Shown: positions 1-64,000 of the stretch, piece after piece | Position numbering within the stretch: position 1 is the first letter of the stretch | Layout: every line of letters starts with the position of its first letter | Source: Alphaproteobacteria bacterium | GTDB taxonomy: Bacteria; Pseudomonadota; Alphaproteobacteria; Geminicoccales; Geminicoccaceae | DNA: 64,000 bases | Assembly: GCA_027045875.1 (NCBI GenBank) | Contig: JALUAG010000030.1 | Location: 1 to 64,000, forward strand | Direction of reading: 5' to 3' | Notes under the pieces: model-generated | Databases searched by the model: none | What the model was told of the DNA's origin: nothing | What the model saw: the letters and a program-made list of their open reading frames with translations, nothing else | Program-made: the position numbers and the translations under genes

Positions 1-1338
1 GGTTCCGAGAACGGAACCTGTGGACGTCCGTTTCTGGTTGCTCGTCGACATCGGTGTCACCTCCCTACCGACTGCCTCCCGTCCTGGCGGGGCGACTGCT
101 CGCGGATGGCTTCGTGCCCGCCCCGCCGGCTCGGCACGAAGCTCGATACGCTCGAGCCCGGCGAGCTCGAGCCGATGCCCCGGCAGGCGGATGCGCCGTT
201 CCGGAGCCCACGAACCCCGTTCGCGCCAGATCTCCTCGCCGTTGCGCAAGAGTACGAGGCTGCCCTCGAAGGGCCGTTCGACGCGCGCCCGCAGCTGCAG
301 CGGCGAGAGCGGTCCGCCGGGCACCGCCAGCCGCCGCGGATAGACGTAGCGAACCGGGGAATCGAAGCGGATTTCGACCATCCGCTCGGCCGCCGGCAGC
401 CTCCCCTCGAGATGGCGCAGGATCGCCCGTGCCGCCTCGATGCCCTCGCGAGCGGCGATGCCGGCGGTCTCGATCGGGCGGAGCAGATTGCCGGCGGCGA
501 AGTAGGCCGGATCGGAGCAGCGCCAGTGCTGGTCGATCAGGGGGCCGCCGGTGGCGGGATCGAGATCGAGATGCGAGGCCTCGACGAGGCTCGCCTCGGG
601 CACGAAACGGCCGGTGAAGAGGACGCCGTCACAGCGAAAACGGCGCCGGCCGTGCCGGCCCCGCACGAGCACCTCCTCCACCTTCTCGCCACCCCGGATG
701 GTCTCGATCTCGGTTTCCAGCAGCAACGGCACCCGGAGCAATCCGCAGACGGTGCGCACCAGCATCGACGGTGCGAGGGGGTGCTTTCCCGGCTCGATCA
801 GCGCCAGCGGCCGGATTCCGGCACGGCGCATGGTCCACAGCGCCGACAGGGCGACATATTCGCTGCCGACCACGAGCGCCCGCTCGAACGGACGGATGGC
901 GCCGAGATGGAGAAACTGCTGCAGGGCACCGGTCGTCAGCACGCCGTTCGGCCGGTCGCCGGAGACGAAACGCGGCGGCCTCGGCGTCTCCCGCGCACCG
1001 GTGGCGAGCAGGACGGCGCGGGCGCGGTACTCGACAATGCCCCGTTCCGGCTCGGCGACGGTGATCTCTCCCCGCGGTTTCAGCGCGAGGACGCAGGCGC
1101 GGGTCCGGATCACCGGTGCCACGGCTTCGCGCAGGCGCGCGGCGTAGGCGGGACCGGTCAGCGGCCGCCGCAGATGGGCGAAGCCGAAGCCCGGGTGGTG
1201 ACAATGCCGGGGCACCCCTCCCGCCTCGGTTTCCCGCTCGAGAACGAGGATGTCGCGGATGCCGGCGTCGAGCAGCTGGCGGGCCGCCGCCAGTCCGGCC
1301 GGGCCGCCGCCGACCACGATCACCTCGAAGCGCTTCAT
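1..1338 (-). CDS. FAD/NAD(P)-binding oxidoreductase, partner of the adjacent glycerol-3-phosphate dehydrogenase-like protein (runs off left edge)
   Basis: Starts with ATG at 1338, overlapping the stop of the upstream gene (ATGA), so the two are translationally coupled. The N-terminus has a Rossmann FAD fold (IVVGGGPAGLAAARQLL near residue 6), followed by a GGVPRHC stretch and an ATGARETPRPPR motif near residue 112. This is the arrangement of the second flavoprotein of GlpA/GlpB-like or amino-acid-oxidase-like pairs. It may pass electrons from its neighbour to the respiratory chain, but the exact reaction is inferred. Homology-like sequence fades near position 150. The frame has no stop up to base 1, although a good ribosome site and an in-frame ATG lie at position 51. 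The true end is therefore outside the window, or a small indel has removed the stop. Confidence 0.75.
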   Translation of the reverse strand, partial: MKRFEVIVVGGGPAGLAAARQLLDAGIRDILVLERETEAGGVPRHCHHPGFGFAHLRRPLTGPAYAARLREAVAPVIRTRACVLALKPRGEITVAEPERGIVEYRARAVLLATGARETPRPPRFVSGDRPNGVLTTGALQQFLHLGAIRPFERALVVGSEYVALSALWTMRRAGIRPLALIEPGKHPLAPSMLVRTVCGLLRVPLLLETEIETIRGGEKVEEVLVRGRHGRRRFRCDGVLFTGRFVPEASLVEASHLDLDPATGGPLIDQHWRCSDPAYFAAGNLLRPIETAGIAAREGIEAARAILRHLEGRLPAAERMVEIRFDSPVRYVYPRRLAVPGGPLSPLQLRARVERPFEGSLVLLRNGEEIWRERGSWAPERRIRLPGHRLELAGLERIELRAEPAGRARSHPRAVAPPGREAVGREVTPMSTSNQKRTSTGSVLGT

Positions 1339-2717
1339 GAGGCGGCCCGCCCGTCGGCGAGGGCCGTATCCAGGAAGCGCGCCAGTCGCCAGCCGCAGTA
1401 GAAGCCCTGGCAGCGGCCCATGGTGCAGCGCGTCCGCCGCTTGAGCGCGCCGAGGTCGCGCGCCGGCAGCGGCCCCGACAGCGCGGCCTCGACCTCGCGA
1501 CGCGTGACGAGCTCGCAGAAGCAGACGATCTCGCCGTTGCCGCCGAGGGTGTAGGGGCGGGGCTCCCGTTCGGCGAGGTGGGGAAGCTCCGGCCAATGCC
1601 GCGGCCGTGCCGGGGCAAGGGCACCGAAATGCCGTTCGAAAAGCTCCCGCACGTGCTCGGCGATGCCGAGGGCGGCCGTGAGGCCGGTGGAGCGGATGCC
1701 GGCGACGGTGATCCAGCGGCGCGAGGGATCCGCGGCGATGACGTAGTCGCCCCGTTCGGTGGCCGGCCGCAGTCCGGCGTAGGCGGCCACCACACGCTGC
1801 CGCCGCAGCGCGGGCAGGCGGGTGGCGGCGATCTCCCGGAGCCCGCGCAGCACCGCGGCATCGGTCGAGGTGTCGGCGCGGTCCTCCACCGGCTCGGAGG
1901 TGGGGCCCACGAGGAGATTGCCGAACACCGTCGGCGTCAGGAGCACGCCCTTGCTGCGCGGTCGGGGGAGCGGATAGAGAATGGCGTTCAGCAGACGGCG
2001 TGCCGGCTTGTCGTAGACCAGGAACTGGCCCTTGCGCGGAAGGATGCGGAATCCCGGCCGGCCGGTCATCGCCTCGATCCGGTCGGCGAAGAGGCCGGCG
2101 GCGTTGACGACGATCTCGGCCTCCACCGGCCCGCGGGTGGTGACCAGCCGCCAGCGGCTTCCGTTCCGCACGATCTCCAGCACCTCGGTCCCGCGCCGTA
2201 CCTCGGCGCCGTGCTGAATGGCCTGGAGCGCGTAGGCGAGGGGCGTGGTCCAGGGATCGACGACATATTCTCCGGGGACCCGGGCTGCGGCTACGGCGGT
2301 GCCGGCGAGTTGCGGTTCGCACGCGAGGAGCGCGTCACGGTCGAGGAGCTCGAGCTCGCGGATCCCGTTGCGCTGCGCGGTCGCGAGGACCGTGTCCAGT
2401 CGCGGGCGCTCCCCGTCCTGCCAGGCGACGACGAGACCGCCGGTCTTCTCCACCGGCAGGCCGAAGCGCGGCGCGAGCTCCAGGTAGCGCTGCCGGCCGC
2501 GTCGTACGAGCTCGGCTTCGAGCGTGCCGGGTTCGGCGTCGTATCCCGTATGCAGGATGGCGCTGTTCGCCTTGCTGGCTCCGGAAAGAATGTCGCCGCC
2601 CCTTTCGAGCAGCAGGGGCTCGCAGCCGGCGAGGGCGAATTCGCGGAGCAGCGCGCAACCGACGACGCCGCCGCCGACCACCGCGATCGCAAAGCCTTGC
2701 CGCCTTCCCCGATCCAT
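1335..2717 (-). CDS. FAD-dependent glycerol-3-phosphate dehydrogenase-like oxidoreductase with C-terminal BFD-type Fe-S domain
   Basis: A 460-residue protein of the DAO/GlpA family. The dinucleotide-binding motif VVGGGVVGCALLREF lies at residues 13-27, followed by the GASKANSAILHTGYD substrate-loop signature near 46. A C-terminal bacterioferritin-ferredoxin-like [2Fe-2S] domain carries cysteines in IVCFCELVTRREVE, RTRCTMGRCQGFYC and nearby. This layout is known for the catalytic subunit of anaerobic-type glycerol-3-phosphate dehydrogenases and related 2-hydroxyacid oxidases. It sits in a two-gene operon with the next flavoprotein and is divergent from a GlpR-like repressor, which supports glycerol-3-phosphate as substrate. 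No glycerol kinase is visible. A role with another hydroxyacid cannot be excluded. Confidence 0.85.
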   Translation of the reverse strand: MDRGRRQGFAIAVVGGGVVGCALLREFALAGCEPLLLERGGDILSGASKANSAILHTGYDAEPGTLEAELVRRGRQRYLELAPRFGLPVEKTGGLVVAWQDGERPRLDTVLATAQRNGIRELELLDRDALLACEPQLAGTAVAAARVPGEYVVDPWTTPLAYALQAIQHGAEVRRGTEVLEIVRNGSRWRLVTTRGPVEAEIVVNAAGLFADRIEAMTGRPGFRILPRKGQFLVYDKPARRLLNAILYPLPRPRSKGVLLTPTVFGNLLVGPTSEPVEDRADTSTDAAVLRGLREIAATRLPALRRQRVVAAYAGLRPATERGDYVIAADPSRRWITVAGIRSTGLTAALGIAEHVRELFERHFGALAPARPRHWPELPHLAEREPRPYTLGGNGEIVCFCELVTRREVEAALSGPLPARDLGALKRRTRCTMGRCQGFYCGWRLARFLDTALADGRAAS

Positions 2718-2784
2718 CCTCTCGTTCGGCTCGCTTTCTGTCGGTTGGCAGGAAGCTTGGCCGGTCGTGCCCGATCGGTCAAGA

Positions 2785-2812
2785 TGGAAAGTGGAAATGT
2801 TCCTGAAAGTGA
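2785..2812. promoter_or_regulatory. Candidate DeoR/GlpR operator in divergent promoter
   Basis: The 101-bp gap between the divergent flavoprotein and regulator genes holds two copies of GAAAGTG (2787-2793 and 2805-2811), 18 bp apart. Between them is a short dyad, GGAA-atg-TTCC (2793-2803). The AATGTTCC element resembles GlpR half-sites known from enterobacteria. Binding by the neighbouring regulator is inferred from position and pattern only. Confidence 0.35.
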
Positions 2813-2818
2813 CCGAAT

Positions 2819-3595
2819 ATGACGGAATCGACGCTTCCCGAAGAACGTAGACGGCGCATCCTCGAGCTCCTCGGAAAGTCGCGGCAGCTCGGCGTGGCGG
2901 AACTCGGCGCCCTGCTCGGGGTGTCGCAGGAGACCGTCCGCCGCGACCTGCGGCGGCTCGACGAGGAGGGGCTGCTGCGACGCGTGCACGGCGGCGCGGT
3001 ACCGGTGCAGACCACCGTCGAGAACCCGTTTCGCGAGCGTCTCGCGAGCATGCGGGCGGAAAAGGAGCGGATCGGCCGGTACGCCGCCGGCCTGTTCGGA
3101 CCGTCGGACAGCCTGATGATCGACACCGGTTCGACGACGCTCCTCTTCGCCGAGGCGCTTTCGGCCCGGCAGGGGCTGTCGGTGGTCACCAATTCGGTGG
3201 ACATCGCCCGCGTCCTGGCAAGGGAGCCGGGGCGCCACGAGGTCGTCCTCCTCGGCGGGGATTTCGACTGCGATACCGGCTCCGCGCTGGGCGCCTTCAC
3301 CATCGAACAGATCGGACGCTTCGCGGTCGATCACGTGGTACTGACGATCGGTGCGGTGCACGCCGAGGGCGGCTTCATGGATTTCCGCCTCGACGAGGCC
3401 CTGGTGGCCCGGGCGATGCTGAAGCGGGGTGCGCAGGTCACCATCCTGGCCGATCGCGGCAAGTTCGACCGTTCCGCCTTCGCCCGCGTCTGCGGGTTCG
3501 AACGGCCGATCCGGCTGATCACCGACGCCGCGCCACGGCCGGAGACCGCGCGGGCGCTGGCGAGGCGGGGGGTGGAGATCCTGATCGCCGACTGA
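2819..3595 (+). CDS. glpR: DeoR/GlpR-family transcriptional regulator
   Basis: A 258-residue DeoR-family repressor. The N-terminal winged helix-turn-helix spans about residues 8-60, with the family signature VSQETVRRDLRRLDEEG followed by RVHGGAV. The C-terminal DeoR sensor domain (about 75-235) has the phosphosugar-binding DTGSTT loop near residue 102 and a LADRGKFDRSAFA segment near 216. Members respond to phosphorylated sugars; GlpR uses glycerol-3-phosphate. The divergent position beside glycerol-3-phosphate dehydrogenase-like genes makes GlpR the best guess, but effector identity is inferred. The ATG at 2819 is preceded only by a weak Shine-Dalgarno (GAAAGTGA). Confidence 0.85.
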   Translation: MTESTLPEERRRRILELLGKSRQLGVAELGALLGVSQETVRRDLRRLDEEGLLRRVHGGAVPVQTTVENPFRERLASMRAEKERIGRYAAGLFGPSDSLMIDTGSTTLLFAEALSARQGLSVVTNSVDIARVLAREPGRHEVVLLGGDFDCDTGSALGAFTIEQIGRFAVDHVVLTIGAVHAEGGFMDFRLDEALVARAMLKRGAQVTILADRGKFDRSAFARVCGFERPIRLITDAAPRPETARALARRGVEILIAD

Positions 3596-3860
3596 GGCGC
3601 CGCAGCGGACGTCCGGAGCACGGCGATCGCACCGATGATCGCGCGGTGCACCGTCCCGTCACGCGCGACCCCGGTCACCTTCGCCCCGACCCTTCCCCGG
3701 CGGGGCGGTGCCGGAAGTGGGTGATGACCGGACGGGACGGCGTGATTCCGGGCCGTCGGACACGCTCCGCTTTCGGACAGCGGGGCCGGCGGGCCGATGG
3801 GCCACCGGTGCGGGGTCCTTCCGGACTTGACATTCCGGCGAGCATACGCACTTTCATGCA

Positions 3861-3874
3861 AGTGAGTAAACACT
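3861..3874. promoter_or_regulatory. Candidate TetR operator upstream of the exporter operon
   Basis: The 294-bp gap before the TetR gene is otherwise unremarkable. It ends with TTGACA at 3827-3832 and an imperfect dyad AGTG-N6-CACT (AGTGAGTAAACACT). The sequence lies about 16 bp before the TetR start codon and resembles the GTGAGT/ACTCAC operators of TetR-family autorepressors. A matching -10 element for the TTGACA is not convincing. Autoregulation is inferred. Confidence 0.4.
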
Positions 3875-3889
3875 AGCTAACGATCGGGC

Positions 3890-4519
3890 ATGCGTACGAG
3901 GAAATCGGCCGCCACCCGCAAGGCGGAAATCGTCGAAGCGGCCCTGCGGCTCGCCGACAGGCTCGGACCAGACCGGATGAGCACGGAGGCGGTCGCCAAT
4001 GCGGTGGGCATCACCCAAGCCGGTCTGTTCCGTCACTTTCCGCGCAAGCAGGTGCTGTGGGAGGCGGTGGCCGACCGCATCGGAACCATGATGGAGGAGG
4101 GCTGGGCGGAGGCGCTGCGCGGGAAGGCGCGTCCGGGTGACAAGATTCGCGCCCTGGTGGTCGCCCAGCTTCGCCTGATCCGGGCGACGCCGGCCATTCC
4201 CGCCATTCTCTTCTCGCGCGAGCTGCACACCGACAACGACGGCCTGCGCACGGCCTTCCTCGCACTGCTGGGCCGCTTTCACGGGCGCATCGCGGGGCTC
4301 GTCGAGGAGGGCATCGACGCCGGAGAGTGGGACGCCGATCTCGATCCCGGGGACGCCGCCTTTCTGATCCTCGGTCTCGTGCAGGGGCTCGCCGTGCGCT
4401 GGTCGGTCGCCGGCCGCGGCTTCGATCTGGTGGCGGAAGGCGAACGGCTGCTCGAGCTCCTGCTGCGCGGTTTCGCCCGCCCGCCGGCCGGGACGGCGAG
4501 ACCGGAGCCTCGATCGTGA
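3890..4519 (+). CDS. TetR/AcrR-family transcriptional regulator
   Basis: A 209-residue protein with an N-terminal TetR helix-turn-helix (about residues 10-57), including STEAVANAVGITQAGLFRHFPRKQVLWEAV in family register. The ligand-binding helical domain follows (about 80-195) and is not similar enough to a known member to name the effector. It is the first gene of a five-gene operon: its stop overlaps the GTG start of the membrane-fusion protein (GTGA at 4516-4519). It probably represses this exporter operon and itself, releasing it on binding an exported substrate. That role is inferred from context. Confidence 0.9.
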   Translation: MRTRKSAATRKAEIVEAALRLADRLGPDRMSTEAVANAVGITQAGLFRHFPRKQVLWEAVADRIGTMMEEGWAEALRGKARPGDKIRALVVAQLRLIRATPAIPAILFSRELHTDNDGLRTAFLALLGRFHGRIAGLVEEGIDAGEWDADLDPGDAAFLILGLVQGLAVRWSVAGRGFDLVAEGERLLELLLRGFARPPAGTARPEPRS

Positions 4520-5679
4520 GGACACGCCTCCGCCGCTCCCTGATCCTGCTGCTGGCGCTCGGTGTCGTGGCCGCCGGCGGCGTCTTCTTCGTGCAAATGC
4601 GGCCGCTGCCGGTGGAGATCGTGCGACCGGTCCGCGACCAGCCGGTGGAGGTGTTCGGGCTCGGCTCGGTGGAAGCGCGTGTTCTTTCGGAAATCGGCTT
4701 CGAGGTAGACGGTGCGCTCCGGGAGCTGCATGCCGACCACGGTGACCGGGTGCGACGCGGCCGGGTGCTGGCCCGCCTCCACGACGCCGAGCAGCGGGCC
4801 CGCGTGGCTAGGGCCGAAGCCGGTGTCGCGCGGGCGAAGGCGGCCCTGACCACGGCCGAGGCCGCGGTCGGGCGGGCCCGGGCGATCCTCGCCCGCAGCC
4901 GCGAGACCAACCGGCGCCGGCAGGCACTCCTCGCGAGAAAGGCGATCTCCGTCGAGAGCGCCGAACAGGCCCAGATGGAGGAGGATGTGGCCGCCGCCGA
5001 ACTGGCGGTGGCAATCAGCGAGGCCGAGGTGGCGAGGGCCGGTCTACAGGATGCCGAGGCGCAATATCGCTACGAGAAGATCATCCTCGAACACCACACG
5101 CTTTCGGCACCCTACGACGCGGTGGTGGTGGTCCGTCACAAGGAACTCGGTGCCGTCCTCCGCGCCGGCGAACCGCTGTTCACGCTGGTCGCTCCCGAAA
5201 CGGTCTGGGTGCGGGCCTACGTCGACGAAGCCCGGGCCGGCGGCATCCGTGTCGGCCAGCCGGCGCGGATCCATCTGCGCTCCCTGCCGCGGCGGACCTT
5301 TCACGGAAAGGTGGCCCGCATCGACATCGAAAGCGATCGGGTGAGCGAGGAACGCCGGGTGTACCTCGCCTGCGTGGACTGCCCCGAGAGCTTCCATCTC
5401 GGCGAGCAGGCCGAGGTCTTCATCACCACCGCGATTCTGGCGGAAGCGCTGCTGGTACCGGAGATCGCGGTCGAACACTTCGACGGTGCCCGGGGAATCG
5501 TCTGGACCGTGGAGGACGGCGTGCTCCACCGGCGCCGGGTCACCTTCGGCCACCGCACCCTCGACGCCCGCCTGGAGGTCGTGGGAGGCCTGCCCGAGGG
5601 GGCGCTGGTGGTCGGCCGGCTGCGTCCCGGCCTGCGCGAGGGCCGGGCCGCCATCCCGCTGGCGGAGGATTCGCCGTGA
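4516..5679 (+). CDS. HlyD-family periplasmic adaptor (membrane fusion protein) of an ABC exporter
   Basis: A 387-residue protein starting with GTG at 4516, inside the end of the TetR gene. An upstream in-frame extension exists but lacks similarity and overlaps tetR heavily. One N-terminal membrane anchor (SLILLLALGVVAAGGVFFV) is followed by a lipoyl/barrel-sandwich half, a long alanine-rich coiled-coil hairpin (about residues 95-190), the second lipoyl half with the LSAPYDAVVVVR turn, and a beta-barrel. The architecture is that of MacA/DevB-type adaptors linking an inner-membrane ABC pump to the outer membrane. The partner permease and ATPase follow at once. Substrate is unknown and no outer-membrane channel gene is adjacent. 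Confidence 0.88.
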   Translation: MRTRLRRSLILLLALGVVAAGGVFFVQMRPLPVEIVRPVRDQPVEVFGLGSVEARVLSEIGFEVDGALRELHADHGDRVRRGRVLARLHDAEQRARVARAEAGVARAKAALTTAEAAVGRARAILARSRETNRRRQALLARKAISVESAEQAQMEEDVAAAELAVAISEAEVARAGLQDAEAQYRYEKIILEHHTLSAPYDAVVVVRHKELGAVLRAGEPLFTLVAPETVWVRAYVDEARAGGIRVGQPARIHLRSLPRRTFHGKVARIDIESDRVSEERRVYLACVDCPESFHLGEQAEVFITTAILAEALLVPEIAVEHFDGARGIVWTVEDGVLHRRRVTFGHRTLDARLEVVGGLPEGALVVGRLRPGLREGRAAIPLAEDSP

Positions 5680-6809
5680 ACCTGGCCTACCGCGACATCC
5701 GCCATCATTTCGGCCGGTTCCTCCTGACCTGTCTGGGGCTCAGCCTGCTGCTCGGCGTGGTGCTCTCGATGATCGGCATCTACCGGGGGCTGGTGGCCGA
5801 CGCGCTGACCCTCGTGCGCAGCCCCGCGGTCGATGTCTGGGTGGTGGAGTCGGGGACGCGCGGGCCGTTCGCCGAGGCCTCGCGGATCCCCGGCGATACC
5901 CGCGAGGCGATCGCCCGTCTGCACGGCGTGGTGGCCGCCGGCGCGGTCACCTACCAGTCGGTGGAGACCCGCCATCGGGGTACCAAGCTTCGCCTGCAGG
6001 TGGTGGGCTACGAGCCGGGCCGGCCGGGCGGTCCGGACCGGATCGTCGCCGGACGGCCCATCGTGCGCAGCCACTACGAACTGATCGCCGACCGCCGGGC
6101 CGGGCTCGTCCCCGGCGACCGGCTGCGGCTGGGGCGCAACCTCTTCACCGTGGTGGGCCTCACCGAGAATCAGGTCTCCTCGGGTGGCGATCCGGTGGTC
6201 TACATCACGCTCCCGGATTCGCAGGAGCTCCAGTTCGAGCTGGCACCGGCGGCGGCACGGCGCGAAGTCGCCCGCGGCGCCGGCCCCGCGTCCACCGACA
6301 CCGTCAACGCCGTCATCCTCCGCGTGGTGCCGAACATGCCGCCCGAACGGGTAGCCGCGGCGGTGCGCCGCTGGCGTCAGCTGGCGGCCATGACCCAGAG
6401 CGAACAGGAGGAAATCTTGACCCGCTCGGTCGTCGAGAAAGCGCGGCGACAGATCGGTCTGTTCACCACCCTGCTGCTCACCGTCTCGGCGGTGATCATC
6501 GCCCTCATCATCTACACCATGACCATGGACAAGCTGCGGGAGATCGCCACTCTCAAGCTCATCGGCGCCCCCGACCGCACCATCGTCGGACTGATTCTGC
6601 AGCAGGCGCTGGCCATGGGGGTGATCGGCTTCGGCTTCGGCGCCCTGCTGATCACCGCCGTCAAGGACCATTTTCCCCGCCGCGTCCTGCTCCAGCCGGA
6701 GGACGGGCTGGCCCTCGGAATGGCGGTGATCCTCGTGTGCGTGCTGGCGAGCGGCCTCGGCGTACGCCTGGCCCTGCGGGTCGACCCGGCAGCCGCGTTG
6801 CGAGGTTGA
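5676..6809 (+). CDS. FtsX/DevC-type ABC exporter permease
   Basis: A 377-residue membrane protein with the four-helix FtsX/MacB topology. One transmembrane segment lies at residues 13-33. A large periplasmic domain (about 40-255) follows, then three C-terminal segments beginning LFTTLLLTVSAVIIALIIYTM. The segment DKLREIATLKLIGAPDRTI is the cytoplasmic coupling region of this family. The GTG start at 5676 overlaps the adaptor stop (GTGA), with GGAGG at 5663-5667 as ribosome site. Together with the adaptor and the following ATPase it forms a DevBCA/MacAB-like exporter, likely for a lipid, peptide or drug. The substrate cannot be read from sequence. Confidence 0.87.
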   Translation: MNLAYRDIRHHFGRFLLTCLGLSLLLGVVLSMIGIYRGLVADALTLVRSPAVDVWVVESGTRGPFAEASRIPGDTREAIARLHGVVAAGAVTYQSVETRHRGTKLRLQVVGYEPGRPGGPDRIVAGRPIVRSHYELIADRRAGLVPGDRLRLGRNLFTVVGLTENQVSSGGDPVVYITLPDSQELQFELAPAAARREVARGAGPASTDTVNAVILRVVPNMPPERVAAAVRRWRQLAAMTQSEQEEILTRSVVEKARRQIGLFTTLLLTVSAVIIALIIYTMTMDKLREIATLKLIGAPDRTIVGLILQQALAMGVIGFGFGALLITAVKDHFPRRVLLQPEDGLALGMAVILVCVLASGLGVRLALRVDPAAALRG

Positions 6810-6811
6810 GC

Positions 6812-7543
6812 ATGGAAGCGACGGCTCCCCGGCGACCGCTGGTGCGGCTCGAGAACGTCTCCAAGCATTTCGGCGAGGGCGAGGCGCGGGTCGACGCCCT
6901 GCGGGGGGTCGGTCTCGCGGTTCATCCCGGCGAAGTGGTCGGCCTGCTCGGTCCCAGCGGCTCGGGCAAGACCACGCTCCTGAACGTCATCGGCTGCATC
7001 CTCGAACCCAGCGGCGGCCGCATCACCCTCGACGGCGAGACCGTCTACGACGGGCGCTGGCTGCGCGCCGATCTGCGGCGTCTGCGCCTCGAGAAGATCG
7101 GCTTCATCTTCCAGTTCCACAATCTCCTGCCCTTTCTCGACAGCACCGACAATGTGGCGGTCGTTCTCGACCTCGCCGGGTTCGGGGCGGGCGAGGCCAG
7201 ACGGCGGGCGGTAGAACTGCTCGAATATCTGGAGGTAGGGCACCGCAGGTACGCCTTTCCCGCCAGCCTCTCGGGAGGCGAGGCCCAGCGGGTGGCGATC
7301 GCGCGGGCGCTCGCCAACCGGCCGCGCATCATCCTCGCCGACGAGCCCACCGCCGCCCTCGATTCCGCCCGCGCGGCGGTGGTCATGGATCTCCTGCGCA
7401 GGCTGGCGGCGGAACAGCAGACGGCGATCCTGGCCGTCACCCACGACGAGAAGATCTACGACCGGTTCGACCGGATCTTCCACCTTCGGGACGGACTTCT
7501 CGAGCAGGAACAGGTGATGACGCATCCGCGGAGGAAACCATGA
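6812..7543 (+). CDS. LolD/MacB-type ABC exporter ATP-binding protein
   Basis: A 243-residue ABC ATPase with Walker A GPSGSGKTT near residue 48, the signature LSGGEAQRVAIARAL near 150, Walker B IILADEPTAALD near 170 and a switch histidine in AVTHDEKIYDR. The spacing fits the LolD/MacB/DevA branch that energises FtsX-type permeases. The ATG at 6812 lies two bases after the permease stop. The C-terminus overlaps the next small membrane gene by ATGA. The long upstream extension of this frame runs antiparallel in register over the permease gene and is not coding. Confidence 0.9.
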   Translation: MEATAPRRPLVRLENVSKHFGEGEARVDALRGVGLAVHPGEVVGLLGPSGSGKTTLLNVIGCILEPSGGRITLDGETVYDGRWLRADLRRLRLEKIGFIFQFHNLLPFLDSTDNVAVVLDLAGFGAGEARRRAVELLEYLEVGHRRYAFPASLSGGEAQRVAIARALANRPRIILADEPTAALDSARAAVVMDLLRRLAAEQQTAILAVTHDEKIYDRFDRIFHLRDGLLEQEQVMTHPRRKP

Positions 7544-7938
7544 AACTGGCAGTGAAGATCGCTGCACTGGTGGCGATTCTGTTCGGCGCCCTCACCCTGT
7601 TTTCGGGCGGCAAGGCCTTGTTCGGCGGTCCCGAGGCGCGGGCCGCCGTGGGCAACGCGGTCCCCTTCGTGCTCTGGTTCAACTTCTTCGCCGGGTTCGC
7701 CTACATCCTCGCCGGCGTCGGCCTGCTGTGGGCGAAACGCTGGGCCGTCCGACTGTCGGCGTTGATCGCCGCGGCCACGCTCCTCGTCTTCGTCGCTTTC
7801 GGCTTCCATGTCTGGCTGGGAGGCGCCTACGAGACGCGTACGGTGGGGGCCATGACCCTGCGTTCCCTCGTCTGGCTGGCGATCGCGGCCGTCTCCCTGC
7901 GGGCGCTGGGCCGGGCCGGCGACATCCGGAACGCCTGA
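7540..7938 (+). CDS. Small four-helix membrane protein, last gene of the exporter operon
   Basis: A 132-residue hydrophobic protein with four predicted transmembrane segments (about residues 5-22, 42-62, 69-90 and 104-124). No catalytic motif is visible. Its ATG overlaps the ATPase stop (ATGA), so it is translationally coupled to the exporter. The family is not recognised with confidence; it resembles uncharacterised DoxX-like or DUF-type membrane proteins. It could assist the exporter or be a passenger. The 219 bp between its stop and the tRNA gene contain no recognised gene or clear terminator. Confidence 0.75.
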   Translation: MKLAVKIAALVAILFGALTLFSGGKALFGGPEARAAVGNAVPFVLWFNFFAGFAYILAGVGLLWAKRWAVRLSALIAAATLLVFVAFGFHVWLGGAYETRTVGAMTLRSLVWLAIAAVSLRALGRAGDIRNA

Positions 7939-8157
7939 CGGAGGAAGGCGGAAGGGGGCGGCCGCAGGAGGTCCGGCGCGCTCTCGCAGCGGCTCCCCGG
8001 AAACGACCGCACCGGGTGGGCCGCAGCCACGGCGAGCCCGTGCACGGGAGCGCCGGAGGTCGATGCCGGCGCGTCGTCGCGGCAGAGAACAGGCGTCGTA
8101 CCGGCACCGCGGCCTGCGGACGATCCGAAGGAACGGGCGCGACGGTGCACGGATCGC

Positions 8158-8247
8158 TGGCGGAGGGAGAGGGATTCGAACCCTCGGTACCCGCAAGGGT
8201 ACAACGGTTTTCGAGACCGCCCCGTTCAACCACTCCGGCATCCCTCC
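8158..8247 (-). tRNA. tRNA-Ser (anticodon CGA, codon UCG), CCA encoded
   Basis: Read on the minus strand, the gene begins GGAGGGATGCC and ends TCCCTCC-G-CCA, giving a 7-bp acceptor stem, discriminator G and an encoded CCA. The anticodon loop CTCGAAA carries CGA. A long variable arm (GTACCC...GGGTAC) marks a class II tRNA. The T-loop is GGTTCGAATCC. Length is 90 nt including CCA. It lies 88 bp downstream of the typA stop on the same strand. Confidence 0.95.
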
Positions 8248-8335
8248 GCGGTGCGGGGCGACCGTTATCTAGCGGCCCGCCGGCGGTGCGGCAAGAGACG
8301 GCGTGGACACGGGCAGAAGGCGCGGCGGCGGGACG

Positions 8336-10165
8336 TCAGGCCGGCTCGCGGGCGCTCCGGCGCATCGCCTTGCGGCGCAGATGGGGATCGAGATGGCGCT
8401 TGCGCAGGCGGATGCTGCCGGGGGTCACCTCGACGAGCTCGTCCTCCTCGATGTAGGCGAGCGCCCGCTCGAGGGTCATGCGCAGGGGCGGGGTGAGGAG
8501 GATGGCGTCGTCCTTGCCGGCGGCGCGGATGTTGGTGAGCTTCTTCGACTTCAGCGGATTGACCTCGAGGTCGCCGGCCTTGGCGTGCTCGCCGATGATC
8601 ATGCCCGAATAGACCTTCTCGCCGGGGCCGATGAACAGCTGCCCGCGGTCCTCGAGGTTCCACAGCGCATAGGCCACCGCCTCGCCCTGCTCGGAGGAGA
8701 CGATGACCCCGGTGTGCCGCCCGCGGATGGGCCCCTTCCAGGGCTCGAAGCCGGCGAACACCCGGTTGAGCACGCCGGTGCCGCGGGTGTCGGTCAGGAA
8801 CTCGCCGTGATAGCCGATCAGTGCCCGCGAGGGGGCCTTGAACACCAGCCGCAGCCGGCCGCGGCCGGTGGGGCGCATCTCCAGGAGCTCGCCCTTGCGG
8901 CGGGTGAGCTTCTCCACCACCACGCCGGCGCACGCCTCGTCGAGATCGATCACCACCTCCTCGAGGGGCTCCATCCGGGCGCCGGTTTCGGGGTCGGTGC
9001 GGATCAGCACCCGGGGGCGGGAGATGGCCATCTCGTAGCCCTCGCGGCGCATGGTCTCGATCAGCACCGCGAGCTGCAGCTCGCCGCGGCCGGCCACCTC
9101 GACGGCGTCCTGGTCGGGAAGCCTGCGCACCCGTATGGCGACATTGCCCTCCGCCTCTCGCTCCAGCCGGGCCAGGATCTGGCGCGAGGTCACCTTGTCC
9201 CCTTCCCGGCCGGCGAAGGGGCTGTCGTTGACCGAAAAGGTGACGGCCACGGTGGGCGGGTCGACGGGCTCCGCCGGGAGCGGCGCTTCCACCTCGGGAT
9301 CGCACAGGGTGTCGGCCACGGTGGGGCGGGAAAAGCCGGCGACGGCCACGATGTCCCCCGCCTCCGCCTCCTCGATCGGCTGGCGCGAGAGACCGCGGAA
9401 GGCGAGGATCCTGGTCACCCGCGCCCGTTCGAGCTCTTCCCCCGTGCGGGCGAGGGCCTTGAGGGCGGCGTTGGTGCGGAGCCGACCGGAGGCGATGCGT
9501 CCCGTGAGCAGGCGACCGAGATAGGGGTCGTATTCGAGAATCGAAGCGAGCAGGCGGAAGGGGCCTTCGGGATCCACCGCCGGCGGCGGCACGTGCGCGA
9601 GCACGAGGTCGAACAGCGGCGCCATCTCCTCGCGCGGATCGGCGAGATCGCGCACCGCCCAGCCTTCCTTGGCGGAAGCGAAGAGATGCGGGAAGTCGAG
9701 CTGCTCCTCGTCGGCATCGAGCGCGGCGAAGAGGTCGAACACCTCGTCGAGTACCGCCTCCGCCCGCTGATCGGGGCGATCCGCCTTGTTGATCACCACG
9801 ATCGGCCGCAGCCCGCGGGCCAGCGCCTTGCCGAGCACGAACTTGGTCTGCGGCATCGGCCCCTCGGCGGCGTCCACCAGCAGCAGGCAGGAATCGACCA
9901 TCGACAGGATGCGTTCCACCTCGCCGCCGAAATCGGCGTGACCCGGCGTATCGACGATGTTGATGCGGACGTCGTTCCACACCACGCTCGTGCATTTGGC
10001 GAGGATGGTGATCCCCCGCTCCCGCTCGATCTCGCCGCTGTCGAGCGCCCGTTCGCGGACCTGCTCGTTGGCCCGGAAGACCCCTGACTGCCGCAGCAGG
10101 CAGTCCACCAGCGTGGTCTTGCCGTGGTCGACATGGGCGATGATGGCGATGTTGCGCAGATCCAT
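8336..10165 (-). CDS. typA: Ribosome-associated GTPase TypA/BipA
   Basis: A 609-residue translational GTPase, matching the usual length of about 605. The start is the ATG at 10165 ([18 protein letters not shown]), which places the G1 motif AHVDHGKTT at residues 9-17. G2/switch I (ERERGITI), G3 (DTPGH) and G4 (NKAD) follow. EF-G-like domains II, III and V and the BipA-specific C-terminal domain ([16 protein letters not shown]) are all present. The protein acts on 50S assembly and stress-dependent translation. The long N-terminal extension of this frame up to 11506 is a shadow of the permease gene on the other strand. A TATATT at 10222-10227 (minus) may be its -10 element. Confidence 0.97.
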
Positions 10166-10273
10166 GACGAGGTCCGGTGCCCGATACGAAAGCGCGCGGC
10201 CGCGGCCGCGCTTCGCTGCCCAATATAGGCCGGCGGCCGCCGCTCGGCCACCGGCGCCCGCCTCTCCGCCCGA

Positions 10274-10302
10274 TTGCAGAGTGCCGCGGGCATCGCTACT
10301 GT
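10274..10302 (+). promoter_or_regulatory. Candidate sigma-70 promoter for the permease-SBP-ATPase operon
   Basis: TTGCAG (10274-10279) and TACTGT (10297-10302) are separated by exactly 17 bp and lie about 107 bp before the permease start, in the 243-bp gap shared with typA. The hexamers match consensus only moderately, so this is a weak prediction. A GGGAGGT ribosome site follows at 10394-10400. Confidence 0.3.
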
Positions 10303-10408
10303 CCCGCCGAACCGGGAAGAATCGAGGGAGGCGGAACGCGGTGAGGATGCGGGTCGCGTACCGACCGTCGGTGGTCGTCCGCCGCCGCGGGAAGGGAGGT
10401 GGCCGCCC

Positions 10409-11413
10409 ATGAGGCTGCGCTGGGCCACCTTCGTTCCCTGCCTGATCTGGTTCGTGCTGACGCTGTTTCCGATCTACTGGACGGTGATCACCGCCTTCAA
10501 GACGCCGCCTGCGGTCTTCAACGGTCCCACCTATCTCCCCTGGATCGACTTCACGCCCACCCTCGACGGGCTGCGGGAGGTGCTGGGAGGCGAGCGCGGC
10601 GATGTCCTGCGGCCGCTCGTCAACTCGACTCTGATCGGCCTCACCGCGACCACCATCGCCACGTTGCTCGGGGCCATGGCGGCCTACGCCCTCGTGCGCT
10701 TCACCTTCCGCGTTCGCCTGCTGGCGGGCGCCACCTTCGCGCTGGTCGGGATCGTGACATTCGTCGCTCTCGGCCTCATCGGCCTCGGTGACACCGCCCG
10801 CATGGGGATCGCCTTCCTGGCCGCCCTCGCGGCCGCCATTCTCGTCAACCGGCTGCCGCTGCCGGGCAAGGTCCTCGGCAACAACGACATCGCCTTCTGG
10901 TTCATCAGCCAGCGCATGTTCCCGCCCATCGTCTCGGCCTTCGCCCTCTATCTCCTCTACGCACGCCTCGGCCGCGACGGTATCGCCATGCTGGACACCT
11001 TCTGGGGCATGGTGCTCGCCTACACCGCCTTCGTGCTGCCGATCACCGTGTGGCTGCTGCGGGATTTCTTCCAGAGTCTGCCGGTGGAGGTGGAGGAGGC
11101 GGCGCTCGTGGACGATGTGCCCCGCTGGCGGATCTTTCTCGGCATCGTCCTGCCGATGGCGCGCCCCGGGGTGATCGCCACCTTCCTGATCGCCCTCGGC
11201 TTCGTGTGGAACGAGTTCCTGTTCGCCCTCATCCTCACCTCCAGCCGCTGGCAGACCATGCCCATCATGATCGCCGGTCAGAACTCGGTACGTGGCACCG
11301 AATGGTGGTCCATTTCCGGGGCCGCGCTCGTGGCCATTCTGCCGATGGTGGTGGTGACCGTGTTCCTCGCCCGCTTGATGCGCTCCGGCCTGGCGCTGGG
11401 CGGTCGGAAATAG
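10409..11413 (+). CDS. CUT1 carbohydrate ABC transporter permease (MalG-type) with two extra membrane helices
   Basis: A 334-residue permease with the ABC-2 coupling EAA loop [20 protein letters not shown] near residue 225. The start at ATG 10409 has a strong GGGAGGT ribosome site 8 bp upstream. MalG homologues are usually about 280 residues; the paralogue at 18677-19522 has 281. The extra length is an insertion of about 45 residues near positions 100-150 that forms two additional hydrophobic segments, between YALVRFTF and [13 protein letters not shown]. The operon continues with a substrate-binding protein and an ATPase, but no MalF-type second permease is present. It may work as a homodimer or borrow a partner. 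Confidence 0.88.
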
Positions 11414-11447
11414 GCCGAAACCTCGACGGAAACAGGGAGGAAGAACG

Positions 11448-12917
11448 ATGTCCATCGGAAGACGACTTGCCGGATTGCTCGCCGGAACGGCGGTCCTCGC
11501 GCTCACGGTGCCGGCTCACGCCGCCGCCGACTGCAAGGGCAAGGAGATCACCATCGGCACCTTCAACCCGCCCTTCATCGGCGGGCCGGCCATCGCCCAT
11601 GCCAAGACCTGGGAGCAGAAGACGGGCGGCAAGGCCAACGTCGTCACCTTCCCCTTCGGCGAGCTCTATCCGAAGTTCATGACGGCGCTGGTGAGCGGCC
11701 AGGACGCCTACGACGTGATCATGTACGCGCCCGCCTGGCAGGGCGACTTCGCGCCCTATCTCTCGGAGATGCCGGCGGAGATCCGCGAAGGCGCGGCCTG
11801 GGAGGACATCGCGCCGGTGTACCGCGAGCGCATGATGGTGTGGGACGGCCGGGTGGTGGCCCAGACCATCGACGGAGACGTGCACAGCGGCACCTACCGT
11901 ACCGATCTGTTCGGCGATCCGAAGGAGCAGGCGGCCTTCAAGGAGAAGTACGGCTACGATCTAGCGCCGCCCAAGACCTGGAAGGAATACTACGACATCG
12001 CCGAGTTCTTCACCCGCCCCGACGAGGGGCTGTGGGGGACGGCCGAGGCCTTCGTGCGCGGCGGCCAACAGTTCTGGTTCTTCTTCAGCCATGCCGCGGC
12101 CTACACCAATCATCCGGACAATCCGGGCTCCATGTTCTTCGATCCCGAGACCATGGACGCCCAGATCAACAACCCCGGCTGGCTGCGGGCGCTCGAGGAC
12201 TACATCCGCAGCTCCAAGTACGCCCCGCCCGGCGCCCTCAACTGGAATTCGGGTGACATCCGCACCGCCTTCGCCGGCGGGCAGGTGGCGATGAACTTCG
12301 ACTGGGGCGACACCGGCACCATCGCCGTCGATCCCAAGCAGAGCAAGGTGGCGGGCAACGTCGGCTTCTTCGTGCTGCCCGGATCCGACGAGATCTGGAA
12401 TTACAAGACCAAGCAGTGGGACAAGTTCGACCAGGTGATCCACTCCCCCTTCATGGCCTACGGCGGCTGGGTGGCCTCGGTGCCCGCCACCAGCCAGGAG
12501 CAGGCCTGCGCCTGGGACTACATCGCCTGGTACGCGAGCCCCGAGAACTCGATGAAGGACGTCACCACCGGCGGCACCGGCATCAACCCCTACCGCCTCT
12601 CCCACTTCCGCAACATCGACGCCTGGCTCGCGGCCGGCACCTTCACCCGCGAGGAGGCGGAGAACTATCTCGAGGTGCAGCTCGCCTCCATCGATCCGGA
12701 GCGCAACAACGTCGCCCTCGACATGCGCCTGCCGGGCTACTTCCAGTACACGGAGGTGCTGGAGATCGAGCTCTCCAAGGCGCTGGCCGGCCAGGTGGAG
12801 CCGCAGGAGGCGCTCGACACCGTCGCCGCCGAATGGAACCGGCTCACCGACGAACTCGGCCGCGACAGGCAGCTCGCCGCCTATCGGGCTTCGATGGGGC
12901 TGCCGCCGCTCAAGTAG
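11448..12917 (+). CDS. CUT1 ABC transporter extracellular substrate-binding protein
   Basis: A 489-residue periplasmic binding protein. A Sec signal peptide (about residues 1-25, cleaved after PAHAAA) is followed by an SBP_bac_1-type fold (TFPFGELYPKFMTALVSGQDAYDVIMY). It is clearly paralogous to the binding protein at 20619-22262: both carry a VLPGSD.-W motif with similar flanks, a WGD motif preceding it, and a C-terminal region ending in EW/VWEEITD-type helices. Ligand is probably a sugar, sugar alcohol or glycoside, but cannot be named. The gene lies 34 bp after the permease and has a GGGAGG ribosome site. A strong hairpin follows the stop. Confidence 0.9.
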   Translation: MSIGRRLAGLLAGTAVLALTVPAHAAADCKGKEITIGTFNPPFIGGPAIAHAKTWEQKTGGKANVVTFPFGELYPKFMTALVSGQDAYDVIMYAPAWQGDFAPYLSEMPAEIREGAAWEDIAPVYRERMMVWDGRVVAQTIDGDVHSGTYRTDLFGDPKEQAAFKEKYGYDLAPPKTWKEYYDIAEFFTRPDEGLWGTAEAFVRGGQQFWFFFSHAAAYTNHPDNPGSMFFDPETMDAQINNPGWLRALEDYIRSSKYAPPGALNWNSGDIRTAFAGGQVAMNFDWGDTGTIAVDPKQSKVAGNVGFFVLPGSDEIWNYKTKQWDKFDQVIHSPFMAYGGWVASVPATSQEQACAWDYIAWYASPENSMKDVTTGGTGINPYRLSHFRNIDAWLAAGTFTREEAENYLEVQLASIDPERNNVALDMRLPGYFQYTEVLEIELSKALAGQVEPQEALDTVAAEWNRLTDELGRDRQLAAYRASMGLPPLK

Positions 12918-12941
12918 GCGGGCGCCCGCCACTCCGGACGA

Positions 12942-12964
12942 GGGGGAGCCGCTGCGGCTCCCCC
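12942..12964 (+). repeat. Intercistronic GC hairpin after the binding-protein gene
   Basis: GGGGGAGCCG (12942-12951) and CGGCTCCCCC (12955-12964) form a perfect 10-bp stem with a CTG loop, 24 bp after the binding-protein stop and 18 bp before the ATPase start. There is no U-run, only CGGCTTTCG. It is therefore more likely an mRNA-stabilising or partial attenuation element than a full terminator, raising binding protein over ATPase as in malE-malF. An equivalent hairpin follows the second binding-protein gene. Confidence 0.7.
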
Positions 12965-12982
12965 GGCTTTCGCGGATTCGCC

Positions 12983-14056
12983 ATGGCTCGCGTCGTTCTC
13001 GAACAGGTCACCAAACGCTTCGGCGACACGCTCGTCATCCCGCGCCTCGATCTCGCCATCGAGGACGGGGAATTCGTGGTCCTCGTGGGGCCGTCGGGGT
13101 GCGGCAAGACCACGACGCTGCGGATGATCGCCGGGCTCGAGGAGGTGAGCGAAGGCCGTGTCCTCATCGGCGCACGGGACGTGACCCGGATACCACCGGG
13201 CAAGCGCAACTGTGCGATGGTGTTCCAGTCCTACGCCCTCTATCCGCACATGACGGTGCGCGAGAACATCACCTACGGGCTGCGGGTCCGCCGCGTGCCC
13301 GGGCCGGAGATCGAACGTCTGCTCGCGGAAGCGGTCCGCATCCTCGGGCTCGAGGAGCTCCTCGACCGTCGCCCGAAGCAGCTCTCGGGCGGCCAGCAGC
13401 AGCGGGTGGCCATCGGCCGGGCGATCGTCCGCCAGCCCGAGGTGTTCCTGTTCGACGAGCCGCTCTCCAACCTCGATGCCAAGCTCCGCGTCGAGATGCG
13501 CACCGAGATCCGCCAGCTCCACCGGCGGCTCGGCAACACGGTGGTCTATGTGACCCACGACCAGGTGGAGGCGATGACCCTGGCGGACCGGGTCTGCGTC
13601 ATGCACGAGGGCCGCATCGAACAGATCGCGGCCCCCCTCGAGCTCTACGAGAAGCCCGCCAATACCTTCGTCGCCGCCTTCATCGGCACGCCGGCCATGA
13701 ACTTCCTCGAGGCGAGGCTCGTGGTTCGGGACGGCCGGCCGCTGGTCGAACTGGCCGACGGCAGTCGACTCGATCTCCCCCACGGCCTGCCCGCCGCCGA
13801 CGGGCGTCCGGTGCTGATGGGCGTCCGTCCCGAGCATGTGGAGGTGGTGCCGGAGGGTGCCGGCTTTCCGCTGCGGGTGCGGGAGATCGAACCCCTGGGG
13901 CCGGCCAAGCTGCTGATCGGCGAGGTCGCCGGTGCCCGTTTCGTGGCCCAGGTGGACGCCCATCTCGACGTCGGCCTGGGCGCCGTCCGGCATCTGTCGG
14001 CACCCGCCGACAAGCTGCATCTGTTCGACCCCGGAGACGGTCGCGCGCTCGCCTGA
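12983..14056 (+). CDS. CUT1 ABC transporter ATP-binding protein (MalK/UgpC-type)
   Basis: A 357-residue ATPase. Walker A GPSGCGKTT lies near residue 36, the Q-loop is VFQSYALYPHM, the signature is LSGGQQQRVAIGRAI near 133, Walker B is VFLFDEPLSNLDAK and the H-loop is YVTHDQVEAM. The C-terminal TOBE/regulatory region (about 240-357, with VRPEHVEV) marks the MalK/UgpC/MsmK branch that serves sugar importers. The ATG at 12983 gives the conserved N-terminus MARVVLEQVTKRFGD. It is the only MalK-type ATPase in the window, although two CUT1 systems are encoded, so it may serve both. That sharing is inferred. Confidence 0.93.
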   Translation: MARVVLEQVTKRFGDTLVIPRLDLAIEDGEFVVLVGPSGCGKTTTLRMIAGLEEVSEGRVLIGARDVTRIPPGKRNCAMVFQSYALYPHMTVRENITYGLRVRRVPGPEIERLLAEAVRILGLEELLDRRPKQLSGGQQQRVAIGRAIVRQPEVFLFDEPLSNLDAKLRVEMRTEIRQLHRRLGNTVVYVTHDQVEAMTLADRVCVMHEGRIEQIAAPLELYEKPANTFVAAFIGTPAMNFLEARLVVRDGRPLVELADGSRLDLPHGLPAADGRPVLMGVRPEHVEVVPEGAGFPLRVREIEPLGPAKLLIGEVAGARFVAQVDAHLDVGLGAVRHLSAPADKLHLFDPGDGRALA

Positions 14057-14138
14057 CGCGCCGGGGGGCGGGGACGCTTGCCGCCCGCCCACCACCGGCT
14101 ATAGTCGCCGCCGGCCGCAGCAGGGGAGACCGACCGGC

Positions 14139-15161
14139 ATGGAGATCGCCGCGGAGCGGACGGGGGAATTCGACGTCCTCGGCATCGGCAACGCCATCGT
14201 CGATGTCGTGGCCTACGCGGAAGACGCGCTTCTCGCGGAGCTGGGCCTCGTCAAGGGGGCGATGACCCTGGTCGACGAGGAGCGCTGTGAATTCCTCTAC
14301 CGGCGCATGGGGCCGGCACACGAGGTGTCGGGCGGTTCCTGCGCCAATACCATGGCGGCGCTGGCCTCGCTCGGCGGAAGGGCGGCCTACATCGGCCGGG
14401 TGAAGCAGGATCAGCTCGGCGAGGTGTTCGGGCACGACATTCGCGCCGCCGGTGTCACTTTCCGCAGCCCGCCCAGCCCCGACGGGCCGAGCACGGCGCG
14501 GTGCCTCGTCTTCGTGACGCCGGATGCCCAGCGTACCATGGCCACCTATCTGGGCGCCTGTGTCGAGCTCGCTCCCGAGGACATCGACCCCGAGCTCGTG
14601 CGGGCGGCCAGCATCACCTATCTCGAGGGCTATCTCTGGGACCGGCCGGAGGCCAAGGCCGCCTGTCGCAAGGCGGCCGACGTCTGTCACGCGGCCGGCC
14701 GCAGGCTCGCCCTCACCCTCTCCGATCCCTTCTGCGTCGACCGCTGGCGCGAGGAATTCCGCGAGCTCGTGGCCCGCGAGGTGGACATCCTGTTCGCCAA
14801 CGAGGCCGAGATCACGAGCCTCTACGAGGTCGCGGACTTCGATGCCGCCCTTCAGGAGGTGCGCCGGCACGTCCACTTCGCCGTCCTCACCCGGGGTGCG
14901 AAGGGCAGCGTCGTCGTCTGCGGCGAGGAGCTGCACGTGATCGATGCGGTGCCCCCCGAACGTCTGCTGGACACCACCGGTGCCGGCGATCTCTACGCCG
15001 CCGGGTTCCTCAGGGGATTCACCGCCGGCCTCGACCTCGGCGCCTGCGGCCGTCTCGGCAGCCTGTGCGCGGCGGAGATCATCGCCCAGTACGGGGCCCG
15101 TGCGGAACGGCCCCTGCGGCCGCTGTTCGCACGGGTGAACGGCGAGGCGGCCCACTCATAG
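14139..15161 (+). CDS. PfkB-family carbohydrate/adenosine kinase
   Basis: A 340-residue ribokinase/PfkB-family protein. The N-terminal GIGNAIVDVVAYAED and GGSCANTMAALASLGG motifs match alphaproteobacterial adenosine kinases. The C-terminal PfkB signature DTTGAGDLYAAGFLRGF near residue 285 contains the catalytic-base Asp. The likely reaction is ATP-dependent phosphorylation of adenosine or a related nucleoside; a sugar substrate is possible given the transporter upstream. It follows the ABC ATPase by 82 bp with a GGGGAG ribosome site. Its last 6 bp overlap the end of the convergent thiI gene. Confidence 0.88.
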   Translation: MEIAAERTGEFDVLGIGNAIVDVVAYAEDALLAELGLVKGAMTLVDEERCEFLYRRMGPAHEVSGGSCANTMAALASLGGRAAYIGRVKQDQLGEVFGHDIRAAGVTFRSPPSPDGPSTARCLVFVTPDAQRTMATYLGACVELAPEDIDPELVRAASITYLEGYLWDRPEAKAACRKAADVCHAAGRRLALTLSDPFCVDRWREEFRELVAREVDILFANEAEITSLYEVADFDAALQEVRRHVHFAVLTRGAKGSVVVCGEELHVIDAVPPERLLDTTGAGDLYAAGFLRGFTAGLDLGACGRLGSLCAAEIIAQYGARAERPLRPLFARVNGEAAHS

Positions 15162-16634
15162 GAGCAGCGCGGAATCCTCGCCGATGGCTCGACGGACCGC
15201 GGCGAGCCCGCCCCGGAAGGCGTAGGCCTCGTATCCCGCCTGCTGCATGCGTTCGGCCAGGAGCGGCGTCTGGGTGCCGAAGGTACAGTAAAGGACGTAG
15301 CGGCGATCCTTCGCCAGTCCCCGGAACCCCTCGAGCAGTTCGCCGGCCGGCAGGTTGATGGCGTCCGGGACGTGCCAGAGGCGGTATTCGACCGGTTCCC
15401 GGCAATCGATCACCACCGCATCCTCGGGAAAGACATCGACGAACAGATAGGGCTCCCGCAGGTCCTCGGGCCGGACCGCGGCGACGTCGATCGTCCGGCG
15501 CTCCTCGACGAGACGCCGCAGCAGCTCCGCCGGCACCTTCTCCACCTCGCGGGCGAGGACGCCGACCCGGCTCGTGACCGCCGGGCGGTCGGTGGCGAGG
15601 CCGCACATCTCGGGCACCCGCTCGGAAAGCGGCGCCGTACCGATGCGCCGGGCCTCGGCCATGATCTCGTTCTTGTCCTGACCCAGCAGGGGGCGGAGCA
15701 TCGGCATCTCGGCGAAACGGTCGAGGGTGGCGAGATTGGGCAGGGTCTGGGAGGAGACCTGTCCGAGGGCCTCGCCGGTGACCACCGCGTCCGCCCGTTC
15801 CTTGCGGGCCACGATGGCCGCCGCCCGGTAGAAGAGGACCTTGAGGACGAGCTGCCAGAGCCGCCGGTCGGTCTTCGCCCGCAGTTCCTGCACGAGCGGC
15901 ACGAAGTCCACGACATGAAGCCGCGGCCGCAGGCCGAACCCCCAGAGCTCGTGCAGCACCTTCACGACCTGCAGCACCATCCGCTCGTGGGCGACGCCAC
16001 CGAGGTTGCAGTAGAGATAGTGGAGCTCGGCACCGCGGCGCATCATCCGCCAGGAAGCGACCGCCGAATCGAAGCCGCCCGAGATGAGCGAAAGCGCGCG
16101 ACCCTGGATGCCGGCGGGAAGGCCGCCGGCGCCCGGCTGACGGTCGCAGAAGAGCCGGGCCCGATCGCCCGAGAGCTCGACGAAGACCGTGATCTCGGGG
16201 CGCGTCAGATCGACCTTGCCGGGACCGTTCAGGGCGGCGCCGAGGGCCCGTTCCACGTCCTGGCGGGAGAAGGGGAAGGTGGTGAGTTTCTTGGCCCGGA
16301 CGGCGAACCGTCTGCCGCGTACCGCTTCCCGGAAGAGCTCCCCGCCACGCGCCGCGATCACCGCCGGATCGGCCGGCAGCTCCGCCTCCACGCGGGCCAC
16401 GGTGGCAATTCCGAAGACGTGCCGCGCCGCCGAGGCAGCGGCCTCGGGGGCCGGCGTGCGGATCACGAAGCGGGTGCCGGCCGTTTCGAGCTCGAAGACG
16501 ACGCCGGCGCGTTCGAGCGCTTCCCGGAGGTTGCGTTCGAGGGTGGTGACGAAGCGCTGCCGCGTGCGGCGCGACTTGGTCACGATATCGGGGGCGACGA
16601 GCGCCAGCACCGTGCCCGTCGTGGGTTCCATCAT
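15156..16634 (-). CDS. thiI: tRNA 4-thiouridine / thiazole sulfurtransferase ThiI with C-terminal rhodanese domain
   Basis: A 492-residue full-length ThiI. The order is an N-terminal ferredoxin-like plus THUMP region (about residues 60-175), a PP-loop ATPase with SGGFDS near residue 185, and a C-terminal rhodanese domain with the persulfide cysteine in YVLYCTFGTQT near residue 450. The resolving cysteine equivalent (PEMCGLATDRP) is also present. Length and layout match the E. coli type (482 residues), so it can serve both s4U8 synthesis in tRNA and thiazole sulfur transfer. The gene converges on the kinase gene with a 6-bp overlap of stop regions (15156-15161), so no terminator separates them. 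Confidence 0.93.
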   Translation of the reverse strand: MMEPTTGTVLALVAPDIVTKSRRTRQRFVTTLERNLREALERAGVVFELETAGTRFVIRTPAPEAAASAARHVFGIATVARVEAELPADPAVIAARGGELFREAVRGRRFAVRAKKLTTFPFSRQDVERALGAALNGPGKVDLTRPEITVFVELSGDRARLFCDRQPGAGGLPAGIQGRALSLISGGFDSAVASWRMMRRGAELHYLYCNLGGVAHERMVLQVVKVLHELWGFGLRPRLHVVDFVPLVQELRAKTDRRLWQLVLKVLFYRAAAIVARKERADAVVTGEALGQVSSQTLPNLATLDRFAEMPMLRPLLGQDKNEIMAEARRIGTAPLSERVPEMCGLATDRPAVTSRVGVLAREVEKVPAELLRRLVEERRTIDVAAVRPEDLREPYLFVDVFPEDAVVIDCREPVEYRLWHVPDAINLPAGELLEGFRGLAKDRRYVLYCTFGTQTPLLAERMQQAGYEAYAFRGGLAAVRRAIGEDSALLL

Positions 16635-16743
16635 CCGGTCTCGTCCCTGCGAGCGGCCGGGTCGGGAGGACGATCCTCCCTGCCGCGTCCCCCTGTTGTG
16701 GGGAGCGGCCGGCCCGCTGGCAAGGGCCGCTTCTCGCGCGGCC

Positions 16744-18036
16744 TCAGGCCCCGCTCGCCGCCCGCAGCGCCTGGTCGAGATCGGCGATGATGTCCTCCGC
16801 CGTCTCGATACCGATCGACAGCCGGATCACCTCCGGTCCGGCCCCCGCCGCGCGGAGCTGCTCCGGGGTGAGCTGCCGGTGGGTGGTGGAGGCGGGATGG
16901 ATGATGAGCGAGCGCGTGTCGCCGATGTTGGCAACGTGCGAGAGCAGCTCGCAGTTGTCGACCACCCGCACGCCCACGTCGTAGCCGCCCTTGACACCGA
17001 AGGTGAAGACGCCTCCGAGGCCGCGCGGGCAGTACTTGTCGACCTGCGGCGTGCGGTTCTGGGGCAGGCGGGCGTAGGACACCCATTCGACGGCCGGATG
17101 CTCGGCGAGGAAGGCGGCCACCCGATCGCTGTTGGCCACCACCCGCTCCATCCGCAGCGGCAGGGTCTCGATTCCCTGGAGGATGAGGAAGGCGTTGAAG
17201 GGGGACAGGCAGGGGCCGAGATCGCGCAGCCCGATCGCCTTGCAGCGTACCGAGAAGGCGAAATCGCCGAAGGTCTCGGCGAAGCGCAGCCCGTGGTAGG
17301 CTCCGCAGGGTTCGGTCATGAGCGGGAACTTGTCGTTCTGGAACCAGTCGAAACGGCCGCTCTCGACGATGATGCCGCCGATCGAGTTGCCCTGGCCGCC
17401 CAGATACTTGGTCATGGAATGCACGACGATGTCGGCACCCCACTCGAAGGGGCGGCACAGATAGGGGGAGGGCAGGGTGTTGTCGACCACGAGCGGAATC
17501 CCGTGCTCGTGGGCGATGTCGGCGATGGCCTCGATGTCGGCGACGATGCCGTCCGGATTGGAGGCGCTCTCGATGAAGATCGCCTTCGTGCGCTCGTTGA
17601 TGGCCTCGCGGAAGTTCGCGGGATCCCTCGGATCGACGAAGTCCACCTTCCAGCCGAACTGGGGATAGCTGTGGGTCATCTGGCTGATGGAGCCGCCGTA
17701 GAGCTTGCTCGATGCCACCAGATGATCGCCCGCCTGCATGAGGTTGGCGAACACCAGCACCTGGGCCGCGTGACCGGAGGCGGTGGCGCAGGCGGCGGTT
17801 CCGCCCTCGAGGGCCGCCACCCGTTCCTCGAGCACGGAGACGGTGGGATTGGTGAGGCGGGAATAGATGTTGCCGAACTGCTGGAGATTGAACAGCGAGG
17901 CGGCGTGGTCGACATCGTCGAACACGTAGGAGGTGGTCTGGTAGATGGGCACCGCCCGGGCGCCGGTGGTCGGATCCGGTGCCGCGCCCGCGTGCACGGC
18001 CAGGGTTTCGAAGCCGTAGTTGGAAAAACCGCTCAT
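16744..18036 (-). CDS. metY: O-acetylhomoserine (thiol)-lyase / aminocarboxypropyltransferase MetY
   Basis: A 430-residue PLP enzyme of the Cys/Met metabolism family. The family fingerprints are PIYQTTSYVF near residue 30, YSRLTNPTVSVLEERVAALEGG near 58 and the PLP-lysine motif SMTKYLGGQGN with Lys210. A length of about 430 and the NPTVSVLEER segment favour O-acetylhomoserine sulfhydrylase over cystathionine synthase. It forms homocysteine from O-acetylhomoserine and sulfide in methionine synthesis. It follows the CoA-binding-protein gene by 46 bp, a pairing often seen in alphaproteobacteria. Confidence 0.94.
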   Translation of the reverse strand: MSGFSNYGFETLAVHAGAAPDPTTGARAVPIYQTTSYVFDDVDHAASLFNLQQFGNIYSRLTNPTVSVLEERVAALEGGTAACATASGHAAQVLVFANLMQAGDHLVASSKLYGGSISQMTHSYPQFGWKVDFVDPRDPANFREAINERTKAIFIESASNPDGIVADIEAIADIAHEHGIPLVVDNTLPSPYLCRPFEWGADIVVHSMTKYLGGQGNSIGGIIVESGRFDWFQNDKFPLMTEPCGAYHGLRFAETFGDFAFSVRCKAIGLRDLGPCLSPFNAFLILQGIETLPLRMERVVANSDRVAAFLAEHPAVEWVSYARLPQNRTPQVDKYCPRGLGGVFTFGVKGGYDVGVRVVDNCELLSHVANIGDTRSLIIHPASTTHRQLTPEQLRAAGAGPEVIRLSIGIETAEDIIADLDQALRAASGA

Positions 18037-18082
18037 CGGGGCTCCCTCGTGACGTTTCCGGGGTTCATTCGTATCGGGAATG

Positions 18083-18619
18083 TCAGCGGATCAGGCCGCC
18101 CTTCTTCCGCTTGAGCTGCACGGCGCGGCCACGCTTGGCCGAGATCGTGCGGCGGTTGACGCCGAGCCAGCCGATCTCCCCGAACAGCCGGCCGTACTCG
18201 ATCTTGGGGCAGCGGTCCATCACCACCTCGAGGCCCGCCGCCCGTGCGCGCGCCGCCGCCTCCTCGTGGCGGATGCCGAGCTGCATCCAGACCACCTTGG
18301 CGCCGATGCGGATGGCCTCCTCGACGATCGGCGGCACCTCCTCGGCGCGGCGGAAGATCTGCACCATGTCCGGCACTTCGGGCAGCGAGGCGAGGTCGGG
18401 ATGGACCGTCTCGCCGAGGATCTCCTTTCCGGCATAGCGTGGATTGACCGGGAAGATGCGGTAGCCCTTGTTCTGGAGGTAGAGCATGGCGAAGTAGGAA
18501 GGGCGCATGTCGTTGGCCGAGGCGCCGACCATGGCGATGGTCTTCACCCGCTCCAGGATGCGGCGGATGTGGGCATCATCGTACACGATTGGTTCGTTAT
18601 TTTCCATATTTTCCGCCAC
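18083..18619 (-). CDS. CoA-binding domain protein (YccU-type)
   Basis: A 178-residue protein consisting of one succinyl-CoA-synthetase-like CoA-binding Rossmann domain. Its nucleotide-binding glycine/alanine motif KTIAMVGASANDMRPS lies near residue 26. PVNPRYAGKEILGETVHPDLASLP follows, then the conserved GAKVVWMQLGIRHEEAA and VMDRCPKIEYGRL near the end. Members bind CoA or acyl-CoA but have no established reaction. It is the upstream partner of metY in a probable two-gene operon, suggesting a role in sulfur or CoA homeostasis. That role is inferred. Confidence 0.85.
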   Translation of the reverse strand: MAENMENNEPIVYDDAHIRRILERVKTIAMVGASANDMRPSYFAMLYLQNKGYRIFPVNPRYAGKEILGETVHPDLASLPEVPDMVQIFRRAEEVPPIVEEAIRIGAKVVWMQLGIRHEEAAARARAAGLEVVMDRCPKIEYGRLFGEIGWLGVNRRTISAKRGRAVQLKRKKGGLIR

Positions 18620-18676
18620 GGCTACGTCGTTCTCCCGCCATCCTAGACGGATCGGGCCGGTGTCGCCAGCCCCCGC

Positions 18677-19522
18677 CTAGCCCTTGACCGCGCCGAGGGT
18701 GAGCCCGCGGACGATGTAGCGCTGAGCGATCAGCGCGAGAAGCACGGGCGGCACCATGGCGATGAGGGAGCGCACGGCGACGAACCAGAACTGCACGCCG
18801 CGGGTGTCCACCCCACCGGCGATGTGGACCGGCAGGGTGGCGGCGTTCTTGATGGTGAGGATGACGGCGAAGAGATACTCGTTCCAGGCGAAGGCGAACA
18901 TGATGAGGGCGGCGGCGGCGATGGCGGGTGCGGCGAGGGGCAGGGCGACCCAGAGGAAGGCCTTGACGTGCCCGGCACCGTCCACGAGAGCGGCCTCCTC
19001 GAGTTCCACCGGCAGGTCGTAGAAGGTCTGACGGCAGATGACCACCACGAAGGGCAGCACGAAGGTGGCCGAGACCAGGGTGAGCGCGAGGCGCGTGTCG
19101 AGCAGGTCGAAGCTCGAGAAGAGGATGAAGAAGGGCACCGCGGTGGCCACCGGGGGCAGTACCCGCTGGGAGAGGAACCAGATGGTGAGGTCCCTGTTGG
19201 GCACGGTGAAGAAGCGGAAGCGGGCCAGCGCATAGGCGGCGGGCACGCCGAGCAGGAGGGCGATGGCCACCGCCGAGAAGGAGATCACCGTGCTGTTGGC
19301 GAGGGCGTTGTAGGCCTCGGGGGTGCCGAGCTGGAGCCGCCAGTTGTCGAGGGTCGGGGTGAAATCCACGAACGGCATGCCGAGCCCGGTGACGGTGAAG
19401 GTCTCCACCGGCCGCCGCAGGCTGTTGGAGATCGCCCAGTAGAGCGGAAAGAAGAAGACCATCGCCACCAGGAGGGCCACCAGGGACCAGAAGGCGTCGG
19501 ACAGGCGCGATCGGCGGATCAC
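18677..19522 (-). CDS. CUT1 carbohydrate ABC transporter permease (MalG-type)
   Basis: A 281-residue six-helix permease, normal length for MalG. The EAA coupling loop reads EAALVDGAGHVKAFLWVALP. It is homologous to the permease at 10409-11413, sharing the DFTPTLD loop, ANSTVIS and the (I/A)FWF(L/I)SQR segment, but it lacks the two-helix insertion. The gene lies 10 bp after the MalF-type permease on the same strand and is last in the SBP-MalF-MalG operon. No ATPase follows. Energy coupling must come from elsewhere, possibly the ATPase at 12983-14056. Confidence 0.92.
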   Translation of the reverse strand: MIRRSRLSDAFWSLVALLVAMVFFFPLYWAISNSLRRPVETFTVTGLGMPFVDFTPTLDNWRLQLGTPEAYNALANSTVISFSAVAIALLLGVPAAYALARFRFFTVPNRDLTIWFLSQRVLPPVATAVPFFILFSSFDLLDTRLALTLVSATFVLPFVVVICRQTFYDLPVELEEAALVDGAGHVKAFLWVALPLAAPAIAAAALIMFAFAWNEYLFAVILTIKNAATLPVHIAGGVDTRGVQFWFVAVRSLIAMVPPVLLALIAQRYIVRGLTLGAVKG

Positions 19523-19532
19523 CTCGGTGCTC

Positions 19533-20486
19533 CTATTCGTAGCTCGTGCGCAGGCGTCGGAAGAACAGGGTGACGATGACCATCACCGCCACGAGCAGCA
19601 GGAAGGCGAGGGCCGAGGCGTAGCCGAAATCGTTCATCTTGAAGCCGCGGTTGAAGGCCAGATAGCTGTAGGACTGGGTGGCGATCCCCGGGCCTCCCTT
19701 GGTGAGGGTGGCGATGATGTCGAACAGCTTGACCGCCTCGGCGAAGCGCAGCAGCAGCACGATGACGATCACCGGCTTCAGGATCGGCAGGATCACGTAG
19801 CGCCAGATCTCCCACTGGGAATTGGTATCGAGCTGCGCCGTCTCGATCATCTCGTCGGGGATGCCCTGGAGGGCGGCGAGGAAGACGAGGAAGCAGAAGG
19901 GGGTCCACTGCCAGAGATCGACGAGGATGATGGAGACGAGAGCCCAGTCGGGATCGGACAGCCAGGGGATGCCGGTCCAGGAGAGGGGACCGCCCAGCTC
20001 GTAGAAGATGGTGAAGAAGAGATAGCCCACCGCCACCGGGGTGGCGAAGATGGGGAGGATCATCACCGAGCGCAGGAATCCCCGGGCATAGAGCCCGCGG
20101 TTGAACAGCCAGGCGAGACCGAGCCCGAGAAGGATCTCGATCCCCACCGCGGCGACGGTGAAGATCACCGTCACCCGCACCGCCTCCCGTACCTCCTCGT
20201 CGCGGAAGGCGCGCAGATAGTTGGCGAAGTTGTTCCAGGTGAAGCTCGTCTGCAGTTCGCGGATCACCTTGGTGCGCGTGCGCGGCGTCCCGTCGGCCTT
20301 CAGCACCGGCGTGCCGTCGGACTTCAGCACCGGGACCTTCTCGCGCCCGGTGATCACCACCTTCCGCTCCACCTCGTGGAGGCTGAGATAGAGCGAATAG
20401 CCGAGGGGGAAGACGGTGAACGACAGCACCCACAGCACCGCCGGCAGCAGGAAGAGGAACTTGATGCGTCCGGTCCAGCGGATCAT
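19533..20486 (-). CDS. CUT1 carbohydrate ABC transporter permease (MalF-type)
   Basis: A 317-residue permease. An N-terminal helix (FLFLLPAVLWVLSFTVFPLGY) is followed by a periplasmic loop of about 60 residues and a five-helix core. The EAA loop is ETAQLDTNSQWEIWRYVILP. The first periplasmic loop holds a tandem octapeptide, VLKSDGTP-VLKADGTP, encoded by a near-perfect 24-bp direct repeat (about 20290-20333). It is the second gene of the operon. The 132-bp gap to the binding-protein gene holds a strong hairpin and a duplicated GTTCCGGAA. Confidence 0.92.
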   Translation of the reverse strand: MIRWTGRIKFLFLLPAVLWVLSFTVFPLGYSLYLSLHEVERKVVITGREKVPVLKSDGTPVLKADGTPRTRTKVIRELQTSFTWNNFANYLRAFRDEEVREAVRVTVIFTVAAVGIEILLGLGLAWLFNRGLYARGFLRSVMILPIFATPVAVGYLFFTIFYELGGPLSWTGIPWLSDPDWALVSIILVDLWQWTPFCFLVFLAALQGIPDEMIETAQLDTNSQWEIWRYVILPILKPVIVIVLLLRFAEAVKLFDIIATLTKGGPGIATQSYSYLAFNRGFKMNDFGYASALAFLLLVAVMVIVTLFFRRLRTSYE

Positions 20487-20510
20487 GCGCGGGGCACCGT
20501 GACGGAGGCC

Positions 20511-20530
20511 GTTCCGGAAGCGTTCCGGAA
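20511..20530. repeat. Tandem GTTCCGGAA repeat upstream of the MalF-type permease
   Basis: GTTCCGGAA occurs at 20511-20519 and 20522-20530, an 11-bp period. Each copy contains the palindrome TTCCGGAA. The pair lies 25-44 bp upstream of the permease start in the intercistronic gap. One helical turn between dyads is compatible with cooperative protein binding, but no regulator is implied by sequence. Confidence 0.5.
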
Positions 20531-20580
20531 TACGGGCGTCGGGGGAATGCTCGAATGCGAACGGCGGTGACGGAGGGGAA

Positions 20581-20605
20581 CCGGGCCGTCCTGCGGACGG
20601 CCCGG
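20581..20605 (-). repeat. Intercistronic GC hairpin after the second binding-protein gene
   Basis: CCGGGCCGTCC (20581-20591) and GGACGGCCCGG (20595-20605) form a perfect 11-bp stem with a three-base loop. It starts 14 bp after the stop of the binding-protein gene on the minus strand and has no U-run after it. Position and form match the hairpin at 12942-12964 in the paralogous operon, which suggests conserved differential expression of binding protein over permeases. Confidence 0.7.
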
Positions 20606-20618
20606 CCCGTATTCCCGC

Positions 20619-22262
20619 TCAGCCTTCGAAGCCAATGGCTTCCTGGTACTGCTTGAGGATCCGCTCGCGGCCCAGCCGGTCGGTGATCTCCTCCCAGACC
20701 TTGGCGGTGTCGTCGAGCGCCTCCTTGGCGGTCTTCTCGCCGCTCATCGCGGCCGACAGGTTCTTGTCCATGATGTCCCAGTATTCGGGCGTACCCTCGA
20801 TACGCAGATAGGGCAGCATGGTCTCGGCGTTGAAGTTCTCGTAGTAGGCCTTGAGATAGTCCTGGACGTCGTTCGGATCCCAGCCGGCCTTGACGTAATC
20901 CTCGAGCTTGGCCTCGCCCACCGGCTCCAGGAACTGGTAGGTGAAGCCGGGATCGACGCCGGTCCAGCCGTTGTTGGCGTTCCAGATCGAGACCGGCTTT
21001 ATGGCCATCAGCGAGAGGAAGGAATAGGCGGCCTCGGGATTCTCGGAAAAGGCCGAGATCACGCCGTGCCAGGAACCGCCCGTCGTGTTGCCCACGGGCC
21101 GCGGGTCGTCGGTCTCCACCCACTGCTGCTTTTCATGGTCCCAGTAGCGGTCGGAGCCCGGCAGCACCGAGGCGGCGCAGTTGCCCTGGATCTTGCTGCG
21201 CGAGGGGTCCTGGCACAGGGAGCCGACGTCGCCCCAGCTGAACACGAAGACGCTCTTGCCTCGCAGGAAGTAGTCCCAGGCCTCCCCCAGCGACCAGCTG
21301 ATCTGCGCCGAGGGGCCGGTCTTGGCAAGCTCCTGGAGGAACTCGAGGGCGGCCACGTGCCCCGGGCTGTTGATCAGCGGTGTCATGTCGGTGGGATCGA
21401 ACCAGTACACCCGATGGTAGCGGTCGAGCTTCTCACCCGGGGTGATGGCGAAGGGCGCCGAGAGGGACTGGAAATGGTAGAGGCCCTGCTCGCCCACCTT
21501 GAGGTGGAGCACGATGCCGCTGTCGGGATCGGGATCGTTGGCGTCGAAGTTCTTGCCGTCGAAGAAGCGGGCGATGTCGAGGAGCTGCTGCCAGGTGCGG
21601 GGCGGCACCGGCATGTCGTAGCCCACCTCCTGCTTGAACTCGGCCTGCCATTTGGGATCGTTGAGCAGGTCGCGCCGGTAGTAGAGGACCTGCCCGTCGG
21701 CATCGTTCAGGGTACCGTAGCCCACCCCCTTCCAGGTGTAGAGGGTGCGCAGCGAGTCGGGCATGGAGTCGTAGCTCCACTGCGGGAAGTCGCCGCTCGC
21801 CATGTAGTCGTCGATGGGCAGGATGTAGTTGCCGGCGATCAGGTCACCGTAGAAGAAGGCGGCGACGACGATCGCGTCGTAGAGGCCGGTGCCCTGCCGC
21901 AGATCCAGCATCATCTTGGCGTAGAGATCGGTGATCGGCACCAGGGCCACGTCGAGCTTGCCGCCCGAGAGCTCCTCCCACACCGGTCGCAGGGCCATGA
22001 TGGGGCCGGAAATGCCGCCCTTGGGGCCGGAATCGAGGGTGAGAACGGTGATGTTGACGCCCTCGAAGGGTTTCTGGTCGGGCCCGAAGAGTGCCCCCAG
22101 CTCCTCGCGGGAGGTCTCGATCACCGCATTGTCGTAGTCCGGTCCCAGCTTGAGCAGGACCGAGCCGTCGTCGCGCCATTCGACGTACTGTCCGGCATAG
22201 GCGCTGCCGGCCAGGAGCGCCGTCATGGCCGCTCCGCCGAGCCAGGTTCGAAGAGATCGCAT
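20619..22262 (-). CDS. CUT1 ABC transporter extracellular substrate-binding protein
   Basis: A 547-residue periplasmic binding protein. ATG 22262 is chosen because it is preceded by GGGAGG at suitable spacing and begins a clean signal peptide (MRSLRTWLGGAAMTALLAGS, cleaved after AYAG). A 15-codon upstream extension in the same frame has no signal-peptide character. The mature part has the SBP_bac_1 fold and is paralogous to the protein at 11448-12917, sharing FSWGDVGS/FDWGDTGT and VLPGSD. Ligand unknown; sugar or polyol likely. It leads an operon with two permeases but no ATPase. Confidence 0.9.
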   Translation of the reverse strand: MRSLRTWLGGAAMTALLAGSAYAGQYVEWRDDGSVLLKLGPDYDNAVIETSREELGALFGPDQKPFEGVNITVLTLDSGPKGGISGPIMALRPVWEELSGGKLDVALVPITDLYAKMMLDLRQGTGLYDAIVVAAFFYGDLIAGNYILPIDDYMASGDFPQWSYDSMPDSLRTLYTWKGVGYGTLNDADGQVLYYRRDLLNDPKWQAEFKQEVGYDMPVPPRTWQQLLDIARFFDGKNFDANDPDPDSGIVLHLKVGEQGLYHFQSLSAPFAITPGEKLDRYHRVYWFDPTDMTPLINSPGHVAALEFLQELAKTGPSAQISWSLGEAWDYFLRGKSVFVFSWGDVGSLCQDPSRSKIQGNCAASVLPGSDRYWDHEKQQWVETDDPRPVGNTTGGSWHGVISAFSENPEAAYSFLSLMAIKPVSIWNANNGWTGVDPGFTYQFLEPVGEAKLEDYVKAGWDPNDVQDYLKAYYENFNAETMLPYLRIEGTPEYWDIMDKNLSAAMSGEKTAKEALDDTAKVWEEITDRLGRERILKQYQEAIGFEG

Positions 22263-22315
22263 GCCAAACCTCCCTGTTTCGTCCGACACGTTTCTGCCGC
22301 GTGCCACCGGGCGGC

Positions 22316-22343
22316 ATTATGCGCGAGGAGGATGCGAAATCAA
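22316..22343 (-). promoter_or_regulatory. Candidate sigma-70 promoter for the SBP-MalF-MalG operon
   Basis: On the minus strand, TTGATT (22343-22338) and CATAAT (22321-22316) are separated by 16 bp in the 99-bp gap between flhB and the binding-protein gene. They lie 54 bp before the start codon. This is the most AT-rich part of the gap and the hexamers fit well for a high-GC genome. Confidence 0.5.
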
Positions 22344-22361
22344 ACAATCTCGGCGAGCGCT

Positions 22362-23441
22362 TCAGGCGCGCCCGGGATCCTTCCCGAGCCGCATGACGGT
22401 GGCGATGATCTCGGCGACGGCTTCGTAGTGCGCCTGGGGGATGAACTTGCCGATCTCGGCACCGGCGTAGAGGAGGCGGGCGAGGGGCGGGTTCTCGACG
22501 ATCGGCACGCCGTGCTCGCGGGCCAGCTCGCGGATCCTGAGGGCCAGGAGATCGGCGCCCTTGGCCACCACCTTGGGTGCCGGGGTCTCGTCCGGGGCGT
22601 AGCGCAAGGCCACCGCGTAGTGGGTCGGGTTGGTGACCACCACCGTGCTCTGCGGCACCTCGGCCATCATGCGCTGGCGGGCGCGCTCCATGCGGAGTGC
22701 CCGCAGCCGCTGGCGAACGACGGGGTCGCCTTCGGTTTCCTTGTGCTCGTCCTTGAGCTCCTGACGGGTCATCCGCATTTCGCGCATGTAGTCGACGCGC
22801 TGCCAGGCGTAGTCGGCGGCGGCGACGAGGGCGACGGCGACGGTCATCGCCAGCAGCAGCCGCAGCGACAGACCCGCCAGATACGCCATCGCCGATGGAA
22901 GCGGCAACGCCGGTACCGCTTCCAGCCGGTCCAGCTCCGGTACCAGTACGACGGCGGCGACGATGCCCGCGAAGGCGATCTTGACGATGCTCTTGATCAG
23001 TTCGGCGAGGCCCCTGAGGGAGAAGATGCGGGACAGACCCCGTGCCGGAGAAATCCGTTCGGGCTTGGGGACGAAGGCCTGGGCGTTCCATACGATGGCG
23101 TTCTGGACCGCCGCGGCGAGAATCGCCGCCACCGCCATCGCGCCGAGCGGTACCGCGGCCAGCAGGAACCCGGTGCGCAGCGCCTGGCCGGTCGCCGAGG
23201 CGAGCGGCGACTGTTCCGGTCCGACCACCCGCACCGCGTCGAACGGCACCCGGAAGAGGAAATCGAGGGAGGGCAGGCCGTAGCGGCCTCCGACCCCGAA
23301 CACCAGCAGCGCGCCGGCGAACAGGAACAGGCTCGAGACCTCGCGGGAGCTCGGCACCCGGCCGCGGCGCCGCGCCTGATCGAGGCGCCGCTGCGTCGGT
23401 TGTTCCGTCTTTTCGCCCTGGTCCCGGCGTTCCTCGGCCAT
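22362..23441 (-). CDS. flhB: Flagellar type III export switch protein FlhB
   Basis: A 359-residue FlhB. The N-terminal EKTEQPTQRRLDQARRRGRVP signature is followed by four membrane segments (about residues 35-210). The cytoplasmic autocleavage site NPTHYAVALRY lies near residue 265, with a C-terminal domain after it. Cleavage between N and P switches export from hook to filament substrates; all motif residues are intact. It is the last gene of the flgB-flgC-fliE-fliQ-fliR-flhB block and starts 9 bp after fliR. Confidence 0.96.
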   Translation of the reverse strand: MAEERRDQGEKTEQPTQRRLDQARRRGRVPSSREVSSLFLFAGALLVFGVGGRYGLPSLDFLFRVPFDAVRVVGPEQSPLASATGQALRTGFLLAAVPLGAMAVAAILAAAVQNAIVWNAQAFVPKPERISPARGLSRIFSLRGLAELIKSIVKIAFAGIVAAVVLVPELDRLEAVPALPLPSAMAYLAGLSLRLLLAMTVAVALVAAADYAWQRVDYMREMRMTRQELKDEHKETEGDPVVRQRLRALRMERARQRMMAEVPQSTVVVTNPTHYAVALRYAPDETPAPKVVAKGADLLALRIRELAREHGVPIVENPPLARLLYAGAEIGKFIPQAHYEAVAEIIATVMRLGKDPGRA

Positions 23442-23450
23442 CGGCGGGGC

Positions 23451-24206
23451 TCAGCCGGCGAAGGGGGCGATGCTGGCTTCCACCCCGGCGAGAAATACCC
23501 GCGCACCGGCGGCGAAGCCCACCAGCAGCGCACCGACGGCGGCCAGCACCTGGAGCGGCAGGGCGATGAAGAACACCTGGATGCCGGGCACGAGACGGGA
23601 GAAGAAGCCGAAGGTGAGGTTGATCACGGTGGTCACCAGGATCACCGGCGCTGCGATACGCACCGCGGCCACGAACAGATCGGCCGAGGTACGCAGCAGC
23701 AGATCGGCGAAATCGGCGGCCGGATAGATCGCCAGCTGGGGGGTGACGTCGAAGCTCCGGGCGAGACCCCACAGCAGATAGTGATGGCCGTCGACCACCA
23801 GCAGCAGGGTCAGCCCGGCGGTGGTCAGGAAATTGCTGGTGAGCGCGCTCTGAGTGCCCTGATGGGGATCGAAGAAGGCGGCCGCGGCCAGCGCCGACTG
23901 CAGGGCGATGATGGTGCCGGCGAGGTTCATCGCCGCCAGGGCGAAGCGGGCGGCGAGACCGAGGGCGGTGCCGATCAGCAGTTCCTGAAGGAGAGCCAGG
24001 AACAGCGCGGCATCGTCGGGAGGGCGGGAGAGATCGGCACCGACCACGGGCACCAGGAGGAGGGTGATCGCCAGCGCGATGGCGAGGCGGATGCGGGGAG
24101 AGACGAACGCTTCGCCGAAGGCCGGCAGTACCATGATGCAGCCGCCTACCCGGGCGAAGACCAGTGCCGCCGCCACGAGCTCGCGTACGAGGGCCTCGGC
24201 CAGCAT
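23451..24206 (-). CDS. fliR: Flagellar export gate protein FliR
   Basis: A 251-residue polytopic protein matching FliR in length and topology, with about six hydrophobic segments. Family-typical stretches are LLIGTALGLAARFALAAMNLAG near residue 88, the following QSALAAAAFFDPHQGTQS, and FSRLVPGIQVFFIALPLQ near 208. ATG 24206 is 5 bp after the fliQ stop, which fixes the start. The longer open frame upstream is a shadow of fliQ. It forms the FliPQR export gate in the basal body; fliP is not in the window. Confidence 0.93.
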   Translation of the reverse strand: MLAEALVRELVAAALVFARVGGCIMVLPAFGEAFVSPRIRLAIALAITLLLVPVVGADLSRPPDDAALFLALLQELLIGTALGLAARFALAAMNLAGTIIALQSALAAAAFFDPHQGTQSALTSNFLTTAGLTLLLVVDGHHYLLWGLARSFDVTPQLAIYPAADFADLLLRTSADLFVAAVRIAAPVILVTTVINLTFGFFSRLVPGIQVFFIALPLQVLAAVGALLVGFAAGARVFLAGVEASIAPFAG

Positions 24207-24211
24207 GGCGA

Positions 24212-24484
24212 TCAGCCGAAGCCCAGGGTGCCGATCCGGTCGTAGAGGCGCTCGCCGAACCCCTGCAGGGTCGCCCACATGAAAGGCAGCGAAAGGGCGA
24301 GGGCGGCGAAGATGGCGGCCATCTTCGGCACCAGCGTGAGGGTCAGCTCCTGGATCTGGGTGAGGGCCTGGAGAAGGGACACCGCGAGACCGACGACGAG
24401 GGCCGCGAGCAGCGGCGGGCCGCCGATCAGCATGGCCACCCAGATGGTCTCGCGGACGAGATCGAACACCGTCTCGGCGGTCAT
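24212..24484 (-). CDS. fliQ: Flagellar export gate protein FliQ
   Basis: A 90-residue two-helix membrane protein, the standard FliQ size. The core AALVVGLAVSLLQALTQIQE and LTLVPKMAAIF segment is diagnostic. The ATG at 24484 is preceded by GGGAGG, whereas the 40-codon upstream extension in frame is arginine-rich noise. It joins FliP and FliR in the export gate. The 178-bp gap to fliE upstream shows no gene. Confidence 0.93.
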   Translation of the reverse strand: MTAETVFDLVRETIWVAMLIGGPPLLAALVVGLAVSLLQALTQIQELTLTLVPKMAAIFAALALSLPFMWATLQGFGERLYDRIGTLGFG

Positions 24485-24662
24485 GACGCCTCCCGGCGAG
24501 CCGCCGCGCCGGCGGTCTCGCCCACGCACCGGGCGGACGACGGCGACGGTGCCGGCGCGCGCGAGGCCCCGGCGCCCCTCCGAGGTCGCGGTGCACCACC
24601 GCATGGGGCGGTGTTCACGTCGGTATCCTCGCGAGCGGGCGACCGATCACCGCCGACCATCC

Positions 24663-24974
24663 TCAGATGGGCATCCGCATGATTTCCTGATAGGCCGCCA
24701 CCACCCGGTCGCGGATGGCGGTCACCTCCTTGAGGGTCAGCTCGGCGGCGGTCACCGCCTCCACCACGCTCTGCACGTCGGCCTTGCCGAGAAGCCCCTG
24801 GGTCGAGACCGTCTCGCCGGTGCGCAGCGTCGCTTCCGCATTTTCGAGCCGCTGCTTGAGGAAGGCGGCGAAGCTGGAACCGGCAGCGGCCTCGGGGCCA
24901 TCGGCCGGCCGGCGGCCGGCGAGCGCCGGGGCGGTGGTGCCGGCGAGCAGCTTGGCGGCCGTGAGCTCGGACAT
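24663..24974 (-). CDS. fliE: Flagellar hook-basal body adaptor FliE
   Basis: A 103-residue protein. The C-terminal half carries the FliE fold signature, with an ETVSTQGLLGKADVQSV region near residue 57, TAAELTLKEVTAIRDRV near residue 76 and the conserved end AYQEIMRMPI. FliE joins the MS ring to the proximal rod. It lies 32 bp after flgC, consistent with one transcription unit for rod genes and export gate. Confidence 0.9.
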   Translation of the reverse strand: MSELTAAKLLAGTTAPALAGRRPADGPEAAAGSSFAAFLKQRLENAEATLRTGETVSTQGLLGKADVQSVVEAVTAAELTLKEVTAIRDRVVAAYQEIMRMPI

Positions 24975-25006
24975 CGTGGTGATCTCCTCTTCCGTGGACG
25001 CGCGGG

Positions 25007-25414
25007 TCAGCGCAGCAGATCGATGGTCCGCTGCAGCATGCTGCGGGCCGAGCTCAGCACGCTGAGATTGGCCTCGTAGGAGCGCTGTGCCTCCCGCATG
25101 TCCATCAGCTCGACCAGCGGATTGACGTTCGGGAACTTGACGTAGCCGTTCTCGTCGGCGGCCGGATGCTGGGGCAGATAGCGCAGCACGAAATCCGACC
25201 GGTCGACGCCGTAGCGGTCGACGGTGACGAGCTCCGCGCCCGTGGCGCGGTCGAGCTCGCTCGCGAAGGAGACCGTCTTGCGGCGGTAGGGATCGCCTCC
25301 CGGCTCGGATGCGGTGGCCTGGGCGTTGGCCAGGTTCTCGGCCACCACGCGCAGGCGGGTGGCCTGCACCCGCATGCCCGAGGCGGCGACGGTCAACGAA
25401 TTCTCGAGTTCCAT
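25007..25414 (-). CDS. flgC: Flagellar proximal rod protein FlgC
   Basis: A 135-residue rod protein. The N-terminal rod signature (SGMRVQATRLRVVAENLANAQ) starts near residue 12. The C-terminal FlgC hallmark is VKFPNVNPLVELMDMREAQR, followed by a heptad-patterned helix SYEANLSVLSSARSMLQRTI. Both axial-family ends are intact. The gene follows flgB by 42 bp. Confidence 0.95.
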   Translation of the reverse strand: MELENSLTVAASGMRVQATRLRVVAENLANAQATASEPGGDPYRRKTVSFASELDRATGAELVTVDRYGVDRSDFVLRYLPQHPAADENGYVKFPNVNPLVELMDMREAQRSYEANLSVLSSARSMLQRTIDLLR

Positions 25415-25456
25415 GGCCGGATGCTCCTACGGTCGTTCACGGTCCCTCGGGGCGGC

Positions 25457-25861
25457 TCAGCGCGGGCTGCCGACGGCGGTCTCGAACATGGTCCGGAACT
25501 TGCGAAACAGGCTGGTGGCGAGGGCGTAGTCGCGCTCGGTGGCGGCGAGCTTCTGCACCTGTTCGGCCAGGACCACCGTGTTGCCGTTGGGGGAGACTTC
25601 CACCGCCGGCACTGGCCGGGCCCGGGTCGATACGCGCTGCGGCGGACCCGGAAGATGGGCGGGATCGGTGCGGCGCAGGGCTTCGGGCGGGTCGCCGGTG
25701 AGCCGGCGGGCGAGCAGGCGCTCGAAGCTGGCGCCGTCGAGATCGCGTGCCCGGTAACCCGGCGTGTCCGCATTGGCCACGTTCTGGGCCAGGAGATTGA
25801 AGCGCGCGCCGAGCCAGCGCTGCCTCGCGGACAGAAGGGCGAAGAGTGCGTTGCTCTGCAT
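25457..25861 (-). CDS. flgB: Flagellar proximal rod protein FlgB
   Basis: A 134-residue rod protein starting at ATG 25861 (MQSNALFALLS), which follows GGGAG and gives the usual FlgB N-terminus. An upstream in-frame start would add 16 unrelated residues. The rod motif LLAQNVANADTPGYRARDLD lies near residue 23 and the C-terminal assembly helix near residue 100. It is the first gene of the flagellar block. The 120-bp gap to divergent csrA must hold promoters for both, but none is clear-cut. Confidence 0.94.
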   Translation of the reverse strand: MQSNALFALLSARQRWLGARFNLLAQNVANADTPGYRARDLDGASFERLLARRLTGDPPEALRRTDPAHLPGPPQRVSTRARPVPAVEVSPNGNTVVLAEQVQKLAATERDYALATSLFRKFRTMFETAVGSPR

Positions 25862-25981
25862 CGGGGCTCCCGTCGCTCGGGTCTGCGATCCCGTCCTCGG
25901 TTGCAGCAATACCCCGTCAGAGTTAACAACCCCTTAAGAGGTCGCCGCTAGACTGCCCGGCGAACGGCAACGGAGAGGACG

Positions 25982-26230
25982 ATGCTCTATCTCACGCGCA
26001 AGGCGGGCCAGGCGGTGATCATCAACAACAGCATCGAGGTCAGGGTGGTCGAGGTACGAGGACGCAGCGTCAAGCTGGGCTTCGTCTTTCCCTCCAGCGC
26101 CTCGGTCCTGCGGGAGGAGGTCTACCGGCAGATCGAGGCCGAGAACGCCGCCGCCGCCTCCACCGCCCGCGACCTCTCGCATCTCGTGGGCGAGATGGAC
26201 GGGACGCCGGTGAGCGGCGGCGAGGGCTGA
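25982..26230 (+). CDS. csrA: Carbon storage/flagellar regulator CsrA
   Basis: An 82-residue CsrA-family RNA-binding protein. The N-terminal strand [14 protein letters not shown] carries the conserved Leu4 and Arg6. The RNA-contacting [14 protein letters not shown] segment near residue 42 is intact. The C-terminal tail (about 22 residues) is longer than in E. coli CsrA (61 residues). The gene is divergent from flgB, matching the frequent flagellar role of CsrA in repressing flagellin or motility mRNAs. A GGAGAGG ribosome site precedes ATG 25982. The following purE gene starts 10 bp after its stop. Confidence 0.95.
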
Positions 26231-26240
26231 GGAGGCGGTG

Positions 26241-26765
26241 ATGGTGGATCCGGACCCGGAAGGGGCGAGAGGCGGTGGCGAGCCGCCGGTGGCGATCGTC
26301 ATGGGCAGCCGCAGCGACTGGTCGACGATGGTCGCGGCCGCGCGCACTCTCGCCGCGCTCGAGGTCCCCCACCGGGTGCGCGTCGTCTCCGCCCACCGCA
26401 CCCCGGAACGGCTGTTCGAATTCGCCCGCGGCGCACGCGCGTCCGGCATCCGGGTGATCATCGCCGGTGCGGGTGGCGCCGCCCATCTGCCCGGCATGAT
26501 CGCTTCCCTGACGGAGCTCCCGGTGCTGGGCGTGCCGGTGCAGAGCCGCGCCCTCAAGGGCGTGGACAGTCTGCTCTCGATCGTCCAGATGCCGGCCGGC
26601 GTACCCGTCGGGACTCTGGCCATCGGCACCGCCGGGGCCACCAACGCGGCCCTGCTGGCGGCCGCCATCCTGGCCCTCGAGGATCCCGGGCTCGCGACCC
26701 GATACGCGGCCTGGCGGGCCGAGCAGACGGCGGCGGTCCCCGAGGTGCCGGAGGAGTCCGACTGA
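26241..26765 (+). CDS. purE: N5-carboxyaminoimidazole ribonucleotide mutase PurE
   Basis: A 174-residue class I PurE that converts N5-CAIR to CAIR in purine synthesis. Active-site motifs are present: [10 protein letters not shown] near residue 20, [10 protein letters not shown] with the catalytic His near residue 53, and [11 protein letters not shown] near residue 75. ATG 26241 is preferred to GTG 26238 because GAGGAGG ends 5 bp before the ATG. The partner purK follows 3 bp downstream. Confidence 0.96.
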
Positions 26766-26768
26766 GCC

Positions 26769-27845
26769 ATGCCTCTCCCGCCCGGTGCTGTGATCGGCAT
26801 TCTCGGCGGCGGCCAGCTCGGACGCATGACCGCCATGGCGGCGGCGCGGCTCGGCTATCACTGTCACGTCTTCTGTCCGGAGGCGGACAGCCCGGCGGCC
26901 GAAGTCGCGCGTCATGCCACGGTGGCCCCCTACGAGGACGAGGCGGCCCTCGCACGCTTCGCCGCCGCCGTCGACGTCGTGACCCTCGAGTTCGAGAACG
27001 TGCCGCGGGAAGCGGTCGCCCGTCTCGCCGAGGCGGTGCCGGTACGGCCCTCGGCCGCCGTGCTCGCCGTCACCCAGGATCGCCTCGCCGAGAAGCGCTT
27101 CCTGCGGGACGCCGGGGTGCGGCATGCCGAATTCCTCGCCGTCGAGGGGCCGGCCGACATCGCCGCCGCCCGCGAACGCTTCGGCGGTCGCTGCATCGTC
27201 AAGTCCCGCCGTTTCGGCTACGACGGCAAGGGACAGGTGATGGCCGACGGGAGGGTGCCGCCGGAGGAGGCGTGGCGGCAGCTCGGCCGCGTGCCGGCAG
27301 TGGCCGAGGCGGTGGTCGATTTCACGCTCGAGATCTCGGTGCTCACGGCCCGCCGGGCCGACGGCCGGATCGCCTCCTACGAGCCGGCCGCCAACCGGCA
27401 CGAGGGCGGAATCCTGCGGGTCAGCACGGTCCCGGCGCCGATCCCGGGACGGCTCGCCGCCGAAGCCGTGGCGCTCGCCGAGCGTATCGCCGTGGCCCTG
27501 GATCTCGTCGGTCTGCTGGCGGTCGAGATGTTCGTCGCCGGCGATGGCGCCCTGCTCGTCAACGAGCTGGCGCCGCGTCCCCACAATTCCGCCCACTGGA
27601 CCCTCGATGCCGCGGAGACGAGCCAGTTCGAACAGCATGTACGGGCCGTCTGCGGGCTGCCCCTCGGGCGCACCGTGCGCCACGCCGATGCGGTCATGCG
27701 CAATCTGATCGGGGAAGAGGTGGAGGAGGCGGTGGCACTGCTCGGGGAACCCGGGATACGCCTCCATCTCTACGGCAAGACGGAGGTGCGGCCGGGGCGC
27801 AAGATGGGGCATGTCACCCGTCTGCTGCCCCTCTCGTCCGGCTGA
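26769..27845 (+). CDS. purK: N5-carboxyaminoimidazole ribonucleotide synthase PurK
   Basis: A 358-residue ATP-grasp enzyme making N5-CAIR from AIR, bicarbonate and ATP. The motifs are IGILGGGQLGRM near residue 9, TLEFENVPREA near 74, the ATP-grasp KSRRFGYDGKGQV near 143 and the metal-binding VNELAPRPHNSAHWT near 258. It forms an operon with purE, ends 22 bp from the convergent small coiled-coil gene, and has no obvious terminator. Confidence 0.96.
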   Translation: MPLPPGAVIGILGGGQLGRMTAMAAARLGYHCHVFCPEADSPAAEVARHATVAPYEDEAALARFAAAVDVVTLEFENVPREAVARLAEAVPVRPSAAVLAVTQDRLAEKRFLRDAGVRHAEFLAVEGPADIAAARERFGGRCIVKSRRFGYDGKGQVMADGRVPPEEAWRQLGRVPAVAEAVVDFTLEISVLTARRADGRIASYEPAANRHEGGILRVSTVPAPIPGRLAAEAVALAERIAVALDLVGLLAVEMFVAGDGALLVNELAPRPHNSAHWTLDAAETSQFEQHVRAVCGLPLGRTVRHADAVMRNLIGEEVEEAVALLGEPGIRLHLYGKTEVRPGRKMGHVTRLLPLSSG

Positions 27846-27867
27846 TCCCGGCAGCCGACGATGGCGG

Positions 27868-28077
27868 TCAGGCGATGATGTCGGGCAGGCGCAGGCGTTC
27901 GAGGGCCGATATCCGGTCCTTGAGGGCGAGCTTCTGCTTCTTCAGCCGCTGCAGCTCCACCTGATCGGCGAAGCCGTCGCGGAGCAGCTGGGCGATGCGG
28001 GAATCGAGTGCCCGGTGGGCGGCCCGCAGAGCGGCCAGGCGCATCTCGATTTCCTTGTCCGGACAAGGCTCGTTCAT
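27868..28077 (-). CDS. DUF465/YdcH-family small coiled-coil protein
   Basis: A 69-residue charged helical protein. The family's conserved segment is the C-terminal helix LQRLKKQKLALKDRISALER, preceded by RAAHRALDSRIAQLL. Members are widespread in proteobacteria and have no established function. A second copy with the same K(K/E)KL.(L/I)K(D/E).I signature lies at 30370-30576 on the other side of pfk-glk. The gene is divergent from pfk, sharing a 126-bp intergenic region. Confidence 0.85.
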   Translation of the reverse strand: MNEPCPDKEIEMRLAALRAAHRALDSRIAQLLRDGFADQVELQRLKKQKLALKDRISALERLRLPDIIA

Positions 28078-28203
28078 CCCGGGACCCTTTGCGCTATACC
28101 GTGAGACGGATGGCGGACGGGGTCAGTCTAGCCGATCCGCGCCCCGGATGCAGCCTCCACCTCCGTATCCGCGGAGCAGCGACGAAAGGGAGACGAGCCG
28201 ACG

Positions 28204-29274
28204 ATGCGCATCGGTGTTCTGACGAGCGGCGGTGACTGTGCCGGCCTCAACGCGGTGATCCGGGCGGTGGTCCTGCGCGCCGTGCGGGGCTACGGCTTCG
28301 AGGTCTACGGCATTCACGAGGCGACACACGGGCTGCTGCAGCGCCCGGTCGCCGCCACGCGCCTGAGCCCGGAAAGCGTCAAGGGCATCCTCTACAAGGG
28401 CGGCACCATCCTGCGGACCACCAATCGCGGCAATCCCTTCGCCTATCCGCAGCCGGACGGCAGCCTGCTCGACCGTTCCGAGGAGGTGATCGAGGGCTAT
28501 CGGATGCTCGGACTCGACGCCCTGATCGGGGTCGGCGGCGACGGCAGCCTCGCGATCCTGCGCCGGCTGGCGGAACAGGGCGGCTGGAACCTGGTCGGCG
28601 TGCCCAAGACCATCGACAACGATCTCGGCCACACCGAACGGGCGGTCGGGTTCAGCACCGCCGTGGTGGTGGCCACCGAGGCCCTCGACCGGCTGCACGT
28701 CACCGCCGCCAGCCACAACCGGGTGATGGTGCTCGAGGTCATGGGGCGCGATGCCGGTCACATCGCCCTCACCGCCGGCCTCGCCGGCGGCGCCGACGTG
28801 ATCCTCATCCCCGAGATCCCCTACGACATGGCCAGGGTCTGCGCCAAGGTGGAGGAACGGCGACGCATGGGGCGCAACTTCAGCCTCATCGTGGTGGCCG
28901 AATCGGTGCGCTCGACGAGCGGCGAAGTGGCGACCTACGTCGATGCCCACGGCCAGTCGCGCTACGGCGGCATCGGCCGGGTGATCGCCGACGAGGTGGC
29001 GCGGCGCACGGGAGCCGAGACCCGGGTGACGGTGCTCGGGCACGTCCAGCGGGGCGGCTCGCCGACTCCCCTCGACCGGCTCCTGGGCTCGGCCTTCGGC
29101 GTGGCCGCCGTCGATCTGGTCTCGGCCGGCCGCTTCGACCGCATGGTGGCCTGGCAGAACCGGCGGGTGGTGGACGTGCCGCTGGCCGAGGCCTGTGCCG
29201 GCTTCCGGGCGGTGGATCCCAACGACGCCCTCGTGCACACCGCGCGCGGGCTCGGCATCTCCTTCGGAGACTGA
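28204..29274 (+). CDS. 6-phosphofructokinase, Gly104/Lys124-type
   Basis: A 356-residue phosphofructokinase. The N-terminal IGVLTSGGDCAGLNAVIR, the GGDGS motif at 111-115, the catalytic PKTIDNDL at 134-141 and the substrate loop VMGRDAGHIAL are all intact. At the two residues that separate phosphoryl donors, it has Gly (E. coli Gly104 position) and Lys (Gly124 position). Gly at the first favours ATP over pyrophosphate; Lys at the second is shared with PPi enzymes and with ATP-using group III enzymes. The donor is therefore probably ATP but not certain. The glucokinase gene follows 3 bp later, giving an upper-glycolysis operon. Confidence 0.93.
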   Translation: MRIGVLTSGGDCAGLNAVIRAVVLRAVRGYGFEVYGIHEATHGLLQRPVAATRLSPESVKGILYKGGTILRTTNRGNPFAYPQPDGSLLDRSEEVIEGYRMLGLDALIGVGGDGSLAILRRLAEQGGWNLVGVPKTIDNDLGHTERAVGFSTAVVVATEALDRLHVTAASHNRVMVLEVMGRDAGHIALTAGLAGGADVILIPEIPYDMARVCAKVEERRRMGRNFSLIVVAESVRSTSGEVATYVDAHGQSRYGGIGRVIADEVARRTGAETRVTVLGHVQRGGSPTPLDRLLGSAFGVAAVDLVSAGRFDRMVAWQNRRVVDVPLAEACAGFRAVDPNDALVHTARGLGISFGD

Positions 29275-29277
29275 ACC

Positions 29278-30270
29278 TTGCGCCTCGTGGCCGACATCGG
29301 CGGCACCAACGCCCGCTTCGCCCTCAGCCCCCGGGGCGGCGTGATCGAGGATCCACGGGTGCTGCGGGTGCGCGATTTTCCCGGTCCGGCGGCGGCCATC
29401 CGCACCTATCTCGACGGTCGCCGGGTGGCGAGCGCGGTGCTGGCGGTGGCGACGCCGGTGGAAGGCGACGAGATCGCCTTCACCAACAGCCCCTGGCGGT
29501 TCTCGCGCGAGGCGCTGCGCGCCGAACTCGGGCTCGCGCGGCTGCTGGTCATCAACGACATGGTGGCCCATGCCGCGGTGCTGCCGCACCTCGATCCCTC
29601 GGATCGCCGGGCGATCCAGGACAACGGCGCCGAACCGGACCGTCCGGCGGCGGTGATCGCGCCGGGTACCGGGCTCGGCATCGCCATGCTGGTGCCCTGC
29701 GGCGTCCGTCCGCTGCCGCTGCCGAGCGAGGGGGGACACAGCTCCTTCGCCCCCGCCGATGCGCGCGAGCGGGCGCTGCTCGCGCTGATCGAGGCGGACC
29801 GCGGCCACGTCTCCTACGAGCGTTTCGTCTCCGGTCCGGGGCTGCTGCTCCTGGCCCGGGGGCTGGCCCGCCTCGACGGTGCCTCCTGCAGGGCGCGGAC
29901 TCCGCCCGAGGTGACGGCGCTCGCCCGGGAAGGGGCCTGCCCCCACTGCCGCGAGGCGGTGGCGCGCTTCTCGGCACTTCTCGGCGCGTTCGCCGGCGAC
30001 GTCGCCCTCACGCTCGGCGCGCGCGGCGGCATCCATCTCTCGGGCGGCCTGCTGCTGGCGCTGGACGAGCTGTTCGACCATCGGGCCTTCCTGCGGCGGT
30101 TCACCGCCAAGGGGCGGCTTTCCCGGTATCTCGAACGGATCCCCGTGAGCCAGATCACCCGGACCGATACCGGCCTCTTGGGGGCCTCCTGGTACGGTAT
30201 CGAGCCGGATCCCGGTGCGGAGGGACGATGGTCCGGAGGGGACGAGGGAGGTGCCGGCGCGCCGAGGTAG
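29278..30270 (+). CDS. glk: Glucokinase (Glk family)
   Basis: A 330-residue E. coli-type glucokinase. ATP-binding VADIGGTNARFAL at residues 4-16, the glucose-contact VINDMVAHAA near residue 90, IAPGTGLGIAML near 122 and SEGGHSSFAP near 148 are conserved. A second phosphate motif, GGIHLSGGLL, lies near 243. The most likely start is TTG 29278, with GGAGA upstream and giving the expected N-terminus; GTG 29287 would cut into the first strand. It is coupled to pfk. Between its stop and the next gene there is a T7 run (30296-30302) in a weak hairpin (CCGTTT/AAACGG). Confidence 0.93.
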   Translation: MRLVADIGGTNARFALSPRGGVIEDPRVLRVRDFPGPAAAIRTYLDGRRVASAVLAVATPVEGDEIAFTNSPWRFSREALRAELGLARLLVINDMVAHAAVLPHLDPSDRRAIQDNGAEPDRPAAVIAPGTGLGIAMLVPCGVRPLPLPSEGGHSSFAPADARERALLALIEADRGHVSYERFVSGPGLLLLARGLARLDGASCRARTPPEVTALAREGACPHCREAVARFSALLGAFAGDVALTLGARGGIHLSGGLLLALDELFDHRAFLRRFTAKGRLSRYLERIPVSQITRTDTGLLGASWYGIEPDPGAEGRWSGGDEGGAGAPR

Positions 30271-30369
30271 TTCCGTCTTCCGTTCTTATCAACCGTTTTT
30301 TTCTGGAAACGGGAGCGCCTCCGCGCTAAGTTCACGAGTTGACGGGTGCAAACGGGAGGTCAATCGGCA

Positions 30370-30576
30370 ATGCCCCTGCAGGATCACGTCGAGTCGCTGC
30401 GCGCCAAGCACGCCCATCTCGAGGAACTCATCGACGAGGAAATGCATCGACCCCTGCCGGACCAGGCACGACTCTCCCGCCTCAAGAAGGAAAAGCTGCG
30501 AATAAAGGAGCAGATCGAGCGTCTCGGGCGCCCGAACGCTTCCGTGACCACCGTCGCCCAGACCAACCTCGCCTGA
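30370..30576 (+). CDS. DUF465/YdcH-family small coiled-coil protein
   Basis: A 68-residue helical protein with the DUF465 core LSRLKKEKLRIKEQIERL near residue 36 and an N-terminal heptad stretch VESLRAKHAHLEELIDEEM. ATG 30370 is preceded by GGGAGGT (30354-30360). It is paralogous to the 27868-28077 protein, but the pair differ outside the basic helix. It follows glk by about 100 bp and converges on the FAH-family gene 30 bp further on. Function unknown. Confidence 0.87.
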   Translation: MPLQDHVESLRAKHAHLEELIDEEMHRPLPDQARLSRLKKEKLRIKEQIERLGRPNASVTTVAQTNLA

Positions 30577-30606
30577 GGCGCCGGTCCGACGCCGCGCCGG
30601 CGGGGT

Positions 30607-31803
30607 TCACGCCGGTGCGGAGCCGGTGAGCAGGCCGCGTGCGGCCAGATTGTGCATCAGCGCCCGGCAGCCGAAACGCCAGGGCGGGATACGGTCGCAA
30701 TAGTCGACGCGGTTGACGAGACATCCGAGCTCGGGCGCCGCGATGGCCACCAGGTCGCCCGGATGATGGGTGAAGCCCTGACCGGGCGCGTCGCGGTCCT
30801 GCGCGGGCGCGAACATGGTGCCGCAGAAGAGCGCGAAGCCGTCCGGATACTGATGGGTGGCGCCCGCCGTCTGGGCCAGTAGATCGGCCGGATCGCGACT
30901 GATCTCCCGCATCGAGCTGGTGGCCGAGAGTCGAAAGCCGTCCTCTCCCGAGACCTCGAGCCGGATTTCCAGCGCACGCACCGCCGCGAAAGCGAACGTC
31001 TCGTCGAACAGCCGCAGGAAGGGGCCGATGGCACAGGAAGCGTTGTTGTCCTTGGCGCGCCCGAGGAGCAGGGCGCTGCGGCCCTCGAAATCGCGCAGGT
31101 TCACGTCGTTGCCCAGGGTCGCGGCACGGGCGCGGCCGCGCGAATCGGCGACCAGCACGAGCTCGGGCTCGGGATTGTTCCATGCCGACCGGGGATGGAT
31201 GCCGACCGCCGCCCCGTGACCGACCGCCGACATCGGCTGCGCCTTGGTGAAGATCTCGGCGTCGGGGCCGATGCCCACCTCGAGATACTGCGACCAGGCT
31301 CCCTCCGCCAGCAGATGGGCCTTGAGGCGCTCGGCCTCCGGCGAGCCCGGCCGGATGCGCGCGAGTTCGCCCCCGGCGAGCTGCTCGAGCTGCGCGCGGA
31401 TCTCGGCGGCACGTGCCGGATCGCCCTTGGCGCGCTCCTCCACGAGACGTTCGACGAGGCTGCGCGCGAAGGTCACCCCGGCGGCCTTGATGGCCTGCAA
31501 ATCGATCGGTGCCAGCAGCCGGGGCCGCGACGGGTCGCGGCGATCCCAGCGCGAATTGGCGATCACCGTGTCGAGATCGCCGATGCGGGTGGCGGGAGCC
31601 TCGCGGGCGAGGGCGACCGCATCCTCGCGTTCCAGGAGGTCGCTCATCGTGGGGGCCGAAGGCGTGAGGTCGAAGAGGGCGCCGTCGCGCACCGCCACCA
31701 CCGCCGGCCCCGCCGGCGGCCCGGGCAGCCAGACGCGACCCACGAGCACCGCCTGCGCGGCGTCGGCCGGCAGAGTGGACAGATCGTCGAAGCCGAATGC
31801 CAT
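30607..31803 (-). CDS. Fumarylacetoacetate hydrolase-family protein (AraD1-like)
   Basis: A 398-residue FAH-superfamily protein. The N-terminal half is variable. The C-terminal FAH domain carries EIFTKAQPMSAVGHGAAVGI near residue 190, WNNPEPELVLV (metal-ligand Glu) near 216, and LGNDVNLRDFEGRSALLLG and KDNNASCAIGPFLRLFD near 238-270. These stretches match the 2-keto-3-deoxy-L-arabinonate dehydratase/AraD1 group better than true fumarylacetoacetase. It probably acts on a 2-keto-3-deoxy sugar acid, but no pathway genes adjoin it. The ATG at 31803 has GGGGAGG 10 bp upstream; a start at 31833 is possible but has no ribosome site. Confidence 0.8.
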   Translation of the reverse strand: MAFGFDDLSTLPADAAQAVLVGRVWLPGPPAGPAVVAVRDGALFDLTPSAPTMSDLLEREDAVALAREAPATRIGDLDTVIANSRWDRRDPSRPRLLAPIDLQAIKAAGVTFARSLVERLVEERAKGDPARAAEIRAQLEQLAGGELARIRPGSPEAERLKAHLLAEGAWSQYLEVGIGPDAEIFTKAQPMSAVGHGAAVGIHPRSAWNNPEPELVLVADSRGRARAATLGNDVNLRDFEGRSALLLGRAKDNNASCAIGPFLRLFDETFAFAAVRALEIRLEVSGEDGFRLSATSSMREISRDPADLLAQTAGATHQYPDGFALFCGTMFAPAQDRDAPGQGFTHHPGDLVAIAAPELGCLVNRVDYCDRIPPWRFGCRALMHNLAARGLLTGSAPA

Positions 31804-31979
31804 CGTTTCCGCGCCTCCCCCGCTCGGCGACATGGCCCGCCCGCCGGCGGGCGGCCGCCTTTGGCGTGGCTATCGCATGCCGCGCGGCGATCGGCAAGCG
31901 GCGGCCGGCGAGTTGACAGGCTCGGCGCCGCCCGCGCATGTTCGAGCGGGACATCCCAGCGGAGGAGAGGAACCGGAAA

Positions 31980-33056
31980 ATGGGCCGTAGATCAGCAGCT
32001 TTGCCGTTCGCCGCGCTCACCAGGCGCCGGCTCCTGGGGCAGACCGCCGCCGCCGCGGTGGCGGTGAGCATCCTGCCCCGGACGGCCGGCGCGCAGAGCA
32101 AGGTGGTGAACGTCTACAACTGGGACACCTACATCGGCGAGACCACCCTCGAGGACTTCACCGCCGAGACCGGCATCCAGGTCCGCTACGATCTGTTCGC
32201 CAGCAACGACGAACTGTTCGCCAAGCTGCGTCAGGGCAATCCCGGCTATGACGTGATCTTCCCCTCGAACGACTACGTCGAGCGGATGATCGTGGCCGGC
32301 ATGCTCGAGAAGCTGGACCACGCCAGGATCCCCAACATGAAGCACATCGACCCGGCGTTCGCCGATCCGGCGTTCGATCCGGGACGGCAGTACAGCATGC
32401 CCTACATGTGGGGTACGATCGGCATCGGCTACCGGAAGTCGGTGGCCTCGCCGACGAGCTGGGGCGACGTCCTGGAGCCCACCGAATACTCGGGTCGCGT
32501 GTCGCTGCTCAACGACACCAGCATCATCCAGGTGACCCTGAAGTACCTCGGATATTCGGCCAACTCGCGCAGCAAGAAGGAAATCGACGAGGCGGCGGAT
32601 CTGCTGATCCGGGCGAAACCGCACATCAAGGCCTTCGCACCCGACACCGGGCAGGACCTGCTGCTGTCGGGCGAGGTGGACCTCGCGATGGAGTGGAACG
32701 GCGACATTCTCCAGGTGATGGAGGAGGACGACGATCTCTCCTACGTGGTGCCCAAGGAGGGCGGGCTCCTGTGGGAGGACACCATGTGCATCCCGAAGGA
32801 CGCGCCCAATCCGGACAACGCCCACCGTTTCATCAACTACATCCTCACCCCGAAGGTCCACGCCGACATCGCGACCTTCATCAAATACGCCTGTCCCAAC
32901 AAGACGGCGCTCCAGTACATCCCCGAGGAGGACCGGAACAATCCGGCCATCTATCCGCCGCGGGAGGTGATCGAGCGCAGCGAGGTGTCGATCTACAAGG
33001 GCGAGGAGATCGAAAGCCTCTACGAGCAGGCGCTCACCCGGGTGCTGGCCGCGTGA
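31980..33056 (+). CDS. PotD/PotF-type polyamine ABC transporter substrate-binding protein (orphan)
   Basis: A 358-residue binding protein with a Tat-type signal (TRRRLLGQTAAAAVAVS) and a probable cut after TAGAQ. The mature N-terminus VVNVYNWDTYIGETTLEDF is the spermidine/putrescine-binding signature, and PSNDYVERMIVAGMLEKLD and DLAMEWNGDILQV follow in family order. It resembles PotD/PotF in length. No permease or ATPase genes are adjacent, so it must use a transporter elsewhere or have another role. ATG 31980 is chosen because GGAGGAGAGG lies just upstream; an alternative in-frame ATG at 31938 has none. A strong terminator follows. Confidence 0.88.
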   Translation: MGRRSAALPFAALTRRRLLGQTAAAAVAVSILPRTAGAQSKVVNVYNWDTYIGETTLEDFTAETGIQVRYDLFASNDELFAKLRQGNPGYDVIFPSNDYVERMIVAGMLEKLDHARIPNMKHIDPAFADPAFDPGRQYSMPYMWGTIGIGYRKSVASPTSWGDVLEPTEYSGRVSLLNDTSIIQVTLKYLGYSANSRSKKEIDEAADLLIRAKPHIKAFAPDTGQDLLLSGEVDLAMEWNGDILQVMEEDDDLSYVVPKEGGLLWEDTMCIPKDAPNPDNAHRFINYILTPKVHADIATFIKYACPNKTALQYIPEEDRNNPAIYPPREVIERSEVSIYKGEEIESLYEQALTRVLAA

Positions 33057-33098
33057 TCGAGGCGGTACCGCCTCCCCGGCGACGCTGTCGGATGGAAA

Positions 33099-33125
33099 GC
33101 GGGCCCCTCACGGGGCCCGCCTTTC
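33099..33125. terminator. Bidirectional rho-independent terminator
   Basis: GCGGGCCCC (33099-33107) pairs with GGGGCCCGC (33112-33120) around a TCAC loop. On the plus strand the stem is followed by CTTTCGTT, and on the minus strand by TTTCC. It lies between the convergent polyamine-binding-protein and OmpA-lipoprotein genes, 42 bp and 30 bp from their stops. Confidence 0.85.
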
Positions 33126-33154
33126 GTTCGACGAGCGACCGGCGATCGCCGGTG

Positions 33155-34012
33155 TCATTCCAGCGAGATCTCGACCCGGCGGTTCTGCGGCTCGCGCACG
33201 CCGTCGGGCGTGGGTACCCGGGGCTTCGTCTCGCCGTACCACTTGAGTTCCATGGCGGTCTCCGGCACGCCCATCTCCGCCAGCACCTTGGCCACCGCCT
33301 GCGCCCGGCGCTTGGAGAGGTCGAGATTGTAGGCGGCCGGGCCGGAGCGGTCGGCGTGGCCGGCGAGGATCAGGCGGGTGGCCTGGCCCGCCTCGTAGTC
33401 TTCCGCCGCCTGGGCGATGATCTTGCGCGCCACCGGCGTGATATCGGCGTGATCCCAGGCGAAGAACACGATGTAGACGTTTTCGATGCCGCTCGCCAGC
33501 GCATCCTCCACCGCGGCCATCGCGGTCATGAACCGCGCCTTGCAGTCCTCCGCCCTGTCGGGATCGAACTCGGATCCCTCGAGCCAGCAGTCGAAGGCCG
33601 TCTGCGCCCGCGCCGCGGCGAGGGGGGCGAGGCGGCGCGCATCGCGGTCGTAGGCGTCCATCAGCCGTGCCCGGGCGGCGGAGAGCTCCTCGGCCGCGGC
33701 GGCGTCGATCTTGCGCAGGGCCACCTCGTCCGGCAGCACGTTGACGCCGCTCGCCGCCGCCACCGCCTTGCGGCCGAAATGCCGGGCGTCCCCGAAGTCC
33801 ATCTGCGCCTTCTCGTAGTCCACGATCTCCACGTAACCGGCCCGGAGTCCCTGGACGAAGGCGGGCCCGTGGGGCTGCATCTCGCGCACCGCCGGGATGT
33901 CGTTGGCGAGCAGGAAATAGCCGTCCATGGCACGTCTGTCGACTTTGCCGGCGCAGCCCGCGACCACGAGGCTCACCAGCAGGGCGAATACGACCTTGGC
34001 GCCATTCAGCAT
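33155..34012 (-). CDS. OmpA-family outer-membrane lipoprotein
   Basis: A 285-residue lipoprotein. The signal MLNGAKVVFALLVSLVVAGC gives a lipobox VVAGC with Cys20 as lipidation site. A middle domain (about 30-160) is of the alphaproteobacterial type often found before OmpA domains. The peptidoglycan-binding OmpA domain (about 175-285) has the diagnostic ILAGHADRSGPAAYNLDLSKRR with Asp and Arg for meso-diaminopimelate. ATG 34012 gives the clean lipobox; the 28-codon upstream extension does not. The 268-bp region upstream to 34280 contains no gene. It likely tethers the outer membrane to peptidoglycan. Confidence 0.88.
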   Translation of the reverse strand: MLNGAKVVFALLVSLVVAGCAGKVDRRAMDGYFLLANDIPAVREMQPHGPAFVQGLRAGYVEIVDYEKAQMDFGDARHFGRKAVAAASGVNVLPDEVALRKIDAAAAEELSAARARLMDAYDRDARRLAPLAAARAQTAFDCWLEGSEFDPDRAEDCKARFMTAMAAVEDALASGIENVYIVFFAWDHADITPVARKIIAQAAEDYEAGQATRLILAGHADRSGPAAYNLDLSKRRAQAVAKVLAEMGVPETAMELKWYGETKPRVPTPDGVREPQNRRVEISLE

Positions 34013-34280
34013 CGCAAAATCCCTTCGACTGCGGATCCGGGGTCCGCGACCGGCCGGCTCCGTATCCTTGCCAACCCGCTCCCGGGAGGTGGCCATGCGG
34101 CGGACGGCTCGTACAACCGCCGCGATAACAAGGCCAAACGGCGACCCGGATCAAGACGTTTCTCGGCGGCCACCGCTGCGGACGGCGGGAGTGTTGCGCC
34201 CGGCCAACGGCCGGCGCATCCGGCGTCGGGACCCCGACGGCGGTGGCACGGACGGGCGGATGGCGTGTCCGCCTCGCGCC

Positions 34281-35069
34281 TCAGCCGGCGGCGCCGTTGT
34301 GCTCGCCGGCACCCAGGGTCTCCTCGAAGAACCGGCGGACTTCTTCCACCCGATGTTCGAGACGCACGAGCCCGGCCGCATCGATGCCGTTCCTCTCCGC
34401 GGCCTCGGCGAGTTCGGCCACGCGCTCGGCGCCGACGTTGCGGCTGGCCCCCTTGAGGGCGTGGGCGAGACGCCGGAGCTCCGGCGCGCTGGCGAGCGCC
34501 CGCCGCATCTCCTCGAGGTAGCGGGCGGCGGTGGCGAGGTAGAGCGAGCCGATCTCCACGATCAGTTGACGGTCGCCGTCGGCGATCTCGGCGAGACGGT
34601 CGAGATCCATGGGAGGTGCCATGAGTTCCTGTCCGTGGAAGGGCAGCGGACGCTCCGGCTCGACGGTCTCGCCGCCACCCTGCTGGGTGAGTTCGCGGAT
34701 GGTGCCGAGCAGCCTGCCGATGGACAGGGGCTTGGCGAGATAGCCCTGGAGGCCGGCCTCCTTGCAGGCGTCCCGGGCCCGCGCCTCGTCCCAGGCGTCG
34801 CCGAAGACGAGGATCGGGATCCCGTCGAGGGCGCGTATCTCGCGCCGCAGCCAGGCCCCGAGTTCGAGTCCGCTGCCGTCCGGCAGGTTGAGGGCGACGA
34901 GGACGAGCGCGAAGGGGGTGCGGCGCGCGGCACGGCGCGCCTCGGCGGCGGTGCTCGCACAGCAGACGGCATATTGCAGCTTGTTGAGAACGAGCTGCAT
35001 GAGGCTGCGGCTGAGGGCAGGATCGCCGACGATGAGTATGGTCTTGGTATCGTCCTGCGGTTCGTGCAT
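34281..35069 (-). CDS. Degenerate receiver domain fused to an intact Hpt domain
   Basis: A 262-residue two-domain signalling protein. Residues 9-125 have the receiver fold, but the phosphoacceptor position is Ala59 (LVLVALNLPDGSG, normally Asp), the acidic pair is reduced to Gly15-Asp16, and the switch Thr/Ser is Gly90. The Lys113 of YLAKPLS is kept. Residues 155-245 form an Hpt domain with the phosphoaccepting His203 in LAHALKGASRNVGA, fully canonical. The protein therefore looks like a phosphotransfer protein with a non-phosphorylatable receiver used for docking. The ATG at 35069 is preferred; longer in-frame starts lack similarity. No kinase adjoins it. Confidence 0.85.
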   Translation of the reverse strand: MHEPQDDTKTILIVGDPALSRSLMQLVLNKLQYAVCCASTAAEARRAARRTPFALVLVALNLPDGSGLELGAWLRREIRALDGIPILVFGDAWDEARARDACKEAGLQGYLAKPLSIGRLLGTIRELTQQGGGETVEPERPLPFHGQELMAPPMDLDRLAEIADGDRQLIVEIGSLYLATAARYLEEMRRALASAPELRRLAHALKGASRNVGAERVAELAEAAERNGIDAAGLVRLEHRVEEVRRFFEETLGAGEHNGAAG

Positions 35070-35124
35070 GGCTTCCGTTCGCCACCCGATGGGCGAGCCG
35101 ATTTTCACCATGAGGCGATAAACG

Positions 35125-36093
35125 TCAAGGAAGCATAACCGATGGTATGCAGGACCGGTGGCCGTGAACGGCCACCGCCAGCTCTCCCGCCAGCCGCGCG
35201 TTGGCGACCGCGAGGGCGTGGTTGAGGCGCACCGTGCGCCCATCCGAGAGCTCCGCGAGGCAGGCCAGAAGACAGGGGGTTTCGGCGGCTCCGGAGATTC
35301 CGGCCCGCGCGGCGCGCCGGCGGCAGCGGTCGAGCAGCGCTTCCAGGGTCGCGGCATCCAGGGCGAGTTCCGCGGGTGGAGGCTGGGCGATCACGACGCT
35401 GCCCGGCCAGCCCAACGCCTCCTGTGTCCGGTGCAGCTCCGCGAGGGCGGCGAGATCGTCGATACGGGGGACCGGGATCTCGGAACGCGTGACGTAGAAG
35501 GCGGGCAGGCGGTCGGTCCGGAAGCCGACCACCGTCGCCGACAGGCTTTCCAGCACTTCCATCGTGCGCGGCAGGTCGAGGATGGCCTTGATGCCGCTGC
35601 ACACGACGCTGGCCGGCGAGCGTCGCAGTTCGTGGAGATCGGCGGAGATGTCGAGGCTCGTCTCGCCGCCTCGATGGACGCCGCCGATGCCGCCGGTGGC
35701 GAGGATGCGGATGCCGGCACGGACGGCGAGGTAGAGGGTGGCGGAGACGGTGGTGCCGGCCGGGACGCGCGCGGCGAGCGCCGGGGCCAGGTCGCGGGTC
35801 GCGCATTTGCGTGCCCGTTCGTCGAACGCCAGCCGCTCGAGCTCCGCCGGCTCCAGACCGATGCGGGCGGATCCGTCCACCAGGCCGATCGTGGCGGGTA
35901 CGGCGCCGGCGCGCCGCACCGCCTGCTCCATGGCGAGCGCGGTCTCGAGATTGTCCGGGCGCGGCAGGCCGTGGGTGAGGATCGCGGTTTCGAGGGCCAC
36001 CACGGGTGCCCCTTGCGCGAGCGCCGTGGCCACCGGCGCCGACAGCCGCAGGCGCCCCTGCGGGGAGGTCGAGCCGGCCATCTCCTCAGGCAC
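35125..36093 (-). CDS. psuG: Pseudouridine-5'-phosphate glycosidase PsuG
   Basis: A PsuG protein of about 320 residues. PVVALETAILTHGLPRPDN lies near residue 30, the metal/active region ATGGIGGVHRGGE and LDISADLHEL near 132-150, and the catalytic Lys in VVCSGIKAILD near residue 165. It cleaves pseudouridine-5'-phosphate to uracil and ribose-5-phosphate. The start is ambiguous: GTG 36093 overlaps the upstream gene by 8 bp, and ATG 36081 lies in TGAGGAGATG, coupled to the upstream stop. The usual partner kinase PsuK is not present; a cyclophilin-like protein takes its place in the operon. Confidence 0.9.
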   Translation of the reverse strand: MPEEMAGSTSPQGRLRLSAPVATALAQGAPVVALETAILTHGLPRPDNLETALAMEQAVRRAGAVPATIGLVDGSARIGLEPAELERLAFDERARKCATRDLAPALAARVPAGTTVSATLYLAVRAGIRILATGGIGGVHRGGETSLDISADLHELRRSPASVVCSGIKAILDLPRTMEVLESLSATVVGFRTDRLPAFYVTRSEIPVPRIDDLAALAELHRTQEALGWPGSVVIAQPPPAELALDAATLEALLDRCRRRAARAGISGAAETPCLLACLAELSDGRTVRLNHALAVANARLAGELAVAVHGHRSCIPSVMLP

Positions 36094-36463
36094 GTTCGAC
36101 CCGCACCGGCGCGCCCGGGGATACCGCCGCCAGCGCCGTCACATCGTCGAGGGCGCGGCCCCAGACGTTGCAGGGGCTGGCGAGGCGGGATTCGCCCGCG
36201 CGGGAGATGGGGGTCGGCCCGAAGGCGATGGCGATGGCGTCGCCTTCCGGCCAGTAGGCGATCTCGCCCGGAGTGACGACATCGCGGGCATCCGGCTCGC
36301 GGGGCAGCGACACGGGGGTCGTGAAATAGACCTCCTCGCCCCAGCAGCTGGCCGCCGATTCGAAGGGAGCCGCGTCCCGCAACGCGGCGGCGGTGGGCGT
36401 GTCGAGAAGCGCCACCCGGATGGTGACGCCGCCGATGGCGATGGTCAGGCGAGGTGCCGTCAT
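36086..36463 (-). CDS. Cyclophilin-like fold protein (DUF369/Cyclophil_like)
   Basis: A 125-residue protein of the cyclophilin-like beta-barrel family typified by Thermotoga TM1367. The diagnostic C-terminal part is GEIAYWPEGDAIAIAFGPTP (near residue 67) followed by the SPCNVWGR segment. The family lacks the residues needed for known prolyl isomerases and has no proven activity. A strong AAGGAGGG ribosome site precedes ATG 36463. Its end overlaps the psuG start, so the two are probably co-translated. A link to pseudouridine catabolism is inferred from this overlap. Confidence 0.8.
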   Translation of the reverse strand: MTAPRLTIAIGGVTIRVALLDTPTAAALRDAAPFESAASCWGEEVYFTTPVSLPREPDARDVVTPGEIAYWPEGDAIAIAFGPTPISRAGESRLASPCNVWGRALDDVTALAAVSPGAPVRVERA

Positions 36464-36559
36464 GTTCCCTCCTTCTCCGCCCGGCCGACGCGGCCGCCGG
36501 CCGGTGCCCCATAGCGCGTTCGGTGCCGTCGGGTCGAGCCGCCGCCGGGCCGCCCGGCG

Positions 36560-37270
36560 TCAGTCGTCGGCGGCGATCCCGCGCAGCCTCTCGAGATCAC
36601 GCAGCGTGATGGTCCCCCGCTCGATGCTCAAGAGGCCGCGGCCGCGCCAGGCAGCGAGCTGCCGGTTGACGTTCTCCCGCGCGAGACCGACGATGCCGCC
36701 GAGTTCCCGCTGCGAAAGACGCAGTTCGATGCGCACGCCGTCGGCGCAGGGACGGCCGTACTCCGCGGCGAGACGCAGGAGCGCGCGGGCGGTGCGCGCC
36801 TCCATCTGCAGCAGTACGTGGTCCTCGACCATTTCGGTGGTGCGGCGCAGCTTGGCGCACAGCATGCCGATGATGCGCAGGGCGATGCCCGGATGGCGCT
36901 CGATGAAGGTCATCACATCGGCCCGGCGCAGCACGAACAGCTCGACCGCGGTGACGGCGGTGGCATCGGCACTCCGCGGCTTGCCGTCGAGCAGCGCCAC
37001 CTCGCCGAAGGAACGGCAGGGCTCGATGAAGCTCAGCACCGCCTCGCGCCCCTCGGCGGAGAGCGTACCGATCTTGATCCGTCCGGAGAGGACCACCATC
37101 AGGCTGTCGCCGGGATCGCCCTTCTGGAAGATCACCTTGCCGGCGGGGTAGCGGACACGCCGACCAAAGGCGAGCAACCGGTCGAGTTCCTCCTCGGCGA
37201 GGGCACCGAAGAGGTCGCTGTCGGCCAGCGCCTCGCGGATCGCCTCCCGGTTGGTCGCCGTCTCGGACAT
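36560..37270 (-). CDS. Crp/Fnr-family transcriptional regulator
   Basis: A 236-residue regulator. The cyclic-nucleotide-binding beta-roll spans about residues 20-130, with the phosphate-binding-cassette-like stretch SFGEVALLDGKPRSADATA. The C-terminal winged helix (about 165-230) has the recognition helix LGGIVGLARENVNRQLAAW. There is no N-terminal cysteine cluster, so it is not an oxygen-sensing FNR. The cassette resembles but does not fully match the cAMP-binding consensus. Ligand and targets are unknown. The nearest gene, the frameshifted dehydrogenase, lies 40 bp upstream on the same strand and may be co-transcribed. Confidence 0.9.
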   Translation of the reverse strand: MSETATNREAIREALADSDLFGALAEEELDRLLAFGRRVRYPAGKVIFQKGDPGDSLMVVLSGRIKIGTLSAEGREAVLSFIEPCRSFGEVALLDGKPRSADATAVTAVELFVLRRADVMTFIERHPGIALRIIGMLCAKLRRTTEMVEDHVLLQMEARTARALLRLAAEYGRPCADGVRIELRLSQRELGGIVGLARENVNRQLAAWRGRGLLSIERGTITLRDLERLRGIAADD

Positions 37271-37310
37271 GCCGCCCCTTCTCCGTCGCCATCACGGGGT
37301 GATGGCGGCG

Positions 37311-38295
37311 CTAGGGTACGAGAACGGCGGCTCCCTGCAAACGCCCCTCGCGCAGGTCGGCCAGCGCCTCGTTGGCCCGTTCGAGCGGATAGGTGCGGGT
37401 GCGGGTTCGCACCGGGATCTGGGCGGCGAGGGCCAGAAAATCCTCGCCGTCGCCGCGGGTGAGATTGGCGACCGAGCGCAGCAGCCGCTCGCCCCACAGG
37501 ATCCGGTAGGGAAAGGAGGGGATGTCGCTCATGTGGATGCCGCCGGCGACCACCGTGCCGCCCTTGTCCACCGCCTCGAGCGCGCGCGGCACGAGCTCGC
37601 CCACCGGCGCGAAGATGATGGCGGCATCCAGGGACTCGGGAGGCAGCTGATCGGAGCCGCCGGCCCATTCGCAGCCGAGGGCGCGGGCGAAATCCTGCGC
37701 ATCGCGATCGCCCGGGCGGGTGAAGGCGAACAGCCGCCGACCCTGCCAGCGCGCCACCTGGGCCAGGATGTGGGCCGCGGCGCCGAAACCGTAGATGCCG
37801 AGCCTCTGGGCCTTTCCCGCGAGACGTAGGGCGCGGTAGCCGATCAGCCCGGCACAGAGAAGGGGAGCGGTGCCGACCGGGTCGAGGGTGGGTGCCAGCG
37901 GAAAGCTGTAGGCGGCGAAGGAGACGGTGTATTCGGCGTAGCCGCCATCCAGGGTGTAGCCGGTGAAGCCGGGCTCGTCGCAGAGGTTCTCCTGTCCGCG
38001 GAGGCAGAAGCGGCAGCGGCCGCAGGTCCGCCCCAGCCAGGGAATGCCCACCCGCTGACCCCGGCGTGAAGCCTTCGACGCCGGGCCCTGCCGCCACCAC
38101 CTCGCCGACGATCTCGTGGCCCGGCACCAGCGGCAGCTTGAGATCGGGAAGCTCGCCGTCCACCACGTGCAGGTCGGTACGGCAGACCCCGCAGGCGAGC
38201 ACCCGCACCAGCAGCTGCCCGGCACCCGGCTCGGGACACGGCCTTTCCTCGAGCCGGAGGGGGCGACCCGGTTCCCTGAGTACCATAGCCCGCAT
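37311..38295 (-). pseudogene. Zn-dependent alcohol dehydrogenase with a one-base frameshift
   Basis: The gene starts at ATG 38295 after GAGGAGA, giving MRAMVLREPGRPLRLEERP. Catalytic-zinc residues follow in frame: ACGVCRTDLH near residue 36 and LVPGHEIVGEV near residue 60. At about 38059-38062 the frame is lost in a run of four C (plus strand). The next frame continues exactly with GQRVGIPWLG, the structural-zinc cysteines CGRCRFC...NLC, a Rossmann segment YGFGAAAHILAQVA and an intact C-terminus to 37311. Removing one base restores about 327 residues. Either it is a recent pseudogene or a sequencing indel in a homopolymer. Otherwise it is a typical medium-chain dehydrogenase. Confidence 0.85.
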
Positions 38296-38432
38296 CGTCT
38301 CGTCTCCTCGCCCTGGGACCCGCATCGCGGAAAGGGGCGGCGGGCCCGGACCACCGACCTCGCCCCTTCATATGTCCGCCATGGCGCGATTTCACGAGTG
38401 CGACAGGATGGCACTCCGGAGCGGCGCCGTGC

Positions 38433-38461
38433 TTGACGCCCGGGCCGCGGTCGCCTAGCGG
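38433..38461 (+). promoter_or_regulatory. Candidate promoter of the cytochrome c gene
   Basis: TTGACG (38433-38438) and TAGCGG (38456-38461) are separated by 17 bp and lie 57 bp before the cytochrome start codon. The -35 is close to consensus and the -10 is poor. It is in the 222-bp gap shared with the divergent dehydrogenase. Confidence 0.35.
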
Positions 38462-38517
38462 AATCCGGCGTCTCGTTCGCCGACCGCTCCAGCCGGTCGA
38501 ACCTGGGAGAGGAAGCC

Positions 38518-38910
38518 ATGCGTTTCGTCCGTGTCGTCGCCGCCGCGGCGGTAGCCGCCTTCGTCGGTTTCGCCGGTGCGGCCCACGCCGGAAGCCACGG
38601 GGATCCGGCCAAGGGCAAGAAGGTCTACAACAAGTGCAAGGCCTGCCACTCGCTGACCCAGGAGAAGAACAAGGTCGGCCCGCACCTCGTCGGCATCGTC
38701 GGCCGCAAGGTGGGTTCGGTCGAGGGCTTCAAGTATTCGAAGGCGCTCAAGAAGGCGGGCGAGGAAGGCATGGTGTGGACCGAGGAGAACCTCGCCGCAT
38801 GGCTCAAGGCGCCGAAGAAGTTCCTGCCCGGCAACCGCATGGCCTTCGCCGGCCTCCGGAAGGAGGACCAGATCAGGGACGTCATCGCCTACATGAAGAA
38901 TCCGAACTGA
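38518..38910 (+). CDS. Periplasmic class I cytochrome c
   Basis: A 130-residue small c-type cytochrome. A Sec signal peptide (residues 1-24, cut after AAHA) precedes one heme site CKACH near residue 40. The distal methionine lies in LPGNRMAFAGLRKEDQIRDV. The fold order and AHG/GPHL(V)GIVGRK segment match the cytochrome c2/c550-like group that carries electrons between bc1 complex and oxidases (or reaction centres in phototrophs). A GGGAGAGGAAG ribosome site precedes ATG 38518. It is monocistronic, followed by a hairpin. Confidence 0.93.
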   Translation: MRFVRVVAAAAVAAFVGFAGAAHAGSHGDPAKGKKVYNKCKACHSLTQEKNKVGPHLVGIVGRKVGSVEGFKYSKALKKAGEEGMVWTEENLAAWLKAPKKFLPGNRMAFAGLRKEDQIRDVIAYMKNPN

Positions 38911-38923
38911 ACGGGTGAGGCGA

Positions 38924-38955
38924 CACCCGGCTTCCGGCGGCGCGGGAGCCGGGTG
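38924..38955. terminator. Hairpin between convergent cytochrome c and EAL genes
   Basis: CACCCGGCT (38924-38932) pairs with AGCCGGGTG (38947-38955) around a GC-rich loop, 13 bp after the cytochrome stop and 2 bp before the end of the convergent gene. There is no T-run on the plus strand, so its strength as a terminator is uncertain. Confidence 0.45.
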
Positions 38956-38957
38956 CT

Positions 38958-40640
38958 CTAGCGCGCGAGCGCGCCCGCGGGCGCCAGCGTCACCGTCGGG
39001 CAGGGACGTGCGGGCGTCCGGACGCCGCGGAGAAAACGACGGCACTCCGTCTCGGGCAGGGGCTCCGTGAAGAGATAGCCCTGCGCCTCGTCGCAGCCCT
39101 CGCGCAGCAGGAAGGCCCGCTGGACGTCCTCCTCGACCCCTTCGGCGAGGACGCGTTTGCCGAACAGGCGGCCGAGGGCGATGATGGTGCGCATCAGTGC
39201 CTCGTCGGTGGGATCGCCGCCGAGGCCGCGGACGAAGGCCTTGTCCACCTTGATGCGCTCGGCCGGCAGCCGCTTGAGATAGGCGAGGGAGGAGTAGCCG
39301 GTTCCGAAATCGTCGATCGCGAGACGCACGCCGAGCCTGCGCAGTCGCTCGATGTTGCGGCGGATGGCGGTCTGCGCCGGGTCGACGAAGAGGCTCTCGG
39401 TGAGCTCCAGTTCGAGCTGCGAGGCCGGCAGGCGATGGCGTTCGAGACAGCGCTGGGCCAGTCCGGCGACGTCCTGGTGGCGGAGCTGGGCCACCGAGAT
39501 GTTGACGCACATGGTGACGCGGATGCCCTCGTCCAGCCAGCGCCGCGCCGTCGCGCAGGCCTCGTCGATCAGCCAGGCGCCGAGGGGCCGGATCAGCCCG
39601 CTCGCCTCCGCGACCGGAATGAAATGGCCCGGCGGCAGGGCGCCACCGGGCCTTCCGGGCCAGCGGAGCAGGGCTTCGACGCCCGTCACGCGGCCGCTCG
39701 CGAGATCGAACTGCGGCTGGTAGTGGAGGGCGAACTCGCGCCGCTCGAGGCCCCGCTTGATCTGCATTTCCATGAGCTTGCGGTGGCGGAAGGCGGCGTC
39801 CATGCGCGCGTCGTAGACCACGAGACGGTTGCCGCCGGCGATCTTCGCCTGGTCGAGTGCCAGTTCCGCCGAGCGCAGGAGCTGCTCCGCCTCCTGAGCG
39901 TGCTCCGGGAAGCGGGCGAGGCCGGCACTGATGGCGAGACTCAGCTCGAGCCCGCCCAGATGGAGCGGGGCCCGCAGCCGGGCCAGGATGCGCTCGGTGA
40001 TCCGCGGCGCGCTGTGGCCGATGGTGGCGAGAACGAGGAAGCGGTCACCGCCGAGACGGCGGGTCAGCTCGACATGCCCCCGGAACTGCTCCAACCGGCG
40101 TTCGAAGACGGTGAGGAGGGCATCGCCCACACGGTAGCCGTAGACGGCGTTGACGTCGCGCATGCGGTCGACGTCGACCACCAGCAGGAGCGCCTGCGCC
40201 CGCCGCAGGCGCAGCCCGCGCACGATCCGCTCCAGCTCACCGGTCAGGTTCCGCCTGACCTCCTCGTCGCCCGGGGCGACCGCCGGCGGCCCCTTGGCCG
40301 AGCGGATCTGCGGACCGACGGAAACGCCGGGAACCCGGACCGCCGTCCGGTGGATGCGTCCGGCGAAGAAGCCCGCCGCCCACATCAGGAGCGCAGCGCC
40401 CAGCCACGGGAGGTGGACGGTCCCCCAGCCCGTCGGATCGAGCCGGAGACGCGGTGCCGCACCGGCCCCGGCCAGTGCCACCGCCGCTCCGGCCACCGCG
40501 AAGGTGGCGAGGACGGCAGCCGAAGATGCAGCGCGGAGCTCTCCGACCAAGCGCCGAACCCGCTTCGCCCTGCCCTCCGCACGATGCCGTCCCGTCCGCT
40601 CCCGCGGGTGCTGAGGGATCATCTCGTCGCCGCCCAACAC
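38958..40640 (-). CDS. Membrane protein with degenerate GGDEF and intact EAL (c-di-GMP phosphodiesterase) domains
   Basis: A 560-residue protein from GTG 40640 (ATG 40622 is an alternative). Two N-terminal membrane segments (about 40-60 and 76-95) are followed by a GGDEF domain (about 140-280) whose signature reads RLGGDRF, so the catalytic Glu is replaced by Arg. The C-terminal EAL domain (about 295-540) keeps EALLRW (322-327), NIS, ELTES, DDFGTGYSSLAYLKRLP and EGVEE, the metal and catalytic residues of active phosphodiesterases. It should degrade c-di-GMP with the GGDEF part as a regulatory GTP-binding or structural domain. Sensory input would be at the membrane or by a short N-terminal region. 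Confidence 0.9.
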   Translation of the reverse strand: MLGGDEMIPQHPRERTGRHRAEGRAKRVRRLVGELRAASSAAVLATFAVAGAAVALAGAGAAPRLRLDPTGWGTVHLPWLGAALLMWAAGFFAGRIHRTAVRVPGVSVGPQIRSAKGPPAVAPGDEEVRRNLTGELERIVRGLRLRRAQALLLVVDVDRMRDVNAVYGYRVGDALLTVFERRLEQFRGHVELTRRLGGDRFLVLATIGHSAPRITERILARLRAPLHLGGLELSLAISAGLARFPEHAQEAEQLLRSAELALDQAKIAGGNRLVVYDARMDAAFRHRKLMEMQIKRGLERREFALHYQPQFDLASGRVTGVEALLRWPGRPGGALPPGHFIPVAEASGLIRPLGAWLIDEACATARRWLDEGIRVTMCVNISVAQLRHQDVAGLAQRCLERHRLPASQLELELTESLFVDPAQTAIRRNIERLRRLGVRLAIDDFGTGYSSLAYLKRLPAERIKVDKAFVRGLGGDPTDEALMRTIIALGRLFGKRVLAEGVEEDVQRAFLLREGCDEAQGYLFTEPLPETECRRFLRGVRTPARPCPTVTLAPAGALAR

Positions 40641-40759
40641 TGTTTCCCGACAGCCTGCTCCTGCGCCCCGACCGGTCCGCGAGCGGATGCGACGGTCCCG
40701 GGTGAAACGGTCGCATGGCTTCGCATAGACGGACCGACGCCGGGCACACTGCGGCGATT

Positions 40760-40802
40760 TTGAAGAGAATTCAAGACACTATTGATCTCTTTATGGTAGA
40801 AT
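40760..40802 (+). promoter_or_regulatory. AT-rich promoter region with inverted repeat upstream of regB
   Basis: The 378-bp gap between the EAL gene and regB contains one AT-rich island in otherwise GC-rich DNA. It holds the inverted repeat TTGAA-N5-TTCAA (40760-40774) and a candidate promoter AAGACA (40773-40778)/TAGAAT (40797-40802) with 18-bp spacing. The dyad resembles an FNR/CRP site but has a 5-bp rather than 4-bp spacer. The rest of the gap to 41018 shows no gene: the open frame there is arginine/proline-rich and lacks homology. Confidence 0.45.
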
Positions 40803-41018
40803 GTGGCGCACGCGCCACGCCGGGGGATGCGGGCCGGGAGGTCGCCGGCCAGGTCGCCGGCGGCGGATCATGCCCCTCGGCCGCGCCACTCTGGCCAGTG
40901 CGGCGATCCCCGCCTATATGGACGCGGGGCGGCGTCTTGCGGCGGTATCGGCGAGGGAAGGCCGGTTTCCGCCGCGACGGCGGGGACGTCCGTATCCGCC
41001 ACCACCACGGGCAGGAAC

Positions 41019-42395
41019 GTGCGCCTAACCTGGGAGCAGCCAACAACCGCGGCCGAGCCGGGGACTCGCGGATGGCTCGGCCGTCTGACGACCTTGCTGG
41101 CGGGCGGCCGGCCGGACGAGCAGGGACGGGTGAGCCACTACGGTCTCGCCCTCACCCGGTGGGTGGCGGTCATCGGCCAGCTCTTCACCATCCTGTTCGT
41201 TCATTTTTCGCTCGGCATCCCGCTGCCCCTGGCGGCACTCCTGCCGGCGGTGGCGTTCAGCGTTCTCGTCAATCTCGGCCTCGCCCTCGCCCTCGGCTGG
41301 CGCGCCCGCCTGTCGGAGCGGGCGGCGGGGATGCTCTTCGTCTACGACATCCTCCAGCTCGCCTACCTGCTCTGGCTCACCGGCGGCATCCAGAACCCCT
41401 TCAGCGTCCTGCTGCTGGTGCCCGTCGGCCTCGCCGCCGGGCTCCTCGGCCGGGCCTGGACGGTGGGACTCACGGTACTAACCCTCCTCGTGGTGACCGT
41501 CATTTCGCTCGCCGCCGACGCCCTGCCGTGGTACGGGGGCGGGCTGCGCCTGCCGCGGCTCTATCTGGTCGCCGGCTGGGCGGGAATCAGCATCGCCATC
41601 GTGCTGATCGCGGTCTACGCTTGGCAGTTCGCCGAGGAGGCCCGGCAGCGGGCCAATGCCCTTGCAGCCACCCAGCTCGCCCTGATGCGGGAACAGCAGC
41701 TCTCCGCCCTGGGCAGCCAGGCGGCCGCGGCGGCCCATCTCTTGGGCAGTCCGCTCGGGACCATCGCCGTGGTCGCCAAGGAGCTCGCGCGGGAACTCCC
41801 GGAAAGCCACCCGCTCTACGAGGACGTGCGGGAGATCCTCGAGCAGACGAGGCGATGCCGGGAAATCCTGGCCACGCTCGGTCAGCAGCGCGACGAGGGG
41901 GCGCTCGAGCGGCTGACCCCGGTGCCGCTGACCTCGGCGCTGGCCGAGATCGCCAAGCCCTTCGAGCGTCCCGGTGTCGCGCTGCGTATCGAACTGCACG
42001 AGGAGGACGGGACGCCGGAACCGCAGATTGCCTTGCCGCCCGAGATCCGGCATGCTTTCGCCAACCTCATCGACAATGCCATCCAGTTCGCGAACAGCGA
42101 GGTTCTGGTGACCGTCCGGCCCTCCCGAAGCAGACTGCTGGTGACGATCGAAGACGACGGGCCGGGATTTTCGCCGGAAGTGCTGGGCTGGCTGGGCGAA
42201 CCCTATCTGTCTACTCGTCACGACAAGGGAGGTCTCGGGCTCGGCGTGTTCATTGCCAAGACGCTGCTTGCCCGAACCGGAGCGACCATGCATTTTGACA
42301 ATACACGGCGCGGTGCACGGGTGACCCTGCGGTGGCCCGGCGATGCGCTGGAGCGGGCCGTCGAGGAGACCAGCAATGGGTGTGGAAACCCCTGA
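41019..42395 (+). CDS. regB: RegB/PrrB-type redox-sensing histidine kinase with altered H-box
   Basis: A 458-residue kinase from GTG 41019 (GCAGGA upstream), close to the 460 of PrrB; the longer upstream frame is low-complexity noise. About six membrane helices (residues 43-200) include the quinone/redox-box motif GGIQNPF at 122-128. The DHp helix keeps the RegB pattern AAAAAH with His240, but the next residue is Leu (HLLGSPL) where RegB and nearly all HisKA kinases have Glu (HELGTPL). The ATPase domain has N (NLIDNAIQFA), G1 (DDGPGF) and G2 (GGLGLGVF) boxes intact. The two following regA genes are its likely targets. No cysteine lies beside the phosphorylation helix. Confidence 0.92.
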   Translation: MRLTWEQPTTAAEPGTRGWLGRLTTLLAGGRPDEQGRVSHYGLALTRWVAVIGQLFTILFVHFSLGIPLPLAALLPAVAFSVLVNLGLALALGWRARLSERAAGMLFVYDILQLAYLLWLTGGIQNPFSVLLLVPVGLAAGLLGRAWTVGLTVLTLLVVTVISLAADALPWYGGGLRLPRLYLVAGWAGISIAIVLIAVYAWQFAEEARQRANALAATQLALMREQQLSALGSQAAAAAHLLGSPLGTIAVVAKELARELPESHPLYEDVREILEQTRRCREILATLGQQRDEGALERLTPVPLTSALAEIAKPFERPGVALRIELHEEDGTPEPQIALPPEIRHAFANLIDNAIQFANSEVLVTVRPSRSRLLVTIEDDGPGFSPEVLGWLGEPYLSTRHDKGGLGLGVFIAKTLLARTGATMHFDNTRRGARVTLRWPGDALERAVEETSNGCGNP

Positions 42396-42966
42396 CGCGC
42401 AGCAGGCAGCGGCCCTCGCGGGTCTGGCCAAGGGCGGCGAGCCGCCCAGGCTGCTGCTGATCGACGACGATGCGCCGTTGCGGCGGACACTGGAGCGGGC
42501 ACTCGCCCGCCGCGGGTTCCTCGTGCATCCGGCGGCCGGGGTACGCGAGGCGTTGGCCGTCGCCCATCAGGTGAAGCCGGATTTCGCGGTGGTCGATCTG
42601 CGCCTCGAGGACGGTAGCGGGCTCGAGCTCGTGCGCCGGCTGCGCGAGATCCACCCCAAGATCCGGATCGTCATCCTGACCGGCTACGGCAACATCGCCA
42701 CCGCGGTGGCGGCCATCAAGGCCGGGGCGGTGGACTATCTCGCCAAGCCGGCGGATGCCGACGACGTGGTCAACGCGCTCCTGTGCAGCGGCAGCGGCCT
42801 GCCGCCACCGCCCTGCAATCCCATGTCCGCCGATCGTGTGCGCTGGGAGCACATCCAGCGGGTGTTCGAGCAGTGCGGGCGCAACGTTTCGGAGACCGCC
42901 CGACGGCTCAACATGCACCGGCGGACCCTGCAGCGCATTCTGAACAAGCGGGCGCCGCGCGAGTAG
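42376..42966 (+). CDS. regA: RegA/PrrA-type response regulator (copy 1)
   Basis: A 196-residue regulator. The receiver domain (about 25-140) has Asp30-Asp31-Asp32, phosphoacceptor Asp74 (AVVDLRLEDGSG), Thr102 and Lys124. A short proline linker leads to the Fis-type HTH domain with the family-invariant QCGRNVSETARRLNMHRRTL and QRILNKRAPR. Its ATG lies 20 bp inside the end of regB, so the two are translationally coupled. RegA activates or represses respiration, nitrogen- and carbon-fixation or photosynthesis genes; the targets here are unknown. An N-terminal extension of about 20 residues precedes the receiver. Confidence 0.94.
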   Translation: MGVETPDAQQAAALAGLAKGGEPPRLLLIDDDAPLRRTLERALARRGFLVHPAAGVREALAVAHQVKPDFAVVDLRLEDGSGLELVRRLREIHPKIRIVILTGYGNIATAVAAIKAGAVDYLAKPADADDVVNALLCSGSGLPPPPCNPMSADRVRWEHIQRVFEQCGRNVSETARRLNMHRRTLQRILNKRAPRE

Positions 42967-43008
42967 GCTTCGCTCGGCCGCGTCCTCTCGGGGAGGAGCG
43001 ACGGGATC

Positions 43009-43566
43009 ATGGCTGCGGCGGGCGTACGGACGGGGGCGCGGCGCGGTCGGCTGCTCATCGTCGACGACGACGCGGGAATGCGGCGCACGCTGGGGAGGCT
43101 GCTGCAACGCGCCGGCTTCGGCGTGCTGACGGCGGCGAGCCTCAAGGAGGCCTACGAGGTGGTGGCCGACCAGCCGCCCGACTTCGCCGTGGTCGATCTC
43201 AACCTGGCCGATGGCCACGGCATGGAGCTGGTGCGCGGCCTGCAGGAGATCCGCCCGGGCATCCGGGTGGTGGTGCTGACGGGATACGACAGCATCGCTT
43301 CCTCGGTGGTGGCCACCAAGGCCGGGGCCTGGGGCTATCTGGCCAAGCCCGTGGACACCGAGCGGCTCATCGCCACCCTGCTGGGCGACGCGCCGGTCGT
43401 CTCCGAAGAGGGCACGCGGCCCATGTCGGCCGATCGCATCCGCTGGGAGTACATCCAGCGGGTGTTCGAACAGTGCGGCCGCAACGTCTCGGAAACCGCA
43501 CGGCGGCTCCACATGCATCGCCGCACTCTGCAGCGGATTCTGAGCAAGCGCGCTCCCCGTCCGTGA
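43009..43566 (+). CDS. RegA-type response regulator (tandem paralogue)
   Basis: A 185-residue second RegA, 42 bp after the first. The receiver is intact: Asp19-Asp20-Asp21, phosphoacceptor Asp63 (AVVDLNLADGHG), Thr91 and Lys113. The receiver differs from copy 1 at many positions. The DNA-binding domain is almost identical (GRNVSETARRLHMHRRTLQR with a KRAPRP end). The pair should therefore recognise the same DNA while receiving different or graded input from the kinase. Its own ribosome site (GGGGAGGAG) precedes ATG 43009. The 387 bp after its stop contain no convincing gene. Confidence 0.92.
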   Translation: MAAAGVRTGARRGRLLIVDDDAGMRRTLGRLLQRAGFGVLTAASLKEAYEVVADQPPDFAVVDLNLADGHGMELVRGLQEIRPGIRVVVLTGYDSIASSVVATKAGAWGYLAKPVDTERLIATLLGDAPVVSEEGTRPMSADRIRWEYIQRVFEQCGRNVSETARRLHMHRRTLQRILSKRAPRP

Positions 43567-43953
43567 GGGCCGCGGGCACGGAGCGGTCGCCGCGCCGGAC
43601 GGCCGGTACGGCGGGGCGGGTCCCTCGGCGCCCACGGAACGCGGCCGGCGTGCGGGCTTCTGCCCTGCGGCGGGCCGCTGCCGGCATCCGCGAGGGGATG
43701 TGGAGGGCCACCGTTGGCACCCGGCGCCGCCGGCTCGAACCGGTGCGGGGTCGCTGACGCGGGGATCGCGGAGGGTCCGGGGGCATGCGCCGGCGCGGGC
43801 GCGAGATGCGGCCGCCCCCGGCCGGGGCTCCCGCTCGTCCCCTGCGTATGCTCCCGCGTCTGGGACGCGGACATGCGCCCGCTTCTTCCCCCGCCCGCGG
43901 TCGCATGCGTCGGCGCGCGGGGGGCCGTGCGTGCCCGGTTGCGCCGGTGCCGT
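43567..43953. other. Non-coding convergent intergenic region
   Basis: A 387-bp, very GC-rich stretch between regA copy 2 and the convergent RHH-PAS gene. Open frames across it are arginine/proline/alanine-rich in every direction and show no protein family. No strong hairpin with a T-run was found. It may be an eroded gene or simple 3' spacer. Confidence 0.5.
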
Positions 43954-44556
43954 TCAGGCGCGGCCCGCCAGGGTCTCGAACATCACCACGAAGCCGCGAC
44001 GCCCGCTGTGACCGCCCGAGACGGCCACCGCGATCGCCTGGGAAGTGCGCACCTTACCCGGCGAGACGTAGGTGGCGCTGAAGGCGCCGCGTCGCAGGCG
44101 CGCCTCGAGCAGGCCCGTCCACATCTCCTTGATGCCGGGGCCCCGCAGGATCATGATGTTGTCGATGCGCTGCCCGACGGTCGCCTTGGGATCGAGATTG
44201 AGCCACAGGTAGAAGGAGCGGTTGAGCTGCTTGATGATGCGTTCCGCATCGAGCACGAGGCAGGGCAGCGGGCAGGCCTCGAGAACCCGGGCGAGATCCT
44301 GGGAGTTGCCAGCCAGCGCGAGACGGTCCAGCTCCTTCTGCAGGGTCTCGCAGCGTAGCCGGGCGTGGGTCAGGCAGAAGGTCCGGAGCATCGAGGCGAG
44401 GTTCGCCTTGCCGTTGCGGGCGCGGGCCACCTCGTTGACGACGGCGCCGAGACGCGTCCCCCGGCTGGCCGCGATCTCCTTCAGATAGTCCCAGAATTCC
44501 TGCTCGAGCTTGATGGATGTGCGCACCTCGCCGACGCGCATGGTCTTGCGGATCAT
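43954..44556 (-). CDS. Ribbon-helix-helix (RHH_4) regulator with C-terminal PAS-like domain
   Basis: A 200-residue protein. Residues 8-50 form an alphaproteobacterial RHH_4 DNA-binding domain: VRTSIKLEQEFWDYLKEIA followed by SRGTRLGAVVNEVARAR. Residues 85-195 look PAS-like: LEACPLPCLVLDAERIIKQL, NRSFYLWL, a helix and RRGFVVMFE as the last strand. No known cofactor motif is visible. The architecture suggests a one-component sensor-regulator, which is unusual because RHH proteins rarely carry sensory domains. ATG 44556 has GGAG upstream; a GTG at 44583 is an alternative. The divergent gene is the RTX protein, a likely target. Confidence 0.75.
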   Translation of the reverse strand: MIRKTMRVGEVRTSIKLEQEFWDYLKEIAASRGTRLGAVVNEVARARNGKANLASMLRTFCLTHARLRCETLQKELDRLALAGNSQDLARVLEACPLPCLVLDAERIIKQLNRSFYLWLNLDPKATVGQRIDNIMILRGPGIKEMWTGLLEARLRRGAFSATYVSPGKVRTSQAIAVAVSGGHSGRRGFVVMFETLAGRA

Positions 44557-44656
44557 GACCACGCTCCGCGTGCTGCCATCCACACACTGGGTACCATAAT
44601 GTCCCCCTGGGGGCAGTTACCGGTTGAGCCCCATTGTGTGAAGGGATAAGTTTCAT

Positions 44657-44692
44657 TGACGTAAATAAAGGATTAACAGATCCTTAACGTCA
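44657..44692. promoter_or_regulatory. Nested inverted repeats in the RHH-PAS / RTX divergent promoter
   Basis: An outer dyad TGACGT (44657-44662)/ACGTCA (44687-44692) encloses an inner perfect dyad AAGGAT (44668-44673)/ATCCTT (44680-44685). The stretch is AT-rich in a GC-rich genome and ends 28 bp before the RTX start codon. TTGACG at 44656-44661 could be a -35 overlapping the outer arm. It is a plausible binding site for the adjacent RHH protein, or an mRNA hairpin. No binding evidence exists in sequence alone. Confidence 0.5.
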
Positions 44693-44720
44693 CGGCTTTG
44701 GCAACCCCGGAGGAGCCTCG

Positions 44721-47000
44721 ATGACGGAACACAGCAGGCTGCCCGCCACATCGCCGGAAGCGACCGAGGCCGCTGCGGCCGCGAACCAGGGCGCGGAGAC
44801 GGCCGGCCGGGCCGGGACTCCGGTGGCCCCCGTCGCCGAGGCGATCGCGCCGCCGCCGCCCGGCGTGGTCGAGACCGTTCCGGTGCCACCCGGTGCCAGG
44901 GTCGTGCTCTCGGATCCGGCGTTCGACCCGCGTGTCGCGCGCTACGTCGTCGACGGCGAGGATCTCGTTGTCACCCTCGACAACGGTGCCGTGCTGCGTC
45001 TCGAAGGGTTCTTCGCCGCCGGCGACAATCCGCCCAGCCTGTCGGTACTCGGCGGACCGGACCAGACGGCCACCACACTGCTCGCCGGCGCGGCCGAGGC
45101 GGCGGCGGTGGAGCCCGCGGCCGGTCCCGGGGCGGCGGCACCGGCGCACGGCGGCGGGGCGGGGTTCGCCCCGTTCGCGGCCGGTGACATCGGCGACGGG
45201 CTGACGCCGACCGGCGTGCTGCCGCCGACCGAACTGGCGGGCGGCCCCTTCGCCGGCGGCATCCTCGAGGGCGTCGATCCGGGGATCGGCGGTCCCGCCG
45301 CGACCGGGCCCCTGCCGGGCGAGGCGCCCGAGATCAGCGTGCAGAACTACGTTCGGGCGACGGCGGCCGAGCGCAGCGTCGCGTTCGATCCGGCCAGTAC
45401 GGACAGGCAGCTCAGGAACCCGGACAGCACCGATCCGGTCGAGCGCAACGGCGTCGATCCCCGCAACCTCACCCTCGACCGGACGCGGGAGGTGGAGGTC
45501 GTCTTCCAGAGTGAGGAGGCGGGCTACGACAACACCCTCGGGTTTTTCACCATCGACGAGGACGGCACGTTCGGCGATGTCGGCATCATCTTCCCGAACG
45601 TGAGCCAGGTCGGCGACAGCGACGGCGACGGCACCCTGACGCCCGGCACGCGCACCTCGCTCGGCACCTTCGACGCCGGCACCCGGCTCGGCTTCTTCAT
45701 CATTCCCGACGGTGCGAACGCGAATCCCGGGCTCGAGGGGCTGCTCGGCAGCGGCCGGTTCGAGCTGCGGAACGGGAATACCGGCGAGCCCCTGAAGATC
45801 ACGGACACCGCCGCCGACGACCCGATCCTCGTGCACATCGCCGACGACGGTACCGAGACCGTGCTCTCCGGCGCCCTTTTCTTCTCCACCGACGCCACGC
45901 CGGAAACCCCCGAGGAGAACGCGCTCAATCCGGACGGTGCGGGCAAGACCGCCTCGGGCTTCAAGGCCAAGGAGGGCGATCTCCTGATCGGGTTCGAGGA
46001 CCTCACCGGTCCCGGTGCCGACAACGACCTGAACGACGTCGTCTTCCGGGTCCACTTCAAGCCGGTCTACGAGAACTTCTTCTTCGTCAAGGATCACGAG
46101 ACCCCGGACTTCAAGGTACGGATCTCCGACACCGACAGCACCCGGCTCTCGGGGGCCGAGGTGACATTCCAGGGAGGGCAGCAGCCCGGTGACCGGCTCA
46201 CGCTCGCGACCTTCGAGGACGCCGACGGCGACGGCATCCTCGACGGCACGAACATCGCGGTGACGGAGAATCCCGACGGCAGCCTGACCTTCTCCGGGAT
46301 CGATTCCGTCCTCAACTACGAACAGGTGTTGAACGACGTACGGTTCGTCACCGACGGCGGCGCGCCGCCCGGCAACCGCTTCGTCGGCTTCGAGGTCACC
46401 GACGCGGAGGGGCACCGATCGGACGTCGCCGTGTCCAAGGTGAACGTGCTCGACAATCTGATCGTCGGTACAGAGGGGAACGACGTCCTGACCTCCGGCA
46501 ACAAGATTCACGCCCTCTCGGGGCGCGGCGGCAACGACCTGCTCACCGGCAAGGGCACCGCCGACTATCTCGACGGCGGCGACGGTCGCGACCAGCTGTT
46601 CGGAATGGGGGGCGACGATCTCCTCCACGGTGGTCCGGGGATCGACACCCTCTGGGGCGGTGACGGCGCCGACACCTTCCGCGTCACGAGCCTCGGTGAC
46701 GGTCGCGACATCATCCGCGATTTCGATCGCACCGAAGGCGACCGGATCGATCTTTCGGAGCTCCTCGCCGGCAGCGGCATCGACGCCCCGGGTGCCGTGG
46801 AGGACGACTTCGTGCGCATCGCTTACACCGATTTCGACCGTGACGGGTTCGAGGACGACGTGCGCGTGCAGGTGGATCTCGATGGCCCGGGCGGCGAGCA
46901 CGTCTTCAACCAGGTGCTGGTCCTCACGGATCCGGCGGGACTGCCGCCCGGCAGCCTGACGCTGGCCGATCTGGGCGCATCCGACGGCGCCACCAGCTGA
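44721..47000 (+). CDS. RTX / DUF4114 repeat protein, predicted type I secretion substrate
   Basis: A 759-residue acidic protein without a Sec signal. An N-terminal Ala/Pro-rich region (about 1-175) contains a VVDGEDLVVTLDNGAVLRLEG segment like those of type I-secreted adhesins. A DUF4114 domain (about 265-455) is recognised by GFFTIDEDGTFGDVG, the DSDGDGTL loop and FEDLTGPGADNDLNDVVF, which is a calcium-binding pattern. A cadherin-like middle region follows. RTX nonapeptides lie near 605-655 (GRGGNDLLTGKG, DGGDGRDQLFGMGGDDLLHGG). The C-terminus has the DG.D.I.DFD..EGDRIDLSELL pattern of type I targets. No transporter genes adjoin it. Confidence 0.87.
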   Translation: MTEHSRLPATSPEATEAAAAANQGAETAGRAGTPVAPVAEAIAPPPPGVVETVPVPPGARVVLSDPAFDPRVARYVVDGEDLVVTLDNGAVLRLEGFFAAGDNPPSLSVLGGPDQTATTLLAGAAEAAAVEPAAGPGAAAPAHGGGAGFAPFAAGDIGDGLTPTGVLPPTELAGGPFAGGILEGVDPGIGGPAATGPLPGEAPEISVQNYVRATAAERSVAFDPASTDRQLRNPDSTDPVERNGVDPRNLTLDRTREVEVVFQSEEAGYDNTLGFFTIDEDGTFGDVGIIFPNVSQVGDSDGDGTLTPGTRTSLGTFDAGTRLGFFIIPDGANANPGLEGLLGSGRFELRNGNTGEPLKITDTAADDPILVHIADDGTETVLSGALFFSTDATPETPEENALNPDGAGKTASGFKAKEGDLLIGFEDLTGPGADNDLNDVVFRVHFKPVYENFFFVKDHETPDFKVRISDTDSTRLSGAEVTFQGGQQPGDRLTLATFEDADGDGILDGTNIAVTENPDGSLTFSGIDSVLNYEQVLNDVRFVTDGGAPPGNRFVGFEVTDAEGHRSDVAVSKVNVLDNLIVGTEGNDVLTSGNKIHALSGRGGNDLLTGKGTADYLDGGDGRDQLFGMGGDDLLHGGPGIDTLWGGDGADTFRVTSLGDGRDIIRDFDRTEGDRIDLSELLAGSGIDAPGAVEDDFVRIAYTDFDRDGFEDDVRVQVDLDGPGGEHVFNQVLVLTDPAGLPPGSLTLADLGASDGATS

Positions 47001-47025
47001 CCGGCTGACGCTTTCCGCATCACGG

Positions 47026-47050
47026 AGGGGCGGCCACGAGCCGCCCCTTT
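47026..47050 (+). terminator. Rho-independent terminator after the RTX gene
   Basis: AGGGGCGGC (47026-47034) pairs with GCCGCCCCT (47040-47048) around a CACGA loop and is followed by TTTCG. It sits 26 bp after the RTX stop and separates it from the malate dehydrogenase gene. Confidence 0.8.
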
Positions 47051-47118
47051 CGCGTTTCCGCGGGTGCTGCGACGGCGCGTCGTGGGCCGCTTGTTTCCTG
47101 CCGGGTCTCGGAGTATGA

Positions 47119-48114
<996 letters not shown>

Positions 48115-48136
48115 GTTCCGACAACGGGAAGACCGG

Positions 48137-49305
<1,169 letters not shown>

Positions 49306-49306
<1 letters not shown>

Positions 49307-50181
49307 TGTCGATACTCGTCGACGCCGATACCAAGGTCATCTGCCAGGGGTTCACCGGAGCCCAGGGCACCTTCCATTCCGAACAGGCCATCGCCTACGG
49401 CACGCGCATGGTGGGCGGCGTGACCCCGGGCAAGGGCGGGACCACCCATCTCGGCCTGCCGGTGTTCGACACCGTGCGCGAGGCGGTGCGGGAGACCGGA
49501 GCCGACGCCAGCGTGATCTACGTGCCCGCGCCCTTCGCCGCCGACGCCATCCTGGAGGCGGTGGAGGCCGAAGTGCCGCTCATCGTCTGTATCACCGAGG
49601 GCATCCCGGTGATGGACATGGTCAAGGTCAAGCGGGCACTGGAGGGCTCGAAGTCGCGGCTGATCGGCCCCAACTGTCCCGGCATCATCACGCCGGACGC
49701 CTGCAAGATCGGCATCATGCCCGGGCACATCCACGAGCCCGGCAGGGTGGGGATCGTCTCGCGGTCCGGCACGCTGACCTACGAGGCGGTGTGGCAGACG
49801 ACCCAGCTCGGGCTCGGCCAGTCGACCTGCGTCGGCATCGGCGGCGATCCCGTCAAGGGCATGGAATTCGTCGATGTGCTGGCCCTCTTCCTCGAGGATC
49901 CGGACACCGAGGGCATCGTGATGATCGGCGAGATCGGCGGCACCGCCGAGGAGGAGGCGGCGGCCTTTCTCGCCGCCTCGCCGAAGAAGAAGCCGGTGGC
50001 CGGGTTCATCGCCGGCCGGACGGCGCCGCCCGGGCGTCGCATGGGCCACGCCGGTGCCATCATCGCCGGCGGCAAGGGCGGCGCCGAGGAGAAGATCGCG
50101 GCGATGCGCGAGGCGGGAATCGTGGTGGCGGAGAACCCGGCCGAGATCGGCAGGGCGATGGCCGAGGCGATGGGCATGTAG
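49306..50181 (+). CDS. sucD: Succinyl-CoA synthetase alpha subunit
   Basis: A 291-residue subunit. The CoA-binding part has [21 protein letters not shown] near residue 11, [19 protein letters not shown] near 40 and PAPFAADAI near 74. The ligase part has [11 protein letters not shown] near 120 and the active-site His in [21 protein letters not shown] near 245. It starts inside the sucC stop. The 92-bp gap to sucA contains the AT-rich TTAACCATATCCTAGG, which might allow an internal promoter. Confidence 0.97.
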
Positions 50182-50273
50182 TGCGTGGATGCGTGGCCTT
50201 CGGAAGTGCGTTAACCATATCCTAGGAAATTCGCGCTTTTCTCCGCACCGGTGAGCCCGGAGGTTGGTGGACC

Positions 50274-53159
50274 ATGGCGACGCGTCTCGAGCTCGAACAG
50301 ACCTCGTTCCTCTACGGCACGAACGCGCCGTTCCTGGAGGAACTCTACGCGCGCTACCTGGCCGACCCGAACAGTGTCGACGCCACCTGGCGGGAATATT
50401 TCGACGGGCTCGGGCTTGACAACCGACGGCTCTTCGAACGCATGCGGGAGGCCCTCGAACCGCGGCCCGGCCGGGCCGCGCCGGCCGGCGGCCTGTCGCT
50501 GCCGGGGGGGGTGGGGCTCGAGGATGCGGCGGTCAAGAAGCTGATCCGCGACCATCTGCGGGTGATCATGCTGATCCGCGCCTACCGGGTGCGCGGTCAT
50601 CTGATCGCCGATCTCGACCCGCTGGGGCTGACCCGCAACGAGCACCATCCGGAGCTCGATCCCCGCACCTACGGGTTCGAGGAAGCGGATCTCGATCGCG
50701 AATTCTTCCTCGACTACGTGCTCGGCCTCGAGACCGCGACCCTGCGCGAGATCATGGAGGTCCTGCGCAAGACCTACAGCGGCACCGTCGGGGTCGAGTT
50801 CCTGCACATCCAGGATCCCGAGCAGAAGGCCTGGATCCAGGCCAAGATCGAAGGCACGGGCGGGATCTGGGACACCAGCGCCGAGGAGAAGCGCGAGATC
50901 CTCGAGCAGCTGACCGCCACCGAGGCCTTCGAGACCTTTCTCCACCGCAAGTTCCCGGGCACCAAGCGGTTCGGCATCGACGGCGGCGAAAGCACCATCC
51001 CGGCGCTGGAGGCGGTGATCCGCAAGGCCAGCGAACTGGGGGTCGAGGAGGTGGTGATCGGCATGCCCCACCGGGGCCGGCTCAACGTGCTGGCCAACGT
51101 GATGGGCAAGCCCTATGCCGCCATCCTGTCGGAGTTCCAGGGCGAGGCGGTGCAGGATTCGGTGCTCGGCTCGGGCGACGTGAAATACCATCTCGGGACT
51201 TCCACCGACCGGGTGATGCCCTGCGGGCGCAGTCTGCACCTGTCGCTGACCGCCAATCCCTCGCACCTCGAAGCGGTCGATCCCGTGGTCATGGGCAAGG
51301 CGCGGGCCAAGCAGCGCCAGCGCGGCGACACCGAGCGCACGCGGGTGATGGGGCTGCTGCTGCACGGCGACGCCGCCTTCATCGGCCAGGGCGTGGTCCA
51401 CGAATGCCTCGAGATGTCGGAGCTCAAGGGCTACCGCATCGGCGGCACCGTGCATCTCATCATCAACAACCAGATCGGCTTCACCACGAGCCCCGCCCTC
51501 GCGCGCAGCTCGCCCTATCCCTCGGACGTGGCGCGCGGTGTCCAGTGCCCGGTCTTCCACGTCAACGGCGACGATCCCATCGCCGTCATCCAGGTCGCCA
51601 AGCTGGCCACCGAGTTCCGCCAGCGCTTCAAGAAGGACGTGGTGATCGACATGTGGTGCTACCGGCGCCACGGTCACAACGAGAGCGACGAGCCCTCCTT
51701 CACCCAGCCCATCATGTACAAGACCATCGCCCGTCATCCGACGGTGCGGCAGATCTACGTCCAGCGGCTGGAGCGCGAGGGGCTGATCCGGCCGGGCGAG
51801 GCGGAGGAGATGCTGGAGGCCTTCGGCCGCCAGCTCGAGGCGGCGCACGAGGCGGCGCGCAACTATCGCTCGAACCAGGCGGACTGGCTGCAGGGGGCCT
51901 GGAAGGGGCTGCGGGCGGCGCCGCTCACCTATGTGCGCGGGGCCACCGCCACCGAGCTCGACCGTCTGCGCGAGCTCGGGCGCAGGATGACCGAGCTGCC
52001 GGAGCGTCTCGACGTGCATCCGCGGCTGCGGCGGATCATCAACCAGCGGCGCAAGGCGATCGAGGGCGGTGAGCGCATCGACTGGGCGACGGCGGAGCAT
52101 CTGGCCTTCGCCACCCTGCTCGTCGAGGGGTTCCCGGTGCGCCTCTCCGGCGAGGACGTCGGCCGGGGGACCTTCTCCCAGCGCCATGCGGTGATCGTCG
52201 ACCAGACCACGGAGGAGCACTACATCCCCCTCGCCCATCTGTCGCCGGACCAGGCGCCGGTGGAGATCGTCGACAGCATGCTGTCCGAGGAAGGCGTGCT
52301 CGGTTTCGAGTACGGCTATTCCCTGGCCGATCCCAACGCGCTGACCATCTGGGAAGCGCAGTTCGGCGATTTCGCCAACGGTGCGCAGGTCTATTTCGAC
52401 CAGTTCATCGCACCGGGCGAGAGCAAGTGGCTGCGCATGTCCGGCCTCGTCTGCTTCCTGCCGCACGGCTACGAGGGGCAGGGGCCCGAGCACAGCTCCG
52501 CGCGCCCCGAGCGCTTCCTCCAGCTCTATGCCGAGCACAACATCCAGGTCGTCAACTGCACGACGCCGGCCAACTTCTTCCATGTGCTGCGCCGCCAGCT
52601 GCACCGCGACTTCCGCAAGCCGCTCATCTGTCTGACGCCGAAATCGCTGCTCCGCCATCGCCGCTGCGTGTCCGATCTCGCCGACATGGCGCAGGGAACG
52701 AGCTTCCACCGGGTGATGTACGAGCAGCCGCCGGGCGAGGCCGATGCCGCCGTCGAGCGGGTCATCATGTGCACCGGCAAGATCTTCTACGAGCTGCAGC
52801 AGGCGCGGGACGAACGGGGGCTCGCCGGCAGGGTGGCGCTCGTGCGTCTCGAGCAGCTCGCCCCCTTCCCCGAGGAGGCGCTCACCGAGGAGCTCGCGCG
52901 CTATCCGGCCGATGCCGCCTATGTCTGGTGCCAGGAGGAGCCGCGCAACATGGGCTACTGGTTCTTCACCGCCCCCCGCATCGAGAACATCATGGCGGCC
53001 CTCGGCAAGGCGCAGACGCGTCTGTCCTACGCGGGTCGCCGCCCGAGCGCCTCCCCCGCCACCGGATACTACGCGCAGCACGAGCAGGAGCAGCGCAAGC
53101 TGATCGAGGACGCCCTGACCCTGCCGGCCGGCTACCGCTCAGGAGAGGACGAGCCATGA
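50274..53159 (+). CDS. sucA: 2-oxoglutarate dehydrogenase E1 component
   Basis: A 961-residue thiamine-diphosphate enzyme. The N-terminal E2-binding region ([21 protein letters not shown], near residue 10), the conserved [15 protein letters not shown] near 262, the TPP-binding [13 protein letters not shown] and [10 protein letters not shown] near 365-405, and the C-terminal [20 protein letters not shown] near 732 all match. It decarboxylates 2-oxoglutarate and transfers the succinyl group to SucB lipoyl groups. Its stop overlaps the sucB start (ATGA at 53156-53159). Confidence 0.97.
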
Positions 53160-54373
53160 CCGTCGAGATCCGCGTTCCCACCCTCGGTGAGTCGGTCACC
53201 GAGGCGACCGTCGCCCGCTGGCTGAAGAAGCCCGGCGAGGCGGTGGCCCGCGACGAGCCGGTGGTGGAGCTCGAGACCGACAAGGTGAGCCTCGAGATCC
53301 CGGCACCGGCGGCCGGCCGGCTCGCCGAGATCCTGGTCGAGGAGGGCGCCGACGTCGAGGTCGGCGCGGTGATCGGCCGGATCGAGGAAGGGGCCGCGGC
53401 GGAGGTCCAGCCGGCGGCGGCGCCGGCGGCCGAGGAGGCGGCACCGGCCGGCGAGGCGGCCGTGGCCGAGGCCGCCCCGGTCAAGGCGGGGCCGGCGGCC
53501 CGCAAGCGGGCCGCCGAGACGGGCGTCGATCTGGCGACGGTCGCCGGCTCCGGCCCCAAGGGCCACGTCACGAAGGCGGATGTCGATGCCGCGGTGGCCA
53601 AGATGTCGCCGCCGCCCGAGCCGGCGGCGCCGGCCGCGCCCCCGCCCTCGGCGGCCGCTGCGGCCCCCGGCCGCCGCGAGGAGCGGGTGCGCATGACCCG
53701 CCTGCGCAAGCGCATCGCCGAGCGCCTCAAGGAGGCGCAGAACACCGCCGCCATGCTGACCACCTTCAACGAATGCGACATGAGCGCGGTGATGGCGCTG
53801 CGGCAGCGCTATCGGGATACCTTCGAGAAGAAGCACGGCATCCGCCTCGGCTTCATGTCCTTCTTCGTCAAGGCCTGTGTCGAGGCGCTCAGGACCTATC
53901 CGCTGGTCAACGCCGAGATCGACGGCGACGAGATCGTCTACAAGCACTACTACGACATCGGCGTCGCGGTGAGCACCGACCAGGGGCTGGTGGTCCCCGT
54001 CCTGCGCGATGCCGATCTCATGTCGCTGGCCGAGATCGAGAAGGCGATCGCCGATCTCGGGCGGCGTGCCCGCGAGGGCCGGCTGTCGATGGAGGAGCTC
54101 ACCGGCGGCACCTTCACCATCACCAACGGCGGCGTCTTCGGCTCGCTCTTGAGCACTCCGATCCTCAATCCGCCGCAGTCCGGCATCCTCGGCATGCACA
54201 AGATCCAGCAGCGGCCGATGGTCACCGCGAGCGGGGCCATCGAGGCGCGACCGATGATGTATCTCGCGCTTTCCTACGACCACCGGCTGATCGACGGGCG
54301 CGATGCGGTATCGTTCCTGGTCCGCGTCAAGGAGTGCATCGAGGACCCGCAGCGCCTGCTGCTCGAGATCTGA
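53156..54373 (+). CDS. sucB: Dihydrolipoyllysine succinyltransferase (E2 of 2-oxoglutarate dehydrogenase)
   Basis: A 405-residue E2 protein with a single N-terminal lipoyl domain ([18 protein letters not shown], lipoyl Lys near residue 43). An Ala/Pro-rich hinge follows, then a peripheral subunit-binding domain ([20 protein letters not shown], near 118), a second linker and the catalytic domain. The catalytic segment [20 protein letters not shown] near residue 372 has the active-site His and Asp. ATG 53156 overlaps the sucA stop; the longer upstream frame is a sucA shadow. Lpd follows 22 bp downstream. Confidence 0.97.
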
Positions 54374-54395
54374 ACCCCAGCCCGGGATATTCGAG

Positions 54396-55805
54396 ATGAG
54401 CGACACGGATTTCGATCTCGTCGTGATCGGCGGCGGGCCGGGCGGCTATGTCTGCGCCATCCGCGCGGCACAGCTCGGCCTGCGGGTGGCCTGCGTGGAA
54501 AAACGCCCCGCCCTGGGCGGGACCTGCCTCAACGTCGGCTGCATTCCCTCGAAGGCGCTGCTGCACTCCTCGCATCTCTACGAGCAGGCGCAGCGCGAGT
54601 TCGACCACCACGGCATCCGGGCGAACGGGCTCGAGCTCGATCTCGGCGCCCTGATGGCGCGCAAGGACAAGGTGGTGGCGGATCTCACCAAGGGGATCGC
54701 GTTCCTGTTCCGGAAATACGGTGTCACCCATCTCGCCGGCCATGCGCGGGTCACCGCCCCCGGGCGGGTGCGCGTCGAGGCGGGGGACGGGGAGGCGCGG
54801 GAACTCGCGACCCGGCAGACGGTGATCGCCACCGGTTCGGAGGCCGCCACCCTGCCCGGCATCGCCATCGACGAGGAGCGGATCCTGAGCTCCACGGGCG
54901 CCCTCGCGCTCGTGGAGGTGCCGGAGCATCTCGTCGTGGTCGGCGCCGGCTACATCGGGCTCGAGCTGGGCACGGTCTGGCGGCGTCTCGGCGCCGCGGT
55001 GACGGTGGTGGAATACCTCGATCGCGTCACGCCGGGCATGGATCTCGAGGTGAGCCGGCAGATGCAGCGTATCCTGAAGCGCCAGGGCATGGGTTTCCGC
55101 CTCGGCAGCAAGGTCGAGGCGGTGACGGAGAAGGACGGCCGGCTCGAGGTGACGGTAGCGCCGGCGGCGGGAGGCGAGCCCGAGACACTGACCGCCGACC
55201 GGGTGCTCGTGGCCGTCGGGCGGCGTCCCCACACCGCCGATCTGGGCCTCGAATCGATCGGCCTCGAGCTCGACGCCGGGGGGCGGATCCCGGTGGACGA
55301 GACCTGCCGCACGGCCGTCGAGGGGGTGTGGGCGATCGGAGACGTGGTGCGCGGCCCGATGCTGGCGCACAAGGCGATGGAGGAGGGCCATGCGGTGGCC
55401 GAACGCCTCGCCGGCCAGAGGCCGCATGTCAACTACGAGGTGATACCCGGTGTCGTCTACACGGAACCGGAGGCGGCGAGTGTCGGTCGCACCGAACAGG
55501 AGCTGAAGGAGGCCGGCATCGCCTATCGGATCGGCAAGTTCCCCTTCAGCGCCAACAGCCGCGCCCGCTGCACCGGGGAACAGGACGGCTTCGTGAAGAT
55601 CCTCGCCGAGGAGGGCAGCGACCGCGTGCTCGGGGCCCACATCCTCGGTCCGGACGCCGGCACGCTGGTGGCCGAGATCGCCGTCGCCATGGAATTCGGT
55701 GCCTCCGCCGAGGACATCGCACGGACCTGCCATGCCCATCCCACCCTCGAGGAGGCGGTGATGGAGGCGGCCTGGGCAGCCTTCGACCGGCCGGTCCACA
55801 TCTGA
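54396..55805 (+). CDS. lpdA: Dihydrolipoyl dehydrogenase (E3)
   Basis: A 469-residue flavoprotein. FAD-binding VIGGGPGGYVCAIRAAQLG near residue 9, the redox disulfide motif GGTCLNVGCIPSKALL near 42, the NAD-binding VVGAGYIGLELGTVW near 180, and the C-terminal catalytic His-Glu in CHAHPTLEEAVMEAA near 446 are intact. It reoxidises the lipoyl groups of SucB. ATG 54396 gives the usual MSDTDFDLVVIGG start; upstream sequence in frame is a sucB shadow. It ends the TCA operon. Confidence 0.97.
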   Translation: MSDTDFDLVVIGGGPGGYVCAIRAAQLGLRVACVEKRPALGGTCLNVGCIPSKALLHSSHLYEQAQREFDHHGIRANGLELDLGALMARKDKVVADLTKGIAFLFRKYGVTHLAGHARVTAPGRVRVEAGDGEARELATRQTVIATGSEAATLPGIAIDEERILSSTGALALVEVPEHLVVVGAGYIGLELGTVWRRLGAAVTVVEYLDRVTPGMDLEVSRQMQRILKRQGMGFRLGSKVEAVTEKDGRLEVTVAPAAGGEPETLTADRVLVAVGRRPHTADLGLESIGLELDAGGRIPVDETCRTAVEGVWAIGDVVRGPMLAHKAMEEGHAVAERLAGQRPHVNYEVIPGVVYTEPEAASVGRTEQELKEAGIAYRIGKFPFSANSRARCTGEQDGFVKILAEEGSDRVLGAHILGPDAGTLVAEIAVAMEFGASAEDIARTCHAHPTLEEAVMEAAWAAFDRPVHI

Positions 55806-55902
55806 TCTATGGTGTCCGTCGCCGAAAGACGCTGGACGCGACGCGGCGATCACGGCACATTCGGTCCGTTGTGTGGAATTACGCCCCGAAAGGAACCTGC
55901 CG

Positions 55903-56349
55903 ATGCGATCTTTCCTGACGCGCTTGGTCGCGTTCGCCGTCGTTCTGTTTTCCGCCCAGCTGGCTGCGGCGCAGAGCCCGGTCGGGACCTGGGTGATCGA
56001 CAAGGACGCCATGCGCGGTCAACTGCGCCAGGCCATCGAGGCCGAGATGCGCGATCTCACACCGGAGATGCGCGCACAGGTGGCACCGATGATCGACCAG
56101 CAGGTCGAGGGCATCATTGCCGAGCTCGAGGGATCGGCGGAATTCCGCGAGGACGGTTCGGTGGTGTTCCGCGACGACCGGGGCGGTGTGGACGAAGGAC
56201 GCTGGGAGATGGCCGACGGCGTCATCCGGCTTTCCGCCGCCGACGGTCAGGGCGGCACCATGGTGGGGGAGCTCGTCGGAGAGCGCATGGTGATGAAGCC
56301 TGAGGGCGAGGAGGAGGTGCCGTTCTCCTTTGTCTTCGTACGCCAGTAG
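55903..56349 (+). CDS. Small secreted protein of unknown function
   Basis: A 148-residue protein with a clear Sec signal peptide (MRSFLTRLVAFAVVLFSAQL, cleaved after AAAQ). The mature part begins SPVGTWVIDKDAMRGQL, which resembles the first strand of lipocalin-like small periplasmic domains. It has an amphipathic helix (about 48-80) and then a beta-rich region (FREDGSVVFRDDRGG, then RWEMADGVIRL). No enzyme motif is seen. AAGGA 7 bp before ATG 55903 supports this start over an earlier in-frame ATG at 55873. The family is not recognised. Confidence 0.75.
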   Translation: MRSFLTRLVAFAVVLFSAQLAAAQSPVGTWVIDKDAMRGQLRQAIEAEMRDLTPEMRAQVAPMIDQQVEGIIAELEGSAEFREDGSVVFRDDRGGVDEGRWEMADGVIRLSAADGQGGTMVGELVGERMVMKPEGEEEVPFSFVFVRQ

Positions 56350-56469
56350 AAAGCAAGGTGCGACGAGACAGCTGCGGCGTTTACGGGATCTTCACGGGCA
56401 CCCGACAGAATTCTCCCGCATCGGAGCCGGCGGTGGGCCGGCGGCGGTGATCGAGGGAGAGGATCGGGC

Positions 56470-57048
56470 ATGGAAGAGAAACGCTGTCGCCGACCGGCAT
56501 CGGCGGAAGGATCCGGGGAGGCGAGGTCGGTCGTGATCGCGGGCGGGGCGGCGGGGATCGCGCGTCTTCGCGAGGCCGCGGGGAAGGGCGATCCCCAAGC
56601 CATGTATCTGCTCGGCGTGGCCCATGCCCGGGGGCGGTTCGTCACCAAGGACGACGCCGAAGCCGCGATCTGGTTCGGTCGGGCCGCCGCCCACGATCAC
56701 ACCGAGGCGAAGGTCAGTCTCGGCTACTGCCTCGCAACCGGACGCGGCGTTCGCCGGGACCTGGAGAGGGCCTACATGCTCTTGCGCGAGGCGGCGGATG
56801 CCGGCGACGCCCGGGGCTTCGAACTCGCCGAGAAGGTGGCGAGCCGCATGCACGGTGAGCTGCTCCGTCGCTGTGAGCGGGAGCTGAAGCGTCGACGCAT
56901 TCTGCGCGCGGCGGCCCGGTCACGTTCGCCGACCGCTCCTTCTTCGACGGATCCCGCGCCATCCCCGCCGGGCAGGGAGCGGCCCCGGAAAGACGACGGA
57001 TTTCGGGAAGAGGCCGAGATCATCGAGATCGACGTGCCGGATGCGTGA
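56470..57048 (+). CDS. Sel1-repeat (TPR-like) protein
   Basis: A 192-residue protein with about three Sel1-like repeats between residues 25 and 125, with consensus positions A..GD..AMYLLGVAHARG..V.KD...A..W...AA and a following YCLATGRGVRRDLERAYMLL. Such repeats mediate protein contacts. There is no signal peptide. The C-terminus is basic, Pro/Ser-rich, then ends in an acidic tail. Its last 277 bp overlap the end of the convergent O-antigen-ligase-like frame, whose repetitive tail over this region is a shadow. Confidence 0.8.
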   Translation: MEEKRCRRPASAEGSGEARSVVIAGGAAGIARLREAAGKGDPQAMYLLGVAHARGRFVTKDDAEAAIWFGRAAAHDHTEAKVSLGYCLATGRGVRRDLERAYMLLREAADAGDARGFELAEKVASRMHGELLRRCERELKRRRILRAAARSRSPTAPSSTDPAPSPPGRERPRKDDGFREEAEIIEIDVPDA

Positions 57049-58316
57049 GGATCGGACGACGGGGCCTCGTCGTCGTTCGGTTCTCGCGAAGCAGGGCGAT
57101 CCCCTTCGTTCTTGCTGTCCCCTCGCGAGGCCCGCTTCCGTCGTCGGCCCGGCGTCGCCTGGGCCAGGCCGAGTCCCATGATCGCGGCGTAGGCGACGGC
57201 GACGGCGGGGATCTGGACGGAAAAGTCGACGAGGGCGTGGAGGCCCACGAGCACCGTCGAGGCGGCCGCGAACAGCGGAAAGATCCGGTTGCGCCGGCGG
57301 CGGAAGACGCCGGCGACAAGATGGCCCAGGAGGAGCGCCATGCCGCCGTACAGCAGGACGGTGGCCGGCAGGCCCAGTTCGACGGCATGCTCCAGATAGG
57401 TGTTGTGGGCGCGATCGAAGATCAGGCTGAAGCGGGGATCGCGGTAGAGCATGAAGATCGGCTCGAAGCCGCCGTAGCCCTGGCCGAGCCAGGGCCGGTC
57501 GCGGATCATCTCGAGGGCGAGCGCATAGATCTGGAGCCGCCCGGTATCGATCTCCTCGGTCGCCAGCAGCCGCTCGAGCACGGGTTCGCCGCCGAGGGTG
57601 AGGAGCGTCCAGCCGGTGGCGAGGAGGAGCACGCCCACGACCGCCGCCGGCAGGGGCGCGGGGCGCGTGGTCAGATAGGTGGTGAACAGCAGGAACACGC
57701 TGGCCACGAGGAGGCTCGCGAAACCACCCCGCGAGGCGGTCAGCAGCACGGCGGTGCCGATGAGGATCAGCGCGGTCGGCACATACCATTGGCGGCCGAA
57801 GAGACCATCGAGGAGCTGTTGCAGCGCCGTGCGCCGCCGCTCCCGCAGGCCCGGGCCGACGCGCTCCATCAGCAGCGCCAGGGCGGCGAGGAAGCCCATG
57901 CCGAGAAAGGTGGCGGCATGGTTGCGGTTGACGAAGCTGCCGCTGAGATTGCCGCCGGCACCCGGCCCGCCGGCCACCCCGGGCAGGACCTCGAGACCGG
58001 CGAACAGCCGCAGGAGCCCGTAGGCCGCCTGCAGGGCGAAGACGAGCAGCAGCAGATGGAGGAGCCACCGGGCGCCCCGCTCCTCGCGGGCGAACAGGAA
58101 GGCCAACCAGCCCGCCGCCAGATAGGCCAGAAACCGCATCACATTGTCCAGGGCGCGCTCGGGGGCGAGGGCGACCGCCGGCCGCACCGGCAGGCCCCAT
58201 GCCCCTACCTCGCCCCAGAGGGGATGGGCCCAGCCCGCGGGCAGGAGATTCCGCATCCCCTGGAGGGCCGCCCAGCCGGCCACCGCAACGAGGCAGGCGA
58301 AGCCGAGACCCACCAC
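56772..58316 (-). CDS. O-antigen ligase/Wzy-like membrane protein, apparently 5'-truncated
   Basis: A polytopic protein with about ten recognisable membrane helices. The Wzy_C-type segment lies between helices 7 and 8: EMIRDRPWLGQGYGGFEP, the following YRDP and FDRAHNTYLEHAVELGLP. This is the O-antigen ligase/polymerase signature. Typical family members have about 12 helices, and the missing part is N-terminal. No good start codon with a ribosome site exists: GTG 58316 is a nominal choice and ATG 58256 falls inside helix 1. The homologous region starts near 58390, exactly where the HepT gene loses family similarity. The C-terminal tail beyond about 57060 (SSRGDS-rich) overlaps the Sel1 gene and is probably not meaningful. 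Confidence 0.6.
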   Translation of the reverse strand: MVGLGFACLVAVAGWAALQGMRNLLPAGWAHPLWGEVGAWGLPVRPAVALAPERALDNVMRFLAYLAAGWLAFLFAREERGARWLLHLLLLVFALQAAYGLLRLFAGLEVLPGVAGGPGAGGNLSGSFVNRNHAATFLGMGFLAALALLMERVGPGLRERRRTALQQLLDGLFGRQWYVPTALILIGTAVLLTASRGGFASLLVASVFLLFTTYLTTRPAPLPAAVVGVLLLATGWTLLTLGGEPVLERLLATEEIDTGRLQIYALALEMIRDRPWLGQGYGGFEPIFMLYRDPRFSLIFDRAHNTYLEHAVELGLPATVLLYGGMALLLGHLVAGVFRRRRNRIFPLFAAASTVLVGLHALVDFSVQIPAVAVAYAAIMGLGLAQATPGRRRKRASRGDSKNEGDRPASREPNDDEAPSSDPHASGTSISMISASSRNPSSFRGRSLPGGDGAGSVEEGAVGERDRAAARRMRRRFSSRSQRRSSSPCMRLATFSASSKPRASPASAASRKSM

Positions 58317-58732
58317 CGCAGGCGGCCGCGGCTGGCGTTCTCCCGAAACGCCCGCGCCCGCCCGCAGGAGCGCGGCCAGAGCCAGCGGTCCGGCGGCGCG
58401 CCGAGCAGGGAGGCCACGGCGGCTCGAAGACCGGGCAGCCTGCTTTGCAGGATGGCCCACACCAGGCGGCGGTCGACCTCGGCATAGCCGTGGATCAGGA
58501 GGTTGCGGAACGCGATGATCCGCCGGTGCTCGGGGATCCGGGCGGCGAGTTCCGGGGCGATCTTGGCGAGCTTCGCAAGGGCCTCGCCGATGGTTTCGAA
58601 CTGTCTTTCGACCGCGGCACGAAGCAAGTCGTTCCGCTGGTAGTCCGCGAAATCCCAATCCTCCGTGGAGCGTTCGAGACGGGATATCGCCTGTTCGATG
58701 TCGAACAGGTACTTCCGTTGTTCAAGCCGCAT
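58205..58732 (-). CDS. HepT-family ribonuclease/toxin with aberrant C-terminal extension
   Basis: ATG 58732 starts a HepT-like (DUF86) protein. Residues 1-112 carry the family helices and the R-x4-H-x-Y motif at Arg76, His81, Tyr83 (RNLLIHGY), the catalytic and AMPylation residues of the MntA-HepT system. HepT proteins normally end near residue 115-135. Here the frame runs on to residue 175 with an arginine-rich tail that is out of frame over the O-antigen-ligase-like gene. Similarity ends near position 58400. The start lies 11 bp inside the end of the MntA gene, so the two are coupled. Confidence 0.8.
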   Translation of the reverse strand: MRLEQRKYLFDIEQAISRLERSTEDWDFADYQRNDLLRAAVERQFETIGEALAKLAKIAPELAARIPEHRRIIAFRNLLIHGYAEVDRRLVWAILQSRLPGLRAAVASLLGAPPDRWLWPRSCGRARAFRENASRGRLRWWVSASPASLRWPAGRPSRGCGISCPRAGPIPSGAR

Positions 58733-59039
58733 AGAGCGGTACGCGGGATCTTTCCAGGGCCTCGCGGAAATAGGGGTTGCGGACCGCCGAGGCCACGACG
58801 AGTTCCACCGGGCGGTCGAAAAACCGCTCCAACTCTTCTTGCGGCCCGGAATAGGCGTCGGCATAGGCTCCGGATGGCATGGGTCCGAACTCGACCAGAA
58901 AGTCGACATCCCTCGGTGGGGAAGCCGGATCGTTTCTCGCGGCGGAGCCGAAGAGTTCGAGTCGGCGCACCCCGTATTTGCGGCAAAGGGCCGCGACCGC
59001 TTCGCGTTTCGAGCTGACGATCTCGGATGGTTCCGACAT
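58722..59039 (-). CDS. MntA-type nucleotidyltransferase antitoxin
   Basis: A 105-residue minimal nucleotidyltransferase. The catalytic motif GSAARNDPASPPRDVDFLVEF lies near residue 31 and gives the GS...D-x-D pattern (Gly31-Ser32, Asp44 and Asp46). The third acidic position is Glu79 rather than Asp. MntA antitoxins AMPylate a tyrosine of HepT and neutralise it. The ATG at 59039 has GGGA upstream; a start at 59075 is possible. It overlaps HepT by 11 bp. A divergent aminopeptidase gene begins 130 bp away. Confidence 0.85.
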   Translation of the reverse strand: MSEPSEIVSSKREAVAALCRKYGVRRLELFGSAARNDPASPPRDVDFLVEFGPMPSGAYADAYSGPQEELERFFDRPVELVVASAVRNPYFREALERSRVPLYAA

Positions 59040-59168
59040 GTCGGTGTTCCCGCCGGGTTCGCCGAAAGATAGCACCGCTGCGCTCCCGCCGCCAGCGGCC
59101 TCGGCCCGTCTGGCGCTGGGCGGCGGGCGTGCCTATGGTACGACCCGCACGCCGGGAGCAGGACCGAG

Positions 59169-61835
59169 ATGAGCCACAGCCGCAGCCCCGAACCCCGCCG
59201 CCTCGAGGACTACCGCCCGCCCGCCTTCACCACCCGCAGCGTCGAGCTCGACTTCCAGCTCGACGCCGAGGTGACCGAGGTGACGGCGCGCTCGCAGATC
59301 GAGCGGCAGGGACCGGGACCGCTGGTGCTGCACGGGCGGGATCTCGAGACCCTCGCATTCCGGATCGACGAGAGGGCGCTCGATCCCGCGGCGCTGCCGG
59401 TAACGGGCGAGGATCTGCGGCTCGAAGAGGTGCCCGACCGCTTCACCCTCCATGTCCGCACCCGCATCCGCCCGCGGGCCAATACCGCCCTCATGGGCCT
59501 CTACGAGAGCGGTGGCCTGCTCTGCACCCAGTGCGAGGCGGAGGGCTTCCGGCGCATCACCTGGTTCCAGGACCGGCCGGACGTGCTGGCCCGCTACCGG
59601 GTGCGCCTCGAGGCCGACCGCGGCCGCTATCCGGTGCTGCTCGCCAACGGCAATCCGGTGGGGCGGGGAACGCTGCCGGGTGGGCGCCACTACGCCCTCT
59701 GGGAGGATCCCTTTCCCAAGCCCTCCTACCTCTTCGCCCTCGTGGCCGGGCGGCTCGGGTGCCTCGAGGAGATCTACGAGACCCGTTCCGGACGTCGGAT
59801 CACGCTCCGGATCCACGCCGAGCCCCTCAAGGTGGAGCGCTGCCGCCACGCCCTCGAGGCGCTGGCCCTCGCCATGCGCTGGGACGAGGAGGTCTACGGT
59901 CTCGAATGCGATCTCGACCTCTACCAGATCGTCGCCGTCGAGGACTTCAACTTCGGCGCCATGGAGAACAAGGGGCTCAACATCTTCAACGCCGGCGCCA
60001 TCCTCGCCGATCCTGACACCGCCACCGACGGGGACTACCTGCGCATCGCCCGCATCGTCGCCCACGAATACTTCCACAACTGGACCGGCAATCGGGTGAC
60101 GCTCCGCGACTGGTTCCAGCTCACCCTCAAGGAGGGGCTCACCGTCTTCCGCGACCAGCAGTTCATGAGCGACCTCTATTCGCCGGGCGTGGCCCGCATC
60201 GACGAGGTGGCGCGCCTGCGCGAGCTCCAGTTCCCGGAGGACGCGAGCCCGCTCCGCCATCCGCCGCGGCCGCGTGCCTATGTGGAGATCAACAACTTCT
60301 ACACCGCCACCGTCTACGACAAGGGGGCGGAGATCGTGCGCATGCTGCACACCCTCCTGGGCGAACGGCTGTTCCTGCGCGGGGTGCGCCACTATCTCCA
60401 GCGCTTCGACGGCCGGGCGGCGACGGTGGAGGATTTCCTGGCCTCGATGGAGGCCGTCTCGGGCCGCGATCTCACCGCCTTCGCCCGCTGGTACGACCGC
60501 GCCGGGACGCCGGTCCTCGAGGTGCGCGGGCGTTTCGAGGAGGAGACGGGGCGCTACCATCTGACCTTCCGCCAGCGCCCGCCCGACGGGACCTCGTCGG
60601 AGCCGCTGGTGCTGCCGGTGCGCATCGGCCTCCTGTCGCGGGAGGGGGAGGCGCTGCCGCTGCGGCTCGAGGGGGAGAACGCCCCCGGCGGCGAGGAGCG
60701 CCTGCTCGTGCTCACCGAGGAAGAGGAGACCGTCACCTTCACGGGTCTCGAGGAGGCGCCGGTGCCTTCGATCCTGCGCGGCTTCTCGGCGCCGGTGCGG
60801 CTCGTACAGGAGCGCGAACCGGTCGAGCTCGCCTTCCTGTTCGCCCACGACCGCGATCCCTTCTGCCGCTGGGATGCCGGCCAGACGCTGGCATTGCGCG
60901 CCATGGTGGCGCGCCTCGCGCCGTCGGAGGCGGGGGCCGGCGCGGAGGAGGCGCTGCGCGCCGCCTTCGCCCGCATCCTCGAGGAGATGCCCGAGGACCA
61001 CGCCCTCGCCGCCAGGCTGCTGACGCTTCCCGGCCGCGAGACCCTGGCCCAGGAGTGCGAGCCGGTGCGGGTGGACGCCGTCGACCGCGCCTGGCGGGCC
61101 GTGCGGCGGCGCCTCGCCGGCGAGTTCCAGATCGCCTGGCGGGTGCTCTACGACGGCCTGCCGGCGGAACGGCCCTATGCCACCGACATCGCCGCCATCG
61201 GCCGCCGCGCGCTCCGCCATCGCGCCCTCGACTGGCTCGCCTGCGCCGCGCTCGACGAGGCGCGTCCGCGCATCCGGAACCTTTACACCGAGGCGGACAA
61301 TCTGACCGAGCGGCTGGCGGCGCTCGGCATCGCCTGCGCCGAGGATCCGGAGCTCGCGGAGGCGCTGCTGGCCGAGTTCCGGGCCGGTTTCGGCCACGAA
61401 TCCCTGGTGCTCGACAAATGGTTCGCCCTGCAGGCGCGGCGCGAGGACGAGGAGGCCGTCGTGCGGGTGCGGGCGCTGTTGCGCGATCCCGATTTCTCCT
61501 GGCGGCATCCCAACCGCGTGCGGGCGCTTCTCGGCAGCTTCGCGCGGGCCAACTTCACCGGCTTTCATCGCGCCGACGGGGCGGGCTACCGGCTGCTCGC
61601 GGAGGCGGTGCTGGAAGCGGACCGCGTCAACCCGCAGCTCGCCGCCCGTCTCGTCACCCCGCTCGGCCGCTTCCGCCGCTTCGCCGAGCCCTGGCGCGGT
61701 GCGATGCGTGCCGCGCTCGAGGAGATCCGGGCGGGCGCCCCCCTCTCGCGGGATCTCGCCGAGATGGTGGACCGCAGCCTTGGCGAAGATGCGGGCGGCG
61801 ACGGGACGGCCCGCGGCACTCAGTCGTCGCGGTAG
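59169..61835 (+). CDS. pepN: Aminopeptidase N (M1 family)
   Basis: An 888-residue metallopeptidase close to the 870 residues of E. coli PepN. The exopeptidase motif GAMENKGLN near residue 268 and the zinc site HEYFHNWTGNRV with the third ligand Glu in LKEGLTVFRDQQF near 300-330 are intact. The C-terminal PepN-specific domains (about 440-880) are present. It removes N-terminal residues from peptides in the cytoplasm. ATG 59169 is preceded by GGAG. It ends 16 bp inside a small possible antisense frame. Confidence 0.96.
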   Translation: MSHSRSPEPRRLEDYRPPAFTTRSVELDFQLDAEVTEVTARSQIERQGPGPLVLHGRDLETLAFRIDERALDPAALPVTGEDLRLEEVPDRFTLHVRTRIRPRANTALMGLYESGGLLCTQCEAEGFRRITWFQDRPDVLARYRVRLEADRGRYPVLLANGNPVGRGTLPGGRHYALWEDPFPKPSYLFALVAGRLGCLEEIYETRSGRRITLRIHAEPLKVERCRHALEALALAMRWDEEVYGLECDLDLYQIVAVEDFNFGAMENKGLNIFNAGAILADPDTATDGDYLRIARIVAHEYFHNWTGNRVTLRDWFQLTLKEGLTVFRDQQFMSDLYSPGVARIDEVARLRELQFPEDASPLRHPPRPRAYVEINNFYTATVYDKGAEIVRMLHTLLGERLFLRGVRHYLQRFDGRAATVEDFLASMEAVSGRDLTAFARWYDRAGTPVLEVRGRFEEETGRYHLTFRQRPPDGTSSEPLVLPVRIGLLSREGEALPLRLEGENAPGGEERLLVLTEEEETVTFTGLEEAPVPSILRGFSAPVRLVQEREPVELAFLFAHDRDPFCRWDAGQTLALRAMVARLAPSEAGAGAEEALRAAFARILEEMPEDHALAARLLTLPGRETLAQECEPVRVDAVDRAWRAVRRRLAGEFQIAWRVLYDGLPAERPYATDIAAIGRRALRHRALDWLACAALDEARPRIRNLYTEADNLTERLAALGIACAEDPELAEALLAEFRAGFGHESLVLDKWFALQARREDEEAVVRVRALLRDPDFSWRHPNRVRALLGSFARANFTGFHRADGAGYRLLAEAVLEADRVNPQLAARLVTPLGRFRRFAEPWRGAMRAALEEIRAGAPLSRDLAEMVDRSLGEDAGGDGTARGTQSSR

Positions 61836-61921
61836 AAGAACTGTTCGGTGCTGCGGAGCCCGGTCAGGACCAGCACGACGAGGAGCGCTACCAGCACGTA
61901 GAGACCGGCGGCCGCCGCCAC
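61820..61921 (-). CDS. Possible 33-residue single-helix membrane peptide (weak)
   Basis: In the 233-bp gap between pepN and mmsA, a minus-strand frame ending at 61820 encodes a strong hydrophobic stretch, GLYVLVALLVVLVLTGLRST, with a C-terminal EQFFYRDD tail. A GTG at 61921 is the only possible start near it and GGAG is too close to it. It could be a small membrane protein or the chance end of a frame. It overlaps the pepN end by 16 bp. No family is recognised. Confidence 0.25.
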   Translation of the reverse strand: MAAAAGLYVLVALLVVLVLTGLRSTEQFFYRDD

Positions 61922-62068
61922 CTCCGGTGGGGGGACGCCGGCGGGACTCGACGGGTGCCACAGCGGCGCGCTAAGAGGGCGTCCGGCAGGTGTCCCCGAA
62001 AGGCGCCGATCATCGAACGATACGTCGAACGGCCGGGATGACGCGAACCGGCCGTCGGGAGAGGGCTC

Positions 62069-63568
<1,500 letters not shown>

Positions 63569-63596
63569 GCCCGGCGCCGGCCTTCACGACATGGCG

Positions 63597-63623
63597 AGGG
63601 GCGGGGTTTTCCCCGCCCCTTTC
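63597..63623 (+). terminator. Rho-independent terminator of mmsA
   Basis: AGGGGCGGGG (63597-63606) pairs with CCCCGCCCCT (63611-63620), a perfect 10-bp stem around a TTTT loop, and is followed by TTCG. It starts 29 bp after the mmsA stop. It is the clearest terminator in the window. Confidence 0.9.
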
Positions 63624-63676
63624 GATTCGGGACAACCTTCGACCATGGTTGTTCCGTCCGACGCGTACGGGAGCGA

Positions 63677-64000
63677 TCACGGACTGCGGCGTATGGGGAA
63701 ACGCGACATTCTCCGGTTCCATTCCTTGACGTCGAGGACGGCGCAGCGATGTACTGGGATGCGCTTCCATTCGTTTACAACCGAGCGAGGCAGTCGTGAG
63801 AAGGCGGGCAGGTACCGCTCGAACAATTCTTGGAGGTGCATCCGAAGGGCGCGGTGCAGTGACCGGCATTCGAGCACGACATAGCACCCCCGATGCCTGC
63901 CGCAACGTTCTTCGGCCCACAGATAGAGCAGTGAATCGCGGAACTTTCCGATCCAGGCCCAGACGTCGCGTTCGAGTCTTGCGTCCGCTGCGGGAGCCGA
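63677..64000 (-). CDS. Unidentified protein, 5' part beyond the right edge
   Basis: A minus-strand frame open from the window edge to TGA at 63677, giving at least 107 residues of a C-terminal part. Segments such as RDSLLYLWAEERCGRHRGCY and HLQELFERYLPAF are mixed hydrophobic/charged with several Cys and Trp and no known motif. Base composition is visibly less GC-rich and codon third positions more mixed than in neighbours, suggesting acquired DNA. The GTG at 63877 is unlikely to be the true start because the frame and its amphipathic character continue upstream. It faces mmsA and could share its terminator. Confidence 0.5.
   Translation of the reverse strand, partial: SAPAADARLERDVWAWIGKFRDSLLYLWAEERCGRHRGCYVVLECRSLHRALRMHLQELFERYLPAFSRLPRSVVNEWKRIPVHRCAVLDVKEWNRRMSRFPIRRSP

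Follow-up and report, generated by a model that had tools for sequence, protein, structure and literature searches.

Among the closest described counterparts of the locus analyzed here is the ShkA-ShpA-TacA phosphorelay of Caulobacter crescentus, in which a hybrid kinase with a pseudo-receiver followed by a true receiver is combined with a separate phosphotransferase (PMC7010744). Pseudo-receivers, defined as receiver-family domains without the phospho-accepting Asp (PMC12632262, PMC4395418), made up 2.0% of receivers (3,111 of 152,269) in one survey, and a 2025 review calls the switching mechanisms of bacterial pseudo-receivers "a mystery" (both PMC12632262). Precedents for receiver action without phosphorylation are given in that review, by the first receiver (Rec1) of ShkA (PMC7010744), and by VieB of Vibrio cholerae, an accessory protein with a receiver, which binds the kinase and thereby inhibits a phosphorelay, and which still inhibits as the D62A variant (PMC4352251).

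The 64,000-nucleotide stretch of alphaproteobacterial DNA analyzed here (the window) carries a gene for a standalone protein in which a pseudo-receiver (REC*) is joined to an Hpt domain. The receiver fits the published definition, but here Hpt is the only other domain and a Gly/Ala/Gly set of replacements is fixed in the main group of orthologues. In contrast to the ShkA system, some members of the family have a pseudo-receiver on the Hpt protein itself. The domain order is that of the REC-Hpt end of hybrid kinases such as ArcB, but no kinase is attached and the receiver is unable to shuttle phosphate. VieB, as described, differs in its intact Asp, its TPR domain, and its lack of an Hpt (PMC4352251). 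Should the CtrA reading considered below be right, ChpT would be the protein in the equivalent position, but ChpT belongs to PF10090 and resembles histidine kinases, not the Hpt fold (PMC3433190), and the protein studied here (P0001) has no PF10090 match at E <= 0.01. No description of a standalone pseudo-receiver-Hpt protein was found in the accessible portions of the open-licence literature on pseudo-receiver/Hpt and REC-Hpt proteins, and "Hpt" occurs 0 times in the main text of PMC4395418.

Gene model and domain organization

The gene runs from an ATG at 35067-35069 to a stop codon at 34281-34283 on the minus strand, as originally predicted. The reading frame stays open 5' of this start, with a further ATG at 35357; the shorter form was preferred because orthologues begin aligning at about the chosen ATG and GGAAG directly precedes it. 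The features of the gene are as follows (counts refer to the 14 main-group orthologues described below).

34281..35069, minus strand: pseudo-receiver-Hpt (REC*-Hpt) gene, 262 aa, stop codon included
34686..35048, minus strand: pseudo-receiver domain, residues 8-128 (Pfam PF00072 over 11-124; AlphaFold2 elements)
34320..34616, minus strand: Hpt domain, residues 152-250 (Pfam PF01627 over 175-245; AlphaFold2 helices)
35022..35027, minus strand: codons of G15 and D16, acidic-pair site (GD in 14/14)
34893..34895, minus strand: codon of Ala59, phospho-Asp site (Ala in 14/14)
34800..34802, minus strand: codon of Gly90, switch Thr/Ser site (Gly in 14/14)
34731..34733, minus strand: codon of Lys113, conserved Lys retained (Lys in 14/14)
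34461..34463, minus strand: codon of His203, phospho-accepting His of the Hpt domain by motif (His in 14/14)

The sole Pfam matches at E <= 0.01 were Response_reg (PF00072, E 3.9e-15, 56.4 bits against a cut-off of 30.2) and Hpt (PF01627, E 1.5e-12, 48 bits against 24.6). The residues read in the original prediction were all recovered: Ala59 in place of Asp, one acidic residue lost (G15/D16), Gly90 where the switch Thr would stand, Lys113 kept, and the Hpt hallmarks around His203 (A202-H203-A-L-K206-G207). Within this His-x-x-Lys-Gly motif, His and Gly were present in 14/14 main-group orthologues and Lys206 in 13/14. Given PF01627 and the motif, the protein is predicted to be active in phosphotransfer, while its receiver, a PF00072 domain without the phospho-Asp, is predicted to function without phosphorylation.

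The AlphaFold2 model (mean pLDDT 74.3, pTM 0.60; input alignment of 4 sequences) showed a receiver of the (beta-alpha)5 type joined to a helical Hpt bundle by a linker of low confidence (residues 131-154); given this linker and the pTM, the model does not fix the orientation of the two domains or their interface. The best 50 Foldseek matches listed were receivers or entries containing receivers, and the best 60 of 294 matches in a profile search of solved structures were ordinary receivers, with no REC-Hpt protein noticed in either set.

Distribution across the family and class

The GTDB family of the window (f1) comprised 31 genomes, which were examined by profile search plus translations. 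The Hpt gene was present in 27 of these, including 24/24 genomes that were at least 90% complete and 3/7 below 90%; the four in which the profile search did not find it (G007, G012, G026, and G028) were all less than 90% complete. Fourteen genomes, the main group, encode a full-length protein with Ala at the Asp position. A further three (G004, G019, and G024) encode an eroded receiver with Gly at this position and Gln or Glu for Lys113, and ten (G003, G005, G010, G011, G013, G015, G018, G020, G021, and G025) encode the Hpt domain alone. The fusion and its substitution, for which a search of relatives had been suggested, recur with Ala in 14 and Gly in 3 of the 17 full-length homologues. Asp occurred in 0/17, so the intact-Asp orthologues that would have marked this copy as simply decaying were absent from the family. 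In the alignment of 81 receivers described below, the switch Thr column was misaligned and left out. Across the main group, which spans six genera, the set G15-D16-A59-G90-K113 was common to 14/14 orthologues. The missing Asp and the five shared residues in relatives are more than chance; receiver decay did occur, but elsewhere in the family and not in the main group.

The conserved neighbors of the gene were compared among the genomes.

33155..34096, minus strand: OmpA-domain lipoprotein-like gene, syntenic downstream neighbor (Pfam OmpA, 67.5 bits)
35125..36093, minus strand: PsuG, Indigoidine_A/pseudouridine-glycosidase-like, syntenic upstream neighbor (PF04227, 344.5 bits)

In 21 of the 27 genomes having the Hpt gene, an OmpA-domain gene followed it on the same strand; PsuG lay upstream in 13 of the 27 (1.5 kb away in G003). 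Since eight of the ten Hpt-only genes (all but those of G010 and G015) adjoin the OmpA-domain gene and/or PsuG, they look like the same locus minus the receiver; a search of their surroundings at E <= 0.01 gave no remnant of a receiver. G021 has two Hpt-only loci of similar identity (L055 and L056), one by the OmpA-domain gene and the other near a GGDEF-EAL gene, representing a duplication or an assembly duplicate. The receiver is an accessory and the Hpt domain the core, as other genera eroded or dropped the receiver yet kept the Hpt; because ten genomes retain the Hpt domain without the receiver, the core step does not depend on it.

A sample of 385 genomes from the class was searched by profile at 1e-25, and 46 matched. 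The four f1 genomes in the sample matched at 1e-95 or better and all others at 2.7e-33 or weaker, the latter mostly in open frames longer than 700 aa, in keeping with hybrid kinases. Six non-f1 matches were translated, yielding three standalone REC-Hpt proteins from family f83 (L142, L143, and L154), one 318-aa frame (L152), and two hybrid kinases; the Asp is intact in the three f83 proteins and in L152. The neighborhood of the f83 genes (genomes G112, G318, and G226) differs from that of the f1 locus. The closest named records belonged to two alphaproteobacterial metagenome-assembled genomes (82-84% identical) and to "Bacterium HR40" (56%). One receiver beside one Hpt domain is found as a natural series, namely with fixed Ala, eroded, or absent, with an Asp-bearing cousin in f83, and the role of a phospho-dead receiver is thereby testable through orthologue comparison.

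Selection and conservation of the receiver

Nei-Gojobori dN/dS values were calculated for nine genome pairs within genera g1 and g5. Values ranged from 0.05 to 0.24 in the receiver and from 0.15 to 0.55 in the Hpt domain, with the receiver lower in 9/9 pairs (in one of them only by 0.149 vs 0.150). Mean pairwise identity among the 14 orthologues was 0.53 for the receiver and 0.48 for the Hpt domain, with the receiver higher in 70/91 pairs. As 7.6% of column-bootstrap draws of the receiver-minus-Hpt difference were <= 0, the safe statement is that the receiver is under purifying selection and at least as conserved as the Hpt domain. Twenty receiver positions were invariant across the 14 sequences, and the slowest 12-residue segment of the whole protein (residues 12-23) evolved more slowly than the Hpt His motif.

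Evolutionary rates, scaled to the mean of each domain, were compared with those of the two receivers of the hybrid kinase described below (pseudo-receiver Rec1 and true receiver REC2) and of CtrA, using 14 genomes for REC*, REC2, and Rec1 and 13 for CtrA. Helix alpha1 had a relative rate of 0.41 in REC*, against 0.82 in REC2, 1.39 in Rec1, and 1.72 in CtrA; for the beta5-alpha5 loop the values were 0.33, 0.67, 0.73, and 0.49, respectively. The beta1-alpha1 loop (0.31, 0.51, 1.21, and 0.21) also evolves slowly in canonical receivers, which leaves alpha1 and the beta5-alpha5 loop as the distinctive elements of REC*. Helix alpha4 gave 1.53 in REC*, 1.47 in REC2, 0.59 in Rec1, and 1.44 in CtrA. 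Receivers meet Hpt and DHp bundles on the side formed by alpha1 and the beta5-alpha5 loop. The 4-5-5 face of intermediary receivers is not used for relay partners (PMC9981736).

These rates bear on the original proposal that the receiver works without phosphorylation through docking, dimerization, or sensing. Docking through alpha1 and the beta5-alpha5 loop is favored by their conservation, dimerization through alpha4-beta5-alpha5 is disfavored because alpha4 evolves fast, and ligand sensing is a less probable alternative.

Evolutionary origin

In a FastTree phylogeny of 81 receivers, a short domain giving modest resolution, the 17 f1 receivers formed one clade (local support 0.92) that was sister to hybrid-kinase receivers (0.852) and apart from those of response regulators; the grouping with hybrid-kinase receivers carried local supports of 0.852 and 0.935. 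REC-Hpt ends of hybrid kinases, such as that of C18 in the same genome, were nearest in this tree, and the best partial matches in NCBIfam included the C-terminus of ArcB (55 bits, cut-off 838). The Asp was kept in 63 of the 64 other receivers, the exception being Rec1. The protein is probably the severed REC-Hpt C-terminus of a hybrid kinase. The simplest history would be that this end was severed, the Asp was lost in f1, and the receiver was later trimmed in several genera.

In the Hpt tree, Hpt-only members nested among receiver-bearing ones: G003 grouped with G004 and G005 (supports 93 and 92), and G010, G011, G015, and G020 grouped with genus g5 (97). Such nesting suggests several receiver losses, although the short domains and the poorly resolved rpoB tree would allow another history. 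Since the backbone of the f1 rpoB tree was poor (supports of 22-38 at many nodes), receiver gain and loss cannot be dated from it; G027 was set aside in this tree (wrong frame, branch of 1.9), and G008, G009, G018, and G021 gave no rpoB match. The Hpt domain of one hybrid kinase (L150) fell within f1 on a long branch. The f83 proteins, which possibly resemble the ancestral form, joined f1 with a support of just 43.

Candidate donor kinase

The genome of the window (G000) yielded 22 HATPase_c hits, assigned by eye to GyrB, ParE, MutL, HtpG, a CheA, and 17 sensor kinases. Just three of the hits, C18, C99, and the CheA-like C10, combine a kinase with a receiver on its C-terminal side in a single frame. 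An Hpt domain is built into C18, and the Hpt at the end of contig C76 presumably belongs to C10. C99 contains a degenerate receiver followed by an intact one, and lacks an Hpt.

L206:1998-3725 (G000:C99), minus strand: ShkA-like hybrid kinase, HK-REC*-REC; the first receiver is a pseudo-receiver without Asp

The best solved relative of C99 was PDB 6qrj ("Hybrid kinase", which we take to be ShkA), with E 3.1e-65 over residues 67-567, nearly the whole length. Its best NCBIfam model was BarA at 361 bits, far under the cut-off of 890, so that "ShkA-like" denotes architecture and best solved relative, with orthology unproven. By eye, the seven kinases aligned had F or Y at the place of ShkA Y338 but, in contrast to ShkA, no exact copy of its DDR linker motif. 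Kinases of the C99 type were present in 30/31 f1 genomes (exception, G020). With an Hpt-less HK-pseudoREC-REC kinase residing in the same genome as a separate Hpt protein, the predicted proteins parallel the kinase arrangement of the ShpA relay.

By elimination among the hybrid kinases of this draft genome, C99, the sole one lacking an Hpt, would be the best donor, a proposal held with moderate confidence. Co-evolution was assessed as the partial correlation of Hpt distances given rpoB (1000 permutations; 19 genomes, or 14 for Rec1). The Hpt domain correlated with REC2 at a partial r of 0.27 (30/1000 permutations as high) and with the kinase DHp-CA region at 0.24 (43/1000), a weak but suggestive signal; Rec1 gave no support (0.12, 226/1000). 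The gene does stand apart from any possible donor kinase, as had been noted, but the accompanying suggestion that it may serve several kinases is not supported: just one hybrid kinase in this genome has an intact C-terminal receiver and no Hpt. C33, C72, and C109 had appeared to be hybrids from hit coordinates; translation gave separate kinase and regulator frames. At C82 (G000:C82:1011-3369, L209), a REC-PAS-kinase frame precedes separate genes for a receiver and an Hpt, an arrangement that looks like a second split relay in this genome.

Candidate target

No orphan TacA-like regulator was noticed in the genome of the window, where the four NtrC-type regulators translated each lie beside a kinase. 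CtrA is a candidate target. The genome encodes a CtrA at G000:C12:6043-6783 (L086, L257; NF045991, 389 bits, cut-off 350), and CtrA-like proteins 57-95% identical to it, the lowest perhaps paralogues, were found in 29/31 f1 genomes. A convincing ChpT was not found in f1: PF10090 matched in 9/31 genomes, 5 over the cut-off, with a best E of 6.2e-8, compared with 183/289 genomes of the class sample, 176 over the cut-off, with a best E of 4.6e-35. The four f1 hits that were translated, one of them in a ChpT-sized frame, were all sensor kinases; of the seven further hits listed, one is kinase C72, the single match of the genome of the window. None of the 17 sensor kinases of this genome was a CckA-like membrane hybrid. 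A 2010 survey raised the idea of ChpT substitutes for organisms having CtrA and CckA (PMC2877005).

One reading of these findings is that a ShkA-like kinase would pass phosphate through the (REC*-)Hpt protein to CtrA, replacing CckA-ChpT in f1, with the dead receivers of the kinase and the Hpt protein acting as docking or sensing brakes. The genome would then offer a concrete candidate route for CtrA phosphorylation where CckA and ChpT were not found. We consider this unlikely. Co-evolution of the Hpt domain with CtrA was nil (partial r 0.03 for the receiver, 409/1000 permutations as high, and 0.14 for the DNA-binding domain, 168/1000), in a set in which the CtrA row of some genomes may be a second paralogue. 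Other orphan regulators exist in the genome of the window, the absence of CckA covers the kinases of this one genome of 31, and CtrA may receive phosphate from a different kinase or be active without phosphorylation.

Proposed function and alternative explanations

The account to which we give a roughly even chance is that the gene encodes a relay protein derived from the REC-Hpt half of a hybrid kinase, the Hpt domain of which would be fed by the REC2 of a C99-type kinase while the dead receiver docks without phosphoryl exchange. REC2 would transfer the phosphoryl group to His203, a step inferred with moderate confidence, and His203 would pass it to a response regulator. More tentatively, the dead receiver may use alpha1 and the loops surrounding its former active site to dock onto a helical bundle with a His (the Hpt of the same protein, a different Hpt, or the DHp of the kinase), and such docking could cap, position, or gate transfer. 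The pairing with the kinase was reached by elimination within a single draft genome, together with a weak correlation, for a gene that is not beside that kinase, and a conserved alpha1 could also reflect binding of a ligand or of an unrelated partner protein.

A ligand site would fit a sensor in which small-residue replacements, with D16 and K113 kept, open a pocket for c-di-GMP or an anion that controls the Hpt domain. All three replacements are Gly or Ala and are invariant together with D16 and K113 in 14/14 orthologues, as are S116 and R119 on the same side. Arg is, however, a common residue of receivers at the position of R119. Rec1 of ShkA binds c-di-GMP at its beta5-alpha5 surface (PMC7010744), but the ShkA-type Rec1 of f1 has a slow alpha4 and a fast alpha1, the reverse of REC*, and REC* is not known to bind a ligand, leaving the sensor rather doubtful. 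That the receiver is a relic, which lost its function on separation from the kinase and is at different stages of being discarded across f1, would account for its erosion in three genomes, its absence from ten, and the nesting of Hpt-only proteins among receiver-bearing ones; purifying selection in both genera tested (9/9 pairs) and the 20 invariant receiver positions make this quite improbable. Hpt proteins elsewhere can be shared, and the distance of the gene from any possible donor kinase would suit a hub serving several kinases, with the receiver adding docking choices, but with a single Hpt-less hybrid kinase found in the genome of the window such a hub is very unlikely. The docking relay fed by a C99-type kinase is the reading we prefer.

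Other genes near the locus

A redox-type regulatory set lies elsewhere within the window.

40803-42395, plus strand: RegB-type redox kinase (NCBIfam, 452 bits, cut-off 350)
42343-42966, plus strand: RegA-type regulator (NCBIfam, 278 bits, cut-off 250)
43009-43566, plus strand: second RegA-like regulator (NCBIfam, 223 bits, cut-off 250; phospho-Asp motif looks intact)

The RegB-type kinase was rejected as a donor, as it has its own RegA-type set at 40803-43566 and no receiver is attached to it. In many f1 genomes a GGDEF-EAL gene 34-42% identical to that at 38958-40640 of the window is found no more than about 10 kb from the Hpt locus (L042-L057, L196-L201), frequently as a frame of some 1000 aa. 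Considered as a possible receiver-bearing target, it was checked in 12 frames, at least three of which were a wrong frame or fragment; no receiver start was seen by eye in the first 330 residues of the others. Further along the window, a large frame at 44721-47000 (plus strand) ends in C-terminal GGxGxDxLxG-type repeats that by eye resemble those of secreted calcium-binding repeat proteins.

Follow-up and report, generated by a model that had tools for sequence, protein, structure and literature searches.

The closest described relatives of the kinase presented here are the redox sensors RegB, PrrB and ActS, a widespread bacterial type known from Rhodobacter, Sinorhizobium and Burkholderia, which have a membrane sensor region, the quinone-binding motif GGxxNPF (PMC8191878), a redox-box Cys, the phosphorylated His, the N, G1 and G2 boxes and an adjacent regA gene. 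In HisKA kinases the residue following this His (H+1) is an acid; published accounts treat it as strictly conserved and assign it the role of general base in autophosphorylation (PMC8292422, PMC3904827). The general base of CpxA is its H+1 Glu, which also touches the first Asn of the N-box (PMC3904827). Replacement of the acid in CrdS, HK853, HK4262 and HK1190 led to loss of autokinase activity with the phosphatase retained (PMC3510030), in NtrB the autokinase was lost as judged by phenotype (PMC3510030), and in Agp1 activity was abolished (PMC8292422). These mutants agree with the initial annotation of our locus, according to which the acid supports autophosphorylation. A natural H+1 variant, DrBphP, functions as a phosphatase only (PMC8292422).

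The window, a stretch of 64,000 nucleotides, comes from a draft genome of 3.5 Mb in 110 contigs. Its regB gene (41019..42395, forward strand, as are all features below unless stated; the GTG start at 41019 is uncertain, and the stop is at 42395) encodes a redox sensor histidine kinase of the RegB/PrrB/ActS type, scoring 452.6 bits with the NCBIfam model NF033792 (ActS_PrrB_HisK) against a cut-off of 350. Alignment places the heptapeptide GGIQNPF, corresponding to GGxxNPF, at 41382..41402, the Cys of the redox box (RRCREI), predicted to be redox-active, at 41856..41858, the N-box NLIDNA with its first Asn intact at 42063..42080, the G1 box DDGPG at 42153..42167 and the G2 box GGLGLGVFI at 42228..42254, and with all three ATP-binding boxes present the HATPase_c profile gives 62.4 bits. 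The regA1 gene (42376..42966), an orthologue of RegA/PrrA/ActR of the kind that adjoins regB across the host family, starts within the end of regB with an overlap of 20 bp and is followed after 42 bp by regA2 (43009..43566), a paralogue specific to the host family. On the 3' side of regA2 lies a gene on the reverse strand (43954..44583) for a protein with an N-terminal ribbon-helix-helix (RHH_4) and about 130 residues without a Pfam match, a possible RHH-sensor fusion, and beyond it a gene (44721..47000) for a probably secreted protein with RTX-type calcium-binding repeats and a DUF4114 domain.

The H-box of the kinase (ALGSQAAAAAHLLGSPL) has the core HLLGSPL instead of the usual HELGTPL, as the initial annotation had reported, and this feature of a complete RegB recurs in genomes of the same genus. 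The codon of the phospho-acceptor His (41736..41738) is kept, Leu (41739..41741) replaces the Glu at H+1 and Ser stands at H+4, departing from the HisKA rule H-E/D-x-x-T/N, and the Pfam HisKA profile scores 18.2 bits, under its cut-off of 26.9. At H-6 (41718..41720) the kinase has Gln in the position of the Leu or Ile found where H+1 is acidic. All 11 other HisKA kinases of the genome with a readable H-box carry Glu or Asp at H+1, and their H-6 residue is hydrophobic; a sequencing error at H+1 is excluded by these kinases and by the agreement of two genomes of the same genus (G001, G002). A second RegB-like kinase was not detected in the same genome at E<=1e-15. The Ser at H+4 was rejected as part of the anomaly, since it is ordinary in RegBs with Glu at H+1 (52/130 sites of the scan described below). 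The window RegB differs from RegB/PrrB/ActS in its Leu at H+1, its Gln at H-6 and the second regA downstream. It shares the lack of an acid beside the phosphorylated His with DrBphP and with the CrdS E372A and HK853 E261A mutants, but in DrBphP the H+1 residue is His and the H+4 residue Glu, and the two mutants are laboratory changes without the Gln at H-6.

In the host family we sampled 31 genomes (the same 31 represent the order), found RegB in 30 and compared 29 complete kinases. The H+1 acid is missing in 21 of these (15 Leu, 4 Met and 2 Ala) and present in eight (5 Glu and 3 Asp). Leu at H+1 together with tandem regA genes occurs in G001 and G002 and also in many other genera. In the RegB tree the 21 non-acid kinases form one clade (support 100/97), and its sister (94/99) consists of the kinases of G019 and G310, which have HELGSPL and both regA genes. 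The loss of the acid is fixed in this lineage. All 21 variants retain the N-box with its first Asn, the G1 and G2 boxes, the redox Cys and GGxxNPF, and all keep Ser or Thr at H+4. Elsewhere, the N-box Asn has been lost in some non-acid lineages (G099 and both kinases of family f110), so that the intactness of the motifs in the 21-kinase clade is not trivial.

When the 21 variant kinases were compared column by column with 15 that have the acid (5 family HE, 7 class HE and 3 family HD), only H+1 and H-6 separated the two groups fully near the active site, Leu or Ile at H-6 being replaced by Gln in 21/21 variants and 0/15 others. The two positions lie seven residues (two helical turns) apart and so point to the same side of the DHp helix. 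The column at H-29, a signalling-helix position (P0001 residue 209; 41649..41651), also separates the groups, with Met, Leu or Ile in acid RegBs and Arg, His or Gln in 21/21 variants.

A scan of the H-box context in 289 alphaproteobacterial genomes, made with a stringent DNA pattern that demands Ala at set positions and therefore misses unusual RegBs, gave 130 sites in 129 genomes. RegB identity was confirmed for the 17 non-acid sites and a sample of the acid ones; among the acid matches, the second of the two in G184 is unlike RegB. Glu or Asp at H+1 with Leu, Ile, Val or Met at H-6 was found at 113/130 sites, 100 of which are the Leu and Glu combination. The acid is missing in the remaining 17/130: six have Gln at H-6, always with Leu, Met, Ala or Ser at H+1, and eleven have Leu at H-6 with Gln (6), His (2), Lys (2) or Ala (1) at H+1. 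Gln at H-6 with an acid at H+1 occurred at none of the 130 sites (6 versus 0). Outside the host family Gln at H-6 was seen in G214, G099 and G229, all of them RegBs with the usual motifs. A Fisher test on the class table gives p ~2e-6 when relatedness is ignored, and a safer measure is the number of origins in a tree of 51 kinases. There, Gln at H-6 arose three separate times, all three forced by well-supported branches (the branch of G229 is very long and its exact position unsure), and the acidity of H+1 changed about 8 times, four of them forced. As judged from these alignments and trees, the coupling of H-6 and H+1, absent from the initial annotation, is a stronger correlate of H+1 loss than the second regA.

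Among the RegBs with other residues at H+1, two from family f110 (L056 and L057, in G132 and G235) have HKLGSPL, have lost the first N-box Asn and adjoin a single regA; they are possibly kinase-dead natural RegBs. Others (L058-L063 in f19 and f50, L064 in f129 and L065 in f82) have HQLGTPL or HHLGTPL with Leu at H-6, and their N-box Asn and G1 box are intact. A phylum-wide search with the non-acid H+1 pattern returned 7 matches outside the class, probably chance matches to other proteins and none informative, and a plasmid search returned only distant rhizobial and Azospirillum RegBs. The limited set of open-licence literature that was searched contained no account of an H+1-acid-free RegB, of the H-6/H+1 coupling or of tandem regA genes, which is weak evidence.

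The order of G229 was sampled more fully. This gave 55 RegB-type H-boxes, of which 51 combine Gln at H-6 with Ser at H+1 and 4 have Leu and Glu, and such a distribution within one order points to compensation, not decay. All six loci read from it carry the RegB motifs. The genomes are of about 1.2 Mb, with about 28.5% GC at the sampled locus, and bacteriorhodopsin-family proteins were present in 6/6 genomes tested; a small-genome, proteorhodopsin-bearing and apparently oceanic order fits SAR11/Pelagibacterales. Only three histidine kinases have been detected in strain HTCC1062, RegB among them (PMC13198564). The N-box in this order also differs, being NF[IV]GNA in kinases with Gln and Ser (L079, L080, L054) and N[IL]IDNA in those with Leu and Glu (L075-L078), possibly a third coupled change.

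As to the regulators, RegA1 reaches 278 bits with NF033791 (cut-off 250), and RegA2, at 222.8 bits, falls below that cut-off and forms its own clade nested among the RegAs (support 100/99, the exact branching point being poorly supported). Both receivers retain the acidic pair, the phospho-Asp (74 in RegA1, 63 in RegA2), the Thr (102 and 91) and the Lys (124 and 113), as the initial annotation had described. The initial annotation had also stressed their near-identical DNA-binding domains and divergent receivers. The figures agree, with 91% identity between the Fis-type HTHs (42823..42960 in RegA1 and 43423..43560 in RegA2) and 58% between the receivers, but the likeness of the HTHs is unremarkable, as the RegA HTH is conserved generally: identity averages 94% between RegA1 and RegA2 of the same genome and is 97% among RegA1s of the family and 87% to the RegA of another family. 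The similarity reflects constraint on an extremely conserved domain. Gene conversion of the HTH was rejected, since codons for the same residue differ at 17/39 positions in the HTH and 29/63 in the receiver, and with this equal divergence the two regions look equally old.

RegA2 shares the Fis-type HTH and the catalytic residues with RegA/PrrA/ActR but differs at the position two residues after the phospho-Asp (D+2), which is an invariant Asn in RegA2 and Arg in 35/36 RegA1s, and after the switch Thr, where it reads GYDSIASS in place of GYGNIATA. Among 200 genomes of the class the GYDSIAS signature is confined to the host family. The residue at D+2 of receivers affects dephosphorylation rates (PMC8510515). 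It is likely, from these differences and the shared HTH, that RegA1 and RegA2 divide the labour by acting on the same operators with different phosphate lifetimes. That the two compete for the same operators, as the initial annotation proposed, is plausible because of the 94% mean HTH identity. Kinase recognition usually resides in the beta1-alpha1 segment of the receiver. This segment (65% identity between the paralogues) and the phospho-Asp segment (70%) are among the better conserved, and because of the former the sequences are consistent with both regulators being partners of RegB. Away from the main locus in two relatives, at G004 C1:3100452-3101687 and G005 C36:166865-167392, there are a further, distant RegB-like kinase (28% identity) and another RegA.

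We give even chances to the interpretation that the locus encodes a working RegB/RegA system with a kinase from a clade whose autokinase site has been recurrently remodelled. In the sequences of the host clade the H+1 Glu has changed to Leu, Met or Ala and the H-6 Leu to an invariant Gln, with the phosphorylated His kept. RegB would still phosphorylate RegA1, and probably RegA2, and dephosphorylate them; the histidine would be activated independently of the H+1 carboxylate, with the H-6 Gln as part of the compensation, and the balance of kinase and phosphatase would probably be tilted towards the latter. RegA2 is a tandem duplicate of older date; it shares its DNA-binding domain with RegA1 but has a receiver altered at positions that tune phosphorylation kinetics, and so probably reads RegA1 operators with a different phosphate lifetime. 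The retention of the ATP motifs, N-box Asn, redox Cys and GGxxNPF in 21/21 kinases argues for this, as do the at least three origins of the H-6 Gln, only with a non-acid H+1, the absence of a second RegB-like kinase in the genome at E<=1e-15 and the intact catalytic residues of both receivers. Doubt comes from the H+1 mutants of other kinases, which lose autokinase activity (PMC3510030, PMC8292422). From CrdS, HK853 and DrBphP one would expect the window RegB to be a phosphatase only, one that senses quinone or redox state, does not autophosphorylate and only removes phosphate that RegA1 and RegA2 receive from another kinase or small phosphodonors. The ATP site would then be kept because nucleotide stimulates the phosphatase, as ADP does in HK853 (PMC7005713), and the H+4 Ser or Thr kept in all variants would also suit a phosphatase, although Ser is common in acid RegBs as well. 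However, no second RegB-like kinase that could charge RegA was found in the genome at E<=1e-15, the recurrent coupling with H-6 Gln is not expected from simple loss of kinase activity, and the N-box Asn is fixed in 21/21. We consider a phosphatase-only RegB the main rival, a serious but somewhat doubtful explanation.

The initial annotation had further suggested that the substitution belongs together with the second regA in a single rewired system, in which two regulators with different phosphate input compete at the same operators. Assembly duplication, which it had named as a possible refutation, is ruled out by the presence of the tandem pair in 20 host-family genomes. The association itself is real in part: RegA2 is present in 18/21 host-family genomes with a non-acid RegB and 2/8 with an acid one, and the HTHs are nearly the same with differing receivers. 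However, RegA2 already accompanies an HE kinase in G019 and G310, and in three HL genomes (G009, G013 and G015, of which the G013 assembly is 86% complete) it was found neither beside RegB nor elsewhere at E<=1e-45, so the H+1 change neither required nor caused the second regA. The distribution of RegA2 on the RegB tree indicates that it is older than the H+1 loss, and the non-acid RegBs of other alphaproteobacterial families adjoin a single regA wherever a regA was found. Joint evolution as one unit therefore seems improbable to us. We put even less trust in decay, with RegB as a degenerating pseudokinase and RegA working mostly unphosphorylated: H+1 is also Gln, His, Lys or Ala in other alphaproteobacterial RegBs, some without the N-box Asn, but in the 21 kinases of many genera the other motifs are intact and the H-6 Gln is invariant.

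Beyond the host family, we tentatively suggest, with somewhat less than even confidence, that there may be a second functional type of RegB H-box, in which Gln at H-6 offsets the missing H+1 carboxylate, with at least three origins including the SAR11-like order; the HisKA general base would then be dispensable in nature. The recurrent loss of the H+1 acid in RegB challenges the textbook active-site rule for HisKA kinases, and the RegBs without it either use a different chemistry or are natural phosphatases. Either answer would change the annotation of RegB, apparently including that of SAR11-like bacteria with very few histidine kinases.
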